Shown: positions 1 through 64,000 of the stretch, piece by piece
Numbering within the stretch: position 1 is the stretch's first letter
Layout: every line of letters begins with the position of its first letter
Source of the DNA: Chryseobacterium sp. BGARF1
GTDB taxonomy: Bacteria > Bacteroidota > Bacteroidia > Flavobacteriales > Weeksellaceae
Direction: 5' to 3'
Length of the DNA: 64,000 nucleotides
Assembly (NCBI RefSeq): GCF_001677955.1
Contig: NZ_LELA01000031.1
Location: forward strand, 1 to 64,000
Notes under the pieces: model-generated
Told to the model about the DNA's origin: nothing
Seen by the model: the letters and a program-made list of their open reading frames with translations, nothing else
Database searches by the model: none
Program-made: the position numbers and the translations under genes

Positions 1-210
1 TGCGAAAATAAAAAACTTCAGATTACAACTTAGAGGCGTACGAGATAAGTCTTTTTTTCTATTCAGATTATCCAAACTTTTTGCTTAGCCCCCAGGTTTT
101 GTTGTTGATCCACTTTATCCTTAAAGTCCCATTTTTGAGATTGATTAATTAGCTGAAATTTTTGCCTAGCCCCAACTTTTGAGCATAATCTGCATGAGTC
201 CATAAAATAA

Positions 211-238
211 AAAACTCTCAGAAAAATCTGAGAGTTTT
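211..238 (-). terminator. Intrinsic terminator of the tRNA-Val pair
   Basis: A perfect 12-base stem (211-222 with 227-238) closes a four-base loop. Read on the minus strand it is followed by a T-rich run, and it begins only three bases past the 3' end of the second tRNA. It therefore ends the two-tRNA transcript. The 200 bases further left hold no gene I can support. Confidence 0.9.
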
Positions 239-240
239 TG

Positions 241-315
241 TGGGCCCTGAGGGATTCGAACCCCCGACCCTCTGGGTGTAAACCAGATGCTCTGAACCAA
301 CTGAGCTAAGAGCCC
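241..315 (-). tRNA. tRNA-Val (anticodon TAC), downstream copy
   Basis: The reverse complement folds as a complete cloverleaf: acceptor stem starting GGGCTCT, D-arm stem GCTC/GAGC, anticodon stem TCTGG/CCAGA around loop TTTACAC (anticodon TAC, valine codons GTN), T-arm with TTCGAAT, and discriminator A at 241. CCA is not encoded, so it must be added after transcription. The body is identical to the copy at 346-420; only two acceptor base pairs differ (positions 5-68 and 6-67). One of these, U5-G68, is a wobble pair here. Confidence 0.97.
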
Positions 316-345
316 TAAATTTTTTAAAAGTTTTAGGAACTTTTG

Positions 346-420
346 TGGGCGATGAGGGATTCGAACCCCCGACCCTCTGGGTGTAAACCAGATGCTCTGA
401 ACCAACTGAGCTAATCGCCC
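346..420 (-). tRNA. tRNA-Val (anticodon TAC), promoter-proximal copy
   Basis: Same cloverleaf and TAC anticodon as its neighbour, with acceptor stem GGGCGAT paired to ATCGCCC with no mismatch, and discriminator A at 346. CCA is not encoded. It is transcribed first, 30 bases upstream of the second copy, from a promoter lying at the 3' end of folC. Identity from the D-arm to the T-arm with the other copy points to a tandem duplication or gene conversion. Confidence 0.97.
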
Positions 421-450
421 CTTGCAACGTTACCGTTGTTTAGAGTGGTG

Positions 451-481
451 CAAATATACGACTTATTCACAAATTTCCAAA
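451..481 (-). promoter_or_regulatory. Flavobacterial-type promoter for the tRNA-Val operon
   Basis: On the minus strand TTTG (481-478) is followed after 19 bases by TATATTTG (458-451), matching the Bacteroidota -33/-7 pattern TTTG...TAnnTTTG. Transcription should start near 445, about 25 bases before the first tRNA. The leader contains a short inverted repeat CAACG/CGTTG (425-438). The -33 element lies inside the last codons of folC. Confidence 0.75.
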
Positions 482-1707
482 TTTTTTTCTAAAAAATCTC
501 CAACTACAAAGTTGCTTCCGCCAATAAAAATCATTTCTTCATTTGTACATTCTTGTTTTGCAGAAAGATACGCTTCTTGTACAGAATCGAAAATTTTATA
601 AAAAATTTTCGATTCAATCAACAAATCTTCATAATCTTGAGGGTGTCTTCCTCTGTTGATGGATGGTTTTGCAAAATAAAACTTAGAATTTTCAGGAAGT
701 AAGCCCATTACATCATCTATTTTTTTGTCATTTACAAAACCTAAAACAATATGTTTGTGCTTTTCAATAGAATTTAACTGTTCAAAAACCGATTCCAAAC
801 CAGCCTGATTGTGCCCTGTATCACAAATAGTCAAAGGATCTTGGGAAAATTCAAACCAACGGCCAATAAATCCTGTATTTTGATGAACGGTTAAAAGTCC
901 GGATTCAATATTTTTATCTGAGATAGGGTAGTTTAGTTTTCTCAATTCTTCAACTAAACCTAAAACAACTTTAATGTTTTTGTTTTGATAGTTTCCCTTC
1001 AAATCTGATTTTAGCTCGGTTTTTAATAAAGTGGCATCGATAAATGGAGCGTTTTCTTTAGCTGCTTTGTCTTTAATAATGTTTTTTACCGTTTCATTAT
1101 CATCTCCGAAAATGATCGGGGTGTTACTTTTTATAATTCCTGCTTTTTCGTAGGCAATTTCTTCGATGGTATCTCCTAAGATATTTTGATGGTCGAGCTG
1201 TACATTAGTAATGGCTGTAACCAAAGGTTTGATAATATTGGTTGAATCTAATCTTCCGCCCAAACCAACCTCAATAATCGCAAAGTCTACCTTTTGCTGA
1301 GCAAAATATTCAAATGCCATAATTGTCGTAAATTCAAAAAAAGAGGGGAGGATATCTTCAGGGAGTTTTTTTAGTTTTAAAATGAAATTATAGACAAACT
1401 CTTTATCGCAATTTTTACCGTTAACTTTAATCCGTTCTGTAAAATCAATAAGATGTGGAGAATTATATAACCCCGTTTTGTAACCCGCTTCCTGAAGAAC
1501 CGACGAAAGCATGTTGCTGGTGGAACCTTTTCCGTTGGTTCCTCCAATGTGAATGCATTTTATTTTATCTTGCGGGTTGTCAAAAAAAGCGCAGAGTCTT
1601 GTGATATTTCCAAGTCCCGGTTTGTATGCTTTTTGTCCATCTAACTGATAGTTTGGCGCCTGAACGAAAAGCCATTCTACAGCTTCCTGATATTGTGCGT
1701 TTGTCAT
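463..1707 (-). CDS. folC: Bifunctional folylpolyglutamate synthase / dihydrofolate synthase
   Basis: Cytoplasmic Mur-ligase-family enzyme that adds glutamate to dihydropteroate and to tetrahydrofolate, using ATP. The P-loop is at residues 55-63 (GGTNGKGST), followed by the FolC signature region around YNSPHL and the conserved EVGLGGRLDSTN segment. At 414 residues it has the usual family length. The Met start at 1707 is followed by a typical N-terminal helix. It is divergent from the TolC-family gene, and its 3' end carries the promoter of the tRNA pair. A single-function FPGS is possible, but bacterial homologues are normally bifunctional. Confidence 0.95.
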   Translation of the reverse strand: MTNAQYQEAVEWLFVQAPNYQLDGQKAYKPGLGNITRLCAFFDNPQDKIKCIHIGGTNGKGSTSNMLSSVLQEAGYKTGLYNSPHLIDFTERIKVNGKNCDKEFVYNFILKLKKLPEDILPSFFEFTTIMAFEYFAQQKVDFAIIEVGLGGRLDSTNIIKPLVTAITNVQLDHQNILGDTIEEIAYEKAGIIKSNTPIIFGDDNETVKNIIKDKAAKENAPFIDATLLKTELKSDLKGNYQNKNIKVVLGLVEELRKLNYPISDKNIESGLLTVHQNTGFIGRWFEFSQDPLTICDTGHNQAGLESVFEQLNSIEKHKHIVLGFVNDKKIDDVMGLLPENSKFYFAKPSINRGRHPQDYEDLLIESKIFYKIFDSVQEAYLSAKQECTNEEMIFIGGSNFVVGDFLEKNLEICE

Positions 1708-1889
1708 GATGCAAAATTCTCAAAACTTTCATTAAAATGAAACAATAATTTTCTAAATCTGTAACTTTTTTACAATCTTTACGTCTAATTTGAATAAAGC
1801 CAATTTGAAATCGTTATTTATAAGCTTTTTCACAGAAAAAATCAATTGAAAATAACGACACCATTTGAAAAAAAATTAAATATTTCCTT

Positions 1890-3230
1890 ATGAAAAAAGT
1901 TTTGACGGTTGTTTTGGGATTAGCCTTTGCAGGATTAAACGCTCAGCAAAAATGGTCTTTGCGTGAATGTGTAGACTACGCAGTAAAACATAATCTTCAG
2001 GTTATTCAGAATGAATATTCAAAACAGATTCAGGATTCTAATCTTAAAATTGCCCAGAAAAATTACCTTCCTTCTGTAAATGCAAGCGTAGGAAATAATG
2101 TAAGTTTTGGGCAGGCTTCTTTAGGAACAGGAAGTATTAGAAACGACAGATTCAGCAATTCTGCTAATTTGGGCGCAGATATTTTGGTTTACAACAACGG
2201 AAGACTTGAAAAAACAATCAGAAAATCTCAATTTGATGTAGAGGCAAGTCAGTATGATATTGAAACTATTAAAAATGATATTTCACTTCAGATTGCTCAA
2301 CAATATTTAACGACTTTACTGAACAAGGAAATCGTAAAAATTTCTCAAAGTGCAACAGAAAATGCAAAAAAACAATTTGATAGAGCAAAAATAACTACAG
2401 AAGTAGGAACAACAGCTCAAACAATTGTAGCAGAAGCAGAAGCAGCTTGGGCAAGAGAAAAACAAAATTTAAAGACAGCCGAAATCAATGTTGGTAGAAG
2501 TTTGTTTGCTTTAGCACAATTACTTCAGTTAAAAGAGTACAAAGATTTTGATGTAGAAGATGTGGAAGTTGAGGATAAATTGACTCCTCAATTGTTTTCT
2601 GTAGATGATGTTTTGAATTTGGCTTACGGAAATCAACCGCAAATAAAAGCAGCAGAAAGCAGAATAAAATCTGCAGAAACTCAGACAGAAATTACAAAAA
2701 CGTCTTTCTGGCCAACTCTTACTGCGAGTGTGGGAATAGGAAGTTTTTATAATAATTTATTGAATACCAATAATGTAGGGAGCCCCACTTTTTATATAAA
2801 AGAAGGAAGCTTTTTTCAACAGTACAAAGATAACTTTGGGCAGCAAGGTGGGCTGAGTTTAAATATTCCTATTTTCAATAAAGGAATTACCAAACTTCAG
2901 GTAGAGCAATCAAAAATCAACGAAAATATCGCTAAAACAACTTTAGAACAGCAAAAACAGACGGTAAGACAAAGTGTACAGCAAGCTCAGTTTGATGCAG
3001 ATGCCAATTACGAAATATATCTTTCTGCTGTAGAAGCTGCAAAAAGCACAAAATTGGCAATGGAATTTGCAGATAAAAGTTATACGGCAGGTCGTACAAC
3101 AATTTATGATTTAAACATTGCCCGAAACAATTATGCGAACTCTCAAGGCTCGGTTGAGCAGGCGAAATTTAATTATCTTTTCAGTCTTAAATTATTGAAT
3201 TTCTATTCAGGGATTCCGCTAACTTTGTAA
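1890..3230 (+). CDS. TolC-family outer-membrane efflux protein
   Basis: A 446-residue outer-membrane channel of the TolC/OEP family, expected to trimerise and form the exit duct of a tripartite pump or type I secretion system. A cleavable signal peptide (residues 1-18, ending LNAQ) precedes two OEP repeats: long Gln/Ala/Glu-rich heptad segments (about residues 110-215 and 325-400) separated by barrel-strand regions, including NIPIFNKG. No inner-membrane pump or adaptor gene lies beside it, so its partners must be elsewhere. The next gene starts one base after its stop, so co-transcription with the SprT-like gene and manC is likely. Confidence 0.9.
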   Translation: MKKVLTVVLGLAFAGLNAQQKWSLRECVDYAVKHNLQVIQNEYSKQIQDSNLKIAQKNYLPSVNASVGNNVSFGQASLGTGSIRNDRFSNSANLGADILVYNNGRLEKTIRKSQFDVEASQYDIETIKNDISLQIAQQYLTTLLNKEIVKISQSATENAKKQFDRAKITTEVGTTAQTIVAEAEAAWAREKQNLKTAEINVGRSLFALAQLLQLKEYKDFDVEDVEVEDKLTPQLFSVDDVLNLAYGNQPQIKAAESRIKSAETQTEITKTSFWPTLTASVGIGSFYNNLLNTNNVGSPTFYIKEGSFFQQYKDNFGQQGGLSLNIPIFNKGITKLQVEQSKINENIAKTTLEQQKQTVRQSVQQAQFDADANYEIYLSAVEAAKSTKLAMEFADKSYTAGRTTIYDLNIARNNYANSQGSVEQAKFNYLFSLKLLNFYSGIPLTL

Positions 3231-3231
3231 G

Positions 3232-3822
3232 ATGTCTATTCAGTCTTTAGAAAAATATTTGCCTCAAAATACACTTTTGTATTTAAGGAAGTGGTTTTCA
3301 GATTATTCTATTCACATAAAAGTTACTAGAAACCGAAATTCAAAACTTGGAGATTATCGTAAATTGAGAGACAATTCGCATGAAATTACTATCAATTCTA
3401 CATTAGCTCCGCAGCTTTTCTTTTTCGTATTAACCCATGAATTGGCACATCTTATTGCTTTCGAAAAATTCGGAAGAAGAATTGCTCCACACGGTAACGA
3501 ATGGAAACATACTTTCAGGGAAATGCTTTTGGAAAGTGTAGATGTTTACGACGAAGATTTAAAACCAATTATTATTAAATTTTCGCAATCTCCAAAAGCC
3601 AATTTTATGGCAAGCCCAGATCTGGTAAAATATTTTCATATTGAAAATCAAGATGATGATGAGGTTTATATAGAAAAGCTTTATAAAGGTGAAAATTTCA
3701 TCTATCGAAGCGAAAAGTATTTGTTGGAAGGTCTTATTAAAAAAAACTATCTTTGTGTGAATCTGGTTACAGGACGAAAGTATTCTTTCAAACCTTTGGC
3801 TAGAGTGAAAAAATGCAGTTAA
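3232..3822 (+). CDS. SprT-like zinc metalloprotease-domain protein
   Basis: A 196-residue cytoplasmic protein with the SprT-like HExxH-type motif HELAH at about residue 70, followed by a downstream conserved His (HGNEWKHTF, about residue 90) that would complete the zinc site. SprT/Spartan relatives are linked to cleavage of DNA-bound proteins, but the bacterial role is unproven. The C-terminal part resembles a small zinc-ribbon region without the Cys pairs of the eukaryotic form. It follows the TolC-family gene by one base and overlaps manC by 10 bases. Confidence 0.85.
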   Translation: MSIQSLEKYLPQNTLLYLRKWFSDYSIHIKVTRNRNSKLGDYRKLRDNSHEITINSTLAPQLFFFVLTHELAHLIAFEKFGRRIAPHGNEWKHTFREMLLESVDVYDEDLKPIIIKFSQSPKANFMASPDLVKYFHIENQDDDEVYIEKLYKGENFIYRSEKYLLEGLIKKNYLCVNLVTGRKYSFKPLARVKKCS

Positions 3823-4904
3823 ATATGTTAAAATCAGATAAATACTGTGTGATTATGGCAGGAGGAATCGGTAGTCGATTCTGGCCTCTGAGCACACAGA
3901 AATTTCCCAAACAATTTCAGGATATTTTAGGAACTGGCCGCACCATGATTCAGCAGACGTATGACAGAATCAGCAAAGCTATTCCTAAAGAAAATATATT
4001 TGTAATCACCAATAAAGAGTATGTAGCGCTTTCTCATCAGCAGTTACCAGAAATACCTGAGGAGAATGTGGTAGGAGAGCCTTTGATGAAAAATACCGCA
4101 GCTTGTAATCTTTATATGGCCAATAAAATTGCCGAAATTAATCCAGATGCTACAATGATTGTGCTTCCTGCGGATCATTTAATCTTAAAAGAAGATGTCT
4201 TTTTAGAGAAGGTAGAATTGGCATTTAATATTGCGTCGACTCATGATTATTTAGTGACTTTAGGAATTACGCCGACAAGACCAGATACGGGTTACGGATA
4301 TATTCAGTTTGTTGATAAAAAAGATTCAGACTATTATAAAGTTAAAACATTCACCGAAAAACCGATTCTTGAGATTGCTAAAAGCTTCCTTGAAAGCGGT
4401 GATTTCCTTTGGAATGCCGGCATCTTTATCTGGAATGTAAAATCTATTCATAAAGCTTTTGAGACATTCTTGCCGGATATGACTCAACAGTTTACGGCTT
4501 GTGAATACAATGCGGAAGCTGAGTTAAGCTGTATAGAACTGATTTATCCTAAAATTCAGAAAATATCGATTGATAACGGGATTTTAGAAAAAGCTAAAAA
4601 TGTACATGTAATTCCTGCAGATCTAGGCTGGAGCGATCTTGGAACCTGGACTTCAGTTTTCGAAAACAGTGAAAGAGATCAAAACGAAAATGCAGTCAAT
4701 ATCAAAACAGCGCTTACCTACAATTCTACAGGGAATATTATTCATGTGAAAAATAATAAGGCGGTTGTAATAGACGGTTTGAAAGATTTTATCGTTGTAG
4801 ATACAGATAAGGTATTATTAATTTGCCCAAGAGAACACGACCAGCAGATTAAAGAATACGTTTTAGATTTAAAAAGCCTTAAAAAAGGAGAGAAATTTAT
4901 GTAA
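3813..4904 (+). CDS. manC: Mannose-1-phosphate guanylyltransferase
   Basis: Makes GDP-mannose from mannose-1-phosphate and GTP, for polysaccharide and glycoprotein synthesis. The nucleotidyltransferase signature GGIGSRFWPLS is near the N-terminus, with KFPKQF just after, and the sugar-binding FTEKP is at about residue 188. At 363 residues it has the GMP domain and a short left-handed helix domain but lacks the fused phosphomannose isomerase domain of long ManC forms. The start at 3813 overlaps the SprT-like gene; a second ATG at 3825 is equally plausible. Confidence 0.93.
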   Translation: MQLNMLKSDKYCVIMAGGIGSRFWPLSTQKFPKQFQDILGTGRTMIQQTYDRISKAIPKENIFVITNKEYVALSHQQLPEIPEENVVGEPLMKNTAACNLYMANKIAEINPDATMIVLPADHLILKEDVFLEKVELAFNIASTHDYLVTLGITPTRPDTGYGYIQFVDKKDSDYYKVKTFTEKPILEIAKSFLESGDFLWNAGIFIWNVKSIHKAFETFLPDMTQQFTACEYNAEAELSCIELIYPKIQKISIDNGILEKAKNVHVIPADLGWSDLGTWTSVFENSERDQNENAVNIKTALTYNSTGNIIHVKNNKAVVIDGLKDFIVVDTDKVLLICPREHDQQIKEYVLDLKSLKKGEKFM

Positions 4905-4937
4905 ATATTGGTATAGTTTCTGTCCGCATTTCAAACT

Positions 4938-5606
4938 ATGAAAAAAATTATAGCTCCTAGTTTTCTTTTTGTTTTTTTGTTTTTGGGGATTTCTGTTTTT
5001 TCTCAGGAAAAGAAAAAGTTCTCAAATATTGACTATGTTTTGGGTAAAATAGTTCCCAGTACAAAAGTTGATTTTTGGGTATTGGTCAATAACAAATATG
5101 GTAAAAATAGAGAAGTAAAAGTCTCAGGAACTAAGCAGGATTATCTTCCTCAATTTGTGGGATTTAATTTCAGACCGGGTGAAGAAAGTTTTTATTATAT
5201 TGTTTGTTCGGTAGGAGGGAAAATAAGTTATTTAACAGATCAAAAGGAGTTAAAAGAGTTTATTGGCAAGGTTGATAACGCTGAAGAGGCTGCTTTATTG
5301 GCTGTTTTGGATGGTTATTTGATTGATGAGCAATTTGTAGATATTGCAGCGAATTATTACGACGATAAAACGAATTACTATCTTGATCTTGGAAAGGTCA
5401 CCTCAAAAGAATGTCCTTATCAGAAAACACATTTTACATTAACGGTCAATAAATCGACAGGCATAGTTTCAAATATTAAAGATAACGGAACTTACATCGA
5501 AGTTTATACTAAAAACTGTACAAATAACCCGCGTCTTTTAAAAATAGAAAAGAAAGAAGAACCTAAAAATGAACCCCAAAAGCAACCTTCCAATAAAAGA
5601 AAATAA
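4938..5606 (+). CDS. Exported protein of unknown function
   Basis: I do not recognise this family. The 222-residue product has a signal peptide (residues 1-22, ending VFSQ), a mixed alpha/beta body with one Cys at about residue 71 and two further Cys (residues about 159 and 193), and a highly charged Lys/Glu/Pro/Asn-rich tail. Export to the periplasm or outer surface is likely. It follows manC by 33 bases, and its 3' end overlaps the acetyltransferase gene by 38 bases, so the three are probably co-transcribed. Confidence 0.75.
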   Translation: MKKIIAPSFLFVFLFLGISVFSQEKKKFSNIDYVLGKIVPSTKVDFWVLVNNKYGKNREVKVSGTKQDYLPQFVGFNFRPGEESFYYIVCSVGGKISYLTDQKELKEFIGKVDNAEEAALLAVLDGYLIDEQFVDIAANYYDDKTNYYLDLGKVTSKECPYQKTHFTLTVNKSTGIVSNIKDNGTYIEVYTKNCTNNPRLLKIEKKEEPKNEPQKQPSNKRK

Positions 5607-6108
5607 CTTCTACGAAACAGAAAGGCTTTTAATTCGACCTGTTGATGTAGATGATGCTGATATTATTTTTCAGCTTTATAATATGCCCAATTTTATAAAG
5701 TTTATTGGAAATAAAAACATTAATTCTCTTTCTGATGCCGAGAATTATATTAAATCTAAGTTTTTACCGCAAATTGAAAAACGAGGATTCGGAAATTTTA
5801 TTCTTGTTTTAAAAGAAGGAAATCAGAAAATCGGAAGTGTGGGAATCTTCGAAAGAGAAGGTTTGGATGTTGCAGATATCGGGTTTTCTGTCCTTGAAAA
5901 ATATGAAGGTAAAGGTTTGATGTTTGAAGCTGCGCAGAAGGTAAAATCTATCGGAATGCAAGATTTTGGTTTACATAAAATTTCTGCCATTACCTCAAAA
6001 GACAACTTTTCTTCTCAAAAATTAATTGAAAGATTAGGTTTAAAATTCCAAAAACATGTAACACTTCCTAATGAAGATGAGGAGTTGATGTATTACGAAA
6101 CGGAATAA
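5569..6108 (+). CDS. GNAT-family N-acetyltransferase (RimJ/RimL type)
   Basis: A 179-residue cytoplasmic acetyltransferase of the Acetyltransf_3 group. N-terminal TERLLIRPV is the typical opening beta strand; the acetyl-CoA binding region is around EGKGLMFEAAQ (about residue 110), and a helix with ISAITSKDNFSSQKLIERL near the C-terminus is characteristic. The substrate is unknown and could be a protein N-terminus or a small amine. The start lies inside the previous gene, giving a 38-base overlap. It is convergent with bcp. Confidence 0.88.
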   Translation: MNPKSNLPIKENNFYETERLLIRPVDVDDADIIFQLYNMPNFIKFIGNKNINSLSDAENYIKSKFLPQIEKRGFGNFILVLKEGNQKIGSVGIFEREGLDVADIGFSVLEKYEGKGLMFEAAQKVKSIGMQDFGLHKISAITSKDNFSSQKLIERLGLKFQKHVTLPNEDEELMYYETE

Positions 6109-6122
6109 TGAAACACAAATTG

Positions 6123-6171
6123 CACGAATGTTTTCACGAATCAGCATAAGATATTTGTGAAAACATTCGTG
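6123..6171. repeat. Perfect 15-base inverted repeat between convergent genes
   Basis: The arms at 6123-6137 and 6157-6171 are perfect reverse complements around a 19-base loop. The motif (CACGAATGTTTTCAC and its complement) belongs to a family of degenerate intergenic palindromes also seen near 12321 and 24150. It may act as a bidirectional terminator for the acetyltransferase and bcp, although there is no long T-run. Confidence 0.7.
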
Positions 6172-6188
6172 AAATTTATATTTAAGAC

Positions 6189-6638
6189 TTATCCTTCCAA
6201 TATCTGAGTTGCCGCCGTTTTAGAAGTCACTTTTTCAATAACTCTGATGCAAATTCCTTTTTCATCGAAAATAAAAGTGGTTCTTACAATTCCCATATAG
6301 GTTTTCCCAAAGGTTTTCTTTTCCTTCCAAACTCCAAATTTCTCAATAATATCACGGCTTTCATCAGCAATAAGGTCGTAAGGAAATGCAAATTTGCTGT
6401 GAAAATTTTTCTGCTTTTTTACGGCATCTCCACTTATTCCTAAAAGCTGAAATCCTGCCTCTTCCAACTGCGAATAATTATCACTTAAATTACAAGCTTC
6501 TACAGTACAAGTCGGCGTACTCGCTTGCGGATAAAAGAAAACTACTAATTTCTTTCCAAGTAAGTTATTAGAATCAATGATTTCTCCATCCTGATTTGTT
6601 CCTTCAAATTGTGGTAATTTATCTCCAACTTTCAGCAT
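6189..6638 (-). CDS. bcp: Thioredoxin-dependent thiol peroxidase (Bcp/PrxQ)
   Basis: Cytoplasmic atypical two-cysteine peroxiredoxin that reduces hydroperoxides with electrons from thioredoxin. The active-site segment is TPTCTVEACN: peroxidatic Cys44 and resolving Cys49, five apart as in the PrxQ group. Length (149) is normal. The position before the peroxidatic Cys is Thr in place of the more usual Gly, which should be tolerated. It is divergent from nth with only 33 bases between the two starts. Confidence 0.93.
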   Translation of the reverse strand: MLKVGDKLPQFEGTNQDGEIIDSNNLLGKKLVVFFYPQASTPTCTVEACNLSDNYSQLEEAGFQLLGISGDAVKKQKNFHSKFAFPYDLIADESRDIIEKFGVWKEKKTFGKTYMGIVRTTFIFDEKGICIRVIEKVTSKTAATQILEG

Positions 6639-6671
6639 AATGATTTATTTTTGTTCAAATTTAATGGTTAA

Positions 6672-7301
6672 ATGACAAAAAAGCAAAGAGCCGCACTCGT
6701 TCTGGAAGAATTAGAAAAGTTATATCCCGTTGTCCCTATTTTTTTAGACCATACAGACGTTTATACTTTAATGGTTGCTGTTGCACTTTCTGCGCAAACT
6801 ACCGATAAAAAGGTTAATGAGGTAACTCCCGAACTTTTCGCAGTAGCAGGAACGCCACAAAGAATGGCAAAACTGGAGGATTTTGAAATTAAAGAACTCA
6901 TCAAAGAAATCGGACTTTCGAATACAAAAGCTAAGAATCTGAAAAAAATGGCAGAGCAGCTTTTGGAAAAGCACAACGGCATTGTACCTCAAACCTACGA
7001 AGAGCTTGAAGAATTGGCAGGAGTGGGCCATAAAACGGCTTCTGTAGTGATGAGTCAAGGCTTTGGATTTCCTGCTTTTCCGGTCGATACGCACATTCAT
7101 AGATTGATGACGCAATGGAAACTCACTTCCGGAAAAAATGTCGTAGAAACCGAGAAAGATGCCAAAAAATTATGGAAAGAAGAGTTTTGGAATAAACTTC
7201 ATCTTCAGATTATTTTCTATGGCCGAGAATATTCTCCAGCAAGAGGAAAAGGCGAGAAAGACTTTATTACGAAAATGTTGTTCGAAGAAAAAAATAAGTA
7301 A
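6672..7301 (+). CDS. nth: Endonuclease III homologue lacking the iron-sulphur cluster
   Basis: Base-excision-repair glycosylase/AP lyase for oxidised pyrimidines. The helix-hairpin-helix ELAGVGHKTAS supplies catalytic Lys121, and the catalytic Asp139 is in PVDTHIHR, corresponding to Lys120 and Asp138 of E. coli Nth. The N-terminal ALSAQTTD segment is also conserved. The odd feature is the C-terminus: where E. coli has four cysteines binding a 4Fe-4S cluster, this protein reads YSPARGKGEKDF, and the whole 209-residue protein contains no cysteine. Function is inferred to persist because both catalytic residues remain. Confidence 0.9.
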   Translation: MTKKQRAALVLEELEKLYPVVPIFLDHTDVYTLMVAVALSAQTTDKKVNEVTPELFAVAGTPQRMAKLEDFEIKELIKEIGLSNTKAKNLKKMAEQLLEKHNGIVPQTYEELEELAGVGHKTASVVMSQGFGFPAFPVDTHIHRLMTQWKLTSGKNVVETEKDAKKLWKEEFWNKLHLQIIFYGREYSPARGKGEKDFITKMLFEEKNK

Positions 7302-7320
7302 TGTGACAGCCGCAAAAATT

Positions 7321-7381
7321 CCCCTCCAATGGAGGGGTGGCGAAAATTCGAAAGAATTTTTGAAGGGTTGTTTTACAACAA
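7321..7381. repeat. Composite palindromic intergenic repeat
   Basis: Three adjacent hairpins: CCCCTCC/GGAGGGG (7321-7337), AAAATTC/GAATTTT around a GAAA tetraloop (7343-7360), and TTGTT/AACAA (7368-7381). The layout matches a type of dispersed repeat that I know from many Bacteroidota genomes, lying between convergent genes. It could end both nth and the DinB-like gene. No second copy is in this window. Confidence 0.65.
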
Positions 7382-7392
7382 AATTTTAAAAA

Positions 7393-7839
7393 TTATTTCA
7401 CATCCAATAATCTTCTGTGATAGTTGATTTGTCCCAAATGATAACTCAAATGCCCAAACAAATGAATCAGAAAATATTCTGTTGTCATTGGGTAGCCTAA
7501 AGCTTCAATCGGATATTCTTTTTTCAAATCTTCCTCTGATAATTGATTGAGTGAAGAATGTACAACCTCAATCGTTTTTTCAATTTTCTCAATCAATTCC
7601 GTTCTTGGAACATTTTTTAATGAAAATTCAAGCTCTCTGTTTCTTACATACCCTGAATTTCCCAATATTGATCCGATAAAATGATTGATATTTCCAACCA
7701 AATGAAGTGCTAAATTTCCTGCAGAATTGAGAATATTTTTATCAATTTTCCAGATGTTTTCTTCGTTTTGATAGGCTTCTATTTCTTTTTTTAATTGATT
7801 TAAATCTCTTGTGAATAATGATCTTATACTTTCTGTCAT
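7393..7839 (-). CDS. DinB-like four-helix-bundle protein (DUF1572 type)
   Basis: A 148-residue cytoplasmic protein predicted to be a four-helix bundle of the DinB/YfiT superfamily. Histidines in the right places for a metal site are visible: LALHLVGNINHFIG (about residues 46-55) and HLFGHLSYHLGQINYHR near the C-terminus. Family members include bacillithiol- or mycothiol-dependent transferases and many without known substrates. No thiol-transfer partner is adjacent. It is transcribed alone on the minus strand. Confidence 0.85.
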   Translation of the reverse strand: MTESIRSLFTRDLNQLKKEIEAYQNEENIWKIDKNILNSAGNLALHLVGNINHFIGSILGNSGYVRNRELEFSLKNVPRTELIEKIEKTIEVVHSSLNQLSEEDLKKEYPIEALGYPMTTEYFLIHLFGHLSYHLGQINYHRRLLDVK

Positions 7840-7890
7840 AACTTTAAGATTGTAATTTTTGCATCAAAATTAAATATTTTTAGATACGCT

Positions 7891-8442
7891 TTATTTAATG
7901 ACTGCTTTAAAATATCCTTTGAAGTCTTTTGTAAACTGTTCTACTTTCGTATTGTAATTTATAAAACCATAAACGGTGTCATTTTTCTGAAAACTATTCT
8001 TATTAAGAACTAATTTTTGATAAACAGGTTTCGTCTTCATAAGTTTTATTTCGCCATGTAAGGTTTTAGGATCAATATCTTTAATGAAAAAATGATTATC
8101 AAATATTTTGATTAAAACACCATTTCCATAAAGGCCATTATTGTTATTGAGTAAAATCTCCAGGGTATCATTTTTTGAAACAGCGTTGCATTTATATTTA
8201 TCAGTTTGAAATAAAACTGTGGTCTGAATAATATAAGCCGTTCTTGTTTTACTTTCTAATTTTTCCTTTTTATAAAGTTTCAGTTCAGGATATTTTGATA
8301 ACAATTTAATAGTGTCATTTTGTGGAAGATTTTTATCAATGACAAATTTTTCAAAAGACTGTTCGGCTTTCTTCTCTTTTTTGCAGCTTAAAATGAATAA
8401 GCAGAGTATAAAAACGAATAAAAAATATAAAAGTTCTTTCAT
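7891..8442 (-). CDS. Putative lipoprotein of unknown function
   Basis: I do not recognise the family. The first 20 residues form a hydrophobic signal ending in the lipobox LFILSC (Cys about residue 20) followed by KKEKK, so it is expected to be lipid-anchored. The 183-residue body is Lys/Asp/Asn-rich with beta-strand-like alternation and one further Cys. It sits alone between the DinB-like gene and the DUF885 gene, all on the minus strand, with a terminator separating it from the latter. Confidence 0.7.
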   Translation of the reverse strand: MKELLYFLFVFILCLFILSCKKEKKAEQSFEKFVIDKNLPQNDTIKLLSKYPELKLYKKEKLESKTRTAYIIQTTVLFQTDKYKCNAVSKNDTLEILLNNNNGLYGNGVLIKIFDNHFFIKDIDPKTLHGEIKLMKTKPVYQKLVLNKNSFQKNDTVYGFINYNTKVEQFTKDFKGYFKAVIK

Positions 8443-8470
8443 AATTTAGCTTAAACAAATCTAAACAAAA

Positions 8471-8497
8471 AAGCCACGAAAAATTAATTCGTGGCTT
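8471..8497 (-). terminator. Intrinsic terminator after the DUF885 gene
   Basis: Ten-base perfect stem (8471-8480 with 8488-8497) around a seven-base loop. On the minus strand it is followed by a run of six T, 34 bases past the stop of the DUF885 gene. It separates that gene from the downstream lipoprotein gene. Confidence 0.85.
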
Positions 8498-8530
8498 CTA
8501 TATTTTATGAGAATTTTCTTTAGGTTAAAC

Positions 8531-10327
8531 TTACTTCTGCTTCGTTGCCCAAAGCTCCATTTTTCTGTTTAAAACATCCAAAGGAAGACAACCCTGACTC
8601 AAAACTTCATCATGAAATTTTGCTAGATTAAATTTATTGTCCAATTCTTTTTGATATTTTTCTCTCAATTCTCTGATCCTTAAAGAACCAATTTTGTAAC
8701 CTAAAGCTTGTCCGGGCATTGCCATATATCGTTCAACTTCTGCCGTTGCACCGGCTTCATCATAAGCGATATTGTTTAGGAAATAAGTAATAGCATCTTC
8801 TCTTGTCATTTTTCCGGTGTGAATTCCGGTATCAACTACCAAACGAACGGCACGAAGCATCTGATCGCTTAGGTATCCCATTTTTTGGTAAGGATCTGTA
8901 TACAAACCGAATTCCGGACCTAACGTTTCGCAATAATGTGCCCAACCTTCACCATACGCTCCAAACCAGCCAAATCTCATGAATTTTGGAAGTTTTGTAT
9001 TTTCCTGTTGCAGAGAAACCTGATAATGGTGACCCGGAATGGCTTCGTGTAAAAACAGAGATTCCATTCCTGAGGTAACGTTGAATTTTGAAGGGTCGGG
9101 AAGTGGCATGTAGAAAATTCCCGGTCTTTTTCCGTCGGGAGTGCCTTGGATGTATTCTGCACTTGCACTTGCTTCTCTGAATTTTTCAGTTTGTCTAATC
9201 TCAAACTTGGTTTTTGGCGTTACGCTAAACATTGTTTTTAGCTTCGGCGTTATTTTAGCTAAAATCCCATTGAAACCATCCAAAACTTCTTTTGAGGTTT
9301 TGTAAGGCATTGCTTTCGGGTCTGTTTTTACAGAATTGATAAACTCTTCAAGTGTTCCTTTGAAACCAACTTGCTGCTTTACTTTTTCCATTTCTCCACG
9401 CAACATCGCAACTTGTTGTAGACCAATTTTATTGATTTCTTCAGGTGTTTTGTTAGTGGTTGTCCAGCTTTTAGCGTAATATTTGTAGATATTATCTCCT
9501 TTAGGTAGGCTATTATATCCGTCTGTTTCTCTTGCTTTTGGCAAATATTCTTTCTCTAAAAACTCACCCATTTTTGTATACGCAGGAATGATGTTTTTTG
9601 TAATAGCATCCTTGTAGAGGTTGGTCAGTTTTTCTTTTTGTTCTTTGCTGAAGCTTTTTGGAAAGTTTTTTACAGGACCGTAGAAAATATTCTTTTCAAA
9701 ATCTGGTGTAATGATCTCTTCAGCTCTCATTTGAGGAATCATTTTTACCACCAGCTTTCTTGGAAGAACTACCTTATTGTTTATTCCTTCTCGGAAATTA
9801 TCTGCAGCAGCATTCATCCACTCCGGAAATTTTTCCATTCTTTTTAACCAGTCTTCATAGTCTTTTTCTGTGTTGAAAGGCTGGCTTCCCTGTCCGCTTC
9901 CATACAAAGGAAAGTTGAGCGGCAAACCTGTAAACTGGCTGAAAGGAATGTATTCAGGATGATAAGTATACGCTTCAATTTTATCTTTTAAAGTATAATC
10001 TAAAACATCATAAACCACTTTGTCTTCATCTGAAAGACCTTTGTAATCTACATTTTCAAGCTGTTTTTGGATAGAGTTATAAAAAGCAATTTCACCCAAA
10101 ATAAAATCTTTATCGATATTGATAGGAAGTTGGTCGTTGTACCTCAAATCTCCTTGTGATGTAGCTTCTAAAGGATAAAGTTTTAAATATTGCTCGTAGT
10201 AATTAGAGGCAATAGAATCAATGTTGGTAGGGGTAACTTTCGTTAACGGCGAATCTGATTTTTTGCATGATGAAATGCTTACCGCTAAGCCGAGCCCGAC
10301 AATGGTTTTAAATAAAATATTTTTCAT
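8531..10327 (-). CDS. DUF885-family metallopeptidase-like lipoprotein
   Basis: A 598-residue exported protein with a lipobox (SISSC, Cys about residue 21), hence probably lipid-anchored in the envelope. The gluzincin motif HEAIPGHH is at about residues 425-433, with a downstream Glu/His-rich stretch (YGEGWAHYCE) typical of the DUF885 family and matching a zinc peptidase fold. Full-length for the family (about 550-600). The natural substrate is unknown; peptide hydrolysis is an inference. On the minus strand CAAAAATA at 10415-10422 reads as a possible -7 box (TATTTTTG). Confidence 0.9.
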   Translation of the reverse strand: MKNILFKTIVGLGLAVSISSCKKSDSPLTKVTPTNIDSIASNYYEQYLKLYPLEATSQGDLRYNDQLPINIDKDFILGEIAFYNSIQKQLENVDYKGLSDEDKVVYDVLDYTLKDKIEAYTYHPEYIPFSQFTGLPLNFPLYGSGQGSQPFNTEKDYEDWLKRMEKFPEWMNAAADNFREGINNKVVLPRKLVVKMIPQMRAEEIITPDFEKNIFYGPVKNFPKSFSKEQKEKLTNLYKDAITKNIIPAYTKMGEFLEKEYLPKARETDGYNSLPKGDNIYKYYAKSWTTTNKTPEEINKIGLQQVAMLRGEMEKVKQQVGFKGTLEEFINSVKTDPKAMPYKTSKEVLDGFNGILAKITPKLKTMFSVTPKTKFEIRQTEKFREASASAEYIQGTPDGKRPGIFYMPLPDPSKFNVTSGMESLFLHEAIPGHHYQVSLQQENTKLPKFMRFGWFGAYGEGWAHYCETLGPEFGLYTDPYQKMGYLSDQMLRAVRLVVDTGIHTGKMTREDAITYFLNNIAYDEAGATAEVERYMAMPGQALGYKIGSLRIRELREKYQKELDNKFNLAKFHDEVLSQGCLPLDVLNRKMELWATKQK

Positions 10328-10507
10328 AGATAATCTTTACCTTTTATTTGTAAGGTGAAACGCAATTGTTGTTACAAAATTTTGTTTCAGCATTATATTG
10401 AACTGAATAGATAACAAAAATAGCCAATATTGTAATTAAATTTGTTGTTAAATATAGATTTTAATAAAAATAATTTTCAAAATATTTTTCAGATTCGTAC
10501 AATTTTT

Positions 10508-10515
10508 TATCTTTG
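10508..10515 (+). promoter_or_regulatory. Possible -7 promoter element
   Basis: TATCTTTG matches TAnnTTTG exactly, 48 bases before the start at 10564. I see no clear TTTG -33 element at the expected distance, so this is a weaker call than the promoters at 451-481 and 21275-21305. Confidence 0.45.
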
Positions 10516-10563
10516 CCTAAAGCATTTAACAATCATAGTATTACAGCTCTTTTTTAAGAAATA

Positions 10564-11025
10564 ATGAAAGGGATTTTAAAAATTTACCATCCAGACGAGA
10601 CATTAAAATACAATATAAAAAGCACTTATTGCAAGGCTGTTTATAGTAATCAAAAACACTTTCTGGAAGTACAGGTTATTACCGACGACGGGTTAGACCA
10701 CGTAGACGACGATTCTCTACAGTATAATTTTCCTCAGCTTTCGCTTGAGGTAATTGAATTTCCGATAGATTCTTCTGAAATCGAAGGAAAAACATTCGAA
10801 ATCAACGATTCTGATGATGAGGTTTATACCGAAGTCAATTTGTTTGATGATGAAGATGCTTTTCTTTATGATAATGAGCTTTGCTTCGAAAAAAATGAAG
10901 AAGATGAGCTTCAGGTAGTTTGGAAAGGAACGATTGACGATTTTTATACGGGTTCTGATACTCCGATTTCTTTCAGACTGAAATGCGAATTCAAACAAGA
11001 TGAAATAGAGGTAGACGAAGACTAA
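10564..11025 (+). CDS. Acidic cytoplasmic protein of unknown function
   Basis: I do not recognise the family. The 153-residue product has no signal peptide or membrane segment and is strikingly acidic: many Asp/Glu pairs (for example DDSDDE-like stretches mid-protein and an EVDED end). Predicted secondary structure alternates short strands. It lies alone, with a promoter-like -7 box upstream and a terminator downstream, so it is probably a single-gene unit next to, but separate from, the exbB operon. Confidence 0.75.
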   Translation: MKGILKIYHPDETLKYNIKSTYCKAVYSNQKHFLEVQVITDDGLDHVDDDSLQYNFPQLSLEVIEFPIDSSEIEGKTFEINDSDDEVYTEVNLFDDEDAFLYDNELCFEKNEEDELQVVWKGTIDDFYTGSDTPISFRLKCEFKQDEIEVDED

Positions 11026-11046
11026 TCGTTACCAAAATATAAACTA

Positions 11047-11090
11047 CAAATTTCTTTTCAAATACTTTTTGGAAAGAAATTTGCTTTTTT
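11047..11090 (+). terminator. Intrinsic terminator after the acidic protein gene
   Basis: An 11-base stem (11047-11057 with 11073-11083) is followed by a C and six T. It sits 22 bases after the stop codon at 11025 and separates the acidic protein gene from the exbB unit. Confidence 0.8.
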
Positions 11091-11157
11091 AAGACATTAT
11101 TAGCTTTGGAATGTGTTTTTTAAGCTTATTTTAAGATAAGGATTAATAATATTCCAT

Positions 11158-11165
11158 TATTTTTG
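11158..11165 (+). promoter_or_regulatory. Probable -7 element for the exbB operon
   Basis: TATTTTTG fits TAnnTTTG, 33 bases before the exbB start. The -33 region is not clearly conserved. It is the only such element between the preceding terminator and the start codon. Confidence 0.5.
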
Positions 11166-11197
11166 TCGTTTAAAAACCATTATAAAATAATCAATTA

Positions 11198-11902
11198 ATG
11201 CTGCTAACGGAACTTACTCAGATTTTATTTGCACAGGTCGTTATACCTACTGTACCTGTAGAAAAGCTTGAATTTTCTTTTTGGAATATCCTTTTTCATG
11301 GTGGTATCTTCGCTAAAATAGTGATGGTGACAGTTTTGTTATTAGGAGTTTTCTCTGTTTATCTATTTTTTGAAAGATTTTTCTTTATTAAAAGAATGAC
11401 GTCAAAAACAGATTCTAATTTTATGAATAACATCGAAGACTTCATCCGAGATGGAAAGATAGAGGCTGCAGCTGATTATTGTAAAACACAGAACTCTCCA
11501 GAATCCAGAATTTTAGAAAAAGGGATTTCAAGATTGGGAAGACCCGTTTCTGATATTGTAAGTGCGATGGAATCTCAAGCTCAAATTGAGGTTGCCAATA
11601 TGGAAAAAAACCTGAATCTTTTGGCAGTTGTACCAAGTATTGCACCGATGTTGGGGCTTTTGGGTACGGTAATCGGGATGATTATTGCGTTCTTCGACTT
11701 GTCTCATGCGGAGGGGGCTTTCTCTCCGAAAACATTATCTGAAGGTATTTATACCGCTCTTGGTCAAACGGCAGTTGGTTTGGCAGTGGCAATTCCGGCG
11801 AACTTTTTCTACAATATTTTGTTGACGAGAATTGATAAATTCGTTCTGAGAACTCAGAATGTTTCGGGAGAATTTTTAGACATTATCAATAAACCTTTAT
11901 AA
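11198..11902 (+). CDS. exbB: MotA/TolQ/ExbB proton-channel protein
   Basis: Inner-membrane proton channel that powers TonB-dependent outer-membrane transport with ExbD and TonB. Three transmembrane segments are visible: about residues 37-60, about 145-170 (around APMLGLLGTVIGMIIAF, the most conserved part of the family) and about 185-208 (ALGQTAVGLAVAIPANFFYN). The cytoplasmic loop between the first two is of normal size. At 234 residues it is full-length. It is ten bases from exbD and begins a three-gene unit. TolQ function instead of ExbB cannot be excluded by sequence alone. Confidence 0.92.
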   Translation: MLLTELTQILFAQVVIPTVPVEKLEFSFWNILFHGGIFAKIVMVTVLLLGVFSVYLFFERFFFIKRMTSKTDSNFMNNIEDFIRDGKIEAAADYCKTQNSPESRILEKGISRLGRPVSDIVSAMESQAQIEVANMEKNLNLLAVVPSIAPMLGLLGTVIGMIIAFFDLSHAEGAFSPKTLSEGIYTALGQTAVGLAVAIPANFFYNILLTRIDKFVLRTQNVSGEFLDIINKPL

Positions 11903-11912
11903 ATTCTAACAG

Positions 11913-12308
11913 ATGAAAATTCAGAGAAGAAATAAAGCGCATCCGGAATTCAGTTTAGCAGCAATGACAGACGTTATCTTGCTAATGTTGATCTTCTTTA
12001 TGATTACCTCTTCGGCGGCTAATCAGAGTGCAATTGATGTAAAACTTCCACAAACAGGAAGCGTAGATAACAATATTCCGAATCCGATGACGGTAAGTGT
12101 AAAACCAGACGGGTCGTATTTTGTAAATGATATACCTGTAAGCAGAGAATTGGTAGAACAAACAATCGTTGCTGATCTTCAGAGCAAATCGGCAAAATCG
12201 TTTACCATAAGAGCAGACGAAAGCACAATGCATAAAGACGTAGTTTTTTTAATGAAGATTGCAGAAAAGCATAAGTTTAATATTGCTATTGCAACGGTAA
12301 AAGAATAA
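11913..12308 (+). CDS. exbD: ExbD/TolR biopolymer transport protein
   Basis: Partner of ExbB: one N-terminal membrane helix and a periplasmic domain. The helix (about residues 17-36) carries the conserved aspartate in MTDVILLMLIFFM that carries protons. The periplasmic part (about residues 40-131) has the usual KPDGSYFVND segment and a KDVVFLMKIAEKH helix. At 131 residues it is of normal length. It lies between exbB and tonB; the 85-base gap to tonB holds a degenerate copy of an intergenic palindrome. Confidence 0.92.
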   Translation: MKIQRRNKAHPEFSLAAMTDVILLMLIFFMITSSAANQSAIDVKLPQTGSVDNNIPNPMTVSVKPDGSYFVNDIPVSRELVEQTIVADLQSKSAKSFTIRADESTMHKDVVFLMKIAEKHKFNIAIATVKE

Positions 12309-12320
12309 ATATTCTGTATT

Positions 12321-12360
12321 GCTACGAATACACGAATAAGAAAATGAGTGCATTCTTGGC
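12321..12360. repeat. Degenerate intergenic palindrome inside the exb operon
   Basis: GCTACGAATACACGAAT (12321-12337) is opposed by GTGCATTCTTGGC (12348-12360), an imperfect inverted pair of the same family as 24150-24237. It sits between exbD and tonB. Confidence 0.5.
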
Positions 12361-12393
12361 AAATAAAAATTATAATTTGAGACCAATAAATCA

Positions 12394-13272
12394 ATGAGAG
12401 GTTATACGATAAATAGAGCCGAAGAAAATAAAGATAAGATAAAAAGTGCAGTACTTTCTATTCTTATTTGGTCTGCTATTTTGTTATTCGTTTTCATCTA
12501 TAAAATGAAACCTACGGAGCGAGAAAAAGAACCTGAGGTGATTACCACAATGCTCGTTAACTTTGGAGATAACCGAAATGGAGCGGGAATCGAAGAACCA
12601 GCAAACCAAGAAGGAAGTTTGGCTGCAAAAGCTATTGAAACAGCTCCCGAACCAGTTGAAAATGTCGTTTCTGAGCCTAAAACAATAATTACTCCGGATC
12701 CAAAACCGGAATCAAAGAAAACTGAGGTTAAGGAAAAAATAATTACCGGAACAAATACCAAAGTTACTGTTCCGAAAAAAGAAGATTCAAAAACCAATAA
12801 AAAATCAACGGCAAGTTCGACGACGAAAAGCACAAAAAGTTCTGCAACAACAGCCAATTCTAAAACAGGAAACGGTGATGGGAAAGGAACTGCTGCCATA
12901 GGAAATCTATTTAAGGGTCGTGGAACAAAAGCCGGCAGTCAGGGAACAGGAACGGGAATAGGTAACAATGGCGATCCTTTAGGTGGAGACGGAAATGGCG
13001 ACAGCAAAGTTGGAATTGACCGAAGATTGATAGGTTATATTCCCGGAACAATGGGAAGAGGAGGAGCGCAACCAAGCCACAGTTGCTCAGCAAGCGGATC
13101 GATTACCATTGCATATGTTGTAGATAAAGCCGGAAATATTTCTTCAGCAAGAAAATCAGGCGGAGTTTCAGATCCTTGTGTGGTTTCTACTTCAATTGCA
13201 TGGGTTAAAAAATATGTGAAAGCTGAAAAAGCCAGCGTGTCATCCACCGGAACTTACAACATCACATTCTAA
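12394..13272 (+). CDS. TonB-like energy transducer
   Basis: Third gene of the exbB-exbD unit. It has one membrane helix near the N-terminus (about residues 19-40), then a long low-complexity periplasmic linker rich in Lys, Pro, Thr, Ser and Gly (about residues 60-200) and a C-terminal TonB-like domain (about residues 210-292). The C-terminal domain contains a Cys pair (SHSCSAS and SDPCVVS) that could form a disulphide. At 292 residues it fits TonB proteins of the group. It should couple the proton channel to TonB-dependent receptors, which are not encoded here. Confidence 0.87.
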   Translation: MRGYTINRAEENKDKIKSAVLSILIWSAILLFVFIYKMKPTEREKEPEVITTMLVNFGDNRNGAGIEEPANQEGSLAAKAIETAPEPVENVVSEPKTIITPDPKPESKKTEVKEKIITGTNTKVTVPKKEDSKTNKKSTASSTTKSTKSSATTANSKTGNGDGKGTAAIGNLFKGRGTKAGSQGTGTGIGNNGDPLGGDGNGDSKVGIDRRLIGYIPGTMGRGGAQPSHSCSASGSITIAYVVDKAGNISSARKSGGVSDPCVVSTSIAWVKKYVKAEKASVSSTGTYNITF

Positions 13273-13279
13273 AAGTACA

Positions 13280-13302
13280 AAAGCACTTTATTCAAGTGCT
13301 TT
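13280..13302. terminator. Terminator overlapping the end of a convergent gene
   Basis: Nine-base stem (13280-13288 with 13294-13302) with a T-run on the plus strand, just past the TonB-like gene. The stop codon of the minus-strand gene at 13288 falls within the hairpin, so the same structure probably serves both directions. Confidence 0.8.
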
Positions 13303-13680
13303 TTTTACTTCGTTAATTCTATTGATAATGGGAAGTGCAAAAATTCCGCTGGTTTGAAGATAAAGCTCGTAGAATGTTTTAGCCTTATCTAAAAAGTCAT
13401 TATTGTTCAGAACTTTTCCGTTGTAATAGAAAAGATTTCCGAGCATTTCGTAATAATCTTTGTGGTCTCTTTCCTGTCTTTCTTTTACGATTTCAATCAC
13501 TTCTTCTTTGGGTTTTGCTGAAAGTTCTTTAAAATCAAATTTAAAAATGTCTTTCATTAAAGAATCAAAATCGAGTTCTTTCTGCATTAAACTTTCTTCA
13601 GGTTTGTCTAAGATCAGTTTTTCTAATGCTTGAGATAACTGACGGATGAGTCTTAACGTGAATTCTTTATCTGTAATCAT
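13288..13680 (-). CDS. Small helical protein of unknown function
   Basis: I do not recognise a named family. The 130-residue product looks wholly alpha-helical, without signal peptide, membrane segment or cysteine. The second half resembles a tetratricopeptide-like helix pair (about residues 75-125: FYYNGKVLNNNDFLDKAK and a following helix). A role as a small adaptor is only a guess. It ends inside the terminator of the TonB-like gene and follows the Doc operon by 41 bases on the same strand. Confidence 0.7.
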   Translation of the reverse strand: MITDKEFTLRLIRQLSQALEKLILDKPEESLMQKELDFDSLMKDIFKFDFKELSAKPKEEVIEIVKERQERDHKDYYEMLGNLFYYNGKVLNNNDFLDKAKTFYELYLQTSGIFALPIINRINEVKKALE

Positions 13681-13721
13681 AATCTAGTTGCTTGTTTTTA
13701 TAAAAAGTATAGTGTATTTGG

Positions 13722-14207
13722 CTAGAATAAAGAATTATCCTCCATTTCATTATTATTAGTTGTCAAATCTTTTGATAATGAAATGGATATAGCTATCCTT
13801 AATTTTAAATCTTCATCGTAGTCATCTTCATAAATTATGGAATATATAATTTCGTTTAACATATCTTTATCTATTACATTATCTGCTACACATACAGCTA
13901 TGTTTTCCATTTCCTGAATAAATTTTGGAACAATATAATCGAATCCATTTCGCTCTAAAAATAATGCACCAACTGCTATAGAGGTTCTTTTGTTCCCATC
14001 TTGAAAAGCATGAAATTTATTTACAGAGAATACAAGGTGTGTTAGCTTATGTTCTAGCTCAGGATAATACAAGTCATTTTGTATTTGAGCAATGACACTT
14101 TCTAAAATTTCAATATTTTTTGTGCCTTGAAGTCCTCCTGATAATCGTAATACTTCATCGTGAACAGAGATAATTTCTCCAATTTTTCTAATATATATGA
14201 GTGTCAT
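13722..14207 (-). CDS. doc: Doc-type toxin of the Fic/Doc fold
   Basis: The catalytic motif is HAFQDGNKR at residues 66-74. Lys in place of the second Gly of canonical Fic motifs marks the Doc subgroup, whose phage P1 member phosphorylates elongation factor Tu and halts translation. The length, 161 residues, is longer than P1 Doc (126) because of an acidic C-terminal tail (about residues 125-161). Its ATG shares one base with the stop of the upstream 340-residue gene (TAATG), so the two are translationally coupled. A small Phd-type antitoxin is not present. Toxicity is inferred from the family. Confidence 0.88.
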   Translation of the reverse strand: MTLIYIRKIGEIISVHDEVLRLSGGLQGTKNIEILESVIAQIQNDLYYPELEHKLTHLVFSVNKFHAFQDGNKRTSIAVGALFLERNGFDYIVPKFIQEMENIAVCVADNVIDKDMLNEIIYSIIYEDDYDEDLKLRIAISISLSKDLTTNNNEMEDNSLF

Positions 14208-15229
14208 TAGCGATTTTTTAGTCTTTTAAACACATCTTTGTTTTGTTCTAATCTCTTTTCTAATGTCATACTCTGCTCTCCTAAAAAATTATTAAAATCA
14301 TTTAATGATATTTCTGTAATATAATTTTCTAATTTTTCGTGAAGAGCGTCCCTAAATACAAGATCTCTACTTGCCATTTTGCTTCTGGCATCTTCTATTG
14401 ATGCTTCCATCATATCTTCTGCTCTTACTGCAAAATCATTAAATAAATGATGCGCTTCGGATAATGTTAATTTCCTTTCCTTTTTTTTAGATTCTCTTTC
14501 TAATTCTTTGGCAAATGCATTTTCGTAATCAGAGACTACTCTTAGAATTTCGGTGTAAAAAGTAGAGCGTATACTTTCATTCGCTTTTAACTTTAGAATT
14601 TTTTTATATTCGTTAGCATCTTCTTTAAATATACTTTTATAAACTTTATCTGTTAATTGAGCATATTTAAAATCATTTTTTTCAATGAAATGATCTATTG
14701 CATCTGTAAATTTTTGACGAAAAATAAACTCATCTAAAGCAGCTGGTATATAAGCTTCCTCTCTTTGGTTGATAAACTTAGTGTGTCCTCCTGCTTTATG
14801 ATTTAACACATCTATTATAATATCTAAAATTTGGGAGCGTACTTGTTTTGCTCTTTCAGATCCTGTAAGTAGCATTCCCACATTTAATAGTGCTTTGAAA
14901 GTAAATACGCCTAATGAAGGTACAGTATTAATGTTATTGTAAAGATTGGAATCTTCTTCTTGAATAAGCTTTTTAAAATCTCTCAGTCTTTCTCCTGTCA
15001 ATACTTCATAACCACTTTTCGAAAATTCATCTTCATGTGCAACTAACAGTCTTTCTATTGTACGAGAATCTATTTCATAGAAATATTCCAGTTGATTTTT
15101 TGTAAACCTAAATTTTGACTCAAATTTTAAGCCTTTGTATCCAATAGCTTTATATAATTCAGGCATCGCAATATTATTATTAAGAATATTGCGTCTCTCT
15201 ACTACGGAATTTGTAAGGTCTTTTTTCAT
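14207..15229 (-). CDS. Putative DNA-binding partner of the Doc toxin
   Basis: A 340-residue cytoplasmic protein. The N-terminal part (about residues 35-80: FTKNQLEYFYEIDSRTIER and on) looks like a winged-helix or RhuM-like DNA-binding region. The middle (about 100-150) contains the conserved GVFTFKALLNVGMLL segment that I know from proteins encoded beside Fic/Doc genes, and the rest is long charged helices. It is five times the size of a Phd antitoxin. The coupled TAATG junction suggests it neutralises or regulates Doc, but no function is established from sequence. The GC content looks slightly below that of the neighbours. Confidence 0.75.
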   Translation of the reverse strand: MKKDLTNSVVERRNILNNNIAMPELYKAIGYKGLKFESKFRFTKNQLEYFYEIDSRTIERLLVAHEDEFSKSGYEVLTGERLRDFKKLIQEEDSNLYNNINTVPSLGVFTFKALLNVGMLLTGSERAKQVRSQILDIIIDVLNHKAGGHTKFINQREEAYIPAALDEFIFRQKFTDAIDHFIEKNDFKYAQLTDKVYKSIFKEDANEYKKILKLKANESIRSTFYTEILRVVSDYENAFAKELERESKKKERKLTLSEAHHLFNDFAVRAEDMMEASIEDARSKMASRDLVFRDALHEKLENYITEISLNDFNNFLGEQSMTLEKRLEQNKDVFKRLKNR

Positions 15230-15249
15230 ACTTTAAGATTGTATTTAAT

Positions 15250-15279
15250 GAGGTCGCCGACATGAATGTCGGTGACCTC
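15250..15279. repeat. Strong GC-rich hairpin upstream of the Doc operon
   Basis: A 14-base stem (15250-15263 with 15266-15279), one wobble pair, almost no loop. It is 20 bases upstream of the partner-gene start. The plus strand carries a short T-run after it, the minus strand does not. It may be a read-through barrier between the SpmAB-like gene and the toxin operon, or an operator for self-regulation. Confidence 0.7.
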
Positions 15280-15355
15280 TATCTTTTTATTACAAATATC
15301 TGAAAAACAAATTATTAATTGACGACTAGATAAAGGAGAATTTCAACTAAGTATT

Positions 15356-16759
15356 CTAAGCAAAAAACAAATACGCCAATCCAATTGCTGTAATTACGCC
15401 CACCAAATCAGCCAAAAGCATGGCAACTATAGTGTATCTCGTGTTCTTTACAGCTACTGCTCCAAAATAAACTGCAATAACGTAAAACGTCGTATCTGAG
15501 CTTCCCTGAAGAACTGCTGCCAACTTCCCTTGAAAACTATCTGCGCCAAAAGTCGCCATCGTGTCAACCATCATTCCTCTTGCTCCTGAACCGGATAAAG
15601 GTTTGATTAAAGCCGTTGGAAGACCATCGACAAATCTGGCGTCTAAATTCGCAATATTGGCAACCCATTTCATTCCATCAATAATGACGTCAAAAACTCC
15701 TGAAGTTCTTAATAGGGATATCGCAATCAGCATTCCTACTAAATACGGAATAATCTTTACACAGGTCCAAAAACCTTCTTTTGCGCCTTCAATAAAAGCA
15801 TCGAAAACATTAATTTTTTTATAAACTGCACCGAGAACAATCGCAATAAAAATGAATAAGATCAAGCCATTACTTAAAATTTTGCTGAAATCATCCAGTT
15901 CGTTCTTACTCAATTGAACTAAATAGACAACCAAAAGCGCAATTAATGCTGAAATTCCTCCGACATAGGCAAGAACAACCGGTTTTAATAGATTAATTTT
16001 TTGATAAGCTGAAACAATAATCATTGCTGCTAAAGTCGCTGCAAATGTTGCAATCATACACGGAAGAAAAATATCAGTCGGTGTTTTTGAACCCATCGAA
16101 GCCCTGATCGCAATAATAGAAACAGGAATCAATGTCATTCCGCCTGCGTGAAGGCAGAGAAACATAATTTGTGAATTACTTGCTGTATCTTTATTCGGGT
16201 TTAAAGTCTGTAAACTTTCCATCGCTTTTAGACCAAATGGAGTGGCAGCATTATCTAAGCCTAAAAGATTGGCGCTAAAATTCATCAGCATATGACCGAA
16301 AGCTGGATGGTTTTTAGGAATTTCAGGAAATAATTTTGAGAAAAACGGCTGTATTAATCGGCTTAAAAGATTGATTCCGCCAGCTTTTTCTGCGATACTC
16401 ATGAATCCCATGAAGAGGGTCATAATTCCAATCAATCCAATACATATTTTAACGGCGGTTTCCGAAGTTCCAATGACACCGTCTGCTTCCTGAATTCGAT
16501 AAACCTGAACATTCTGTTTTAAAGAATCTGTTTTATAATGAATTCTGCTGTTTGCAAAATCAGGTTTTTTCATCAGGCTGTCTCTTACGATAGGAGAAAG
16601 TGTAGTGATATTTTGGGTAGCAATCTGTACGGTATCGCCGCCTTTTCCTACAACCATATCATTGAAAATGGTTTTGTAGTGGCTTGACGAAATGTATTTT
16701 ATACTTGCAATAGTAATGGCAATGATGATGAAAGCCGACCAAATTCTGCTGAGAACCAT
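15356..16759 (-). CDS. SpmA-SpmB-type nucleoside-recognition membrane protein
   Basis: A 467-residue polytopic inner-membrane protein with about nine to ten hydrophobic segments, containing two 'gate'/nucleoside-recognition halves. The first half (about 80-240) corresponds to SpmA, and the second (about 260-460) to SpmB, including the GSGARGMMVDTMATFG motif. In Bacillus the two are separate spore-maturation proteins; this organism does not form spores, so the role is probably transport of an unknown solute. Residues 30-90 form a periplasmic-looking insert after the first helix. Confidence 0.85.
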   Translation of the reverse strand: MVLSRIWSAFIIIAITIASIKYISSSHYKTIFNDMVVGKGGDTVQIATQNITTLSPIVRDSLMKKPDFANSRIHYKTDSLKQNVQVYRIQEADGVIGTSETAVKICIGLIGIMTLFMGFMSIAEKAGGINLLSRLIQPFFSKLFPEIPKNHPAFGHMLMNFSANLLGLDNAATPFGLKAMESLQTLNPNKDTASNSQIMFLCLHAGGMTLIPVSIIAIRASMGSKTPTDIFLPCMIATFAATLAAMIIVSAYQKINLLKPVVLAYVGGISALIALLVVYLVQLSKNELDDFSKILSNGLILFIFIAIVLGAVYKKINVFDAFIEGAKEGFWTCVKIIPYLVGMLIAISLLRTSGVFDVIIDGMKWVANIANLDARFVDGLPTALIKPLSGSGARGMMVDTMATFGADSFQGKLAAVLQGSSDTTFYVIAVYFGAVAVKNTRYTIVAMLLADLVGVITAIGLAYLFFA

Positions 16760-16843
16760 TTAGATTAAATTAATTGTTTAAACTTAGTTAAAAATACTTT
16801 AAACTGCAAAAGTCTAAAAAATCAAGATTGGATTAAAATAAAG

Positions 16844-16910
16844 TTTGTCATTTCGCAGGAATCTAAACAGAGTTTCAATAGCATTACTGAGATTCCTACG
16901 GAATGACAAA
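16844..16910. repeat. Inverted repeat of the TGTCATT...GGAATCT family
   Basis: The left arm 16844-16864 and right arm 16890-16910 are reverse complements at 19 of 21 positions, with a 25-base spacer. A more degenerate element with the same ends lies at 41781-41878. Both are intergenic. Confidence 0.75.
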
Positions 16911-16937
16911 TTCTGATAATAAGGAAAAAAAAGAGAA

Positions 16938-17450
16938 TTATTTTTCATCCAGATACACCAATTCTCCTTCAAAATTATCATCCAGGCTTTTCAAAATCTT
17001 GGCATTGGCGGTTTTCTTTTGTAATTCTTTAATAAAAAAGCTTTTCTCAAAAAACTGACGGTGAATTCCGGGAAGAAGTTCCATGAAATAATCCATTCCT
17101 ATTTTGTTATTGTGAAGATCCATTTTGGTTTCCAAAGGCTCGTTTGGAAATAATTCTTCGTGCAGATCTGTAATTTTTTTGCAGAAGTCTAATGCTTTTT
17201 CGGGAGAAGACACTTTGCTGCAATACATCATAATCAGGCAACACCAAAGTGAATGTCTGAAAGCGTTTCCTTCACCGTTTTTGGATGCCGTTTTAGGATA
17301 AAGTTTCTGTGCGATAGAAAAGGCTTTTATGGTGGCATAAAAACTTAAAATCGAAAAAAGAGGGTGTGGTAAAACAGCAGATAAGAGTTTAAATATTTTC
17401 TTTAAACTCATTGATGTAATGGTAGTTAAAACGACTTTAAATGTCCTCAT
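16938..17450 (-). CDS. DUF6973-type protein
   Basis: A 170-residue protein with a hydrophobic N-terminal half and a conserved core NAFRHSLW (about residue 63) with a downstream KMDLHNNKIG (about residue 115). These two motifs together match the DUF6973 domain, whose function is unknown; the two His could bind a metal. A membrane-associated location is suggested by residues 10-45. An alternative start lies at Met14 (17411-17409). It is transcribed alone. Confidence 0.7.
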   Translation of the reverse strand: MRTFKVVLTTITSMSLKKIFKLLSAVLPHPLFSILSFYATIKAFSIAQKLYPKTASKNGEGNAFRHSLWCCLIMMYCSKVSSPEKALDFCKKITDLHEELFPNEPLETKMDLHNNKIGMDYFMELLPGIHRQFFEKSFFIKELQKKTANAKILKSLDDNFEGELVYLDEK

Positions 17451-17543
17451 AATTTGGCTGTTGGCAGTTAGCTTATTGCTTTTGGCTTTGAGATCAAGCA
17501 GTATAGCTTTTAAAAATAAATTATTGCCATTATTTAAATAAAA

Positions 17544-17566
17544 ATCTCTCCCAAATTGAGAGAGAT
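17544..17566 (-). terminator. Intrinsic terminator after accD
   Basis: Seven-base stem (17544-17550 with 17560-17566), T-rich on the minus strand after the hairpin, 24 bases past the accD stop. Confidence 0.75.
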
Positions 17567-17590
17567 GATATGTTTTTTTTAGTTTAAATC

Positions 17591-18445
17591 TTAAGCTTTT
17601 ACGGCTAATAAGTTTACTGTTTTAGAAACCACTTCTTTAATTTCAGTTCTTTTTACAATGAAATCTACGAAACCTTTTTCCTGCAAAAATTCTGAAGTCT
17701 GAAAGCCTTCTGGTAAATCTCTACCGATGGTTTCACGGATAACTCTAGGTCCTGCAAATCCGATTAAAGCTCTTGGTTCAGCCATGATGATGTCTGCGGT
17801 CATTGCAAAAGATGCGGTAATTCCTCCGAAAGTAGGGTCACAAAGATAAGCGATGTATAAAAGTCCAGCTTCTGAAAGCTGAGCCAACTTAGATTGTACT
17901 TTAGCCAACTGCATCAAAGAATACGTTGCTTCCTGCATTCTCGCTCCACCAGACTGGCAAATAATCATGTAAGGAAGTCTTTTTTCAATACAGTAATCAA
18001 TTGCTCTTCTGATTTTTTCACCCATCACAGAACCCAAAGATCCTCCAATGAAAGCAAAATCCATACAAGAAACTACCATTTCAGTTCCGTTTACGGTTCC
18101 TACTGCGTTTCTTATGGAATCAGTCAGTTTTGTCTTTGCTTTTACTTCTTTCAGACGGTCGGTGTAAGACTTGGTATCTTTAAAGCTAAGCATGTCTATA
18201 CTTTCCACATTAGCATCTAGCTCAGTGAATTTTCCTTCGTCAAAAAGGATGTCAAAAAACTCTGCACTTCCTATTCTTACATGAAAATCGTCTTCAGGAG
18301 AAACATAATTGTTTTTCTTGAGTTCATCGTGTTCTACCACTTTTCCTGATGGAGTCTGATGCCAAAGACCTTTTGGTACATCTTTTTTATCATCTGTAGA
18401 AGTAGTAATATTTTGTGCTTTTCTTTTAAACCAGTCGAATGCCAT
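17591..18445 (-). CDS. accD: Acetyl-CoA carboxylase carboxyltransferase subunit beta, zinc ribbon lost
   Basis: Beta subunit of the carboxyltransferase that moves CO2 from biotin to acetyl-CoA in fatty-acid synthesis. The crotonase-like core is intact: [19 protein letters not shown] (about residues 125-143), [10 protein letters not shown], and [13 protein letters not shown]. At 284 residues it has the usual length. The N-terminal zinc ribbon is not: the two Cys pairs expected around residues 28-50 are replaced, with [10 protein letters not shown] and [11 protein letters not shown] at those places and no Cys in the first 100 residues. The fold around the lost site is retained in outline. It follows fbaA on the same strand. 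Confidence 0.93.
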
Positions 18446-18470
18446 AACTATATAATTGATGTATGATAAA

Positions 18471-18523
18471 TGATAAAAGAAGAGGAAAGCGTTTTAAAAT
18501 CACTTATCGCTCATCTTTTATCA
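18471..18523. repeat. Small intergenic inverted repeat (GATAAATGAT type)
   Basis: TGATAAAAGA (18471-18480) pairs perfectly with 18514-18523. The preceding GATAAATGAT word also occurs in the inverted repeat at 34680-34741. Confidence 0.55.
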
Positions 18524-18531
18524 ATTATAAT

Positions 18532-19602
18532 TTATTTAAGCGTATTTACGTTATTTAAATCTTCAAAAGCTCTAACCAATCTTTTAGAGAAAGTTTCTTC
18601 TCCTTTTCTGATCCACCCTCTTGGATCATAGTATTTTTTGTTAGGCTTTTCTTCTCCTTCAGGATTTCCGATTTGAGTTTTTAGATATTCTACATTTTCT
18701 ACCATATAATCTCTGATTCCTTCTGTGTAAGCAAACTGAAGATCGGTATCAATATTCATCTTAATTACCCCGTAATCAATAGCTTCTCTGATTTCTTCTA
18801 AAGAAGAACCTGAACCACCGTGGAATACAAAATTAATTGGCTTCTCTGCAGTTCCGAATTTTTCCTGAACAAATTTCTGAGAGTTATCTAAGATTTTTGG
18901 AGTAAGAACTACGTTTCCTGGCTTGTAAACTCCGTGTACATTTCCGAATGCTGCTGCAATGGTAAAGTTATCAGAAACTGCTTTCAATTTTTCGTAAGTG
19001 TAAGCGATGTCTTCAGGTTGTGTGTACAATAAAGAATTGTCTACACTAGAATTGTCTACACCGTCTTCTTCACCTCCTGTAACCCCGATCTCAACTTCTA
19101 AAGTCATCTTCATTTTTGCCATTCTTTCGAAATATTTAGCAGAGATTTCTAAGTTCTCTTCTAAAGATTCTTCAGAAAGATCAAGCATGTGAGAAGAGTA
19201 AAGAGACTTTCCTGTTTGCTTGAAGAATTCTTCGTTAGCATCCATCAAACCGTCAATCCAAGGCAACAATTTTTTTGCGGCGTGATCTGTATGTAAAATT
19301 ACTGTTGCTCCATAAGCTTCAGCAAGGGTATGAATATGTTTAGCTCCTGCGATACCACCTAAAATAGCTGATCTCTGAGCGTCATTGCTCAATCCTTTTC
19401 CAGCGTTGAAAGATGCCCCACCGTTAGAAAACTGAATGATTACAGGTGAGTTTAATTTTGCTGCAGTTTCCATTACTGCGTTTACGTTGCTAGATCCAAC
19501 CACGTTTACTGCAGGTAATGCAAATTTGTTTTCTTTAGCATATTGAAAAATATCTGTAACTAACTGACCTGTGGCAACTCCTGCCGGGAAAATTCTACTC
19601 AT
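18532..19602 (-). CDS. fbaA: Class II fructose-bisphosphate aldolase
   Basis: Zinc-dependent aldolase of glycolysis and gluconeogenesis, cleaving fructose-1,6-bisphosphate. HTDHA (His-Asp-His, zinc and catalytic region, at about residue 105) and the phosphate-binding FVFHGGSGSS (about residue 263) are both visible. At 356 residues it belongs to the long (class IIA, E. coli FbaA) group. It lies 86 bases upstream of accD, separated by a small inverted repeat. Confidence 0.96.
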   Translation of the reverse strand: MSRIFPAGVATGQLVTDIFQYAKENKFALPAVNVVGSSNVNAVMETAAKLNSPVIIQFSNGGASFNAGKGLSNDAQRSAILGGIAGAKHIHTLAEAYGATVILHTDHAAKKLLPWIDGLMDANEEFFKQTGKSLYSSHMLDLSEESLEENLEISAKYFERMAKMKMTLEVEIGVTGGEEDGVDNSSVDNSLLYTQPEDIAYTYEKLKAVSDNFTIAAAFGNVHGVYKPGNVVLTPKILDNSQKFVQEKFGTAEKPINFVFHGGSGSSLEEIREAIDYGVIKMNIDTDLQFAYTEGIRDYMVENVEYLKTQIGNPEGEEKPNKKYYDPRGWIRKGEETFSKRLVRAFEDLNNVNTLK

Positions 19603-19671
19603 GTTTACTTTATTATAATATTAGGATATTTTTTGAAAATTCTTGTAAAGGTAATCAATTTTAAGAAATTA

Positions 19672-20538
19672 CTAATTTCTTTTATCTCGTCCCCAAAGTA
19701 GCTTCTGACGGATGGTTTCGTAAAAGCTTAAATTGTTGGGCTGCACCAATAATAACTGGAAACTTGCCTTTTTAATTATGATTTCTTTATCGGTTTCGAT
19801 ATGAATTAATCTTGAATCTAATGAAAGAGAATATTGCGGAACTCTGCTTTCCACTTTAAATTTAATTTCTACTTTATCATTAACAACCAAAGGTCTTACA
19901 TTTAAATTGTGTGGAGCAATCGGTGTAATGACAAAATTTTCGTTGTTAGGTGAGATGATCGGCCCGCCACAACTTAATGAATAAGCTGTAGAACCTGTCG
20001 GTGTAGAAACAATTACGCCATCGCCCCAAAAAACATTCAGAAATTCATCATTAATATAAGAATCTACCGTTACCATTGATGTGGTCTCTTTTCTGGAAAC
20101 CGTTACATCATTTAAAGCATACGGAAAAAACTCGTCAGATCTGGGTGAAACAACTTCTATCACAGATCTTCGGCTGGTTTTTACATCACCTTTTAAAATA
20201 GAATCGAGTTCTTTGAAGGCTTCTTCTTTGGTGAAACTTGCCAAAAATCCGAGTCTTCCGGTGTTCACTCCTACAACAGGGATCTCTAGATCCTCAATAA
20301 AGGTTAAAGAGTTTACAATGGTTCCGTCGCCACCAAAAGTGAAAAAAAGATCAACTTGATGATCAATTAAATCCTGTTTGTTGCCAAAAGTTTCAAAAAT
20401 TTTAGAAAACTGAAGCGCTTCAGCCATTTCGTCAAACAAAACAGATCTTACACCTCTGCTTTCTAGTTCAGAAATAAATTTGCTTAAATATAAAAAAGTA
20501 TCAAGATCTTTTTTCTGAGAATATATGGCTGCCTTCAT
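19672..20538 (-). CDS. nadK: NAD kinase
   Basis: Phosphorylates NAD to NADP with ATP (or polyphosphate). The signature GGDGT is at about residue 70, followed by NTGRLGFLA, and the second NAD-binding segment is STPTGSTAYSLSCGGP. At 288 residues it is a normal length. The gene is one base downstream of the CBS-domain gene on the minus strand, an arrangement that I know from related genomes, so the two are co-transcribed. Confidence 0.95.
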   Translation of the reverse strand: MKAAIYSQKKDLDTFLYLSKFISELESRGVRSVLFDEMAEALQFSKIFETFGNKQDLIDHQVDLFFTFGGDGTIVNSLTFIEDLEIPVVGVNTGRLGFLASFTKEEAFKELDSILKGDVKTSRRSVIEVVSPRSDEFFPYALNDVTVSRKETTSMVTVDSYINDEFLNVFWGDGVIVSTPTGSTAYSLSCGGPIISPNNENFVITPIAPHNLNVRPLVVNDKVEIKFKVESRVPQYSLSLDSRLIHIETDKEIIIKKASFQLLLVQPNNLSFYETIRQKLLWGRDKRN

Positions 20539-20539
20539 A

Positions 20540-21190
20540 TTATATTTCGATAAATTTTTGTAAAAAACCTAAACGGTCTTTGAAAAGATCTGTTTTCTCA
20601 TCAGAATAATATTTTTCTACAATTCTGTAATCATAACGGTCAAATGTTGCATCAATTGAAGTTAAATTTTCGTTACTGATCTTGATCGTAATGTGAATTA
20701 CTTCATCCGACATGAAACTGATAAATCCGCCGTAAAATTTAGAGTTGTTGCTCTCGACGATATTTGCAATTTCTGTCATTGAATATTTTCTTGCCGGAGT
20801 TTCTATCGTAAGAATAGCACCGGTTTCCGAAAACAGAGGGTATTTTGAAAAGGTTTGAAAAACATCATCACAACAGATGTATCCCAAATATTTTTCGTTT
20901 TTGTTGATCACAGGAATCACATTGGCATTGAATGTATAAAACAATCGAATGCTGTCCATGATATTATTGTCTTCCAAAATCGCAAACCGCTCGATTTGAT
21001 GTTCCAGATTTTTCAAAGTGCCTTCTTCCTCATAAAGGAAGTCTTTGGCAATAGCTCCGAAAAAGTGGTGAGATTTTTTAATGAAAATATGCGAATATCC
21101 AAATGCTTCTAAGGTTTCTCTAGCTGATTCGATAGAGTCAGTCAGATGAAAACACGGAAAATCTTTTGAGATATAGTCCTTGATAAACAT
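20540..21190 (-). CDS. CBS-domain protein
   Basis: A 216-residue cytoplasmic protein. Residues about 1-125 read as a pair of CBS motifs (SIESARETLEAFGYSHIFI and the later NVIPVINKNEKYLGYI), which usually sense adenine nucleotides. The C-terminal third (about 140-216) looks like an ACT-type alpha/beta domain. It is directly coupled to nadK by a one-base gap, so a role in nucleotide-dependent control of NAD phosphorylation is possible but unproven. Confidence 0.82.
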   Translation of the reverse strand: MFIKDYISKDFPCFHLTDSIESARETLEAFGYSHIFIKKSHHFFGAIAKDFLYEEEGTLKNLEHQIERFAILEDNNIMDSIRLFYTFNANVIPVINKNEKYLGYICCDDVFQTFSKYPLFSETGAILTIETPARKYSMTEIANIVESNNSKFYGGFISFMSDEVIHITIKISNENLTSIDATFDRYDYRIVEKYYSDEKTDLFKDRLGFLQKFIEI

Positions 21191-21274
21191 GGTGCTAATT
21201 TATAAAATTTTAAACGAAACCTTTCTCTAAAAGTTAAGTTATTTTTCAAAAAAGTAAAAAAACGGATTCAAAAA

Positions 21275-21305
21275 TTTGTTCGTAAAGAAAAATAAAGTAT
21301 CTTTG
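21275..21305 (+). promoter_or_regulatory. Promoter of a candidate small RNA
   Basis: TTTG at 21275-21278 and TATCTTTG at 21298-21305 are 19 bases apart, an exact match to the flavobacterial consensus. It points right, into a 70-base stretch that contains no open reading frame and ends in a terminator. No plus-strand gene follows until 23230. Confidence 0.7.
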
Positions 21306-21310
21306 TCGCC

Positions 21311-21379
21311 TTTCATTTTTACTTTTTATTAGATTTATTTCAAACTGCACTGTCTTTTGACAGACGCAGTTTTTTTATT
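21311..21379 (+). ncRNA. Candidate small RNA of about 70 bases
   Basis: Predicted from a good promoter (21275-21305) and a plus-strand terminator: stem AAACTGC/GCAGTTT (21342-21348, 21366-21372) continued by CTGTC/GACAG (21350-21354, 21359-21363), then a T-run. The first 30 bases are unstructured and pyrimidine-rich. The 3' end overlaps the last bases of the convergent SpoU methyltransferase gene. There is no start codon with an open frame of any length. It matches no RNA family that I recognise. Confidence 0.5.
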
Positions 21380-21905
21380 TTAGGGCTTTTGCAAACTCCC
21401 ACATCACGATCCCACCACATACACTTACATTTAAAGAATGCTTTGTTCCGAGCTGCGGAATTTCAATAAAAGAATCAATATTCTGCAAAGCTTCATCGCT
21501 GATTCCTTCTACTTCATTACCTAAAATTACCGCATACTTTTTAGTATTGTCAATTTTAAAATCAGTAATCATTGTACTGTTTGTCGTTTGCTCGATACCT
21601 ACAACTTCAAAACCTTGGCTTTTTAAATCATTGATAGTTGCGTTAATGTCACTTTCATAACTCCAGTCTACACTTTCTGTTGCGCCTAAAGCTGCTTTGT
21701 GAATTTCACGATGTGGCGGTTGTGGAGTAATTCCACACAGAATAATTTTCTGAACTAAAAAAGCATCTGCCGTTCTAAAAGTTGCGCCCACATTGTGCAT
21801 GCTTCTTATATTATCTAAAACGACCACCAAAGGAATTTTCTCAACTTTTTTAAAAGTTTCTACATCAATTCTGTTGAGCTCTTCCAGTTTTAATTTATTT
21901 ACCAA
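21375..21905 (-). CDS. SpoU/TrmH-family RNA 2'-O-methyltransferase
   Basis: A 176-residue SPOUT-fold methyltransferase using S-adenosylmethionine. All three family motifs are present: NIRSMHNVGATFRTAD (motif 1), VILGNEVEGIS (motif 2) and IPQLGTKHSLNVSVCGG (motif 3), the last forming the trefoil knot. It is shorter than rRNA-specific RlmB because it lacks the N-terminal RNA-binding domain. The RNA target (tRNA or rRNA) cannot be read from sequence. Confidence 0.9.
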   Translation of the reverse strand: MVNKLKLEELNRIDVETFKKVEKIPLVVVLDNIRSMHNVGATFRTADAFLVQKIILCGITPQPPHREIHKAALGATESVDWSYESDINATINDLKSQGFEVVGIEQTTNSTMITDFKIDNTKKYAVILGNEVEGISDEALQNIDSFIEIPQLGTKHSLNVSVCGGIVMWEFAKALK

Positions 21906-21977
21906 AATAATTTTTATTTCTTATTACAATTTACGAATTCTTCTTAATGAACGGATTTAAAAACGATTCATTATTTT

Positions 21978-22859
21978 TTATTTTTTTGCACCCATGATTT
22001 GATGCACATTTCTCTCAATATTTTGAGCTATTGTTTCCATCGGAATATCATTTTCATCATTATTGAAAGGATCTTCAATTTCCTCAGCAATTAATTCCAG
22101 ACTCATCAATACATAATACACAAAAACCGTCAATGGAATCATGAAGTATCCAAGATTGATCACATAAGCAATCGGTAACGCCAAAACATATAAAATGATG
22201 AATTTTTTTATAAATGAAGAATATGAATAAGGGATCGGTGTGTTTTTAATTCTTTCACAACCTCCACAAACATCAAGAAAACCTGAAATTTGAGTGTCTA
22301 AATACAGCATTTCTACATCAGATATTTTTCCTTCTTTTTTTAATTGATGCAATTTGTGAGTCAAAAGAATCACCAAATCCGTAGGTCCGTGATTTCTTAA
22401 CGATTTTTCAATTTCAGAATAATCTTCATCTAAAGCCAATCTTGTAGATTCCTGAGAAAGATGTTTTGCTAAAAAATGCGGATAGTATTTTAAATATCTT
22501 GCAATCTGATTTGCAGAATCTCTGTCGTCTGAAAGAATCGTATTGATCTTTACGGCGAAATTTCTAGTGTCATTTACCAGTTTTCCCCACAGTTTTCTTC
22601 CTTCCCACCATCGGTCATAAGCTGTATTTGTTCTGAAAACCAATAATAAAGATAAAACAAATCCTAATAATGAATGAATCAATCCTACATTGCTCACTTT
22701 AGATTTTGCGGTTAAATGCAGATACTCAACTTCCAAATACTGGATTCCGTAAGAGTAAACAGCCATCAAAATCATTGTTGGGAAAAGGATTTTCATGGTG
22801 TCGCTTTTGTGTAAGCTGACCAATATTTTCAGGAAATGTTTAGTATTGTAAACTCTCAT
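21978..22859 (-). CDS. Bestrophin-family ion channel
   Basis: A 293-residue membrane protein of the bestrophin/RFP-TM family. The hallmark segment FRTNTAYDRWWEGRKLWG is at about residues 74-92. Hydrophobic helices lie at about 25-42, 55-75 and 205-245. Bacterial members conduct cations or anions as pentamers; the physiological role here is unknown. It is a single gene, 72 bases upstream of the methyltransferase gene. Confidence 0.9.
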   Translation of the reverse strand: MRVYNTKHFLKILVSLHKSDTMKILFPTMILMAVYSYGIQYLEVEYLHLTAKSKVSNVGLIHSLLGFVLSLLLVFRTNTAYDRWWEGRKLWGKLVNDTRNFAVKINTILSDDRDSANQIARYLKYYPHFLAKHLSQESTRLALDEDYSEIEKSLRNHGPTDLVILLTHKLHQLKKEGKISDVEMLYLDTQISGFLDVCGGCERIKNTPIPYSYSSFIKKFIILYVLALPIAYVINLGYFMIPLTVFVYYVLMSLELIAEEIEDPFNNDENDIPMETIAQNIERNVHQIMGAKK

Positions 22860-23229
22860 GGGTTGTATGTCTTCTACAAAGATAAAATATTCGGTTTATT
22901 CTTTTTTGCGAAAATTTTAATTTAAGTTCAATTAGATGAGCTTAAATGTTTCTCGCTGATCAAGCCGATGTCGCAGATTTTATTAATACGAAAAAAACTT
23001 AGTTGAAAGATTATACTTTTTGCTAAGTAGAACTCCTTTGATTATCTTATAAAAATTTTTTTTCAATAAAATCTTTGCCTTCATTGCGTTTTACAATAAT
23101 GAGCAACAGATTAAAAATAAGTTTATGCTTAAATCTGTGCAAATCTGAGTAATTTGTGGGAATTAAAATCAAAATTTTTATAAATTTCAAAAAAATACTA
23201 TTTTTATTTCGCATTAAATTCACAAACTC
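22860..23229. other. 370-base gap with a half repeat
   Basis: Divergent intergenic region between the bestrophin gene and the cupin-like gene. The only structure that I recognise is 23131-23164, a degenerate AATCTGTGCAAATCTG-type repeat with similarity to the right outer arm at 24249-24281. It also holds a minus-strand reading frame of 79 codons (23047-23286), which I judge to be chance. The rest is AT-rich without a clear promoter. Confidence 0.5.
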
Positions 23230-24111
23230 ATGATTCTCGAAAACGTAGATGTTGTAAACGATATAACGAAGGAAGATTTTCAGCAAAATTATTTCAAAAA
23301 ACAGAAACTGCTCCTCATAAAAAATTATGCGAGCCGTTGGGAAGCTTTCGATAAATGGAATTTTGATTTCATTAAAGAAAAAGCTGGTGAACAGGAAGTT
23401 CCGTTGTATAATAACAAACCAGCGGATTCTAAGAAAAGTTCTGATGCGCCTGTCACAAAGATGAAAATGAAAGATTATATTAATACAATAAAATCTAAAC
23501 CATCCGACCTTCGTATTTTCTTTTATATTATTACCGACCGTCTTCCCGAGCTTCTCAAAAACTTCACGTATCCAGATTTAGGAATTAAATTTTTCAAAAG
23601 GCTTCCTACGTTATTTTTTGGCGGAAGTGATGCGCATGTTTTAATGCATTATGACGTTGACTTGGGAGATTTTATGCACTTTCATTTTGAAGGAAAGAAG
23701 AGAATTCTTTTGTTTGACCAGAAACAGTCGAAGTTTTTATATAAAGTTCCGCTGTCGGTTCACACGGTTTACGATATTGATTATGAAAATCCGGATTATG
23801 AAAAATTTCCTGCTTTGAAATATGCAAAAGGCATTGAAATTTTTATGGAACATGGCGATGCACTTTTCATTCCCGGAGCTTTTTGGCATTTTAACAGGTA
23901 TTTGGAGCCTGGTTTTTCGATGTCGTTAAGAGCTTTACCTAATAAACCTAAAGTTTTTGCTAATATGATATACCATGTTTTTATCATGAGATATACTGAT
24001 AAACTAATGCGAAAACTTTTTAAAGCAAATTGGGTGAATTTCAAGCAAAAATGGGCGTATGAAAAAGCGACGGAAGCTTTGGAGAAACATTTGAAAAGTA
24101 TTAAAATTTGA
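23230..24111 (+). CDS. Cupin-like (JmjC-type) protein hydroxylase
   Basis: A 293-residue cytoplasmic protein of the Cupin_8/JmjC group, expected to be an Fe(II)- and 2-oxoglutarate-dependent hydroxylase. The metal ligands appear as HYD in VLMHYDVDLGDFMHF (about residues 137-151) and the distal His in IPGAFWHFNRY (about residue 220). A Lys in GKKRILLF may bind 2-oxoglutarate. The substrate is unknown; relatives hydroxylate proteins. The Met start is 10 bases before a second possible N-terminal segment, with no better choice. Confidence 0.85.
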   Translation: MILENVDVVNDITKEDFQQNYFKKQKLLLIKNYASRWEAFDKWNFDFIKEKAGEQEVPLYNNKPADSKKSSDAPVTKMKMKDYINTIKSKPSDLRIFFYIITDRLPELLKNFTYPDLGIKFFKRLPTLFFGGSDAHVLMHYDVDLGDFMHFHFEGKKRILLFDQKQSKFLYKVPLSVHTVYDIDYENPDYEKFPALKYAKGIEIFMEHGDALFIPGAFWHFNRYLEPGFSMSLRALPNKPKVFANMIYHVFIMRYTDKLMRKLFKANWVNFKQKWAYEKATEALEKHLKSIKI

Positions 24112-24114
24112 TTT

Positions 24115-24281
24115 TCCCGCGGATTTCACAAATTCGCACAGATTATTACGTCACAAATGCACGAATTTTTTACACATAAAATTGTTTTAAACATCATCTA
24201 AGAAAAATAATCATAAACTAATTCGTGCATTCGTGGCAATTTTTCCTCAATCATCCGTGAAAATCTGCGGAATCTGTGGGA
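24115..24281. repeat. Nested double palindrome
   Basis: Inner arms 24150-24167 and 24220-24237 match as reverse complements at 16 of 18 positions. Outer arms 24115-24147 and 24249-24281 are more divergent but alignable. The inner family recurs at 6123 and 12321, the outer one as a half copy at 23131. It lies between the cupin-like gene and mutS, both on the plus strand. Confidence 0.65.
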
Positions 24282-24354
24282 GATCTAAAATCAACATTTC
24301 CCTCCTTCTTTTTTATTTCATACTTTTACCAACCCAATTTTAAGAACGATCTCA

Positions 24355-26943
24355 ATGGCAAAGGCGACGAAGAAAGAAACCCCGTTAATGACGCAGTACA
24401 ATACCATCAAGGCGAGATATCCTGATGCACTTTTACTTTTCAGAGTGGGAGATTTCTACGAAACTTTTGGGCAGGATGCCGTTCGAACATCTCAGATTTT
24501 GGGTATTGTTCTTACGAAAAGAGCCAACGGAGAAGGTCATATCGAATTGGCTGGCTTTCCGCACCATTCGGTAGATTCTTATTTGCCAAAATTGGTAAGA
24601 GCGGGAATTCGTGTGGCGATTTGCGACCAATTGGAAGATCCAAAAACCGTCAAAGGAATTGTAAAACGTGGCGTAACGGAATTGGTGACACCCGGAGTTA
24701 CGTTCAACGATCAGGTTCTTAGTTCAAAAAAGAATAATTTTCTGCTTTCGCTTCACAAGGAAAAAGAAAAATACGGAATTGCTTTGGTTGATGTTTCCAC
24801 CGGAGAGTTTTTGGTGAGTGAAGGGAATTTAGATAAAATCTTACACATCATCAATACATTCGATCCGAGTGAAATTATTTATCAGCGAAGTGTACAGATC
24901 CCGGATCAGCTGAAAAACAGGAATGTTTTTAAATTGGAAGATTGGGCGTATCAGTATAATTTTGCCTACGAAAAATTAACAAATCAGTTTAAAACCAATT
25001 CGTTAAAAGGTTTTGGAGTAGAGGGGCTTCCCCTGTCAATTACTGCAGCAGGAGCTATTTTCGCTTATCTCGTTGAAGATACGCATCATAAATTATTGGC
25101 GCACATCACCAAAATTCAGATTATTCCGCAGGAAGATTATCTGATGATGGACCATTTTACGCTGAGAAATCTCGAGATCGTTTATCCAAGCAACCCGAAA
25201 GGAAAATCTCTTTTGGATATTATTGATAAAACTTCCACACCAATGGGCGGAAGATTACTGAGAAGAAGAATTATTCTTCCTTTAAAATCTGTCGAAGAAA
25301 TTGGAAGGCGACTTTCTCTGATTGATTTTTTAAACGAAAACGATCAATTAAAATATGAAATTTCCCAATTATTGCGTGCTATTTCAGATTTAGACCGATT
25401 AATGGGAAAACTGGCAGCAGAAAAAATTTCACCTAAAGAATTGGGTTATCTGCGTCAAAGTTTGATCAATATTCAGAAAATTAAAGGATTACTTCATCCT
25501 CATGCTGATATTTTAGCTTGGCTGGAACCATTAAATTCATTAGACGAATTGATCGAATTGCTTGAAAATCATTTGAATGAAGAGCTTCCGGTCAATCTTG
25601 CGAAAGGAAATGTCATCAAACAAAATATTTCTGAAGAGCTTGATCATTTGAGAGGTCTGCAAAATAAAGGCCGTGGTTTTCTTGATGAAATGTGTCAGCG
25701 TGAAGTAGAACGTACTGGCATTACCAGTCTGAAAATTGATTTTAATAATGTTTTCGGGTATTTTATTGAAGTAAGAAATACACATAAAGATAAAGTTCCA
25801 GGTGATTGGATCAGAAAACAAACGCTTGTAAATGCGGAAAGATACATTACTGAAGAACTGAAAGAATACGAAAGCCAGATCTTAGGTGCTGAAGAAAAGA
25901 TCAGCGTTCTTGAAAATCAACTGTACCGAAAAGTCTGTTCAGACACGATGATCTACATCGACAGAATTCAGGAAAACTCAAACATTATTGCACAACTTGA
26001 TGTTGCAGTAGGTTTCTCTGAACTGGCAGTTTCTGAAAGTTACACAAAACCTGTTTTGAATGATGGTTTTGGTATCGATTTAAAAGAGGCGAGACATCCT
26101 ATTATCGAAAATGCACTTCCTTTAGGTGAAAAATATATTCCAAACGACATCTTTTTAGATAAAGATTCTCAACAGATCATTATGGTTACCGGACCCAACA
26201 TGGCAGGTAAATCGGCAATTTTGCGACAGACTGCAATTGTTTGTTTAATGGCACAGATCGGTAGTTTTGTTCCTGCTAAGCATGCAGAGATTGGGCTTTT
26301 AGATAAAATTTTTACCAGAGTAGGGGCGAGCGACAATATTTCGGCTGGTGAATCTACTTTTATGGTGGAGATGAATGAAGCAGCGAATATTCTGAATAAT
26401 ATTTCTGAAAGAAGCTTGATCTTATTAGACGAAATCGGTCGTGGTACATCAACGTACGATGGGGTTTCTATCGCTTGGGCGATCGCGGAATATCTTCATC
26501 AACATCCGACTCAGGCTAAAACATTGTTTGCAACGCATTATCACGAGCTGAATGAAATGACCGTGAATTTTGAGCGTGTGAAAAACTTCCATGTTTCTAT
26601 TCAGGAGAATAAAGGGAATATCATTTTCCTGAGAAAATTAGTTCCTGGCGGAAGTGAGCATAGTTTTGGTATTCACGTGGCAAAGTTAGCAGGGATGCCT
26701 GCAAAAGTGGTCAACAGAGCCAATGAGATTCTAAAAACTCTGGAAGCAAGCCGTTCTCAAAGCGGTTCTTCTGAAAGTATTAAAAAAGTAACTGATGAGC
26801 ATATGCAGCTTTCTTTCTTTCAGTTAGATGATCCTGTTTTAGAAAATATCAGAGAAGAACTTACGAAAATTGACATCAATACTTTAACGCCAATTGAAGC
26901 TTTAATGAAGCTGAATTCGATTAAAAAGATGATTGGAAAATAA
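24355..26943 (+). CDS. mutS: DNA mismatch repair protein MutS
   Basis: Mismatch-recognising ATPase; works as a dimer with MutL. The mismatch-binding Phe-x-Glu is Phe34-Tyr-Glu36 in GDFYETFG. Walker A is GPNMAGKSAILRQ (about residues 616-628), and the ABC signature and Walker B are LLDEIGRGTSTYDG. The five-domain length, 862 residues, is normal. The gene stands alone, with no MutL nearby. Confidence 0.97.
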   Translation: MAKATKKETPLMTQYNTIKARYPDALLLFRVGDFYETFGQDAVRTSQILGIVLTKRANGEGHIELAGFPHHSVDSYLPKLVRAGIRVAICDQLEDPKTVKGIVKRGVTELVTPGVTFNDQVLSSKKNNFLLSLHKEKEKYGIALVDVSTGEFLVSEGNLDKILHIINTFDPSEIIYQRSVQIPDQLKNRNVFKLEDWAYQYNFAYEKLTNQFKTNSLKGFGVEGLPLSITAAGAIFAYLVEDTHHKLLAHITKIQIIPQEDYLMMDHFTLRNLEIVYPSNPKGKSLLDIIDKTSTPMGGRLLRRRIILPLKSVEEIGRRLSLIDFLNENDQLKYEISQLLRAISDLDRLMGKLAAEKISPKELGYLRQSLINIQKIKGLLHPHADILAWLEPLNSLDELIELLENHLNEELPVNLAKGNVIKQNISEELDHLRGLQNKGRGFLDEMCQREVERTGITSLKIDFNNVFGYFIEVRNTHKDKVPGDWIRKQTLVNAERYITEELKEYESQILGAEEKISVLENQLYRKVCSDTMIYIDRIQENSNIIAQLDVAVGFSELAVSESYTKPVLNDGFGIDLKEARHPIIENALPLGEKYIPNDIFLDKDSQQIIMVTGPNMAGKSAILRQTAIVCLMAQIGSFVPAKHAEIGLLDKIFTRVGASDNISAGESTFMVEMNEAANILNNISERSLILLDEIGRGTSTYDGVSIAWAIAEYLHQHPTQAKTLFATHYHELNEMTVNFERVKNFHVSIQENKGNIIFLRKLVPGGSEHSFGIHVAKLAGMPAKVVNRANEILKTLEASRSQSGSSESIKKVTDEHMQLSFFQLDDPVLENIREELTKIDINTLTPIEALMKLNSIKKMIGK

Positions 26944-26965
26944 TTTTTGCCTTTTTATCAAATAA

Positions 26966-27406
26966 TTATTTGAAATTTATAGTAATAGGAATTTGAAGTT
27001 TAGTTCTTACAAAATTTCCATTATGTTTTGCGGGAATCCATTTACCTTTGATGCGTTTTATGGCTTTTTCTACAGAATGATTAAAGCTTTTGTTTGATCC
27101 TATAACCTGAGTTTCTGCAATATTTCCATCCCTTTCTACGGTAAAATTCAGGATTGCTTTAAGAATATTTTCATTCTTTTTGATTTTTACTGAGTCTAAT
27201 ATGATAGCATCCTCAATCTTCTTGGTGAAAGCTTCTGTGCCATTAGGAAAATAGGCTTCATGATTGGGATAATCAGGACATACTGTAGCTACATCAACAA
27301 TCTCTATTGCTTTCGGCATTGATGGCGTTGCGGAAGGGATTGGAATATTCTGTCCAAAAACAATCCCATTAAAGATCATTATGATAACTAAAGTAAGATT
27401 TTTCAT
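26966..27406 (-). CDS. Secreted TonB C-terminal-domain mini-protein (first of five)
   Basis: A 146-residue exported protein: signal peptide (residues 1-18, ending VFGQ) followed directly by a TonB C-terminal-like domain. The diagnostic blocks are FPNGTEAF (about residue 54), a central VERDGNIAETQVIGSNKS, and KGKWIPAKHNG near the C-terminus, ending on a beta strand. The membrane anchor and proline-rich linker of true TonB are missing, so it should be soluble in the periplasm. It is one of five paralogues between 26966 and 32565. Function is unknown. Confidence 0.8.
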   Translation of the reverse strand: MKNLTLVIIMIFNGIVFGQNIPIPSATPSMPKAIEIVDVATVCPDYPNHEAYFPNGTEAFTKKIEDAIILDSVKIKKNENILKAILNFTVERDGNIAETQVIGSNKSFNHSVEKAIKRIKGKWIPAKHNGNFVRTKLQIPITINFK

Positions 27407-27483
27407 CGTTAAATTTCTTCAAAAATAAAAAAATCGATGTCAATTTCTGACACCGATTGAAATTAAAAAAAATAAAATTATCT

Positions 27484-27945
27484 TTAATTAAACTTTTTAC
27501 TCACCAAAGGAAAAAAGAATATATAGCGTGTCGCTTCACCGTTCAATTTTGCAGGTTTCCAACGGACAAAGATCTTTCTCAATCCTTGTTCTGCAGCTTC
27601 TGCATGTTTTTTGTTTTTTGAAACGGCAGTAATGTTTCGTACATATCCGTTTTTTTCAACAATAAAGTAGAGTCTTGTATCTAATTTTTCGTTTTTCTTA
27701 AGGTCTAAAGTTTCAATGTTCTCGAAGTATTTTCTTTTAAAAGCATCCATTCCTCCCGGAAATTCAGGGATGGTATCTGCTTTTGTAACGACCTGTTTAA
27801 GGTCTAATCTATTTTTAATAACTTCATAATCTGGCAAACCAGAAACATCAGCAATGGTAGTCTGAACAGTTTTTTTTTCTTCTGTATTTTGTGCAAAAAC
27901 AAGAGAGGAAAAACCAAGAACCATCAAAAAAAACGCTTTTTTCAT
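27484..27945 (-). CDS. Secreted TonB C-terminal-domain mini-protein (second of five)
   Basis: A 153-residue paralogue of the neighbours. Signal peptide at residues 1-18 (VFAQ), then a 40-residue lead-in, PEFPGGMDAFKRKY (about residue 62), a central VEKNGYVRNITAVSKNK strand-turn-strand, and VRWKPAKLNG near the C-terminus. It is the most divergent at the extreme C-terminus (SKKFN). Same strand as its neighbours, separated by 77 and 63 bases. Soluble periplasmic location is inferred. Confidence 0.8.
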   Translation of the reverse strand: MKKAFFLMVLGFSSLVFAQNTEEKKTVQTTIADVSGLPDYEVIKNRLDLKQVVTKADTIPEFPGGMDAFKRKYFENIETLDLKKNEKLDTRLYFIVEKNGYVRNITAVSKNKKHAEAAEQGLRKIFVRWKPAKLNGEATRYIFFFPLVSKKFN

Positions 27946-28008
27946 TTAAATTTAATAATAGTTTTGAGTATTATCGTCAAAGATAAGTATATTAAATGGG
28001 TATCAAAA

Positions 28009-28428
28009 TTAATTGAAGTTTAAGGTAAGCGGGACCTTAAAACGGTACCTTACTTTTTGTCCGTTAATTGTAGCGGGAGACCATTTACCTTTAATTTTAG
28101 AAACCGCTCGAATAGCTTCGTTATTAAAACTTTCATTAGTTCCACTTGCCGTAATTCCTGTAAGAGTACCATCTCTTTCAATGACAAACATGAGTTCGCA
28201 TTTTTCAATGCTCTTGCTTATTACATTTTTAACTTTTAATTTCTTAAGTAGCTTTCGTCTGAACGCGTTAATGCCTTCTGAAAATTCAGCAGGTTTTTCA
28301 ACATCATTAAAAATTTCAGATCTGTTTTTTTTCAAATCTAATTCCTGCAGCTCGGTGGTTCCTGCAATTTCTTGAGCTTGTGTGAAATAGCCAAATAGTA
28401 ATGCGGATATTATAATTATTTTTCTCAT
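28009..28428 (-). CDS. Secreted TonB C-terminal-domain mini-protein (third of five)
   Basis: A 139-residue paralogue with signal peptide (residues 1-18, ending TQAQ), AEFSEGINAFRRKLL (about residue 47), central VIERDGTLTGITASGTNES, and KGKWSPATINGQKVRYRF. It is closest to the first and fourth/fifth copies in the last 40 residues. It is the promoter-proximal gene of a three-gene run (28428 to 26966) and is divergent from the thioredoxin-fold gene at 28535. Confidence 0.8.
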   Translation of the reverse strand: MRKIIIISALLFGYFTQAQEIAGTTELQELDLKKNRSEIFNDVEKPAEFSEGINAFRRKLLKKLKVKNVISKSIEKCELMFVIERDGTLTGITASGTNESFNNEAIRAVSKIKGKWSPATINGQKVRYRFKVPLTLNFN

Positions 28429-28534
28429 CGTTTAATTTTAGCAAAAATAAGACTCTCAAACTAAATGGTATTTAATTAACAAAATTTAACAAGTCTGATT
28501 TATTGGTTTACAAATTCATTCGTTAATTTTGATT

Positions 28535-29032
28535 ATGAAGAAAATTTTGAGTTTAACTGCACTGATTTTCAGTATGTCTTTTTGTTTTTCACAGGAGCAA
28601 ATTATTGTAAATGACGTTCCGATGATTAAATATGAAGTGCTTGAAAAGAAAATTCAGGAAGAAAAAGAGGTTCTGCTGGTTCTTAATTTCTGGTCTACCA
28701 CTTGTGCTCCTTGTGTAAAAGAACTTCCGGATTTTATGGAGGTTAATGAGAAATATAAAGACAATCCTAAATTTAAAATGCTTTTGGTGTCTTTAGACCG
28801 TCCGAAAGACAAAGACCGTGTTGTTCAATTTATTAAAAACAAGAAACTTACCGCAGAAGTTATTCTCCTTGATGACATTAAACGAATGAATACCTGGATT
28901 CCCCGATTTGAAAAAAACTGGGACGGAAATATTCCGGTAACCATTATTTATAAAAACTCAGAAAAAGTACATTTTAATGACGGGGAAATGACAAAAACTG
29001 AACTGGAAAACTTAATCACAAAAAATCTATAA
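28535..29032 (+). CDS. TlpA-like thioredoxin-fold exported protein
   Basis: A 165-residue periplasmic thiol-disulphide protein. The signal peptide ends at about residue 20 (CFSQ); the active site is TTCAPCVKELPDF, a Cys-Ala-Pro-Cys pair typical of TlpA/ResA. I chose ATG at 28535; a TTG two codons earlier is possible. It is followed after two bases by another thioredoxin-fold gene, so the two act together, probably in cytochrome or envelope thiol maintenance. No ccm genes are visible. Confidence 0.88.
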   Translation: MKKILSLTALIFSMSFCFSQEQIIVNDVPMIKYEVLEKKIQEEKEVLLVLNFWSTTCAPCVKELPDFMEVNEKYKDNPKFKMLLVSLDRPKDKDRVVQFIKNKKLTAEVILLDDIKRMNTWIPRFEKNWDGNIPVTIIYKNSEKVHFNDGEMTKTELENLITKNL

Positions 29033-29034
29033 AC

Positions 29035-29688
29035 ATGAAAAATATTAAAACATTAGTTGCTGCAGCGATAATAGGCCTAAGCTTACTAAACTTTACAACA
29101 TTCAATAAAAACAATGAAGAACCAAAGCAAAAAGTAAGTTCTTCAAAAGGCTATGAAGTGGGTGATACAGCTGCCGATTTTAAGCTTAAAAATATCGACG
29201 GGAAAATGGTGTCGTTGAGCGATTTTAAAATGGCAAAAGGTTTCATCGTAGTTTTTACCTGTAATCATTGTCCGTACGCAAAAAAATATGAAGACAGAAT
29301 CGTTGCGCTTGATAAAAAATATAAAGAAGCCGGTTATCCCGTGATTGCGATTAACCCAAATGACCCGAATGTGCAGCCGGAAGACGGTTTTCAACAGATG
29401 ATTACCAGAGCCAAAGAAAAAGGCTTTACGTTTCCGTATTTAGTGGATGAAGGCCAAAAAGTTTATCCTCAATATGGTGCCACAAAAACGCCACATGTTT
29501 TTATTCTTCAGAAAGAAGGTGCAAAAAATATCGTAAAATATATTGGAGCCATCGATAATAATTATGATGACCCGAACGACGTTTCAGAACGATATGTAGA
29601 AGATGCAATGGATGCTTTATTGAGCGGAAAACCAGTTGCAAACGCCAAAACAGTAGCGATAGGCTGTACAATAAAAGTGAAAAAATAA
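29035..29688 (+). CDS. Exported thioredoxin/peroxiredoxin-fold protein
   Basis: A 217-residue protein with an N-terminal signal or anchor helix (residues 5-22), then the fold of the AhpC/TSA-redoxin group: GDTAADFKLKNIDG is the typical opening, and the active-site pair is FTCNHCPYAKKY (Cys-Asn-His-Cys). The PHVFILQ cis-proline region follows. It may hold two further Cys at the end (IGCTI). It is two bases downstream of the TlpA-like gene and ends before a strong terminator. Confidence 0.87.
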   Translation: MKNIKTLVAAAIIGLSLLNFTTFNKNNEEPKQKVSSSKGYEVGDTAADFKLKNIDGKMVSLSDFKMAKGFIVVFTCNHCPYAKKYEDRIVALDKKYKEAGYPVIAINPNDPNVQPEDGFQQMITRAKEKGFTFPYLVDEGQKVYPQYGATKTPHVFILQKEGAKNIVKYIGAIDNNYDDPNDVSERYVEDAMDALLSGKPVANAKTVAIGCTIKVKK

Positions 29689-29717
29689 TTTTATTTTTAA
29701 AATTAAATTGAGATATT

Positions 29718-29747
29718 GGGCAGGCTTTTAGTCTGCTCTTTTTTTAT
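29718..29747 (+). terminator. Intrinsic terminator after the thioredoxin pair
   Basis: Six-base stem (29718-29723 with 29733-29738, one wobble) followed by eight or more T, 30 bases past the stop. Confidence 0.75.
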
Positions 29748-29769
29748 AAAGCCTTAGCCCAAATTAATC

Positions 29770-30159
29770 ATGATGAAATTTAAATTTAGCCCGAAATATT
29801 TCCTTTTAACCATCCTTATTTTTCTTGTTGAGGTTTTAATTGCAACTATTTTAAAAGATAATTTCTTTATCAGAGCTTACCTGGGAGATGTGATTGTGGT
29901 GATGCTGCTGTATACTTTTGTGAAAAGCTTTGTCATCATCAACCAAACAAAATTAATCATCGGGATTTTTCTTTTTTCGTGTCTGGTTGAGTTTGCTCAA
30001 TTTTTCCATGTAGCAGCCAAATTAGGCTTCCAACCGGGAAGCCTGATGTATATTGTTATCGGAAATTCTTTCTCGTGGATTGATATTTTGTGTTATGGAG
30101 TTGGTTGCGTAATTTTATATATTTTCACAAAATTCAAATCAAAAAATGAAGACCATTAG
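29770..30159 (+). CDS. DUF2809 membrane protein
   Basis: A 129-residue inner-membrane protein with four hydrophobic helices (about residues 9-27, 35-52, 58-77 and 95-122). The DUF2809 hallmarks are LGDVIVVMLLY and the later SWIDILCYGVGC. Function is unknown. The first two codons are both ATG. It overlaps the convergent TonB-like mini-protein gene by four bases; the two stop codons interlock. Confidence 0.83.
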   Translation: MMKFKFSPKYFLLTILIFLVEVLIATILKDNFFIRAYLGDVIVVMLLYTFVKSFVIINQTKLIIGIFLFSCLVEFAQFFHVAAKLGFQPGSLMYIVIGNSFSWIDILCYGVGCVILYIFTKFKSKNEDH

Positions 30160-30575
30160 TCTAAATTGAACTGAAGAGGTTGTCGCATACGCATTTTTAC
30201 TTTCTTGCCATTTTGTTCGCCGGGAACCCACTTTGTTTTTATTTTGTTGAGTGCATTTAGAAACTCTGTTTTTACGGCTTCATGGTCATAAGATTCCATT
30301 CTCAAATTAATCATATTTCCTTCTTTATCAATATCAAAAACGGCAATTGCTCTTGCTTTTGCAATGTTCTGCTTTGCTAATCGGGAAGTGTTGAAATTAT
30401 TGATAATTTGTTTCATAAATGCAGCGTGCCCTCCTGGAAATTCCGGAATTTTGTCTGAAGATATTTTTCCATAATCAGAGCCTGCTTTTACATCAGGATA
30501 TTGTATCGAATCTTTTTGAGCATCGATAGAGATTATGCAAAATAAAATCAGTAGAAAAGCTAAATATTTTTTCAT
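30156..30575 (-). CDS. Secreted TonB C-terminal-domain mini-protein (fourth of five)
   Basis: A 139-residue paralogue: signal peptide 1-19 (ISIDAQ), PEFPGGHAAFMKQI (about residue 45), a central FDIDKEGNMINLRMES and KTKWVPGEQNGKKVKMRMR. It is the last gene of a tight operon (BaiN flavoprotein, mini-protein, DUF2306, YARHG, this one), six bases after the YARHG gene. Its stop codon overlaps that of the convergent DUF2809 gene. Confidence 0.8.
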   Translation of the reverse strand: MKKYLAFLLILFCIISIDAQKDSIQYPDVKAGSDYGKISSDKIPEFPGGHAAFMKQIINNFNTSRLAKQNIAKARAIAVFDIDKEGNMINLRMESYDHEAVKTEFLNALNKIKTKWVPGEQNGKKVKMRMRQPLQFNLD

Positions 30576-30581
30576 GATTAT

Positions 30582-31502
30582 TTATCTTCCAAAAGAATCG
30601 TACTTATCTTCAGCATACTTGATGAAACGGTTCAGCAAAGCCACATTGTCTTTTTCCATGGGTGAAAGTTCGCTGTCAACGTTATTAGAAACAGGGATGT
30701 ACCAATCGGTTTGCTCAAAGAAGTTTCTGTACGTTTGTTTTTTAAAGGAATATCCGTGTCTTGCAAAAACTGCATTCTTGATGATTTCCATATCGAGTTT
30801 TCTTAGATTTTTCAAGTCTTTTTCTGTCAGTTTTTGTTTAGATGCATTGATTTTAAAAACGGCATCAGAAGCAATCCTGTTTTTTGAAGCTGTGTAAGTT
30901 TCTGTTTTTCCGGTTTCTTCGTCAGTGTATTTTTCTTTAAAATCTTTAGGGTTTTCCCAATCAATCAGGTCTGAATTTTCATCCAACATAAAATTCGGAT
31001 TGTAAACGAACTCTTTTTTGATAAGTTTTAAGTTTTTTAATGGGGCTTTTACGGCAGATTTATTAAAAGCGGTCCATTTTCCGGTGATGCTGTCGTTTTT
31101 TAGCTTAATTTCAAATCTTCCGTCGGTTTTATCATTTCCTGGCTCATCCAAAATAAAAGATTGAGAACCTTCATTGAAAACCCCACGAAATGGGCGCTGA
31201 GTTCCATTCACAATACTTTGTCCGTACACAGAATCCTGAGTAATTCGGTTGATTTTTAAGGAAAGCCTTTTATAATCTGTTCCTTCGTAATATTCTTTGG
31301 TTTCATTATCATAAAGCTCTCCTTTGCCTGCAAATTCTCCGGTATAAATTCCATAGTATTCTTTATGAACTTCTGGGATTACCACAGAATCTTTTTTTGC
31401 AGTTAAACTGTCTTTAGGTTTTTCTTCGGTTGTTGCTTCTTTTTTACAGCTCATTAAGCTGATGGTAAAGAGAGTGATTACAGTAAATTTTAAAATTTTC
31501 AT
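30582..31502 (-). CDS. YARHG-domain lipoprotein
   Basis: A 306-residue lipoprotein: signal and lipobox ISLMSC (Cys about residue 19). After an N-terminal beta-rich domain (about residues 45-180), the C-terminal YARHG domain occupies about residues 230-300, with FARHGYSFKK as the family signature and EQTDWYIP after it. YARHG domains are found on extracellular proteins of unknown role. It is five bases from the DUF2306 gene upstream and six bases before a TonB-like mini-protein gene. Confidence 0.87.
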   Translation of the reverse strand: MKILKFTVITLFTISLMSCKKEATTEEKPKDSLTAKKDSVVIPEVHKEYYGIYTGEFAGKGELYDNETKEYYEGTDYKRLSLKINRITQDSVYGQSIVNGTQRPFRGVFNEGSQSFILDEPGNDKTDGRFEIKLKNDSITGKWTAFNKSAVKAPLKNLKLIKKEFVYNPNFMLDENSDLIDWENPKDFKEKYTDEETGKTETYTASKNRIASDAVFKINASKQKLTEKDLKNLRKLDMEIIKNAVFARHGYSFKKQTYRNFFEQTDWYIPVSNNVDSELSPMEKDNVALLNRFIKYAEDKYDSFGR

Positions 31503-31507
31503 ATAAA

Positions 31508-32143
31508 TTAAATGTGCTTTTTTGTGATTAAATATTCAATTAATAAAATGTTTGGAATCCAGCCCAACCATGCAATGATTTGGTAAACATCCATCGGATT
31601 TGGGTGGAATAAATATACAATAATTACCTTCCACATTCTCAAAGTGATGGCAGAAATTGTAAGTGCGAAACTTCGCCACATCCATTGTTTGTGTTCTTTA
31701 AATTTTCTCTGTCGGGCTAATTGATAAGCCTTAAACGTAGTAAACCACCAAAGACAACCTAAAATGACAAAAGAAATTTTTGATAAAGATCCACCATTTG
31801 CAAAAATTCCCATGTAAATTCCAGAAGGTGCAGCGAATAGTAGAATCAAAAAAATATAAATTTTCCCAGTGTTTCTGTGAAAGTTTTTCAATAGAAAATC
31901 TTTTCTTAAAATGGCTAAAAAACCTGTCAATAAAACAAAAATGCTGGTGTAAACGTGAGTGTAGAAAAAGTAAAGATATTCCGGTCTTTCAACTACTTCC
32001 GTTTGCTTAATCATCAAAAAGCTCACGTTGGTGTCTAAAGGAATATACTCTAAAGTGATTTTCAGCATCAACCAAAAGAAATACCCAAATCCTATGATGA
32101 GAGGAATTTTTAAAAATATGGTGTTTCTTCTGCTTAAAGACAT
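31508..32143 (-). CDS. DUF2306 membrane protein
   Basis: A 211-residue polytopic membrane protein with about six hydrophobic segments. Histidines in or near helices (YFFYTHVYTSIF, about residue 58; EHKQWMWRSFALT, about residue 150) are conserved in DUF2306 and could coordinate haem or metal, but this is an inference. Function is unknown. The gene starts two bases after the stop of a TonB-like mini-protein gene, and the YARHG gene follows by five bases. Confidence 0.85.
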   Translation of the reverse strand: MSLSRRNTIFLKIPLIIGFGYFFWLMLKITLEYIPLDTNVSFLMIKQTEVVERPEYLYFFYTHVYTSIFVLLTGFLAILRKDFLLKNFHRNTGKIYIFLILLFAAPSGIYMGIFANGGSLSKISFVILGCLWWFTTFKAYQLARQRKFKEHKQWMWRSFALTISAITLRMWKVIIVYLFHPNPMDVYQIIAWLGWIPNILLIEYLITKKHI

Positions 32144-32145
32144 TG

Positions 32146-32565
32146 TTAATTATGGAAATTCATTGCAATAGGCAATCTAAACAAATATTTTACTGGCTGT
32201 CCGTTGAGCAAGGCGGGTTTCCATTTGGTTTTTGACATGGATTTTATACTACGCTCCATTTCCTTATTCATCGATTTATTTTCGCCTATTATTACAATGT
32301 CTGTAATTATTCCTTCCTCTGAAATTACAAATCGAGCTTCGGATTTTGCTAAACCATTCGCATTAATTTTACTGCTATTGAAGGTTTTTGAAAAATTATT
32401 TCTAAAAGCATTTATTCCTCCCGGATAGACTGGAAGTTCATCAGCATCTTGATATAAACTGTCTTTTTTTTCAAGTTCAAATGTTTTGTTAAGTGCTGAA
32501 GTGTGATTTTGAGAAAAGAAGATCCCAAAGCTTAAAAAGAGAGTAATGATTAATGTTTTTTTCAT
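32146..32565 (-). CDS. Secreted TonB C-terminal-domain mini-protein (fifth of five)
   Basis: A 139-residue paralogue: signal peptide 1-18 (IFFSQ), LPVYPGGINAFRNNF (about residue 45), a central VISEEGIITDIVIIGENKS and KTKWKPALLNGQPVKYLF. It begins 14 bases after the BaiN-type flavoprotein gene and is followed after two bases by DUF2306, so it belongs to that operon. It is closest to the third copy in the last 40 residues. Confidence 0.8.
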   Translation of the reverse strand: MKKTLIITLFLSFGIFFSQNHTSALNKTFELEKKDSLYQDADELPVYPGGINAFRNNFSKTFNSSKINANGLAKSEARFVISEEGIITDIVIIGENKSMNKEMERSIKSMSKTKWKPALLNGQPVKYLFRLPIAMNFHN

Positions 32566-32579
32566 ATTGCTTTTTTGTG

Positions 32580-33782
32580 TTATAAATTATTCAAATCCTC
32601 AGCAATCAACCAAGCTTCACTCCAACATGCTTGAAAATTAAATCCACCGGTTACTGCATCAATATTCAGTACTTCTCCAGCGATGTAAAAGTTAGGTAAA
32701 ATTTTCGAAGACATATTTTTAAAATTAATTTCCTTTAAATCTACACCTCCAGCGGTTACAAACTCATCTTTAAATGTTGATTTTCCTGTAACTTGAAATT
32801 TCTTTTTGCATAAATTTTCCAAGATTGTCTGCATTTCTTTTCCTGAAATCTGTGCAACTTGTTTATTTAAATTGATATTTGAAACTTCCAGAATTCTCTG
32901 CCAAAAACGGTTGGTTACTTCAAATATTTTCGATTGTCCGATAGATTTCTTCGGATTTGACTGTTTGAAATTCTGAAATAATTCTTCAGCATCATCGATA
33001 TTTTTAGAAATAAAATTGACCTCAATCTCAAAATTGTATTTCACTTTTGCCAAATTAATCGCTTCCCAAGCCGAAATTTTCAAAATTGCAGGCCCCGAAA
33101 GTCCCCAATGGGTAATCATCATCGGTCCGCTTTCTTCCGTTTTCAGTTTCGGAATCGATGTTTCTGCCATCTCAAAACTTGTTCCTAAAAGGTCTTTCAG
33201 CAAGTCATCTTTAATATTAAATGTAAATAAAGAAGGAACCAAATCAATGATTTTATGTCCCAGATTTTCAATCATTTTTAAAGATTTTGGCGAACTTCCC
33301 GTTGTATAAATGACGAAATCAGCTTCAAAATCTCCCAAACTGGTTTTTACCAAATACTTTTCATCATTTTTTAGAATTTCTTTGACCGAACTTTTGGTTT
33401 TCACTTCAATATTTTTCTGTTTCGTTTCGTTTAAAAAGATGTTGATAATGGTCTGAGAAGAATTGCTTTCCGGGAAAATTCTGTTGTCCTTTTCTATTTT
33501 CAACGGAATATTTCGTTTTTCAAACCAATCCATGGTGTCTCCTGGCTGAAATTTGGTAAAAACGCTCAGTAATTCCTTGTTTCCACGAGGATAAAACTGA
33601 ACCAATTCTCTTGGGTCAAAACAAGCATGGCTTACGTTACAACGCCCACCACCCGAAATTTTTACTTTTTGTAAAACATCTGAATTCTGCTCAAGAATGG
33701 TAACTTTATATTTCTTTTCGTCAAGATTTGCTGCACAGAAGAAACCTGCTGCACCGCCTCCGATAATGATAATTTGCTTCAT
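32580..33782 (-). CDS. BaiN/HI0933-type flavoprotein oxidoreductase
   Basis: A 400-residue cytoplasmic FAD protein of the HI0933/BaiN group. The Rossmann motif is GGGAAGFFCAANL at the N-terminus; SGGGRCNVSHACFDP (about residue 43) and the C-terminal AGEVLNIDAVTGGFNFQ are the family hallmarks. The substrate is unknown; BaiN itself acts in bile-acid dehydroxylation, but most members do not. It is the first gene of the operon that contains two TonB-like mini-proteins. Confidence 0.88.
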   Translation of the reverse strand: MKQIIIIGGGAAGFFCAANLDEKKYKVTILEQNSDVLQKVKISGGGRCNVSHACFDPRELVQFYPRGNKELLSVFTKFQPGDTMDWFEKRNIPLKIEKDNRIFPESNSSQTIINIFLNETKQKNIEVKTKSSVKEILKNDEKYLVKTSLGDFEADFVIYTTGSSPKSLKMIENLGHKIIDLVPSLFTFNIKDDLLKDLLGTSFEMAETSIPKLKTEESGPMMITHWGLSGPAILKISAWEAINLAKVKYNFEIEVNFISKNIDDAEELFQNFKQSNPKKSIGQSKIFEVTNRFWQRILEVSNINLNKQVAQISGKEMQTILENLCKKKFQVTGKSTFKDEFVTAGGVDLKEINFKNMSSKILPNFYIAGEVLNIDAVTGGFNFQACWSEAWLIAEDLNNL

Positions 33783-34176
33783 AATTTTTTATTAACCACA
33801 AAAGGCACAAAAGTTTAATGCTATTTTGAGTTTGTCAAAAGAACAAAAAAGGAATGTGAAATCATTTTTATTATTTGAAAATTCACAAGCTTTTATGCAA
33901 CGGATTATTTTTACAAAACTACAATTTTTATAAACCATCTTATTTGAGTAATTTTGAGGATTATAATTTTTGAATTTTTTCTAACCACAAAAGTCGCAAA
34001 AGCTTTTTAACACATTAGTTATTTTAAGTTTAATTGATTTTGTAAAAAAGAACACATTAGTTTTTTGAAAATCTAAGATTTTCATCTGTTGTGAACTTTA
34101 TGTAATCGTATTTTAAGCTTTAAGATTACAATTTATCTTTTGTGGTAAAATAAAGTTCAAATTAAACTTTTAAAAA
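33783..34176. other. 394-base gap with two related repeat copies
   Basis: Divergent region between the flavoprotein gene and the thioesterase gene. It holds a 162-base element (33985-34146) with ten-base terminal inverted repeats and a partial direct copy starting at 33794, which shares its first 20 bases with 17 matches and also a TATTTTRAGTTT block. I see no reading frame. Confidence 0.6.
33985..34146. repeat. 162-base palindromic element with terminal inverted repeats
   Basis: ACCACAAAAG (33985-33994) is the exact reverse complement of CTTTTGTGGT (34137-34146). Inside is a smaller hairpin GAAAATCT/AGATTTTC. No coding potential. A truncated relative starts at 33796. Length and end sequences resemble the element at 40685-40841. 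Confidence 0.6.
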
Positions 34177-34668
34177 ATGACTTTTTACCATACATTCGAA
34201 GTTCGCTGGAGCGACTTAGACGCAAATAAACATTTGGCCAATTCATCTTACGTGCAATATTGTGCACAAACAAGAATGGCTTTTATGAAAAAAGAGAAAA
34301 TGGGTGTTACCCAAATGAGCCGATGGGGAATTGGCCCTGTGATTATGCATGAGCGTTTTTCTTTTTTCAAGGAAATTTTTGCTGATCAAAAGGTAATTGT
34401 AAGCCTTGAAATCGATGGATGTGCAGAAGATGCTGCGATTTATCGTTTTGTTCACAAGTTTTATCTTCCGGATGGTTCGCATTGCGCAACCTCAGAAGCG
34501 ACCGGTGTTTGGATTGATACGATGCTAAGAAAAATGACTTCTCCACCCGATGATGTGGTAGAAGCAATGAATAAATATAAAACTGCTGAAACGATATTGA
34601 TGACGAGAGAAGATTTTAAAAAACTTCCTTTCCGTCCGGAAAATATTGACCCAGCAACATTTAACTAA
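34177..34668 (+). CDS. Acyl-CoA thioesterase (hot-dog fold, 4HBT family)
   Basis: A 163-residue cytoplasmic thioesterase. FEVRWSDLDANKHLANSSY near the N-terminus carries the family Asp (Asp15) used in catalysis, in the YbgC/FadM-like arrangement. Length is normal for a single hot-dog domain. The natural thioester is unknown. It is followed after an inverted repeat by thiL on the same strand. Confidence 0.9.
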   Translation: MTFYHTFEVRWSDLDANKHLANSSYVQYCAQTRMAFMKKEKMGVTQMSRWGIGPVIMHERFSFFKEIFADQKVIVSLEIDGCAEDAAIYRFVHKFYLPDGSHCATSEATGVWIDTMLRKMTSPPDDVVEAMNKYKTAETILMTREDFKKLPFRPENIDPATFN

Positions 34669-34686
34669 TAAATGATAAGAGATAAA

Positions 34687-34741
34687 TGATGTTTGATAGC
34701 CTAAGAAATATTCAAAATCATTTATCATTTATCAAACATCA
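34687..34741. repeat. Intergenic inverted repeat between thioesterase and thiL
   Basis: The 12-base arms at 34687-34698 and 34730-34741 are perfect reverse complements. The flanking GATAAATGAT words link it to 18471-18523. No T-run follows, so it is not a standard terminator. Confidence 0.6.
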
Positions 34742-34756
34742 CTTATAATAGAATTT

Positions 34757-35821
34757 ATGTTTGAAGATAAAGAACAAGAATTAACACCGATCTCAAAACT
34801 TGGAGAATTCGGTTTAATTAAACACTTAACAGAGCATTTTCCATTAGGAAATGAATCTTCGGAGCTTGGCGTAGGAGATGATGCCGCAGTTATCAATCCC
34901 GGAAATAAGAGAGTTGTTTTAACGACCGATGTTTTGGCGGAAGGTGTACATTTCAATTTAGGATATGTTCCTTTGAAACATTTAGGTTACAAAGCTGTTG
35001 TTGTGAATTTGAGTGATATTGCAGCGATGAATGCTACTCCTACACAAATTTTAGTTTCTCTGGCTGTTTCAAATCGTTTTCCTGTAGAAGCTTTGGAAGA
35101 ATTATATGCAGGAATTCAGGCAGCTTGCGGAAGATATAAAGTAGACTTAATTGGTGGAGACACAACAAGTTCAAATGCCGGTTTAGTGATGAGCATTACT
35201 GCAATCGGAATTGAAAATGAAGAAAATATCGTCAAAAGAAGCGGTGCAAAACCAAATGATTTATTGGTGGTAACCGGAGATTTGGGAGGAGCTTATATGG
35301 GACTTCAGATTTTGGAAAGAGAGCATGCTGTTTTCTTAGCTGATCCCAATATGCAGCCTGAAATGGAAGGATTTGACTATATTTTAGAGAGACAGTTAAA
35401 GCCTGAAGCAAGAACTGATGTGAAAGGTGTTTTGGAACAATTGGATATCAAACCTACGGCAATGATCGATATTTCGGACGGTTTGGCTTCAGAGATCCTG
35501 CATCTTTCTGACCAGTCTAATGTTGGTTTCAGATTGTACGAAGAGAAAATTCCGATGGATAATTTAACGATTACAACTGCTGACGAATTGAATTTAAATC
35601 CTGTAATGACGGCGTTAAGCGGCGGTGAAGATTATGAATTATTATTCACGATTGCTTCAGAGGATTTTGATAAGATAAAAAATCACCCGGATTTTACCAT
35701 TATCGGTCATGCGGTTGAAAAAGAAGAAGGGAACTTTATGGTGGCAAGAGGCTCTAACCAATTGGTTGCTTTAACAGCACAAGGTTGGGATGCTTTTTTA
35801 GGAAACCAGTACAACGATTAA
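34757..35821 (+). CDS. thiL: Thiamine-monophosphate kinase
   Basis: Adds phosphate to thiamine monophosphate to give the active cofactor. The N-terminal GVGDDAAVI (about residue 40) and LIGGDTTSSNAG (about residue 130) metal- and nucleotide-binding motifs are present, as is LSGGEDYELLFT near the C-terminus. At 354 residues it is complete. No thi biosynthesis operon or TPP riboswitch is visible beside it. Confidence 0.95.
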   Translation: MFEDKEQELTPISKLGEFGLIKHLTEHFPLGNESSELGVGDDAAVINPGNKRVVLTTDVLAEGVHFNLGYVPLKHLGYKAVVVNLSDIAAMNATPTQILVSLAVSNRFPVEALEELYAGIQAACGRYKVDLIGGDTTSSNAGLVMSITAIGIENEENIVKRSGAKPNDLLVVTGDLGGAYMGLQILEREHAVFLADPNMQPEMEGFDYILERQLKPEARTDVKGVLEQLDIKPTAMIDISDGLASEILHLSDQSNVGFRLYEEKIPMDNLTITTADELNLNPVMTALSGGEDYELLFTIASEDFDKIKNHPDFTIIGHAVEKEEGNFMVARGSNQLVALTAQGWDAFLGNQYND

Positions 35822-35845
35822 AATTTAATTTTAAATATTGTGAAG

Positions 35846-35871
35846 CCACTGCATTTTGTAGTGGTTTTTTT
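35846..35871 (+). terminator. Intrinsic terminator after thiL
   Basis: Seven-pair stem (35846-35852 with 35858-35864) around a five-base loop, followed by seven T, 24 bases after the stop. Confidence 0.85.
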
Positions 35872-35900
35872 GTACAAAACAAAGGAATTTAGATCTGATC

Positions 35901-37718
35901 TTACTTTATTTGTTCAAAAAAATGCATAAAATCTTTCTCTAGGTCTTTCGCCAAAGAAATAGCTCCATAACTATTCAGATGGGATGCATTATAGTACATT
36001 AATGTGTCTTTATAGAATGGTGCGCTTTGGAATATTTTGCTTTTTGATAAGTCGTAAAAATAAACATTTGGGTATTTGGAGGCGAGTTTTATTAAAGCAG
36101 ATTTATTGTTTTCATAAGAGATCAATTTGTATTTTTTATCAGATTTTTTAATAAAATCTCTATTGATTTTCACGGGATCATGGTCTAGAGAAGGAAATGT
36201 ATTGACGACGATAAGCTTTTGATCTGGTCGTAAAGATTGCGCTAATTTTTCTAAAGATTGATAAATAGACAGAGGCTCAACAAAAGTTACACCATTGATG
36301 ATGATAATTTTATTTTTGGATATGCTTTCTTTGGTAAGTTTTACGAGATTTTGAGAATCAATGTAAAAATTGAGGCCATTAGGGTCGATCTCTTCCTTTT
36401 AAATGCCTTCCAAAGCGGGAAAACCGTCTGAAGTAATGGTAGAGAAAGAAAAATCATTATTCTTTCCGATATTATCTAAAAATGGTTTTATTGTTAAAGC
36501 ATGGCTGTCTCCAATCAATAATATTTTATTGTTCTTAGATCTTTTATCTCCGAAAACTTCAATGTTTTTTTGGTTATGAGATCTTAAACCAAATGTTGGA
36601 GAGGTATATGCTTCGGGGATTTTATTTAAATCAGAAATTTTAGGTAAAAATAAGATAAGCAAAGCAACAGATGTTGAGCTTACGATCAGAAATTTTATAA
36701 ATACCAAATTACTTTTTTTCTTAAAGTAATTTTCGATAAAATAATACGATAACCATGATAGGATAAACGTAGAGAAACAAATGAAAATAATCTCATAAGA
36801 ACTCAACAAATAATCATCATTAAAATATCTGATTAAAGCTATAATCGGCCAATGCCATAAATAAAGCGAATAAGACAATTCACCAAAAAAGACAGCAATT
36901 TTTTTCGAAAAGAAATTAGAAATAATATTATCATCAATAACCAATAGATTGGCAGCGGCGATAGTAGGTATTAAAGCGGTTGCTCCTGGAAAAAAACTGT
37001 TTTCATTGATTAAAAAAGCAGAGAGAATGAGAATTGTAAAACTGCTTATTGCAAAAAGATTGTTATAAATCTTATTGAAATTTAATTTTTCTTTAAATGC
37101 AAGAGCATAAAATCCACCAATTAAAAATTCCGGAATTCTGAAAGCTAAAGAAAAGTAGGCGGATGATTTATTATTTTCAAGAAAGATAATTGTGCTGCTG
37201 TAAATTGTTGAAACGATAATGATCAACAGAATTATTTTTGAAAGATACTTTTTAGGAGAAAGTATTATAATCAAAGGGAGAATAAAATAAAACTGCATTT
37301 CAACGGCCAGAGACCAAGTGTGTAGGAAAGGATTTTCGCTTAATTGTGCTCCAAAATAAGAATCTCCACGAGCAAATAAAAGATTTGAAACAAACAAGAT
37401 CGATGATCCTCCAGATTTTTGTAAGGTCCAGATATCTCGGTTCAGATAAATAAATGCTCCAAAAAATAAAGTGATGAAAATAAAAATTACATACGCTGGA
37501 AATATCCTTTTTAACCTTTTTAGATAAAAATCATAATAGGAAAATGTATTTCTGTTTTTTTGATCAACAATAATAGAAGTCATCAAAAATCCAGAAATCA
37601 CAAAAAAAATGTCTACACCAATAAAACCGCCCGGTAACCAGGAAGTATTTAAATGAAAAATAAAAACTAAAAAGAAAGCAAGTGCTCTAATTCCCTGAAT
37701 ATCTTTTCTGAATTGCAT
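35901..37718 (-). pseudogene. Acyltransferase/SGNH-domain gene with one in-frame stop
   Basis: The frame from 37718 encodes 439 residues of an integral-membrane acyltransferase (OatA/AcyltransF_3 type: IRALAFFLVFIFHL, ten or so membrane helices), then enters a periplasmic SGNH domain (IGDSHALT). A TAA at 36401-36399 stops it. The same frame continues without another stop to 35901 (605 codons in all), finishing the SGNH domain, including its His block ASHLNSYGA. A single nonsense change or sequencing error explains everything. The upstream part could still give a membrane protein lacking most of the SGNH domain. The expected Asp three before the catalytic His is Asn. Confidence 0.85.
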
Positions 37719-37806
37719 TGATGTTTTTAAATTATCACAAATATATGAGATAAATATTTATTTTAGTAAAACAGCCTAAAGCAAACAGCTAAATTAAATA
37801 AAAAAG

Positions 37807-37830
37807 AAGCCAGCTCAAACGAACTGGCTT
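37807..37830 (-). terminator. Intrinsic terminator after pepT
   Basis: AAGCCAG (37807-37813) pairs with CTGGCTT (37824-37830), extended inward by further pairs with one mismatch. On the minus strand a T-run follows. It is 26 bases past the pepT stop. Confidence 0.8.
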
Positions 37831-37856
37831 TCAACTTATATTTTTAAAAATAAATT

Positions 37857-39104
37857 TTACGCTTTCACAATATTTACAATCACCTCAGTTGCCTTCATCA
37901 TACTTTCCAAAGCAACATACTCATAAGGTCCGTGGAAGTTGATCCCGCCGGCAAAAATATTCGGACAAGGCAATCCCATATAAGATAATTGCGCTCCGTC
38001 TGTACCTCCTCTGATCGCTTTTATTTTAGGCTCAATTCCCGCTTCTTTCATTGCTTTTGCAGCAAGATCTACGATGTGCATTTTACCTTCAAACTGCTGC
38101 TTCATGTTACGGTATTGTTCTTTAATCTCCACTTCGGCGGTTTTTTCGCCATGTTTTTGATTAAATTCAGCTACTTTTTCTTCCATGAATTTCTTTCTAG
38201 CCTCAAATTTCTCTTCGTCATGATCACGAATAATGTATTGAAGCTTACATTCTGAAACATCAGAAGTTACATCCATTAAATGATAAAACCCGTCAAAACC
38301 TTTTGTCGTTGAAGGAGTTTCATTTGCTGGTAAAGATTGAATAAATTCTGCTGCCAAAAGACTTGCATTCACCATTTTTCCGAAAGCATAACCAGGGTGT
38401 ACGCTCAATCCGTGGATTTTTACGACCGCTCCGGCTGCGTTGAAATTTTCATATTCTAATTCACCAACTTCTCCGCCATCCATCGTATACGCAAATTCAG
38501 CTCCGAATTTTGCCACATCAAATTTGTGTGCTCCTCTTCCAATTTCTTCATCGGGAGTAAATCCTACTGCAATTCTTCCGTGTTTGATCTCAGGATTCGC
38601 CATAAGGTATTCTGCTGCGGTTACGATTTCAGCGCAACCTGCTTTATCATCGGCTCCAAGAAGTGTTGTTCCGTCTGTGGTAATCAAAGTAGAACCGATA
38701 TATCTTTTTAAACTTTCAAATTTTGATGGCGATAAAGTGAAATTTGTTTCTTTATTTAAAATCAAATCCTGACCTTCATAATTTTCCCAAACCTGAGGTT
38801 TTACATTTTCACCATTAAAATCCGGAGACGTATCGTAATGAGAAATAAACCCGATTGTCGGCTGATTGTCGTTTTCTAAATTTGAGGGAACGTAGCCCAT
38901 AATATAACCGTGCTCGTCAATAGAAACATTTTCCAAGCCTATTATTTTCAATTCTTCAACAATGTAATTGGCGATGTTCCATTGTCTTTCTGTTGAAGGA
39001 GTGGTTTCGCTTTCAGCATCACTTGTTGAATATATTTTTACATAGCTGAGAAAACGGTTCAGCAGTTTTTCTCTCCACATCGAGTTGAATTCTATTGTAC
39101 TCAT
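37857..39104 (-). CDS. pepT: Peptidase T (tripeptide aminopeptidase)
   Basis: Dinuclear zinc aminopeptidase of the M20 family, removing N-terminal residues from tripeptides in the cytoplasm. Metal-site segments are visible in order: ISHYDTSPD (about residue 87), LLGADDKAG (about residue 149) and FTPDEEIGRGAH (about residue 183), with the C-terminal HGPYEYVAL. At 415 residues it is full-length. It is a single gene and ends in its own terminator. Confidence 0.95.
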   Translation of the reverse strand: MSTIEFNSMWREKLLNRFLSYVKIYSTSDAESETTPSTERQWNIANYIVEELKIIGLENVSIDEHGYIMGYVPSNLENDNQPTIGFISHYDTSPDFNGENVKPQVWENYEGQDLILNKETNFTLSPSKFESLKRYIGSTLITTDGTTLLGADDKAGCAEIVTAAEYLMANPEIKHGRIAVGFTPDEEIGRGAHKFDVAKFGAEFAYTMDGGEVGELEYENFNAAGAVVKIHGLSVHPGYAFGKMVNASLLAAEFIQSLPANETPSTTKGFDGFYHLMDVTSDVSECKLQYIIRDHDEEKFEARKKFMEEKVAEFNQKHGEKTAEVEIKEQYRNMKQQFEGKMHIVDLAAKAMKEAGIEPKIKAIRGGTDGAQLSYMGLPCPNIFAGGINFHGPYEYVALESMMKATEVIVNIVKA

Positions 39105-39206
39105 TTTGATATCATAAATTTTAACAAAGTTAGCAAATTTGAGGCTCAGAATAGGTTATTTGTTGCTGAATGTATTGTATTGAAATTTTAAATCGGAAAT
39201 AAATTA

Positions 39207-39273
39207 TTGATAATCAATTTAATATTAGCTTTGTTGAAAGCAAGAACTAAATAGTTTAGTTTTATTATATTTG
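39207..39273 (+). promoter_or_regulatory. Promoter region of the HMG-CoA lyase gene
   Basis: Two matches to TAnnTTTG: TAGCTTTG at 39226-39233 with TTG at 39207-39209, 16 bases upstream, and TATATTTG at 39266-39273 without a clear partner. The second is 17 bases before the start codon. The first looks the more complete. Confidence 0.5.
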
Positions 39274-39290
39274 AGAAAATCAAAAGTACA

Positions 39291-40139
39291 ATGTTTCTTA
39301 CCGAATGCCCTAGAGATGCGATGCAGGGTTGGGATGAGTTTATCCCGACCGATAAAAAAATAGATTACATCAATTCACTGATGGAAGTTGGATTTGATGT
39401 GCTTGACTGCCTGAGTTTTGTCTCTCCTAAAGCAATTCCACAAATGGCAGATTCTGCTGAGGTTGCCGAAAATATCGATAAATCTTTGTCTAATACTAAG
39501 GTTTCTGCAATTATTGCCAATTATAGAGGTGCTGAAAAAGCTTTGAAGCATCAGTCTGTAGATATTTTGGGTTTTCCGTTTTCTATTTCTGAAACTTTTC
39601 AGCATAGAAATACCAATAAAAATCAGGAGGAAGCTTTTGATGATATTGTAAAGATGGTTGAACTCACAAAAAGTGAAGGCAAGGAACTGAATATTTACTT
39701 TTCAATGGCATTTGGAAACCCGTATGGTGAAATGTGGAAATGGGAAGATGTGGACTTTTGGGCGAAAAGATTTTCCGAAATCGGAATTAAAAATATTCTG
39801 CTTTCCGACACAACTGGAGTAGCAACGCCGGAAACTATTGCTTTATTATTCGAAAAAATTCCGTCAAAATATCCTGAAATAGATTTCGGAGCACATTTTC
39901 ATAACCGTTACGAAGATTCTTATTCTAAACTAAAAGCAGCTTATGATAAAGGTTGCCGAAGATATGATTCTGCCATCAAAGGAATTGGCGGCTGTCCGAT
40001 GGCAAAAGATGATTTGGTGGGAAATATGCCAACAGAACAAGTAATCAATTTTATGAGTGTTGAAAAAGCGGAACATAAATTGAATTTATTAAATTTCGAA
40101 AGTTCTTATAACAGAGCGAAAGATATTTTTCATTTTTAG
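39291..40139 (+). CDS. Hydroxymethylglutaryl-CoA lyase
   Basis: A 282-residue TIM-barrel enzyme that cleaves HMG-CoA to acetoacetate and acetyl-CoA in leucine breakdown. The N-terminal CPRDAMQG stands where the family has PRDGLQ (catalytic Arg and Asp kept), GAHFHNRYEDS carries the metal-binding His pair, and IGGCPMAKD holds the catalytic Cys. A related aldolase of the HMGL family cannot be excluded. No liu or other leucine genes are adjacent. Followed at 32 bases by an OsmC gene. Confidence 0.88.
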   Translation: MFLTECPRDAMQGWDEFIPTDKKIDYINSLMEVGFDVLDCLSFVSPKAIPQMADSAEVAENIDKSLSNTKVSAIIANYRGAEKALKHQSVDILGFPFSISETFQHRNTNKNQEEAFDDIVKMVELTKSEGKELNIYFSMAFGNPYGEMWKWEDVDFWAKRFSEIGIKNILLSDTTGVATPETIALLFEKIPSKYPEIDFGAHFHNRYEDSYSKLKAAYDKGCRRYDSAIKGIGGCPMAKDDLVGNMPTEQVINFMSVEKAEHKLNLLNFESSYNRAKDIFHF

Positions 40140-40171
40140 AGATACTCTCTCTTTCATTTTAAATTAAAATT

Positions 40172-40573
40172 ATGACATCAAAAATAACATACATAGGAGG
40201 GTTAAGGTGTTCAGCAGAACATTTACAATCTGGAACCATCATCGAAAGTGATGCGCCAACAGACAACCACGGAAAAAGCGAGAAGTTTTCTCCAACCGAT
40301 TTGTGTGCAACTTCTTTGGCAGAATGTGCATTAACAACCATTGCCATTTTAGGAAAAGATAAAAAAATCAATATTGACGGAGCTTATTGTACGCTTCAGA
40401 AAATTATGAAAACCGAGCCGAGAAGAATCGGTGAGATTGTTTGTAATTTTGTTTTTTCAAAACAATATTCAGATGAGGAAAAAGCTTTTATTGAGGAAAC
40501 CGCCCACAATTGCCCGGTTGCCAAAAGCCTTCATCCAGAACTTGTACAGACAATGATTTTCATTTATCAATAA
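40172..40573 (+). CDS. OsmC-family peroxidase
   Basis: A 133-residue cytoplasmic OsmC/Ohr-type protein that reduces organic hydroperoxides. The two redox cysteines are visible: in AECALTTIAI (about residue 53) and HNCPVAKSL (about residue 117). The strong terminator immediately after shows that it ends the transcript begun at the HMG-CoA lyase gene. The specific peroxide substrate is unknown. Confidence 0.9.
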   Translation: MTSKITYIGGLRCSAEHLQSGTIIESDAPTDNHGKSEKFSPTDLCATSLAECALTTIAILGKDKKINIDGAYCTLQKIMKTEPRRIGEIVCNFVFSKQYSDEEKAFIEETAHNCPVAKSLHPELVQTMIFIYQ

Positions 40574-40575
40574 CA

Positions 40576-40602
40576 AAAACCGCAGAGATTTCTGCGGTTT
40601 TT
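40576..40602 (+). terminator. Intrinsic terminator after the OsmC gene
   Basis: AAAACCGCAGA (40576-40586) pairs perfectly with TCTGCGGTTTT around four bases and is followed by T-rich sequence. It starts three bases after the stop codon. Confidence 0.9.
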
Positions 40603-40684
40603 ATTTTTAACTTAATAGATTTTTGCAGATTTGAAATCTAAATCGAACTAAGTTTGGAATAAGAATTAAGCGAAATCTTTTACC

Positions 40685-40841
40685 ACGCAAAGATTTAATT
40701 TTTAAGCTTATTATTTGAAGGAGCAAAGAATGGCGACAATGTCGCTGATGAAGCTTGAATAAAACGAGAGCTTCATAAAATCAATTTATTGATTCATCTT
40801 TGCTCCTTAAAAATATGGTTTGCAAAAATGAATCTTTGCGT
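40685..40841. repeat. 157-base element of nested inverted repeats
   Basis: Outer arms ACGCAAAGATT (40685-40695) and AATCTTTGCGT (40831-40841); middle arms 40718-40729 and 40797-40808; then an inner pair ATGAAGCT/AGCTTCAT (40748-40755, 40769-40776), plus two local hairpins (40733-40745 and 40780-40793). Everything pairs symmetrically about the centre. It has no open frame. The design resembles a small non-autonomous mobile element or a dispersed palindromic repeat. Confidence 0.7.
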
Positions 40842-40942
40842 TAAATGTATAACACTTTTATAGTGAGTTGTTTGTGATTGCTTCTTAACCGTAATTTGCA
40901 TAAATTAATCTGCGAGAAAAATTTAAATTAAAATAAACATTC

Positions 40943-41776
40943 ATGTTTCCTATAATTTCACCAAAACAATTAAAAGAACTTTCTCCTGAAAACCTTATCA
41001 TTCTTGATGTGCGAACCGGAAAAGACAGTTATCAAAATTATCTGAATAAACACCTTAAAGAAGCCAGATTCGTTGATCTAGATAAAGATTTAGCTGAAAT
41101 TGTTGAAGATGCAGCTTTTGGAGGAAGACATCCTCTGCCAACGATTCAAAAATTTAGTGGAACCGTATCTTATTTAGGAATTTCAGAAGATTCTCATGTC
41201 ATTATTTATGATGATAAAAACGGAGCTAATGCTGCAGCGAGAGCATGGTGGATGTTGAAATCTTTTGGCTTGGAAAACGTACAGGTTTTAGATGGCGGAA
41301 TTCAGGCGGCTGAAAAAGAAGGTTTGGAGTTTTCAGGTGGAAAAGAAACTTTTGAGAAATCTGAAATCATTAAAGAACATTGGCTTCTTCCTGTTTCAAG
41401 CTTGGAAGATATTGAAAATGAATTAACAAACAAATCTGTTACCGTCATTGATGTAAGAGATTCTTATCGTTATAACGGTGAGTCTGAGCCAATCGATTTA
41501 GTTGCAGGTCATATTCCTGGAGCAATTAATATTCCTTTTTCTGAAAATTTAGATAAAAACGGAAACTTTTTGAAGCCTGAAGTTTTGAAAGAAAAGTATT
41601 TAAAATTATTAGAAAATAAACCTGAAAAACTAATTATTCATTGTGGTTCGGGAGTTACGGCATGTCACACAATTTTGGCGCTTGCTTATGCCGGATTTGA
41701 AATTCCAAATTTATATGTGGGTTCGTGGAGTGAATGGAGCAGAAGAGAAGGGAAAGAAATTGCAAAGAAAATTTAA
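40943..41776 (+). CDS. Two-domain rhodanese-type sulfurtransferase
   Basis: A 277-residue enzyme moving sulphur from thiosulfate or 3-mercaptopyruvate to an acceptor. The first rhodanese domain (about residues 1-125) lacks the catalytic Cys: its loop reads YDDKNGANAAARAW. The second (about 150-277) carries the active loop CGSGVTACHT, whose CGSGVT sequence is typical of 3-mercaptopyruvate sulfurtransferases. It is a single gene. Confidence 0.9.
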   Translation: MFPIISPKQLKELSPENLIILDVRTGKDSYQNYLNKHLKEARFVDLDKDLAEIVEDAAFGGRHPLPTIQKFSGTVSYLGISEDSHVIIYDDKNGANAAARAWWMLKSFGLENVQVLDGGIQAAEKEGLEFSGGKETFEKSEIIKEHWLLPVSSLEDIENELTNKSVTVIDVRDSYRYNGESEPIDLVAGHIPGAINIPFSENLDKNGNFLKPEVLKEKYLKLLENKPEKLIIHCGSGVTACHTILALAYAGFEIPNLYVGSWSEWSRREGKEIAKKI

Positions 41777-41780
41777 GATT

Positions 41781-41878
41781 TTTGTCATTAACCACACGGA
41801 ATCTACGATTTCTTAGAAAAGAAGAATCTCATTCATTTATAGATTCTTCACTCCACGTTGTTACGTTCAGAATGACAG
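41781..41878. repeat. Degenerate copy of the TGTCATT...GGAATCT palindrome
   Basis: TTTGTCATT...CACGGAATCT on the left is opposed by AGATTCTTC...GAATGACA on the right. Ends match the element at 16844-16910, but the arms have drifted and the spacer is longer. It lies between convergent genes. Confidence 0.55.
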
Positions 41879-41895
41879 TGTGAACAAAATAAAAA

Positions 41896-41918
41896 AAGCT
41901 GTCAAAAATTGACAGCTT
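41896..41918 (-). terminator. Intrinsic terminator after the MIP18-like gene
   Basis: A ten-base perfect stem (41896-41905 with 41909-41918) and three-base loop, followed by seven T on the minus strand. It is 22 bases past the stop at 41940. Confidence 0.9.
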
Positions 41919-41939
41919 CATTATTTATTTAAAGAAAAT

Positions 41940-42266
41940 TTAAAGCATTCCTAGCTCAAACTTGGCTTCTTCACTCATCATATCTTTGTTCCAGCTTGGC
42001 TCAAAAGTAAGTTCAAGTTCAACTTCGTTTACGTTTTCCACTGTTTTTACTTTATCTTTTACTTCCTGTGGTAAAGTTTCCGCAACCGGACAGTTAGGAG
42101 TCGTTAAAGTCATAATAATTTTTACATCAGCTTCATCAGAGATCTGTACATCATAGATCAACCCCAATTCATAAATATCCACTGGAATTTCAGGGTCATA
42201 AACGGTTTTTAATATTCTTATAATTTCTTCTCCTATATCGGCAATCTGATCGTCTGTAAATTTCAT
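41940..42266 (-). CDS. MIP18/DUF59 iron-sulphur assembly protein (SufT-like)
   Basis: A 108-residue cytoplasmic protein. The DUF59 core reads VYDPEIPVDIYELGLIY near residue 23, with the conserved Cys in TTPNCPVAETL (about residue 55). Relatives (SufT, MIP18) help iron-sulphur cluster maturation. No suf genes are in this window. It is 36 bases downstream of the exonuclease gene on the same strand. Confidence 0.9.
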   Translation of the reverse strand: MKFTDDQIADIGEEIIRILKTVYDPEIPVDIYELGLIYDVQISDEADVKIIMTLTTPNCPVAETLPQEVKDKVKTVENVNEVELELTFEPSWNKDMMSEEAKFELGML

Positions 42267-42302
42267 TTTATCGTTTTAACTACCGTTTAAGCGGCATTTT
42301 AT

Positions 42303-43004
42303 TTAATCTAAATTGATATTTCTTTTTAATAAATCTTCCTGACGCATCCGTCTGAAAATATTGGCCAAAGTTAAGACATCTTTTTCACAATAGTCAACTA
42401 TTCGTTGCAAGTCTTTTTCTATGTAGTAGATTGATGAAACCATTGATCCGTCGATGTCGTCTTTCGGGGTAGGAATTCCGAAAACATGCGCTAAAAGTTC
42501 TAGCGAAATATAGCTTTTATAATCTCCGAATTTCCAAAGCTCCATTGTATCCAGATGTTGAATTTCCCAAGGTTTCTTTCCAAACATTTGGAATGGGGTC
42601 GGAGGCATCATTCCGTTGATGAGAAATCGTCTTGCAATCCAAGGAAAATCAAATTCTTTTCCGTTGTGAGCGCAGAGAATCACATCACGCAGTCTTGGGC
42701 TGTTAAAAAGTTCACCAAATTCAGTTAACATTTTTTTTTCATCATCATCTGCGAAGCTTTTGATTCTTAAAGTATCGTTTTTCTCAAGCATTCCAATGGT
42801 AATGCAGATAATTTTTCCAAATTCTGCCATAATTCCCGCTCTGTCGTAAAAATCTTCAGCTGAAATCTCATCTTTCCTTTGAAATCTTGTTTTTTTATCC
42901 CAAAGATTTTGTTCAGTTTCAGAGAGTTCTTCCCAAGAACCAGCGTTAGGAACTGTTTCAATATCAAGGAATAAAACTTTTTCTAAAGGGATGTTTTGTA
43001 TCAT
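42303..43004 (-). CDS. Predicted 3'-5' exonuclease (PolB-like, DEDD type)
   Basis: A 233-residue cytoplasmic nuclease of the RNase H fold. The DEDD acidic residues appear in order: FLDIETVP (Asp and Glu), CAHNGKEFDFPWI (Asp) and YCEKDVLTLANIF (Asp). It corresponds to the stand-alone PolB-like exonuclease family. It may trim DNA or RNA; the role is not established. It lies between the CsaA-like and the MIP18-like genes. Confidence 0.88.
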   Translation of the reverse strand: MIQNIPLEKVLFLDIETVPNAGSWEELSETEQNLWDKKTRFQRKDEISAEDFYDRAGIMAEFGKIICITIGMLEKNDTLRIKSFADDDEKKMLTEFGELFNSPRLRDVILCAHNGKEFDFPWIARRFLINGMMPPTPFQMFGKKPWEIQHLDTMELWKFGDYKSYISLELLAHVFGIPTPKDDIDGSMVSSIYYIEKDLQRIVDYCEKDVLTLANIFRRMRQEDLLKRNINLD

Positions 43005-43054
43005 ATATGTGTTTGATTAATTATTTTTAAAAACTAAATTTTATTATCATATTG

Positions 43055-43097
43055 AAACCTAACAAGTTTCAAAAAACCGTTAGGTTTACATTTTTTT
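43055..43097. repeat. Hairpin between exonuclease and CsaA-like genes
   Basis: AAACCTAAC (43055-43063) pairs with GTTAGGTTT (43079-43087) and is followed on the plus strand by seven T. Both flanking genes run on the minus strand, where it has no T-run, so it is not an obvious terminator for either. It resembles a dispersed intergenic repeat. Confidence 0.5.
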
Positions 43098-43104
43098 AAG
43101 AAAT

Positions 43105-43452
43105 TTACCCCACCTGTAATCCATTTTTTGTTGGAAGAGAGGGGGAAAGCAGGGTTACATCTTTTGCATCCTCACCATAAACTCCTAAAACCAGACATTC
43201 ACTGAAAAAATTGGCAATCTGCTTTTTGGGAAAATTAACCACAGCTAAAATTTGTTTTCCAATTAAATCTTCTTTGTTGTAAAGCGAGGTGATTTGTGCA
43301 GCAGATTTTCTGGTTCCTAAATCTCCAAAATCGATCTCGAGTTGATAAGAAGGGTTTCTTGCTTTTTCAAAATCATTCACGGAAATAATGGTACCGCATC
43401 GAATGTCTAATTTCTCAAAATCTGTCCAGGATATTTCAGGTTTTATGTTCAT
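43105..43452 (-). CDS. tRNA-binding-domain protein (CsaA-like)
   Basis: A 115-residue OB-fold protein of the tRNA-binding (EMAP II / CsaA) group. WTDFEKLDIRCGTI at the N-terminus and a C-terminal ECLVLGVYG segment are typical; family members bind tRNA or act as chaperones. The length is that of CsaA. A 39-base copy of its 5' end lies 1 kb away at 44421-44459. Confidence 0.85.
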   Translation of the reverse strand: MNIKPEISWTDFEKLDIRCGTIISVNDFEKARNPSYQLEIDFGDLGTRKSAAQITSLYNKEDLIGKQILAVVNFPKKQIANFFSECLVLGVYGEDAKDVTLLSPSLPTKNGLQVG

Positions 43453-43508
43453 ATTGATATTTTTAAATTCTAAATTTTCATGCTAAGTACAGATTTTTTT
43501 AACTGCTA

Positions 43509-44288
43509 TTATTTTTTAGGATTGGTTGATATATTCATACTTTCAGAAGTTATAACACCTATAAATAAATTTACATATTTCTTTTTATCACCTTTACTTA
43601 AATATTTGTATAAATTTTTGTTTAAAATTAATTTAAAGGTTGCTTTGTAAGGAATGTCTGGATTCAGTCTCCAATAAAACTCATGGTAATCAAATAAATC
43701 CTGTCTTTTAAGAAAGGGATTAAAATAAATTTTATATTTGATTGTAGTTTTGGGTGCAATAGTAATCATACTCTTCAAAATATACCAATTGTATATTGAG
43801 TGTAAATCACTGCCTAGTTTATTTTTTTCTTTCCATTCCTTTATTTTAATTAATCTCTCAGTTTTTAATTTATCTATTTCTGTTTGATTTGTTTTTGGCA
43901 GAATCTCGAGATGATGAGACATATCAAATTCTTTATCAATAAATTTATTTTTCTGATACAAAAAAGGATAAACTCCTAAAACATTAAATAAATCAGGATC
44001 GCGAATAAAGTCCTCTCCTTTGTAATATAGCTTAGTATTCTCTGCGTATGGTAGAACGTAACTAAGGGTATCTAAAGGTAATGAAATTGGTTTTTCAGAA
44101 TTATTAAAAATTGAAATTTCAAAAATGTGACCTCTATATTTAAATTCTATATGATCTACAAAATCATTTTTTGGGACATATGGAGTGAAAGCATCATATT
44201 TTAGTTCTTCAACTTGTAAAGAAAGTTGACAGTATAAAGTAATGCTGACAAAAAATAAAATTAAAGATAAAAAAGATTTTATTTTCAT
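43509..44288 (-). CDS. Exported protein of unknown function
   Basis: I do not recognise the family. The 259-residue product has a signal peptide (residues 1-21, ending LYCQ) and a beta-rich body with many Lys, Tyr and Phe; the region around LDTLSYVLPY (about residue 75) may be an immunoglobulin-like strand set. Likely periplasmic or surface. It sits between the CsaA-like gene and a fragment of that gene, which suggests that this segment was inserted or duplicated. Confidence 0.7.
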   Translation of the reverse strand: MKIKSFLSLILFFVSITLYCQLSLQVEELKYDAFTPYVPKNDFVDHIEFKYRGHIFEISIFNNSEKPISLPLDTLSYVLPYAENTKLYYKGEDFIRDPDLFNVLGVYPFLYQKNKFIDKEFDMSHHLEILPKTNQTEIDKLKTERLIKIKEWKEKNKLGSDLHSIYNWYILKSMITIAPKTTIKYKIYFNPFLKRQDLFDYHEFYWRLNPDIPYKATFKLILNKNLYKYLSKGDKKKYVNLFIGVITSESMNISTNPKK

Positions 44289-44420
44289 AAATTAATTATC
44301 ATTTTAGCCGTTAACTATAAAATTATCACTCTTAACATTCCTCAAAGATTTTTCTTCATAGTAATAGGTCTTACTCAGAAAAGCCTAAGATTCTTAACAA
44401 CATTATTAAAATTTAAACTT

Positions 44421-44459
44421 AAAATCTGCCCAGCATATTTCAGGTTTTATATTGGTCAT
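44421..44459 (-). pseudogene. Remnant copy of the 5' end of the CsaA-like gene
   Basis: Reading the minus strand from 44459, the first 13 codons give MTNIKPEICWADF, close to the real gene's MNIKPEISWTDF. The first 30 bases of the plus-strand segment agree with 43416-43445 at 28 of 30 positions. Similarity stops after about 39 bases. It is too short to encode anything. Confidence 0.75.
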
Positions 44460-44546
44460 GATTCAACAAAGTTTTTAGTATAAAAATTATCAGATTCCCG
44501 AATATATGACAATTTTAAAGACAAAATTTCATAAAATCATTATTTG

Positions 44547-44580
44547 TTTGCTATATTCAACTAAAAATGCTAATTTAGCA
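44547..44580 (+). promoter_or_regulatory. Promoter and palindrome of the copper operon
   Basis: TTTG at 44547-44550 and TAATTTAG at 44571-44578 (one mismatch to TAnnTTTG) are 20 bases apart. The -7 box lies inside a perfect palindrome TGCTAA-T-TTAGCA (44568-44580) just six bases before the start codon at 44586. A regulator bound to it would block the promoter. No regulator gene is in the cluster. Confidence 0.5.
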
Positions 44581-44585
44581 AGAAG

Positions 44586-44954
44586 ATGTATCGTCATATT
44601 TACATATTGATTTTTGCTTGTTTAGGATTTTTATTAATGCCTACTCAAACTTATGCGTGCAGTATGGAAGGTATGAAGAAAGAAAAAACAAATTCTCACC
44701 ATACATCTGCATCTAAAAATGATGATTGCAAAGACAAATGCAGCCATCAAAATAATAAAAAAAATCATTGTGGTAACGACTGCAACAATATGCTTTGCAA
44801 GTGTCCTACAAACTGCAATACCACTTTTTTTCACTCTAACAGCTTCACTTTTATCAAAAGTGTACAACCAATAATTGAAACCTCTTTTTCAAATGAAGAA
44901 AGCAGTGTTTCTAAAGGTTTTTATTCCATTTGGCTGATTCCTAAGATAGGATAA
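44586..44954 (+). CDS. Small exported Cys-rich protein, probable copper binder
   Basis: A 122-residue protein: signal peptide (residues 1-24, ending TYA), then Cys at 25, 48, 52, 62, 66, 71, 73 and 77, mixed with His and Lys (KDKCSHQNN, CKCPTNC). The layout is that of a metal-binding or metal-sequestering peptide. I know of no named family. It opens the copper operon, 116 bases before the HMA/DUF3347 gene, and should be exported. Copper binding is inferred from composition and context. Confidence 0.7.
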   Translation: MYRHIYILIFACLGFLLMPTQTYACSMEGMKKEKTNSHHTSASKNDDCKDKCSHQNNKKNHCGNDCNNMLCKCPTNCNTTFFHSNSFTFIKSVQPIIETSFSNEESSVSKGFYSIWLIPKIG

Positions 44955-45069
44955 TTGTACTCTGTACGGCCATAAATATGTGCTTTTGAAAACATACCGT
45001 TTTCAATCTTTCTTATCATTTAAAATTAAATCAAAGCAATGAAAAATCGTTGCTGCTAAAAAAAATATT

Positions 45070-45948
45070 ATGAAATCAATATCAAAAATATTGGGATTAA
45101 TGATGCTATTTGTTTCATTGGTATATTCTGCCCAAATAAAAAATGCAAAAACCGAAACCACTAAAATCTACGGAAACTGCGACATGTGCAAATCAACGAT
45201 TGAAAAATCGGGAAATGTGAAAAATGTAGCCACCGTAAATTGGGATGAAGATTCTAAAATGGCAACATTGACTTATGATTCGTTAAAAACAAATCAACAA
45301 GAGATTTTAAAAAGAATTGCCAATGCTGGTTATGACAGCGAATCTTTTTATGCTCCGGATGATGTGTATGCTAAACTTCCGTCTTGTTGCCAATATAAAA
45401 GAAATAAGACAACAACAATGGACGGGCATGGACATGACCATTCTGCAATGAAAGGGTCTATATCAAACGAGCAGGATCACTCTTCAATGTATGATCATTC
45501 TTCAATGGGTAAAGAAAGTAAACAATCAGATTCACCGTTGAGTAAAGTTCAGTCTCATTATTTTTCAATAAAAGATGCCCTTATAAAAGCAGATTCAAAA
45601 ATGGCTTCTGCTCAATCAAAAGAATTGATGAATGCTGTAACAGCAGTAAAAATGGGCGAACTATCTCCATCAGAACATGATGCATGGATGAAAGTGATGA
45701 ATACTTTAGGAACTGATGCAAAAGCAATTTCTCAAACACAGGACATTAAAAAGCAAAGAGAAACTTTCAAGTCATTATCTAAAAACATGTATGATTTACT
45801 GAAAACTTCAAAACATTCGGCACCTATTTATTATCAGTATTGCCCAATGCAGGATGCTAATTGGTTGAGTATGGAAAATACAGTTAAAAACCCGTATTAT
45901 GGAGCACAAATGCTTACATGCGGAAGTACCGTAGAAACTTTAAAATAA
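45070..45948 (+). CDS. Exported heavy-metal-associated plus DUF3347 protein
   Basis: A 292-residue periplasmic protein. After the signal peptide (1-21) comes an HMA domain (about residues 25-92) with the metal motif GNCDMCK (Cys37, Cys40), a Cys pair (Cys106, Cys107), a His/Met-rich linker (about 117-148, several DHSSM units) and a DUF3347 domain (about 155-292) with its end block YCPMQDANWLS and MLTCGS (Cys258, Cys284). Such proteins ferry or trap copper in the periplasm. It precedes a second DUF3347 gene. Confidence 0.88.
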   Translation: MKSISKILGLMMLFVSLVYSAQIKNAKTETTKIYGNCDMCKSTIEKSGNVKNVATVNWDEDSKMATLTYDSLKTNQQEILKRIANAGYDSESFYAPDDVYAKLPSCCQYKRNKTTTMDGHGHDHSAMKGSISNEQDHSSMYDHSSMGKESKQSDSPLSKVQSHYFSIKDALIKADSKMASAQSKELMNAVTAVKMGELSPSEHDAWMKVMNTLGTDAKAISQTQDIKKQRETFKSLSKNMYDLLKTSKHSAPIYYQYCPMQDANWLSMENTVKNPYYGAQMLTCGSTVETLK

Positions 45949-45974
45949 AACACAAACGAAAAAAAATAGAAAAG

Positions 45975-46616
45975 ATGAAAAATATAATAGTAATCGTAAT
46001 AGTAGGATTTGTTTTTTCCGCATGCAGCAAACCTAAAACAGAACCTGTAGAAAATACAGAATCTCAATCTGAAATAATAAAAGATTCTACGAAAGATAAT
46101 CCTGAATCTCAAGCTTCTGATTCTGAATCATCTGAAGTCATGGCAAAAACAGACGAAAAGATGGAAGCAGAAAACACAAAGGCTGCCTTTTCTACTAAAG
46201 CAATCATTAAAGATTACCTGATGTTGAAAAATTCTTTGGCAAAAGATGATTCTAAAGCGGCTGCTTCTGCAGGAAAGATGTTGTTTGAAACCATGAAGAA
46301 AACAGATATAAATCAGCTAGATGCTAAAAAGAAAACTGTTTATAAAGAGATTGCAGAAAGCATGGAAGAAAACGCAGAGCATATTGCTGCAGGTACAGGA
46401 AGTATTGAACATCAACGTGAGCATTTTGATATGCTGAGTAAAGATGTAAATGATTTGATTGAAACTTTCGGAAGCGAGCAAAAATTATATAAAGATTTCT
46501 GCCCGATGTACAACGATAATAAAGGAGCAATCTGGATAAGCGAGAAAAAAGAAATTGTAAATCCTTATCAGGGAAGTAAGATGCTTACTTGCGGCTCTAT
46601 ACAAAAAGAATGGTAA
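45975..46616 (+). CDS. DUF3347 lipoprotein
   Basis: A 213-residue lipoprotein starting at the Met whose signal ends in the lipobox VFSAC (Cys about residue 15). A frame open further upstream (45918) would put 19 basic residues before it, so I chose 45975. After an acidic Ser/Glu linker (about 20-70) comes a DUF3347 domain with FCPMYNDNKGAIWIS and MLTCGS, closely matching the end of the previous protein. It is one base from the haem-binding gene. Confidence 0.88.
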   Translation: MKNIIVIVIVGFVFSACSKPKTEPVENTESQSEIIKDSTKDNPESQASDSESSEVMAKTDEKMEAENTKAAFSTKAIIKDYLMLKNSLAKDDSKAAASAGKMLFETMKKTDINQLDAKKKTVYKEIAESMEENAEHIAAGTGSIEHQREHFDMLSKDVNDLIETFGSEQKLYKDFCPMYNDNKGAIWISEKKEIVNPYQGSKMLTCGSIQKEW

Positions 46617-46617
46617 C

Positions 46618-47079
46618 ATGAAAAAGGCTATTAAAAAGATTCTTCTCGTAGGATTTATACTTTTTCTACTGATTCAGATTTATCAGCCTGTCCGAAATAT
46701 AGGGCAGGCTCCGTCTGACGGATTTGCCAACTTCTACAATGCTCCACAACAGATTCAGAATATATTACAAAATTCTTGTTATGATTGCCATAGTAATAAT
46801 ACCAATTACCCAGCTTATTCTTATATTCAGCCTGCAAGATATTTGATGGAAAAACATATTAAAGAAGGAAAAGAAGAGCTGAATTTTAATGATTGGACAA
46901 ATTATAGCGTCCGTAAACAACGCAATAAACTAAACGGAATTATAGAACAGATAGAAGATGACAAAATGCCGCTTGATTCTTATACACTTATCCATAAAAA
47001 TGCAAAACTATCAGACCAACAAAAAGTTGAAATGATAAATTGGTTGAGTGCAATACAAAAACAACAAAATGATAGATAG
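46618..47079 (+). CDS. Haem-binding-domain protein (single CxxCH)
   Basis: A 153-residue protein with an N-terminal membrane anchor (about residues 8-22) and one CYDCHSNN motif (about residue 54) for covalent haem, followed by conserved NYPAYSYIQPARYL. This matches the small haem-binding domain family seen in copper operons of Bacteroidota. It probably faces the periplasm and passes electrons to or from the copper oxidase. It is one base after the DUF3347 gene and 28 bases before the oxidase start. Confidence 0.85.
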   Translation: MKKAIKKILLVGFILFLLIQIYQPVRNIGQAPSDGFANFYNAPQQIQNILQNSCYDCHSNNTNYPAYSYIQPARYLMEKHIKEGKEELNFNDWTNYSVRKQRNKLNGIIEQIEDDKMPLDSYTLIHKNAKLSDQQKVEMINWLSAIQKQQNDR

Positions 47080-47107
47080 ATTTATTTTTAATAAAATAAC
47101 AAATAAT

Positions 47108-49483
47108 ATGCTTAAAACTAAATATATAGTTCTAGGAGTTTTATTTTCTTTTTTCTTTGTCAATGCACAAGAGGCAAAAGAAATGAAAATGGAAAAGAAG
47201 GGAACGGCTACTCATCAGGATCATTCTGCGCACAATGCTCAGAATGAACAAAAGAGGTCTGAAAACAAAAAAGTACTTCCTTTTCCTGAAAAAAAGTTAA
47301 CAGGTGGTAAAACAGTAACGTATCATCTGTATGTAAAAGATACATTGGTGAATTTCACCGGGAAAGTGAAAAGAGCGATTGCGGTTAATGGCCAGATTCC
47401 GATGCCTACGCTCACATTTACGGAAGGCGATACTGCGGAAATCATCGTGCATAACCTTATGGATGAAGAAACTTCTCTGCATTGGCACGGGTTGATGTTG
47501 CCCAACAAAGAAGACGGCGTTCCTATGCTTACTCAAATGGGAATTAAACCACATTCAACATACACCTATAAGTTTCCAATTATTCAGCACGGAACGCATT
47601 GGTATCATTCTCATTCAGGATTGCAGGAGCAAATTGGAATGTATGGATCAATGATTTTGAAAAAAAGAGATGATGATCCTACTTTTAGAAAAGGAATTGA
47701 TGATATTCCTGCAATTCCGTTGATTTTAAGTGAATGGACAGATTTGAATCCTAATAACGTGCACAGAATGCTTCACAATGCCAATGATTGGTTTGCAATA
47801 AAAAAAAACAGTACACAAAGTTATTGGGAAGCCATAAAAGAAGGGCATTTCGGAACTAAAGTAACCAACGAATGGAAGCGTATGCTTGCCATGGATGTAA
47901 GCGATATTTATTATGATAAATTTTTAATTAATGGTACATCTGAACAACAGTTATCTCAATTTAAAGCAGGAGATAGGGTAAGGTTCCGTATTTCTAATGG
48001 AGGTGCTTCGTCTTATTTCTGGATTAACTATGCAGGCGGAAAAATTGAGGTTGTGGCAAACGATGGCAATGATGTAGAACCGGTAATGGTCGACCGACTC
48101 ATTATAGGTGTTTCTGAAACGTATGATATCGTGGTGACAATTCCAGAGAAAAATACTTCTTACGAGCTTTTGGTAACTCCAGAAGATAGAACAAAATCGG
48201 TTTCAATTTATGTAGGAGAGGGTATTAAACAGCTTCATGCTCAACTTCCTAAGCTTAAATATTTTGAAGGAATGAAAATGATGAACGATATGATGAAGAT
48301 GAATGGCGATATGAAAGACATGGGAATGGCAATGAGCCTTCAAAAAATGGATATGAACGCAGTGATGTATCCTGAAATCACACGAGAGAAATCAAAAGAT
48401 CCTCAAAAAATGGACATGAATAAAGATGCGAAAATGGATCATTCTTCCCACGGTGCAGGAAATACTGATATGGTAACCTTAAATTACAATATGTTGAGGT
48501 CTCCTTATGATACCACCTTGCCAAAAACGGACTCTATTAAAAATATTACCTTGACCCTTACCGGAAATATGAACCGTTATGTATGGAGCATGGATAATAA
48601 AGTGCTTTCAGAAGTTGATAAAATACAGGTGAAAAAAGGAGAAATATTAAGAATAAAATTGATTAATAATTCTATGATGAGACATCCCATGCACCTTCAT
48701 GGTTTTGATTTCAGAGTTCTTAACGAAAACGGCTCCCAAGCTCCCTTAAAAAATGTATTGGATATTATGCCCATGGAAACAGATATTATAGAATTTGCAG
48801 CCAATACAGAAGGTGATTGGTTTTTCCATTGTCATATCTTATATCATATGATGGCAGGAATGAACAGAGTTTTTGCGGTGGGAGATTATAAAAATCCAGA
48901 GCTTCCGGATAAAGAAAAAGCTTATAAAATGCTGCAGAACGAAAGTAACGAGTGGCATCTTATGGCAGAAAATGACTTTGCAACCAATGGTAATGACGGT
49001 CAGGCGATGTTACAAAATGCAAGATGGAGCATTGGTACTGAGTGGAGATTAGGATACAATAATATGCACGGTTACGAAACAGAAACCCATGTTGGTAGAT
49101 ATATCGGTAAAATGCAGTGGCTAATGCCTTTTATCGGTTTCGATTGGAGATACAGAGACTCACATGGTTCTGGTGAATTAGAAAAAAATCTTTTCGGACA
49201 GAAAAATAAAAAAGACCAAAGAGCAACACTTAGTGCGGGTGTATTGTATACCTTACCAATGCTGATCGACTTTCAGGCAGAGGTTTTCACAGACGGAATT
49301 GTAAGGCTGCAATTAAGAAGAGAAGATATTCCTCTTACCCGAAGATTGCGCGGTGCTTTTTCTGTAAATACGGATAAAGAATATATGTTGGGTTTAAAAT
49401 ATATTGTTACCCGAAATGCATCCTTATCGACCCATTATGATAGCGATATGGGCTTTGGAGCAGGGATCACATTGGTTTACTAG
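47108..49483 (+). CDS. Multicopper oxidase fused to an outer-membrane-barrel-like domain
   Basis: A 791-residue exported protein from ATG 47108, whose signal peptide ends VNAQ (about residue 18). All four copper-ligand blocks are present: LHWHGLM, HWYHSHSG, HPMHLHGFDF and FFHCHILYHM. A Met/His-rich insert (about residues 380-455, repeated KMDMN units) resembles that of CopA/PcoA. The last 150 residues (about 640-791) are an amphipathic beta-strand region with Tyr/Trp/Phe girdles ending in Tyr, like CopB-type outer-membrane proteins. It probably oxidises Cu(I) in the periplasm. Confidence 0.9.
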   Translation: MLKTKYIVLGVLFSFFFVNAQEAKEMKMEKKGTATHQDHSAHNAQNEQKRSENKKVLPFPEKKLTGGKTVTYHLYVKDTLVNFTGKVKRAIAVNGQIPMPTLTFTEGDTAEIIVHNLMDEETSLHWHGLMLPNKEDGVPMLTQMGIKPHSTYTYKFPIIQHGTHWYHSHSGLQEQIGMYGSMILKKRDDDPTFRKGIDDIPAIPLILSEWTDLNPNNVHRMLHNANDWFAIKKNSTQSYWEAIKEGHFGTKVTNEWKRMLAMDVSDIYYDKFLINGTSEQQLSQFKAGDRVRFRISNGGASSYFWINYAGGKIEVVANDGNDVEPVMVDRLIIGVSETYDIVVTIPEKNTSYELLVTPEDRTKSVSIYVGEGIKQLHAQLPKLKYFEGMKMMNDMMKMNGDMKDMGMAMSLQKMDMNAVMYPEITREKSKDPQKMDMNKDAKMDHSSHGAGNTDMVTLNYNMLRSPYDTTLPKTDSIKNITLTLTGNMNRYVWSMDNKVLSEVDKIQVKKGEILRIKLINNSMMRHPMHLHGFDFRVLNENGSQAPLKNVLDIMPMETDIIEFAANTEGDWFFHCHILYHMMAGMNRVFAVGDYKNPELPDKEKAYKMLQNESNEWHLMAENDFATNGNDGQAMLQNARWSIGTEWRLGYNNMHGYETETHVGRYIGKMQWLMPFIGFDWRYRDSHGSGELEKNLFGQKNKKDQRATLSAGVLYTLPMLIDFQAEVFTDGIVRLQLRREDIPLTRRLRGAFSVNTDKEYMLGLKYIVTRNASLSTHYDSDMGFGAGITLVY

Positions 49484-49526
49484 GCGGGTTTCCACTAATT
49501 TTAAAACAAGTTTTCTTTATATTGAT

Positions 49527-49565
49527 AATTCGGGACAAAATCTTTTGTTCCGAATTATTTTTTTT
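49527..49565 (+). terminator. Intrinsic terminator after the copper operon
   Basis: AATTCGGGACAAAA (49527-49540) pairs with TTTTGTTCCGAATT (49543-49556), one wobble, followed by eight T. It is 44 bases past the oxidase stop and separates the operon from comM. Confidence 0.9.
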
Positions 49566-49634
49566 AAAGTTAAATAAGTGCTGTAAATCATTGACTTATT
49601 GAAAATAAATAAGTATTTTTACAAAAAACACACA

Positions 49635-51170
49635 ATGCTGATCAAAATATATGGAAGCTCCATTTTCGGCGTTTCCGCACAAACTATAACTATTGAAGTC
49701 AATATTGATACAGGTGGAGTCGGTTATCATTTGGTAGGCCTTCCTGATAATGCTATCAAAGAAAGCAGCTACAGAATTTCTGCGGCACTCAAAAATTGCG
49801 GTTACAAAATTCCCGGAAAAAAAGTTACGATCAATATGGCGCCCGCAGATTTGCGAAAAGAAGGTGCTGCGTACGATTTGAGCATCGCTATCGGAATTCT
49901 GATTGCATCTGACCAAATCCTTGGTGAAAATGTACAAGATTATATCATTATGGGTGAGCTTTCACTTGATGGAGGTTTGCAACCGATAAAAGGAGTGCTC
50001 CCAATTGCCATTCAGGCTCGCGAAGAAGGCTTTAAAGGAATTATTCTACCTAAACAAAATACCAGAGAAGCAGCAATTGTCAACAACCTTGATGTATATG
50101 GCGTAGAAAATATCAAAGAGGTCATCGATTTTTTTAATGAAGGAAAACCTCTTGAGAAAGTGGTCTTAGATACAAGAAAAGAATTTCAGGATAAGATCAA
50201 TAATTTTCCGTTTGATTTCTCTGAAGTGAAAGGCCAGGAAACCGCCAAAAGAGCCATGGAAGTTGCCGCAGCAGGTGGTCACAATATTATTCTTATCGGC
50301 CCACCGGGAAGCGGAAAAACGATGCTGGCAAAGAGAGTTCCAAGTATTTTGCCACCCCTTACTTTAAAAGAAGCTTTAGAGACAACCAAAATACATTCTG
50401 TAGCCGGAAAAATGGGAACGGAAACTTCTTTGATGACCGTTCGTCCGTTTCGTTCACCTCATCACACGATCTCTGATGTGGCGCTCGTTGGTGGTGGAAG
50501 TTATCCGCAACCGGGAGAAATTTCTTTGGCTCATAATGGCGTTTTATTTTTAGACGAAATGCCGGAATTTAAAAGAACGGTTTTGGAAGTGATGCGACAA
50601 CCATTAGAAGATCGGGAGGTCACAATTTCCAGAGCAAGATTTACGGTTAATTATCCTTCAAGCTTTATGTTGGTGGCTTCTATGAATCCCAGTCCGAGCG
50701 GATATTTCCCCGATGACCCTCAAAATACTTCGTCTGTTTTAGAAATGCAACGGTATATGAATAAACTTTCGGGGCCACTTTTAGATAGGATCGATATTCA
50801 TGTTGAGGTGCAAAAAGTTGAGTTTGAGCAATTGGCAGAAAAAAGAAAAGGCGAAAAAAGTGAAGACATCAGAAAGAGAGTTTTAATTGCTCGAGATATT
50901 CAAAATGAACGATATAAAGATTTGTCAATCAGTTATAATGCTCAAATTGGATCACGTGAATTGGAAAAGTTTTGCGAGTTAGATGATGCGTCTTTTGATC
51001 TTATTAAAATGGCAATGGAAAAACTGAATCTTTCAGCAAGAGCTTACGATCGGATTCTTAAAGTTGCCAGAACAATTGCTGATCTCGAAGAGTCTGAAAA
51101 TATTTTGTCTCATCATGTTTCTGAAGCAATACAATACAGAAGTCTCGATCGAGAGTTTTGGAATGTGTAA
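49635..51170 (+). CDS. comM: ComM/YifB-family Mg-chelatase-like AAA ATPase
   Basis: A 511-residue cytoplasmic ATPase from ATG 49635, whose MLIKIYGSSIFG is the usual family start (an upstream in-frame Met at 49599 adds 12 unlikely residues). An N-terminal Lon-like/ChlI domain (about 20-170) precedes the AAA core: Walker A GPPGSGKTMLAKR, Walker B VLFLDEMPEF, arginine finger region RIDIHVEV, and a C-terminal helical domain. ComM promotes branch migration during transformation; here the role is inferred. Confidence 0.93.
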   Translation: MLIKIYGSSIFGVSAQTITIEVNIDTGGVGYHLVGLPDNAIKESSYRISAALKNCGYKIPGKKVTINMAPADLRKEGAAYDLSIAIGILIASDQILGENVQDYIIMGELSLDGGLQPIKGVLPIAIQAREEGFKGIILPKQNTREAAIVNNLDVYGVENIKEVIDFFNEGKPLEKVVLDTRKEFQDKINNFPFDFSEVKGQETAKRAMEVAAAGGHNIILIGPPGSGKTMLAKRVPSILPPLTLKEALETTKIHSVAGKMGTETSLMTVRPFRSPHHTISDVALVGGGSYPQPGEISLAHNGVLFLDEMPEFKRTVLEVMRQPLEDREVTISRARFTVNYPSSFMLVASMNPSPSGYFPDDPQNTSSVLEMQRYMNKLSGPLLDRIDIHVEVQKVEFEQLAEKRKGEKSEDIRKRVLIARDIQNERYKDLSISYNAQIGSRELEKFCELDDASFDLIKMAMEKLNLSARAYDRILKVARTIADLEESENILSHHVSEAIQYRSLDREFWNV

Positions 51171-51194
51171 TATAGATTTCAATAAAATAAAAAA

Positions 51195-51222
51195 GCACCC
51201 CTGAATAAAAATTCAGGAATGC
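51195..51222. terminator. Terminator between comM and the spondin gene
   Basis: GCACCCCTGAAT (51195-51206) pairs imperfectly with ATTCAGGAATGC (51211-51222) around four bases. The minus strand is followed by six T, so it suits the spondin-domain gene, whose stop is at 51269, and may also slow comM read-through. Confidence 0.7.
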
Positions 51223-51268
51223 CCATTGAAACCATTTGTTGTTTTTATTAAACCCTGATCGAGATTAA

Positions 51269-52489
51269 TTAATTTACAGTCACTTTTAAGACATTTTGTA
51301 CTGCCGGTATAGGATATTGTGTTCCAACTTTAGAAACAACCATACTTTCGGCTTGAGGCATTCCTCCAAATAAGGCCTGGCGATTTCCTGCTCCTGGATA
51401 TTGATTAACACCAGTTCCCGAATCAAACAAAGCTGTTTTTGAAGTTAAATCTCCCGTGGTATTTGCATCAATAATTTGCTCATTGGCATAAAACCAGTCA
51501 TTAGAAAAACCAAACATCGTTACATAGGCTATTTTGTCTCCTGTTGTATAAGAAAAATTGGTCATCACTTTGCTTCCCGGTGCTACAGGAGTGTTTCCTG
51601 CGATATAAACTCCTTTTACATTAGACATGGCTTTTAAGTTGTTTTGAAGTTTCATAACATCTCCAAACTGAGAAATTTCTTTTAACCCATTACCAGAATC
51701 CAATTGTCCTAATTGATAAATAGGATTTTGATTACCGCTATAAACTACGACCAAAGCTGGAGATAGACCGGTCATTATTCCAGTATTCGCGTTAAGTTTC
51801 ATCACCATTTTAGTGATATCTCCCATTTGTGCTATATCTGTAATTTCAGGATTTGATAATGCATTAGGTGTGAAAAACGGAGCCGAATTAAGCAATTGCG
51901 AACCATTGTAGTTTGAAACTGCCCAAACTCCTGGAGATAAAGGTGTCGCATTAGCTGTTCCTCCAGAAGTGTTTGTTATCATTAAAGTAAATTCAGATTT
52001 CATAATGTCATAGCTAAGATTGAGCTTGACCAATTGAGAGGCAGTCACTCCTGGAACCTGAGCGATAGGATTGCTCTGAGCAGTTCCTGTTGTATTGTCT
52101 TTTGTTCCGTTGTCCCACAATAAAACTTCTGAAGAAACATCGCCTGTAATAGCGTTTCCATTAGTATCAAATAGCTTTATTCCGGGTTGTTTTGATGCAA
52201 AAAACCAATCTTTGGATGCGCCATACATGGTCGCAAACATCAGAGACTGTGCTTTTCCTGCACTGAATTTAACGGAGACAGATTCTCCGGGCATAATGAC
52301 AGGAGTATTGGTTCCCTGAAAGCTACCACTTTCTACAAAATCTTTTGGAGCGACAATATTTTCAAATGTAATTGTTTTTTCCATAGAGCTTTCCATCATC
52401 ATATCATCATCGTCATTACAAGATGAAAGTCCGAAAATTGTCATTAGCCCAAGTCCGAGCGTTGCCATTTTTAAAATGTTCTTTTTCAT
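51269..52489 (-). CDS. Spondin-domain lipoprotein with two repeats
   Basis: A 406-residue lipoprotein: lipobox FGLSSC, then an Asp/Met-rich stretch (NDDDDMMM). It contains two copies of a spondin-type beta-sandwich: the first (about residues 40-200) and second (about 290-406) share motifs MYGASKDWFFA and MFGFSNDWFYA, each followed by a run to LFD. Spondin domains occur in animal extracellular matrix proteins; bacterial versions are probably surface adhesins or carbohydrate binders, not proven. It is a single gene with its own terminator. Confidence 0.85.
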   Translation of the reverse strand: MKKNILKMATLGLGLMTIFGLSSCNDDDDMMMESSMEKTITFENIVAPKDFVESGSFQGTNTPVIMPGESVSVKFSAGKAQSLMFATMYGASKDWFFASKQPGIKLFDTNGNAITGDVSSEVLLWDNGTKDNTTGTAQSNPIAQVPGVTASQLVKLNLSYDIMKSEFTLMITNTSGGTANATPLSPGVWAVSNYNGSQLLNSAPFFTPNALSNPEITDIAQMGDITKMVMKLNANTGIMTGLSPALVVVYSGNQNPIYQLGQLDSGNGLKEISQFGDVMKLQNNLKAMSNVKGVYIAGNTPVAPGSKVMTNFSYTTGDKIAYVTMFGFSNDWFYANEQIIDANTTGDLTSKTALFDSGTGVNQYPGAGNRQALFGGMPQAESMVVSKVGTQYPIPAVQNVLKVTVN

Positions 52490-52683
52490 AAAAGTATTTT
52501 TTATAGTTATAAATAAGGTATAATTCTAGTCGTGCTTATTTATTAATCCTGACAAAAAAATATCGTTTTATTGAAATTGAATAGTTAAGGCGTTGATTTT
52601 TAGTGGTTAAAATTTTAAATATTTTATGGTATTGTGTTTTTATGAAGAACTATTTGTTTTAAATGAATAAAAAAGGCAACAAA

Positions 52684-52711
52684 AAAACCGTGAAATAAAT
52701 TCCACGGTTTT
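52684..52711 (-). terminator. Intrinsic terminator after the S46 peptidase gene
   Basis: AAAACCGTG (52684-52692) pairs with CACGGTTTT (52703-52711); a T-run follows on the minus strand. It lies 21 bases past the stop. Confidence 0.85.
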
Positions 52712-52731
52712 CAAAATATTTTTTGAGAAAA

Positions 52732-54930
52732 TTATTTTTTCTTTTTTACAGGAGCTGCAATTTTGATTTTAGATTTACCAGTATCAGCAGGAGTATTTTC
52801 GTCTCTTACTAATTTTAGTTCGTCTACAATTCTTCTTGCACCAGCATATTTGTCGATTGTCCAAAGAACAAAACGGATGTCTACACTGATTGTTTTTTGC
52901 CATTCGTTTTCAAAAACAATATCTCCACTTAATGCTTCGCTGTTTCCGTCAAACGCGATACCGATAAGGTTACCATCTCCATCAATTACCGGAGAACCAG
53001 AGTTTCCACCTGTAATATCATTGTTTGAAAGGAAGTTTACTGGAAGGTAACCTGCTTTGTCTGCATATTGACCGTAATCTTTAGCATTTTGAAGCGCAAT
53101 TACTCTTTGTGGAAGATCAAATTCTTCGTCACCAGCTTTGTATTTACCTACTAAACCTTCCATTGTAGTGTAATAGTTATCAGTCACTCCAAAGTAGTTT
53201 CTGTCGTCTCTTACAGGTAATGTATCGATTTGTCCGTAAGTAAGTCTCATCGTAGAGTTTGCATCCGGATAGAATTTTTTCTCAGGCATTGCTTTCATTA
53301 AACCAGCTAAGAAAAGACGGTTGTTTTTAGCAAAACTGTCATCCAATAATACATATTTATCGTTTGATGTTTTTTGGTCTGCAATAATTCCTCTAGCTAT
53401 TTTCAAAAGAGGATCTGCATCCAATTTTAAACGATCAGGATTCATAATATAGTTCGTCACAGACGTTTTGTTAGCAAATAGAGACGAAAATGCAAGGTTA
53501 GATAAGCTTTTAGCATCCAAAGCCATAAGCGTTGGAGAAGCTACATCAGATTTTACTTTTGTTTGGTAAAGATTTACCAAAGAGGTCAACATCTCTCCTT
53601 CAAGATTAGTGTTGATGTTATCATATGCATCTTTTACAGCTGTTTCTACTTTAGCTTTCATTGCTAATCTTCCTGCCATATCCTGTTTTGCATAAGCATC
53701 TAATGCAGGAGCTAAGCTGTTTGCAAGAGCTATATATTTAGCATTTCTCATCAATAGAGAAGCGTAATTTCTTTCTGTATTTCTGTTTGAAACTTGAGAG
53801 TAATAGTTTTGAATTTTTACTAAAACACCATCATACATTTCATTTCCTGGTTGCAATGACCAGTCGTTGAATTTTTTCTCAAGCTCTCTTTTGTCAGTAA
53901 TTGTACCGTTTTTTTCAACAGCATCAATTGTTCCTTGTCTGTTTTTCCAGTAGTTGGCAACAGAAGCATATTGAGAAGCGTACCCTAATTGAGTGGTCTT
54001 ATCTTTATCCATATACTTCTTCATAATGTCCATCGCCATTTTAGAAGTCTCTACCCAAGCCGGATAATCTTTAGTGACCATTTGCTCAATTCCGTAAGAA
54101 GTTAAGTAACGGTTTGTTCTTCCTGGGTATCCTAAGATCATTGAGAAATCTCCTGGCTTAATTCCTTTTAGAGAAACAGGTAAGAAGTGTTTAGGCTTCA
54201 AAGGAACGTTTGTTAATTTGAATTCTGAAGGGTTTCCTGCAGCATCAGCATATACTCTGAATACTGTGAAATCTCCTGTATGTCTTGGCCATTCCCAGTT
54301 GTCTGTATCTCCACCAAATTTTCCGATTGATGATGGCGGTGCACCAACTAATCTGATATCTTTATAGTCTTGATAAACGAAATAATAAAATTCGTTTCCG
54401 TTGAAGAAATCTCTTACAACAACAGTGTATTTTCCGTTTTCAGAATTTTCTGTCTGAATTGCTTTTGTTTCAGCATCAATTACAGCTTTTCTCTGAGCCG
54501 CAGACATTTCGTTGTTTAATTTTGAATTGATTCTCTGTGTAGCATCATCCATTCTTACCAAAAATCTTACGTAAAGATCTTTAGAATTGAATTCTTCTTT
54601 TTCGTTTTTTGCCCAGAAACCATTCTTTAGGTAATCTTTTTCAGGAGTAGAAGCCGCAGCAACAGCACCGTAACCACAGTGGTGATTGGTGAAGATCAAA
54701 CCTTTGTCTGAAACAATTTCTCCTGTACAAAAACCTCCAAAGCTTACGATAGCATCTTTTAAGCTAGAGTTGTTTACAGAATAAATCTCTTCCGGAGTCA
54801 AACGAAGACCCTCTTTTTGCATGTCTACACCATTAAGCCTTTTCACAAGCATCAATAGCCACATTCCTTCATCTGCCCTCATTTGAGCAAAGCTTAATAA
54901 GAAAGTGAATAGTAAAAATATTCTTTTCAT
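52732..54930 (-). CDS. S46 dipeptidyl-peptidase, DPP7 type
   Basis: A 732-residue exported serine peptidase taking dipeptides from protein N-termini in the periplasm. The catalytic His is His84 in TNHHCGYG and the nucleophile is Ser644 in GGNSGSPVI; the Asp lies between. The residue 18 after the Ser, Gly662 (AFDGNSEAL), corresponds to the position that decides specificity: Gly in DPP7, Arg in DPP11. So it should prefer uncharged, mostly hydrophobic residues at P1. Signal peptide 1-19. Single gene; full length for the family. Confidence 0.93.
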   Translation of the reverse strand: MKRIFLLFTFLLSFAQMRADEGMWLLMLVKRLNGVDMQKEGLRLTPEEIYSVNNSSLKDAIVSFGGFCTGEIVSDKGLIFTNHHCGYGAVAAASTPEKDYLKNGFWAKNEKEEFNSKDLYVRFLVRMDDATQRINSKLNNEMSAAQRKAVIDAETKAIQTENSENGKYTVVVRDFFNGNEFYYFVYQDYKDIRLVGAPPSSIGKFGGDTDNWEWPRHTGDFTVFRVYADAAGNPSEFKLTNVPLKPKHFLPVSLKGIKPGDFSMILGYPGRTNRYLTSYGIEQMVTKDYPAWVETSKMAMDIMKKYMDKDKTTQLGYASQYASVANYWKNRQGTIDAVEKNGTITDKRELEKKFNDWSLQPGNEMYDGVLVKIQNYYSQVSNRNTERNYASLLMRNAKYIALANSLAPALDAYAKQDMAGRLAMKAKVETAVKDAYDNINTNLEGEMLTSLVNLYQTKVKSDVASPTLMALDAKSLSNLAFSSLFANKTSVTNYIMNPDRLKLDADPLLKIARGIIADQKTSNDKYVLLDDSFAKNNRLFLAGLMKAMPEKKFYPDANSTMRLTYGQIDTLPVRDDRNYFGVTDNYYTTMEGLVGKYKAGDEEFDLPQRVIALQNAKDYGQYADKAGYLPVNFLSNNDITGGNSGSPVIDGDGNLIGIAFDGNSEALSGDIVFENEWQKTISVDIRFVLWTIDKYAGARRIVDELKLVRDENTPADTGKSKIKIAAPVKKKK

Positions 54931-55016
54931 TTTATAAAATAATTTTTGTGGGGCTAAATTACTAATTTTTACGATAATTTGTCAGCAATTGGTATGAAAA
55001 TGGGAGGGAGGAGGAT

Positions 55017-55451
55017 ATGAAAAACATTTTATCATTTCTTTTTGCCTTTTTTATTTTAAATTTAGTTCTAAACTGTTCTGCGGTAAAGGTCAATAATCAG
55101 CATTATCAAAGAGAATGGATGATGGTTTCGTTTGATGGGTTTACCAAGGAAGAGCTTATGAAAAACAAGGCAGAAATCAATCTTACAGAACCTCCCAAAG
55201 ACGGAAAAATAAGAGGAACAGCGATGATGGGTTGTAACAGAATGTTTTTTACTTTAGAATTTAAATCTAAAAGCAAAGTGAAAATTTCCGGATTGGGAAG
55301 TACATTAATGGCTTGTCAGGAAATGAATTTGGAAAAAGAATTTTCAAAAGTTTTCGAGAAAATGACTCGGTACGAAATTAACGGGCATTTTCTTACCCTT
55401 TATGATGAGAAAGGAAGTCAGATGAAATTTATTGCTGCAGATTGGGATTAA
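55017..55451 (+). CDS. META-domain lipoprotein (HslJ-like)
   Basis: A 144-residue lipoprotein with lipobox LVLNC (Cys about residue 20) and a META domain: WMMVSFDG at the start and GCNRMFFTLE and ACQEMNLEKEF further on, the last two being the family's hallmark Cys-containing segments. Family members include E. coli HslJ, linked to novobiocin resistance and motility, without a clear mechanism. Divergent from the S46 gene, with an 86-base shared upstream region. Confidence 0.83.
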   Translation: MKNILSFLFAFFILNLVLNCSAVKVNNQHYQREWMMVSFDGFTKEELMKNKAEINLTEPPKDGKIRGTAMMGCNRMFFTLEFKSKSKVKISGLGSTLMACQEMNLEKEFSKVFEKMTRYEINGHFLTLYDEKGSQMKFIAADWD

Positions 55452-55582
55452 TTTCTCTTTTATTCAATAAATATAGGATAATTATATCGATTTCGATGAA
55501 ATTACCTGTTTTTTGAAAAGTCGACTTGTATTTATAAATTAAAAATATTATCTTGTAAATCTCATAAACTATACAGATTTTA

Positions 55583-56815
55583 ATGCTAGAAAAAAAACAA
55601 CATAATTACGAAAAGGCAGTTTTGGTGGGCGTTGTCACCCAAAATCAGGATGAAGATAAGTTGCAGGAATATATGGATGAGCTGGAGTTTTTAGCCTACA
55701 CAGCAGGCGCTACGGTAGACAGACGTTTTACTCAGAAATTAACTCAGCCCGATTCTAAAACTTTTGTAGGAAGCGGAAAAGCACAAGAAATAAAAGAATA
55801 TGTAAAGGAAAATGGGATTGGAACCATAATTTTTGATGATGAATTATCACCTTCTCAGCTTAAAAATCTTGAAAAAGAAATTGAAGTAAAAATTCTCGAT
55901 AGAACCAATCTTATCCTTGATATTTTCGCACAGAGAGCACAAACTTCTTACGCAAGAACTCAGGTAGAATTGGCGCAATACCAATATTTGCTGCCTAGAT
56001 TAAGCAAGATGTGGTCTCACTTAGATAAACAAAAAGGGGGAATCGGAATGCGTGGTCCCGGTGAAACGGAAATTGAAACCGATAGAAGGATCATCCGTGA
56101 CAGAATATCTTTACTGAAAGATAAACTGAAGATCATCGATAAACAAATGGCAACCCAGCGAAACAATCGTGGAAAAGTCGTTCGTGCTGCTTTGGTAGGA
56201 TACACCAACGTAGGAAAGTCAACCTTGATGAATGCTATTTCTAAATCGGATGTTTTTGCCGAAAATAAGCTTTTTGCAACGCTGGATACAACAGTAAGAA
56301 AAGTGGTCATCGGGAATTTACCTTTCCTTTTGACGGATACAGTAGGTTTCATCCGAAAATTACCGACCCAGCTGGTAGAATCTTTCAAATCTACTTTGGA
56401 TGAGGTACGTGAAGCGGATCTTCTTATCCATGTGGTTGATATTTCGCACGAAAGTTTTGAAGACCATATCGAGTCTGTTAATCATATTTTAATGGAGATT
56501 AATGCGCATCAGAAACCAATGATCATGGTTTTCAACAAGATTGATGATTTTAGCTACGAGAAAAAAGACGAAGACGATCTTACGCCAGGTTCCAGCAAAA
56601 ACGTTTCTCTTGACGAATGGAAAAAAACATGGATGGCAAAATCTAAACATCCTGCAGTTTTCATTTCGGCTCTCACAAAAGAAAATTTCCCTGAAATGAA
56701 ACGATTGGTTTATGATGAGGTCATGAAAATTCATATTTCAAGATTCCCGTACAACGATTTTCTTTTCGAATATTTTGATAACGACGAAGACGAAGCCTCA
56801 GAAACAAAAGATTAA
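55583..56815 (+). CDS. hflX: GTPase HflX
   Basis: Ribosome-associated GTPase that rescues stalled or stressed ribosomes. The N-terminal HflX domain includes GPGETEIETDRR (about residue 155); the G domain follows with G1 GYTNVGKST, G3 DTVGFI and G4 NKID. At 410 residues it is full-length. Its stop overlaps the start of the DUF4919 gene (TAATG), so the two are coupled. Confidence 0.95.
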   Translation: MLEKKQHNYEKAVLVGVVTQNQDEDKLQEYMDELEFLAYTAGATVDRRFTQKLTQPDSKTFVGSGKAQEIKEYVKENGIGTIIFDDELSPSQLKNLEKEIEVKILDRTNLILDIFAQRAQTSYARTQVELAQYQYLLPRLSKMWSHLDKQKGGIGMRGPGETEIETDRRIIRDRISLLKDKLKIIDKQMATQRNNRGKVVRAALVGYTNVGKSTLMNAISKSDVFAENKLFATLDTTVRKVVIGNLPFLLTDTVGFIRKLPTQLVESFKSTLDEVREADLLIHVVDISHESFEDHIESVNHILMEINAHQKPMIMVFNKIDDFSYEKKDEDDLTPGSSKNVSLDEWKKTWMAKSKHPAVFISALTKENFPEMKRLVYDEVMKIHISRFPYNDFLFEYFDNDEDEASETKD

Positions 56816-57450
56816 TGAATTATAGGATTTTCTTCTTTTTATTTATTATTCCGTTTTTTGGTTTGAGCCAAAAGACAAAACTCGATTTGAAAAATATCGA
56901 AAAAAATCTGAGCAATCCTAACTCTACGTACAATTACGACAGGCTTATTTTTAAATACAAAGGACTTCCAAAGTCTGTCGACAGTATAGAAGCACAGCAT
57001 TTGTACTACGGGAGAAACTTTAGAAAAGACCTGGTCTCGCAATCAGGAGACGATTTCAAAGTTTTAGCAGAAGCCTTCAAAAACAATAATTTTACAGAAT
57101 GCATCAAGCTTGGTAAAGCGCTTTACGCTAAAGATCCTACCAATCTTGATGTGATTCTTATTTTACTTCGTGCCTATGATCAGACAAAAGACATCGGTAA
57201 CTTTTCGCATCATATTGCCCAATTAAGGCTTCTCACCGATGCTATCAAAAACTCCGGAGACGGAAAATCAGAAAAAACTGCATACAAAGTTAACAGTGTG
57301 GGAGATGAATATATTTTCCTCAATATGATGAATGTAGGGCAAGACTATACCAGAACTTCTAAAACCCTGAAAGACGGCGTTATTGACGTTTGGGAAAAAG
57401 GAGAGAACAAAATTTATATTAAAGTACTTTATTTAGACTTCAATTTTTAA
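56815..57450 (+). CDS. DUF4919 exported protein
   Basis: A 211-residue exported protein with a signal peptide (residues 1-18, GLSQ). The DUF4919 pattern is visible: YNYDRLIFKYKGLPKSVD (about residue 40), helical middle (TPR-like, about 80-140), and a beta-rich end with VDEYIF- and VWEKGENKIYIKV-type segments. Function unknown. Coupled to hflX by a one-base overlap and followed by the antiporter gene after 12 bases. Confidence 0.85.
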   Translation: MNYRIFFFLFIIPFFGLSQKTKLDLKNIEKNLSNPNSTYNYDRLIFKYKGLPKSVDSIEAQHLYYGRNFRKDLVSQSGDDFKVLAEAFKNNNFTECIKLGKALYAKDPTNLDVILILLRAYDQTKDIGNFSHHIAQLRLLTDAIKNSGDGKSEKTAYKVNSVGDEYIFLNMMNVGQDYTRTSKTLKDGVIDVWEKGENKIYIKVLYLDFNF

Positions 57451-57462
57451 AAAACAAATTTA

Positions 57463-58749
57463 TTGGAATTATATTATTCATTTTCAGCACTTATCGTATT
57501 AGCCTCCATTTTTGCCTATATCAACTATAGGTTTTTAAAACTTCCGAGCACCATCGGGATCATGGTGATAGCCATTGTGGTATCGATTATTTTGGTTTTA
57601 TTTGGTGAAAACTTTCTTCCTAAAACATTCGGTCATCTGAATGATTTGATGAACAGTATCGACTTTACCGAAGTTCTGATGGGAGCGATGCTAAACTTCC
57701 TGCTCTTTGCGGGAGGAATTCATATTAATATTAATGATTTAAAAGAACAGTTCCGGCCGGTTCTTATATTTTCAACGGCTGGTGTGATTATTTCAACCTT
57801 TATCGTAGGATTTGGAATGTTTTATTTGTTGCCGTTTGTAGGATTAAAGATTCCATTTATCTACTGTTTGGTATTTGGAGCATTGATCTCGCCTACCGAT
57901 CCTGTGGCGGTTTTAAGTGTTTTAAAACAAGCCAAAGTTTCAAAGTCACTAGAAACTAAAATTGCCGGAGAATCATTGTTTAATGATGGTATGGCTGTGG
58001 TGGTTTTTACAGTAGTTTTGCAGATTGCAGTTGGCGATAAAGTAGATTTAGGAGTAGAAAATATTACTATTTTATTGATGAAAGAAGCCGGTGGCGGATT
58101 GCTTTTGGGTGTTCTTTTAGGTTGGGTAACTTCTAGATTAATGCGTGAGATCGATGATTATATTATCTCTGTTTTAGTAACACTTGCTGTGGTGATGGGA
58201 GGTTACCTTGTGGCAAGACAATTACACGTTTCCGGTCCTTTAACGATGGTTGCGGCAGGATTGTTTATGGGTAATTTTAATGTTAAATTTAAAATGAAAT
58301 CTATTACCCAAGATTATCTGATCAAATTCTGGGAACTGATCGATGAAATTCTAAACGCAGTTTTATTCCTTTTCATCGGGTTTGAATTGCTGATGATCAA
58401 AGATCTAGATCATTATGTAATTCCTGGGTTATTGGCGATTGTTGTGGTTCTTTGTGCAAGGTTTGCTTCAATTTGGGGACCCGCAAAATTTATGTCTTTC
58501 AGAAGAACATTTAGCCCGCAAACAATAAAAGTCCTGTTTTGGGGTGGTATTCGAGGAGGTGTTTCCATTGCTTTGGCGATGTCTATTCCGAAAAATGAAT
58601 ACAGCAATGCTATTTTAAGTATTACTTATTGTGTGGTGGTATTTTCTATTATTGTTCAGGGGCTTACGATTGCTAAAGTTGCCAATCCAAAGATGATTGC
58701 AGATGAAGAAAAAGAATTGGAAAGTATTGCTTTAGATGAAAATCATTAA
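57463..58749 (+). CDS. NhaP-type cation:proton antiporter
   Basis: A 428-residue inner-membrane antiporter with about 12 hydrophobic helices. GESLFNDGMAVVVF (about residue 168) and SPTDPVAVLSVLKQAKV (about residue 145) are the CPA1/NhaP hallmarks carrying ion-binding Asp residues. The start is TTG at 57463; the first ATG would remove helix 1. It should exchange Na+ or K+ for protons. It lies 12 bases after DUF4919 and 14 before the AlkD-like gene. Confidence 0.92.
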   Translation: MELYYSFSALIVLASIFAYINYRFLKLPSTIGIMVIAIVVSIILVLFGENFLPKTFGHLNDLMNSIDFTEVLMGAMLNFLLFAGGIHININDLKEQFRPVLIFSTAGVIISTFIVGFGMFYLLPFVGLKIPFIYCLVFGALISPTDPVAVLSVLKQAKVSKSLETKIAGESLFNDGMAVVVFTVVLQIAVGDKVDLGVENITILLMKEAGGGLLLGVLLGWVTSRLMREIDDYIISVLVTLAVVMGGYLVARQLHVSGPLTMVAAGLFMGNFNVKFKMKSITQDYLIKFWELIDEILNAVLFLFIGFELLMIKDLDHYVIPGLLAIVVVLCARFASIWGPAKFMSFRRTFSPQTIKVLFWGGIRGGVSIALAMSIPKNEYSNAILSITYCVVVFSIIVQGLTIAKVANPKMIADEEKELESIALDENH

Positions 58750-58763
58750 TTGTTTATAAATCA

Positions 58764-59483
58764 ATGAGTACAATTCTTAAAGAGATCAAAGAATCATTAG
58801 CTGTTTTATCCATTCCAGAAAAAGTAGCTTTTTTTCCTAAGTTTTTCAAAACAGGAAAAGGAGAATATGGTGAAGGCGATTTGTTTTTGGGCGTAAAAGT
58901 TCCCGATCAACGCGCTGTTGCCAAAGAATATTATGCTAAAATTTCTTTAGATGAATTGAGCGATTTGCTTTCTTCGCCTTATCATGAACATCGTTTAACG
59001 GCTTTGATCATGCTGATTTCGAAGTTTGAAAAAACTAAAGATTTGTCTGCAAAAGAAGAAATCATCAATTTCTATCTTAAACATCTGGATTTTATTAATA
59101 ATTGGGATCTGGTAGATACCACTTGTTATAAGATATTAGGACGATATGCTTTTGAGAATCAGAAAGAAAACCTTTTGAGAGCGCTTGCTGATTCTGACCA
59201 GATGTGGCACAAAAGAATTGCGGTTGTTGGAACGATGCATTATATAAAAAAGGGTTCATTTGAATTAACGAAAGAGTTTGTAACACAAAATCTACATTAT
59301 CCGCACGACCTGATGCATAAAGCAAACGGTTGGCTTTTAAGAGAAATGGGAAATAAAAATGAAGCTGAATTGATAGCTTATTTAAATCAATATTACAAAG
59401 AAATGCCAAGAACCTGTCTTCGTTATGCTATCGAAAAATTAGATGAAGAGTTACGTCAGGATTATTTGAAAGGCAGAATTTAA
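58764..59483 (+). CDS. AlkD-like DNA alkylation-repair protein
   Basis: A 239-residue all-helical HEAT-repeat protein. NNWDLVDTTCYKILG (about residue 111) and WHKRIAVVGTMHYIKKG carry the conserved residues of AlkD, including the catalytic-site Asp and Trp of NNWDLVD. It removes bulky alkylated bases without flipping. The ATG follows the antiporter stop by 14 bases, so co-transcription is likely. Confidence 0.9.
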   Translation: MSTILKEIKESLAVLSIPEKVAFFPKFFKTGKGEYGEGDLFLGVKVPDQRAVAKEYYAKISLDELSDLLSSPYHEHRLTALIMLISKFEKTKDLSAKEEIINFYLKHLDFINNWDLVDTTCYKILGRYAFENQKENLLRALADSDQMWHKRIAVVGTMHYIKKGSFELTKEFVTQNLHYPHDLMHKANGWLLREMGNKNEAELIAYLNQYYKEMPRTCLRYAIEKLDEELRQDYLKGRI

Positions 59484-59501
59484 ACATGATTGATTTCACC
59501 T

Positions 59502-59534
59502 TTTGAAGAGGTAAATTAAAAATAAGTAAATTTG
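59502..59534 (+). promoter_or_regulatory. Strong flavobacterial promoter
   Basis: TTTG at 59502-59505 and TAAATTTG at 59527-59534, with 21 bases between them, an exact consensus match 18 bases before the start at 59552. It drives the run of exported orphan genes that follows. Confidence 0.75.
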
Positions 59535-59551
59535 CTTCTCAACACGAACTT

Positions 59552-60220
59552 ATGAAAATATATTTCAGGCACATTTTTCTACTGATTCCTTTATTTCTTT
59601 TAACAAGCTGTTTTGATATTCTTGATAAAGTAAATGTCAAAGCAGATGGAAGCGGAGAATATTCACTTATTCTGAATGCCAGTAAAAGCAAAACAAGATT
59701 GGCTTCCATCTCAAAAATGGAAACTGTAAACGGGAAAAAAGTTCCCAAAAAAGCTGAAATTGAAGCTAAAATTAACGAAGCCGCAAGAATTTTTAAAAGC
59801 GTTCCCGGAATTTCCAATGTGAAAACTTCTATGGATTTTGACAATTACATCCTTAAATTAAGCTGTAATTTCAAAAAAATCGAGAATATCAATGCAGGAT
59901 TAGAACAACTGAAAGCAAAGAATATTTTAGGGAAAATGGTTCCTACTCAAATTTACAGTCAGAGTTCAGACAAAAAAACTTTCACCAGAAATAAAATCAA
60001 TACTTTCAAAAGTGATTACGACAAACTGAGTAAAGCCGATAAAGAGGTTTTTAATGACGCAAAGTATACATCGATCTTACAGTTTGAAAATACCATAAGA
60101 TCTCAATCTAATCCTGCTTATTTACTGGCACCCAACAAAAAAGCTTTAAAGCTGGACGGGAATATCTTAGATTTTATTCTTCAGAAAAAACAGATTCAAA
60201 ACAATATTATTCTACAATAA
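59552..60220 (+). CDS. Lipoprotein of unknown function
   Basis: I do not recognise the family. The 222-residue product has a lipobox (FLLTSC, Cys about residue 20) and repeated Lys/Asn-rich helices; a ferredoxin-like beta-alpha pattern with KADGSGEYSLILNASK near the start. It is the first gene after a strong promoter and 12 bases before the DUF4836-like gene, so the two are probably an operon. Confidence 0.75.
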   Translation: MKIYFRHIFLLIPLFLLTSCFDILDKVNVKADGSGEYSLILNASKSKTRLASISKMETVNGKKVPKKAEIEAKINEAARIFKSVPGISNVKTSMDFDNYILKLSCNFKKIENINAGLEQLKAKNILGKMVPTQIYSQSSDKKTFTRNKINTFKSDYDKLSKADKEVFNDAKYTSILQFENTIRSQSNPAYLLAPNKKALKLDGNILDFILQKKQIQNNIILQ

Positions 60221-60232
60221 CCAAACTCAAAT

Positions 60233-62305
60233 ATGAGATTTCTATTTTTAAAAACACAGACTATTTTTTTAATTCTTTTCGGTTTTGTGCTGACTTTTGC
60301 GCAAAATAGCATGAAAATTCCGCAAAATGCAGTTTTTTACATGGAAGTGAATGGAAAACAGCTTAATCAGAAAGTCAATTGGGAAAAATTCAATCCGTTC
60401 CTAAAGGAAATCACGAAGGATAAAGGCAAGGATAAAAAAGCTTCGTGGAATGATTATTCTAAAACAGGAGTGAAATACGATGCCACACAATATCATTATG
60501 CCACAATGAATGATTCTGTGAAGTCTTACAACACGCATTTTACTTTAGAAAATCCTGAAAAATTTCAGGAGTTTATCAATTCAATCAAGAAAAAAGGGCA
60601 GGAGGTAACCAAGAAAAATAATTATTCATACGTCGATATTGATGACAATATTTTTGTTGGCTGGAACGGAAAACGTGCTGTTTTGAGTATAATCAGCTAC
60701 GAAAAGCCTTATAAAGGAAACTGGATGGATGATATTGCAGCTGCAGACAGTGCTGCAATGGTTGTAGATACTGCTGCTGTTGCCATTGACAGTGCGTATG
60801 TGGAAGAAGAAAAACCTTTCGATTATAAAGAAGAAATTCAATATCTGAAAGATGATATTAAATATTTAAAAGAAAGCATTAAAGATAATAATGCTGAAAT
60901 CTCAAAGCTCCAGAAAGACATTAAATATCTTGAAAAGCATCACAAATATCCGGAAGAAAAGAAAGTTCCCGAATCGGATGAAGCAGTAAAAGATTCTACT
61001 TATACACCAAATGTAGAAGTTTTACCACCTCCAATTTCGCAGGATGATTATTATGAGGAAGAGACATACGAAGTTGATTCCAGCTTTCAGAAAGAGATGG
61101 ATTCGCTGAATATTGAGCGTTTCAAAATTGTTAAAAAGTTTGCAGAAGATGGTTTTAATCAATATTTCAGTTCAAATGGAGAGCTTTCGGTGACTAAAGA
61201 TTTATTGAGCTTTAGAGATTCTAATTCGGATGTTTTTATCTACGCAGATTACGGAAAGATTGTAAATGAAGGAATTTACGGAAAATTACCTGCAAGTTTC
61301 AATTTTACAGGCCTTTTAGGAAAGATGTATAATTCGAATACATCTTACAATCTGTATTTTGATAAAGATAAAGTAAGGCTTGTCAATAATTACCAGCATA
61401 AAGATTCGGAGACTCAAAATAATATTTCTGCCGTTTATAAAGGGAAAAAGAATAAAAAACTGGCTGCTTTGATTAATGATAAAAGCGTGGGATATTATGT
61501 GATGAATGTGAATGGTTCTAAATATTTTGATATGATGTACGGTTTGCTGAAAAACTCGGGCGAAAATGACTATCAGAAAGAAATGGAACTGATGATGGAA
61601 ACCATGAAGATTGTTTTGGATGAAGAAGCAATCGCAAAAATTGCACCTGGAAACGGAATTTTTGTTCTGAATGAATTGAAATCTAAAAACGTAGAATATA
61701 CCGACTATGAATACGACGACAATTACAACGAAAAAGAAATAAAGAAAACCAAAGACGTGATGGTGCCCGATTTTACGTTTGCCTTCGCAACTGAAAACGA
61801 CAACTATTGGAAACGTGTTTTCAATGTACTGACTTCAAATAAAGCTTTTGCAAAAAAATTCTCTACAAATGGCGACTTTTATGTTTTCAAAGATGAGAAG
61901 AATAAAAATGGATACGTCGATCAGTTGTTTTTCACGGTAAAAGATGGAATTGTATACGTGACGACCTCAAAAGATAATATCAACACCAATAATCAATCTG
62001 AAATTTCTAAGCAGTGGATGAAGGATTCTTCTAAATATCCTTTGTCTGGAAGATTAAATATTCAGAAGCTTTTGATTGGTTTAGATAAAGAATTTAAAAG
62101 CAAATCAGAAAGAAAAACGCTTGATCTGCTAAGAAAAAATGTAGGTGAGGTTTACTTTAAAACCGAAGCAAAAGGTGGAAGCATCCAGACTGAAATGAAT
62201 TATCAGATTAAAAATTCTTCAGAGAACAGTTTAATGTATTTCTTCGATTTGTTTGATGAAATATACAAGATCTCAGAGTCTGAAAAACCTTCACATACTT
62301 TGTAA
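60233..62305 (+). CDS. DUF4836-like exported protein
   Basis: A 690-residue exported protein, signal peptide ending FAQN (about residue 24). The opening KIPQNAVFYMEVNGKQLNQ resembles DUF4836 and related periplasmic proteins. A coiled coil is obvious at residues 200-236 (Lys/Glu/Leu heptads), followed by an acidic Asp/Tyr stretch. The C-terminal half is beta-alpha rich. Function unknown; it may be a surface-anchored solute-binding or adhesion module. It ends at a good terminator. Confidence 0.75.
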   Translation: MRFLFLKTQTIFLILFGFVLTFAQNSMKIPQNAVFYMEVNGKQLNQKVNWEKFNPFLKEITKDKGKDKKASWNDYSKTGVKYDATQYHYATMNDSVKSYNTHFTLENPEKFQEFINSIKKKGQEVTKKNNYSYVDIDDNIFVGWNGKRAVLSIISYEKPYKGNWMDDIAAADSAAMVVDTAAVAIDSAYVEEEKPFDYKEEIQYLKDDIKYLKESIKDNNAEISKLQKDIKYLEKHHKYPEEKKVPESDEAVKDSTYTPNVEVLPPPISQDDYYEEETYEVDSSFQKEMDSLNIERFKIVKKFAEDGFNQYFSSNGELSVTKDLLSFRDSNSDVFIYADYGKIVNEGIYGKLPASFNFTGLLGKMYNSNTSYNLYFDKDKVRLVNNYQHKDSETQNNISAVYKGKKNKKLAALINDKSVGYYVMNVNGSKYFDMMYGLLKNSGENDYQKEMELMMETMKIVLDEEAIAKIAPGNGIFVLNELKSKNVEYTDYEYDDNYNEKEIKKTKDVMVPDFTFAFATENDNYWKRVFNVLTSNKAFAKKFSTNGDFYVFKDEKNKNGYVDQLFFTVKDGIVYVTTSKDNINTNNQSEISKQWMKDSSKYPLSGRLNIQKLLIGLDKEFKSKSERKTLDLLRKNVGEVYFKTEAKGGSIQTEMNYQIKNSSENSLMYFFDLFDEIYKISESEKPSHTL

Positions 62306-62317
62306 ATAATATCAATA

Positions 62318-62352
62318 GAAAACGGGTTCTTAGCCCGTTTTCTTAATTTTTA
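62318..62352 (+). terminator. Intrinsic terminator after the DUF4836-like gene
   Basis: GAAAACGGG (62318-62326) pairs perfectly with CCCGTTTTC (62334-62342) around seven bases, followed by TTAATTTTT. It lies 13 bases past the stop. Confidence 0.9.
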
Positions 62353-62397
62353 ATGGAAATTGGATTTAACCCAAAAAGATAATTTTATAGGAAATTT

Positions 62398-63624
62398 ATG
62401 AAGAAGAAATATATTTTTCTTGTCATTGCTGTTCTGCTTTCAATCGGAGCTTATTTTCTGCTTTTTTATAAAGATAAAAGCTTAAAGTACATTCCCGAGA
62501 ATGCAGATGTTGTTGTTTTGATTGATGTTAAAAAAGCAACAAGACAATATATTTCCAGCTTTTTAATGCATCCTTCAAAGTGGTTTGAAGATTCTGGAAA
62601 AGATGAAAATAAAATCTCAGTTTCAGATTCCGGATTAAAAATTCCTGACTTTCTCCAGATTTTTCATTTAAATAATACTAAAATTTCTGAATGGTACACC
62701 GTTTTAGAAATCAAAGACAAAGCAAAATTTTCAACATTTTTAAAGAATCGACAATTTGTAAATGATGGAAAAGACGGATTTAAAAATGATCAGTTTTTTA
62801 TAAAAATTGATGGTGAAAAATGTATGGTAGGAACATCAAATCTGAATTTCAATATTATAGGAAAGCCTTTCTCTCAAAAATTCAGAGGTCAGGTTTTGAA
62901 TGCAGATTCTTTTATGAATGATGGTTTAGGAAGTATTTCTTTTATTTCTGAACTTCGTACTCAAAATTTTTCAATCGGTTTGAATGATGATGAAATTGAA
63001 ATAAAAAACGAATTGAATTCTACTGATTTTGAATCATTAATTTCAGATTTAAATAAAAAAACTCAATTTTTAAATGCTGAATTAGATTCAGAAAATATCC
63101 AGAAAATAAGCTCTGTTTTTAAAAAAAATAGTTCAGACTCTTTATCTGTTAATCATCTGAAAATGAGTGCGTATCTTACTGAAGTAAACGATACAATCAT
63201 CAGTTATGGTTACGATGATCAATTTAATGAAATTGAAAAAGTAAGTTATCAGAAAATCGTGCAACCCGATTATGAGATTTTGCTTCAGACTTCTAATCTT
63301 CACAAAACTTTGGAATATTTCCAGCAAAAAAAATGGATGAATGCACAAAATCAGTTTGTTGCAATTCCTTTTCAGCCTAATTTAATTAGCTCAAATAAGA
63401 ACCAGATTTCTATAAAATCTACCAGAAAATCGGTGAAATTGGGTGAAACTAAAAAACAAAACTATATTTTTATCAAAAATAATCCTTTGTTATATTCTTC
63501 ATTTAAAATACTGAATAACCAATTTTTTAAAGACATAGAATATCTTTTTTACGGAAATAAAGCCCAGAATTATACAGTAAAAATTAAATTTAAGAAAGAA
63601 AAATATCCATTAATTTTAAGATAA
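62398..63624 (+). CDS. Membrane-anchored exported protein of unknown function
   Basis: I do not recognise a named family. The 408-residue product has an N-terminal membrane segment (about residues 4-24) followed by YIPENADVVVLIDVKKA, which resembles the first block of the DUF4836-like protein two genes upstream; the rest is Ser/Lys/Asn/Asp-rich with beta-strand spacing. It may be a divergent relative. Likely exported and anchored. The next gene begins six bases after its stop. Confidence 0.7.
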   Translation: MKKKYIFLVIAVLLSIGAYFLLFYKDKSLKYIPENADVVVLIDVKKATRQYISSFLMHPSKWFEDSGKDENKISVSDSGLKIPDFLQIFHLNNTKISEWYTVLEIKDKAKFSTFLKNRQFVNDGKDGFKNDQFFIKIDGEKCMVGTSNLNFNIIGKPFSQKFRGQVLNADSFMNDGLGSISFISELRTQNFSIGLNDDEIEIKNELNSTDFESLISDLNKKTQFLNAELDSENIQKISSVFKKNSSDSLSVNHLKMSAYLTEVNDTIISYGYDDQFNEIEKVSYQKIVQPDYEILLQTSNLHKTLEYFQQKKWMNAQNQFVAIPFQPNLISSNKNQISIKSTRKSVKLGETKKQNYIFIKNNPLLYSSFKILNNQFFKDIEYLFYGNKAQNYTVKIKFKKEKYPLILR

Positions 63625-63630
63625 AACTCT

Positions 63631-63969
63631 ATGTGCCCTCCTGAAATTGCTTTACTAAAAACATGTACACATTACTTTCTGCACTTGGCTTTTCCTGCAG
63701 CGATTGCCTTTGTTTTTTATCGTGATCAATGGAAAAAAACATATTTAATTCTTTTAGCAACAATGTTGGTTGATATCGACCACTTGTTTGCTAATCCTAT
63801 TTTTGATCCCAACAGAATGAGTGTGGGTTTTCATTTTCTGCATTCTTATTATGCGATTGCAGTGTATTTTTTGCTGCTCTTTTTTAAGGGGAATTTAAGA
63901 ATAATTGGCATTGGTCTGCTCTTTCACATGCTGACCGATTTTCAGGATTTTGTATTGTGGTGCCGTTAA
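63631..63969 (+). CDS. DUF6122 membrane protein
   Basis: A 112-residue inner-membrane protein with four hydrophobic stretches. The residues MLVDIDHLF (about residue 48), HFLHSYYAIAV (about residue 70) and FHMLTDFQDF (about residue 98) bring together Asp and His in the membrane, as in small membrane metal-hydrolase-like proteins related to YdjM. Function is unknown. Six bases after the previous gene, so probably co-transcribed. Confidence 0.8.
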   Translation: MCPPEIALLKTCTHYFLHLAFPAAIAFVFYRDQWKKTYLILLATMLVDIDHLFANPIFDPNRMSVGFHFLHSYYAIAVYFLLLFFKGNLRIIGIGLLFHMLTDFQDFVLWCR

Positions 63970-64000
63970 TTTCTGGGTGTTCGCTGTGCTTAAAAATTTT

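Follow-up and report, generated by a model that had tools for sequence, protein, structure and literature searches.

A stretch of 64,000 nucleotides from Chryseobacterium, near C. balustinum (referred to as the window), encodes on its minus strand five short proteins, m1 to m5, each of which is predicted from its sequence to comprise a cleavable signal peptide, a short linker and a single TonB-type C-terminal domain (CTD). These mini-proteins are tentatively read, with a confidence somewhat short of even, as soluble periplasmic passive binders, of which m3 and m5 would be the likeliest tuners of receptors, while m1, m2 and m4 would have other partners. The genes and the elements around them are the following.

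11198..13272, plus strand: ExbB, ExbD and a TonB-type third gene (context only).
26966..27406, minus strand: m1, predicted exported TonB-CTD protein of 146 aa, slot A (TonB_C 30.8 bits).
27420..27427, minus strand: TANNTTTG box within the stem-loop's T-rich tail, 21 nt ahead of m1.
27432..27458, minus strand: stem-loop resembling a terminator, between m2 and m1 (stem of 12 pairs including 4 G-C, and a T tail).
27484..27945, minus strand: m2, predicted exported TonB-CTD protein of 153 aa, slot A (TonB_C 17.3 bits, below the cut-off; AF2 model).
27978..27985, minus strand: TANNTTTG box, 40 nt ahead of m2.
28009..28428, minus strand: m3, predicted exported TonB-CTD protein of 139 aa, slot A (TonB_C 30.2 bits).
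28442..28449, minus strand: TANNTTTG box, 21 nt ahead of m3.
28529..29688, plus strand: two genes lying between slots A and B, one thioredoxin-like and one AhpC/TSA-like (Pfam).
30156..30575, minus strand: m4, predicted exported TonB-CTD protein of 139 aa, slot B, final gene of the run 33782-30156 (TonB_C 24.1 bits).
30582..31502, minus strand: conserved YARHG-domain protein with a lipoprotein-like N-terminus (by eye), between slots B and C (Pfam, neighbour comparison).
31508..32143, minus strand: DUF2306 membrane protein, a conserved neighbour (Pfam, neighbour comparison).
32146..32565, minus strand: m5, predicted exported TonB-CTD protein of 139 aa, slot C, within the run 33782-30156 (TonB_C 23.0 bits; AF2 model).
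32580..33782, minus strand: flavoprotein-like gene heading the run, presumably BaiN (ORF, neighbour comparison).

The presence of five exported TonB-CTD mini-proteins within 5.6 kb, as claimed in the first-pass annotation, was confirmed by the open reading frames and by the Pfam comparison, where TonB_C (PF03544) is the best match of all five. With respect to the gathering cut-off of this model (24.6 bits), two mini-proteins score above (m1 and m3) and three below (m4, m5 and m2). The cut-off of the NCBIfam model tonB_Cterm (TIGR01352, 27.1 bits) is reached by none of the five, and the genome's anchored TonB likewise stays under it at 19.0 bits. The genome (4.675 Mb) contains 14 related domains at E<=1e-3, five of which fall within these 5.6 kb. 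As an even spread would place only ~0.017 there, the cluster is not a matter of chance. Six further exported copies are found elsewhere in the genome, one of them interrupted by a stop. The five do not form a contiguous row: five other genes are interspersed, and the mini-proteins are distributed over three slots and two transcription contexts.

The mini-protein genes have mutS (by eye) and the thioredoxin-like, YARHG and DUF2306 genes as neighbours. In the run 33782-30156 the gaps measure 14 bases between the flavoprotein-like gene and m5, 2 bases at m5 and 6 bases before m4. The TANNTTTG boxes are taken by us to be Bacteroidetes -7 elements. A scan for sigma-70 promoters remained at chance level (28 found versus 27.7 expected), and 8 terminator-like sites were found in the region versus 4.4 expected.

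In Bacteroidetes, substrates of signal peptidase I carry a glutamine directly after the cleavage site, known as the Q-rule (PMC5837995). Signal peptides were assessed by a pattern of our own making and by eye, rather than by a trained predictor. The strict signal-plus-Q pattern matches 133 of 143 slot mini-proteins, versus 0/75 for mutS and 0/79 for the flavoprotein. A variant with serine replacing the glutamine still matches 94 of the 143, and the stronger evidence is therefore the Q column of an alignment (A3), in which the glutamine occupies position 19 without gaps in 107 of 107 mini-proteins, those of <125 or >180 aa having been removed beforehand. Because of this glutamine an uncleaved anchor is unlikely. 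In four slot copies no signal could be recognised by eye. A retained N-terminal transmembrane anchor for ExbB-ExbD was not found, the N-terminus being a predicted signal peptide with a Q-rule site. Nor is there a periplasm-spanning proline-rich linker, as signal and domain are separated by ~20-40 residues (by eye), and exbB or exbD adjoins none of the five genes. The earlier description, a signal peptide without the anchor or the long linker of TonB, agrees with these observations, and neither the pattern nor the alignment points to the uncleaved signal that had been named as its counter-finding.

AF2 models were made for m5 (pLDDT 85.7) and m2 (pLDDT 84.1). The best Foldseek match of the m5 model is 6i97_D, a fragment bound to FoxA (E 8.1e-4). 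In VIA-align, ranks 1-22 for m5 (best Z 7.6) and ranks 1-20 for m2 (best Z 8.0) are all CTDs of TonB, TolA or FusB. By the tool's own note a Z of 7-8 is middling; it is informative here because these top ranks are exclusively such domains and lie well above the unrelated rows. A TonB CTD fold is thereby supported by models for two of the five, m5 and m2, where the different fold that would have contradicted the first reading did not appear; m1, m3 and m4 are assigned to the TonB/TolA CTD fold by sequence only. The modelled mini-proteins have this fold in common with the solved TonB/TolA CTDs 6i97, 6sly, 2gsk and 2x9a, which presumably derive from full-length anchored proteins, but sequence identity to such structures is only 5-20% in the match list of m5. 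A sequence search of the PDB with a five-row profile yielded weak matches only, headed by a peroxiredoxin (E 0.0043) and then the TonB of H. pylori (E 0.013).

The mini-proteins are most closely related to the CTD of an anchored TonB encoded on another contig of this genome (C92), not to the ExbBD unit of the window. Both m3 and m5 are 45% identical to this CTD, with E values of 2e-33 and 1e-29, respectively, in single comparisons. This TonB is preceded by an exbD-like gene (by eye), in a gene order like that of Riemerella TonB2. It belongs to the same CTD subfamily as the mini-proteins, with an EFPGG start, KxKWxPA, NG and an RLPL end. Unlike them, it possesses a transmembrane anchor, a proline-rich linker and the adjoining exbD-like gene. 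The family signatures noted at first are thus indeed common to the mini-proteins but not special to them. The absent YP motif was considered as a feature disabling the mini-proteins and was rejected: the C92 TonB and its genus counterparts are also without YP, so its absence says nothing about them. In a rough tree (FastTree, midpoint root, support values not shown) the mini-proteins group largely by slot, which supports the suggestion that they are old paralogues. The identity of m2 to m5 with m1 is 24-32%.

The 13 positions of the docking strand match the TonB consensus of the genus at 10 sites in m3 and 9 in m5, versus 6 in m1, 6 in m4 and 5 in m2, the strand of the last three having diverged from that of TonB. 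Judged by eye, most of the strand varies in slots A and C, the exceptions being V125 and P132, plus R126 in slot A. Slot B displays a different strand that is itself conserved. The core residues F79, G85, W115, P117 and P132 are kept across the slots.

The window had also been credited with a complete ExbBD-TonB unit. The ExbB and ExbD genes are real, but the C-terminus of the third protein is unmatched by TonB_C (no Pfam match to it at E<=0.1), and its front part matches TonB models below threshold only. The unit was rejected as a partner of the mini-proteins by descent, its third protein having no significant similarity to the C92 TonB. It was also considered whether copy number tracks receptor number. 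This was rejected, as CTD-type matches, a count that includes anchored proteins, show no correlation with receptor plug domains over 40 genomes of the genus (Spearman -0.11, p 0.50). A precedent is offered by TbfA of Riemerella anatipestifer, a TonB relative with no linked exbBD, which inhibits hemin use upon over-expression (PMC5109031, PMC4446302), and competition for ExbBD was suggested for the effect (PMC5109031). Such a mechanism would be impossible for anchorless mini-proteins. The counterpart that we assign to TbfA in the present genome (contig C111) is anchored and ~280-293 aa long, hence not a mini-protein.

At 73 named loci of the genus, the three slots are fixed between conserved genes and are filled in 35/73 (A), 16/73 (B) and 51/73 (C), with 0 to 5 mini-proteins per locus; slot A of one locus (L095) is counted as 0 in one tally and as 1 in another. 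Of these 73 complete loci, three carry no mini-protein at all, which makes the function dispensable in those cases. The neighbour genes persist at loci where mini-proteins are absent. By parsimony over 74 taxa, on a rough tree from a quick search and as counts without a shuffled control, presence changed 4 times in slot A, 10 times in slot B and 14 times in slot C.

The mini-proteins are under purifying, protein-level selection. Compared to the nearest relative (G001), dN/dS ranges from 0.06 to 0.30 across the five (m1: 0.30). Compared to C. balustinum, it amounts to 0.52 for m1, 0.09 for m2 and 0.13 for m4, and to 0.19 and 0.33 for m3 and m5, which share one paralogous best match in that species. 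They mostly diverge faster than the neighbour genes and than the anchored TonB CTD. Mean identity within the genus is 0.90 for the latter (10 genomes) versus 0.39 for slot C, 0.39 for slot A, 0.58 for slot B and 0.62 for the m2 type, in groups drawn from different species sets. The paired check comprises 7 genomes, and its values for m1, m3, m4 and m5 often compare different paralogues because a slot is empty.

Short exported TonB-CTD proteins are also present across the class. In 20 stretches fetched from it, 17 of 22 short proteins combine a Q-type signal (by eye) with one CTD. The YP of standard TonB CTDs is retained in 15 of the 22, whereas the mini-proteins of the window and the C92 TonB are without it. 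A literature search found no description of exported TonB-CTD-only proteins. With m5 as query, carriage by phages (3 weak matches, E 5e-3 or worse) and by plasmids (6 matches at 27-32% identity, four annotated as energy transducer TonB) was rejected. T9SS cargo was rejected as well, since the domain reaches the protein end in the m5 model and leaves no room for a T9SS sorting domain.

In the proposed mechanism, the last beta strand of the CTD would receive an extended partner peptide by strand addition, as in TonB and TolA. Having no motor anchor, a mini-protein cannot pull and would therefore bind passively, so as to occupy, cap or present outer-membrane protein peptides. Because m3 and m5 best keep the docking strand of the anchored TonB, they would be the likeliest to encounter the TonB boxes that TonB-dependent receptors carry, and to dampen or adjust uptake. 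In E. coli, an exported soluble periplasmic domain of TonB reportedly inhibits transport. For m1, m2 and m4 the partners are probably other, diverged peptides; in view of their strand divergence and of a copy number that does not follow the receptors, we do not favour a simple competition in which all five take part.

Strand addition might also serve non-receptor envelope proteins, with the mini-proteins as adaptors for, e.g., the YARHG lipoprotein and the DUF2306 membrane protein of the run. We consider this possible, though on the unlikely side. The tight packing of m5 and m4 with these genes, the same run positions in other species, the docking strands of m1, m2 and m4 off the TonB consensus, the conserved strand of slot B and the missing correlation with receptor number are all in line with it. 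However, mini-proteins also occur outside the run, in slot A and as the six further copies, and the neighbours remain where they are missing. It is doubtful that the mini-proteins are decaying or near-neutral TonB duplicates with little function. Such duplicates could explain the frequent absences, the four copies without a recognisable signal and the paralogue interrupted by a stop, but not easily a dN/dS well below 1, the invariant Q19, the kept core or a slot A pattern that needs only 4 changes.

Fast divergence alongside purifying selection, the 10 and 14 presence changes in slots B and C and the conserved CTD of the anchored TonB would suit decoys that intercept phages or bacteriocins at their TonB- or TolA-binding segment before the motor is reached. 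In solved structures matching the models, the TolA CTD is indeed bound by a filamentous phage protein and by colicins. Nevertheless, with whole-gene dN/dS below 1 (0.06-0.52) and a locus among conserved genes, a decoy role appears very improbable. Least credible, to the point of being nearly dismissed, are anchored energy transducers with the uncleaved signal as transmembrane helix: the single hydrophobic N-terminal segment would allow for one, but the Q-rule site is present in nearly all mini-proteins by the strict pattern and in every aligned row, the spacer is too short to cross the periplasm, and exbB/exbD lie next to none of the five.

Passive binding by soluble mini-proteins remains the preferred reading. 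In Bacteroidota, a few TonBs serve TonB-dependent receptors that number in the dozens; this genome has 36 plug-domain matches. If the reading is true, motorless exported TonB tips would offer a simple way, as yet without a name, to tune or block receptor traffic. The turnover at fixed slots, with species carrying 0 to 5 copies, makes the idea directly testable within one genus. More speculatively, and with considerable doubt, Bacteroidia may use soluble anchorless TonB tips as a hidden layer that decides what the few TonB motors reach, the Chryseobacterium version being diversified per slot with a docking strand of its own in each.

Five small open reading frames on the minus strand of the window, here called m1 to m5 or the minis, have TonB_C as their top Pfam family. 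They are predicted to be exported proteins of 139–153 aa built around a TonB C-terminal domain (CTD).

Mini genes of the window and their Pfam TonB_C scores (cut-off 24.6 bits)
26966-27406, minus strand: m1, ORF, 30.8 bits, above cut-off
27484-27945, minus strand: m2, ORF, 17.3 bits, below cut-off
28009-28428, minus strand: m3, ORF, 30.2 bits, above cut-off
30156-30575, minus strand: m4, ORF, 24.1 bits, below cut-off
32146-32565, minus strand: m5, ORF, 23.0 bits, below cut-off

Two of the five register in Pfam, solely as TonB_C, and none in NCBIfam, where all five score below every model's cut-off. The identity of m2–m5 to m1 is 24–32%, and five further genes are interspersed among them. The neighbour labels thioredoxin-like, AhpC/TSA, YARHG and DUF2306 were assigned by Pfam search; mutS, BaiN, ThiL and 'DUF2809?' are presumed names.

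The minis occupy three fixed places between these neighbours: slot A (m1, m2, m3) after mutS, slot B (m4) before YARHG and slot C (m5) between DUF2306 and BaiN. With the YARHG protein as anchor, 80 named loci (L numbers) were fetched, from 78 Chryseobacterium, one Kaistella and one Weeksellaceae bin. The mutS-to-BaiN stretch is complete in 73, and the seven incomplete loci were excluded from the slot counts. Slot A is occupied in 35/73 loci (1–4 minis each), slot B in 16/73 and slot C in 51/73; there are no minis in 3 loci, one in 29, two in 28, three in 8, four in 3 and five in 2. Counting the five of the window and those of the incomplete loci, the slot minis number 143, and every one has the same orientation. 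Mapped on a tree of four neighbour proteins from 74 taxa, presence needs at least 4 changes in slot A, 10 in slot B and 14 in slot C. In the domain tree (FastTree, no support shown) the minis cluster largely by slot. In L128, L143 and L156 the slot C minis depart from this and fall with the m3-like slot A type; one clade unites the ExbD-linked TonBs, the C111 protein of the own genome and a long-branched slot A mini of L151. TonB CTDs themselves are well known; the literature searched, most subscription journals lying outside it, gave no description of exported, anchor-free proteins that consist of a CTD only and turn over slot by slot.

Slot A also holds longer ORFs in L089 (292 aa, 252 bits, about twice one domain) and L156 (239 aa). 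A protein of 262–283 aa with a lipoprotein-like start is frequent in the mutS–trx interval (L102, L105, L109 and others), mostly without minis, yet alongside them in L100, L116 and L133.

BaiN, m5, DUF2306, YARHG and m4 form a tight minus-strand run, and with gaps of 14, 2, 5 and 6 bases m5 and m4 look co-transcribed with the other three. A TANNTTTG box, which we take to be the Bacteroidetes -7 element, lies upstream of the start codons of m1, m2 and m3, at distances of 21, 40 and 21 nt, and is absent within 160 nt upstream of m4 and of m5. Over the whole 64-kb window, one strand has 43 copies of the box and the other 47; that of m1 sits inside a T-rich tail. A terminator-like stem-loop separates m2 from m1, in a region with 8 such sites against 4.4 expected. 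Together, the genes' own boxes and this stem-loop weakly suggest that the slot A genes are single transcription units.

Structure models were made for m5 and m2. The AlphaFold2 model of m5 has a mean pLDDT of 85.7 (89–97 in ten-residue blocks from residue 41 onward) and that of m2 84.1. In Foldseek searches of the PDB, the top match of m5 is 6i97_D, a fragment complexed with FoxA (E 8.1e-4, the single match below 0.001); 6i97 also leads for m2 (E 8.6e-3), and TonB and TolA CTDs come next in both. In a second structural comparison, TonB, TolA or FusB CTDs fill ranks 1–22 for m5 (best match Z 7.6, rmsd 2.7 over 86 residues) and 1–20 for m2 (Z 8.0, rmsd 2.5 over 86 residues). The Bacteroides DUF5043 protein 4qe0 is also matched (Z 4.5 for m5, 4.7 for m2) and, judging by the models, may be distantly related to the TonB CTD fold.

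The first-pass annotation had the minis secreted, with an uncleaved, membrane-anchoring signal as the finding that would overturn this; by sequence, their N-termini argue against one. In an alignment of 107 minis (five from the window, 102 of the 132 usable locus minis), glutamine stands at m5 position 19 in all 107, one of only three invariant columns within an otherwise hardly alignable stretch. A strict pattern (positive N-terminus, hydrophobic stretch, small-x-small-Q) is found in 133 of the 143 slot minis; by eye, six of the other ten have ordinary signals and four have none. When Q is swapped for eight other residues, 6–94 of 143 pass, serine giving the 94. The controls mutS (0/75) and BaiN (0/79) never pass, and the thioredoxin-like neighbours do so in 49/57 cases, which agrees with exported proteins. 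As read from the sequence, this is the Bacteroidetes Q-rule, under which cleavage by signal peptidase I uncovers a glutamine that undergoes cyclisation (excerpts of PMC5837995, with PMC10653852 as a further source, likewise in excerpt). That the minis are anchored transducers is hardly credible, as the glutamine at position 19 in 107/107 speaks for a cleaved signal. Since just 1/143 slot minis shows a lipobox-like pattern, that one also with a Q site, and a further sorting domain would not fit into the protein, their likely place is the periplasm.

The own genome (4.675 Mb, 260 contigs) has 14 matches to the five-mini profile (E<=1e-3), five of them within 5.6 kb; the clustering in the window is more than chance. 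By eye, 11/14 translations have an exported-type N-terminus with Q after the signal, and an in-frame stop interrupts one of these 11. Contig C6 (L012 1525-1866) carries three consecutive exported TonB-CTD genes, with an in-frame stop in the middle one. The remaining 3/14 are membrane proteins.

Membrane proteins with TonB-like C-terminal ends in the own genome, and the ExbBD genes of the window
Contig C92: anchored TonB, downstream of an exbD-like gene; profile match
Contig C111: anchored TonB-family protein, adjoining a parA-like gene; profile match
Contig C42 (L084 1518-2954): BlaR1/M56 peptidase with TonB_C-like C-terminal end, TonB_C score below the model cut-off
Window 11198-12308: ExbB and ExbD genes, genuine by domain search

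A BlaI-like regulator (by eye) adjoins the C42 peptidase gene. The CTD of the C92 TonB is 45% identical to m3 (E 2e-33) and to m5 (E 1e-29), each in a single comparison, and 28% identical to m4 (E 7e-14). The signatures PxFPGGxxAF and KxKWxPAxxNG, earlier ascribed to the minis, are present but not limited to them, recurring in the C92 TonB. Of the complete ExbBD-TonB unit claimed for the window, ExbB and ExbD are real; the third protein has no TonB_C match at E<=0.1, only a weak TonB_N match and sub-threshold NCBIfam TonB matches in its front part. Its gene (12394-13272) encodes a proline-rich TonB_N-like front and two cysteines in the C-terminus, and by gene order we take it to resemble Riemerella TonB1. 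Against the C92 TonB the protein shows no significant similarity. PMC4446302 (in part) is a further reference on Riemerella anatipestifer TonB-family proteins.

Among the named loci, C. balustinum (L086) is closest (YARHG protein 96% identical), the own genome or one very close to it possibly being omitted from that set; another Chryseobacterium, G001, is nearer (98%). Against G001, m1 to m5 have dN/dS values of 0.30, 0.16, 0.19, 0.20 and 0.06 and dN values of 0.039, 0.146, 0.126, 0.071 and 0.014. The ten neighbours give dN/dS 0.00–0.09 and dN 0.003–0.040; in this pair, m1 and m5 fall inside or close to that dN range. Against C. balustinum, dN/dS is 0.52 (m1), 0.09 (m2) and 0.13 (m4); m5 and the sole slot C mini there share 50% identity (dN/dS 0.33), and the neighbours 87–100% (0.00–0.15). 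The neighbours' dS to C. balustinum is 0.27–0.73 in nine of ten and 0.04 in one. The dS of m1 (0.13 to G001, 0.09 to C. balustinum) is below all neighbours but one, and that of m2 to G001 (0.92) is above them; this low and this high value hint at patchy exchange of m1 and m2 between species.

Across seven paired genomes compared with the own genome, identity is 79–81% for the TonB CTD, 74–83% for YARHG and 44–50% for m2, whose type is present in all seven; m1, m3, m4 and m5 reach 24–50%, partly between different paralogues. Mean pairwise identity is 0.90 among 10 anchored TonB CTDs, and among minis 0.39 in slot C, 0.39 in A, 0.58 in B and 0.62 in the m2 type. The fold core of the minis is fixed (F79, G85, W115, P117, G122, P132; m5 numbering). 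By eye, the last strand, corresponding to TonB's docking strand, varies at most of its positions in slots A and C, save V125 and P132, with R126 likewise kept in slot A; in slot B it is conserved, yet unlike TonB's. Matches to the 13-residue genus TonB consensus number 10 in m3, 9 in m5, 6 in m1, 6 in m4 and 5 in m2, against 9 in the own C92 TonB.

TonB and TolA CTDs capture their targets by strand addition, as described in parts of PMC12204202 and PMC11658791. An exported domain of this fold, cut free of any anchor, cannot transmit force, and the simplest function of an anchorless CTD would be passive binding. Such binding at outer-membrane partners, receptors included, is our tentative reading, held at somewhat below an even chance. 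The partner of m3 and m5 could well be TonB's own, i.e. receptor TonB boxes; m1, m2 and m4, whose docking strand is changed, may be expected to have other partners. That the minis bind other envelope partners instead is somewhat less likely. If the earlier idea of competition with TonB held for all five, the strand should be preserved and there should be some tie to receptor number, and neither was found; receptor plug-domain matches number 36 in the own genome and 25–72 across 40 genus genomes. It is improbable that the minis have little function, and a role as decoys is more doubtful still.

Beyond the genus, the mini profile matches (E<=1e-6) 24/25 genomes (23/24 genera) in a family sample and 39/40 in a class sample, counts that include anchored TonBs and two own-genus genomes. 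In 20 stretches with short open frames, chosen among the class matches listed, 22 short proteins match at E<=1e-4; 17/22 have a Q-type signal by eye, and 15/22 have retained the YP motif that standard TonB CTDs carry. Exported TonB-CTD proteins are thus spread through the class, with the Chryseobacterium locus resembling the expansion of a separate branch.
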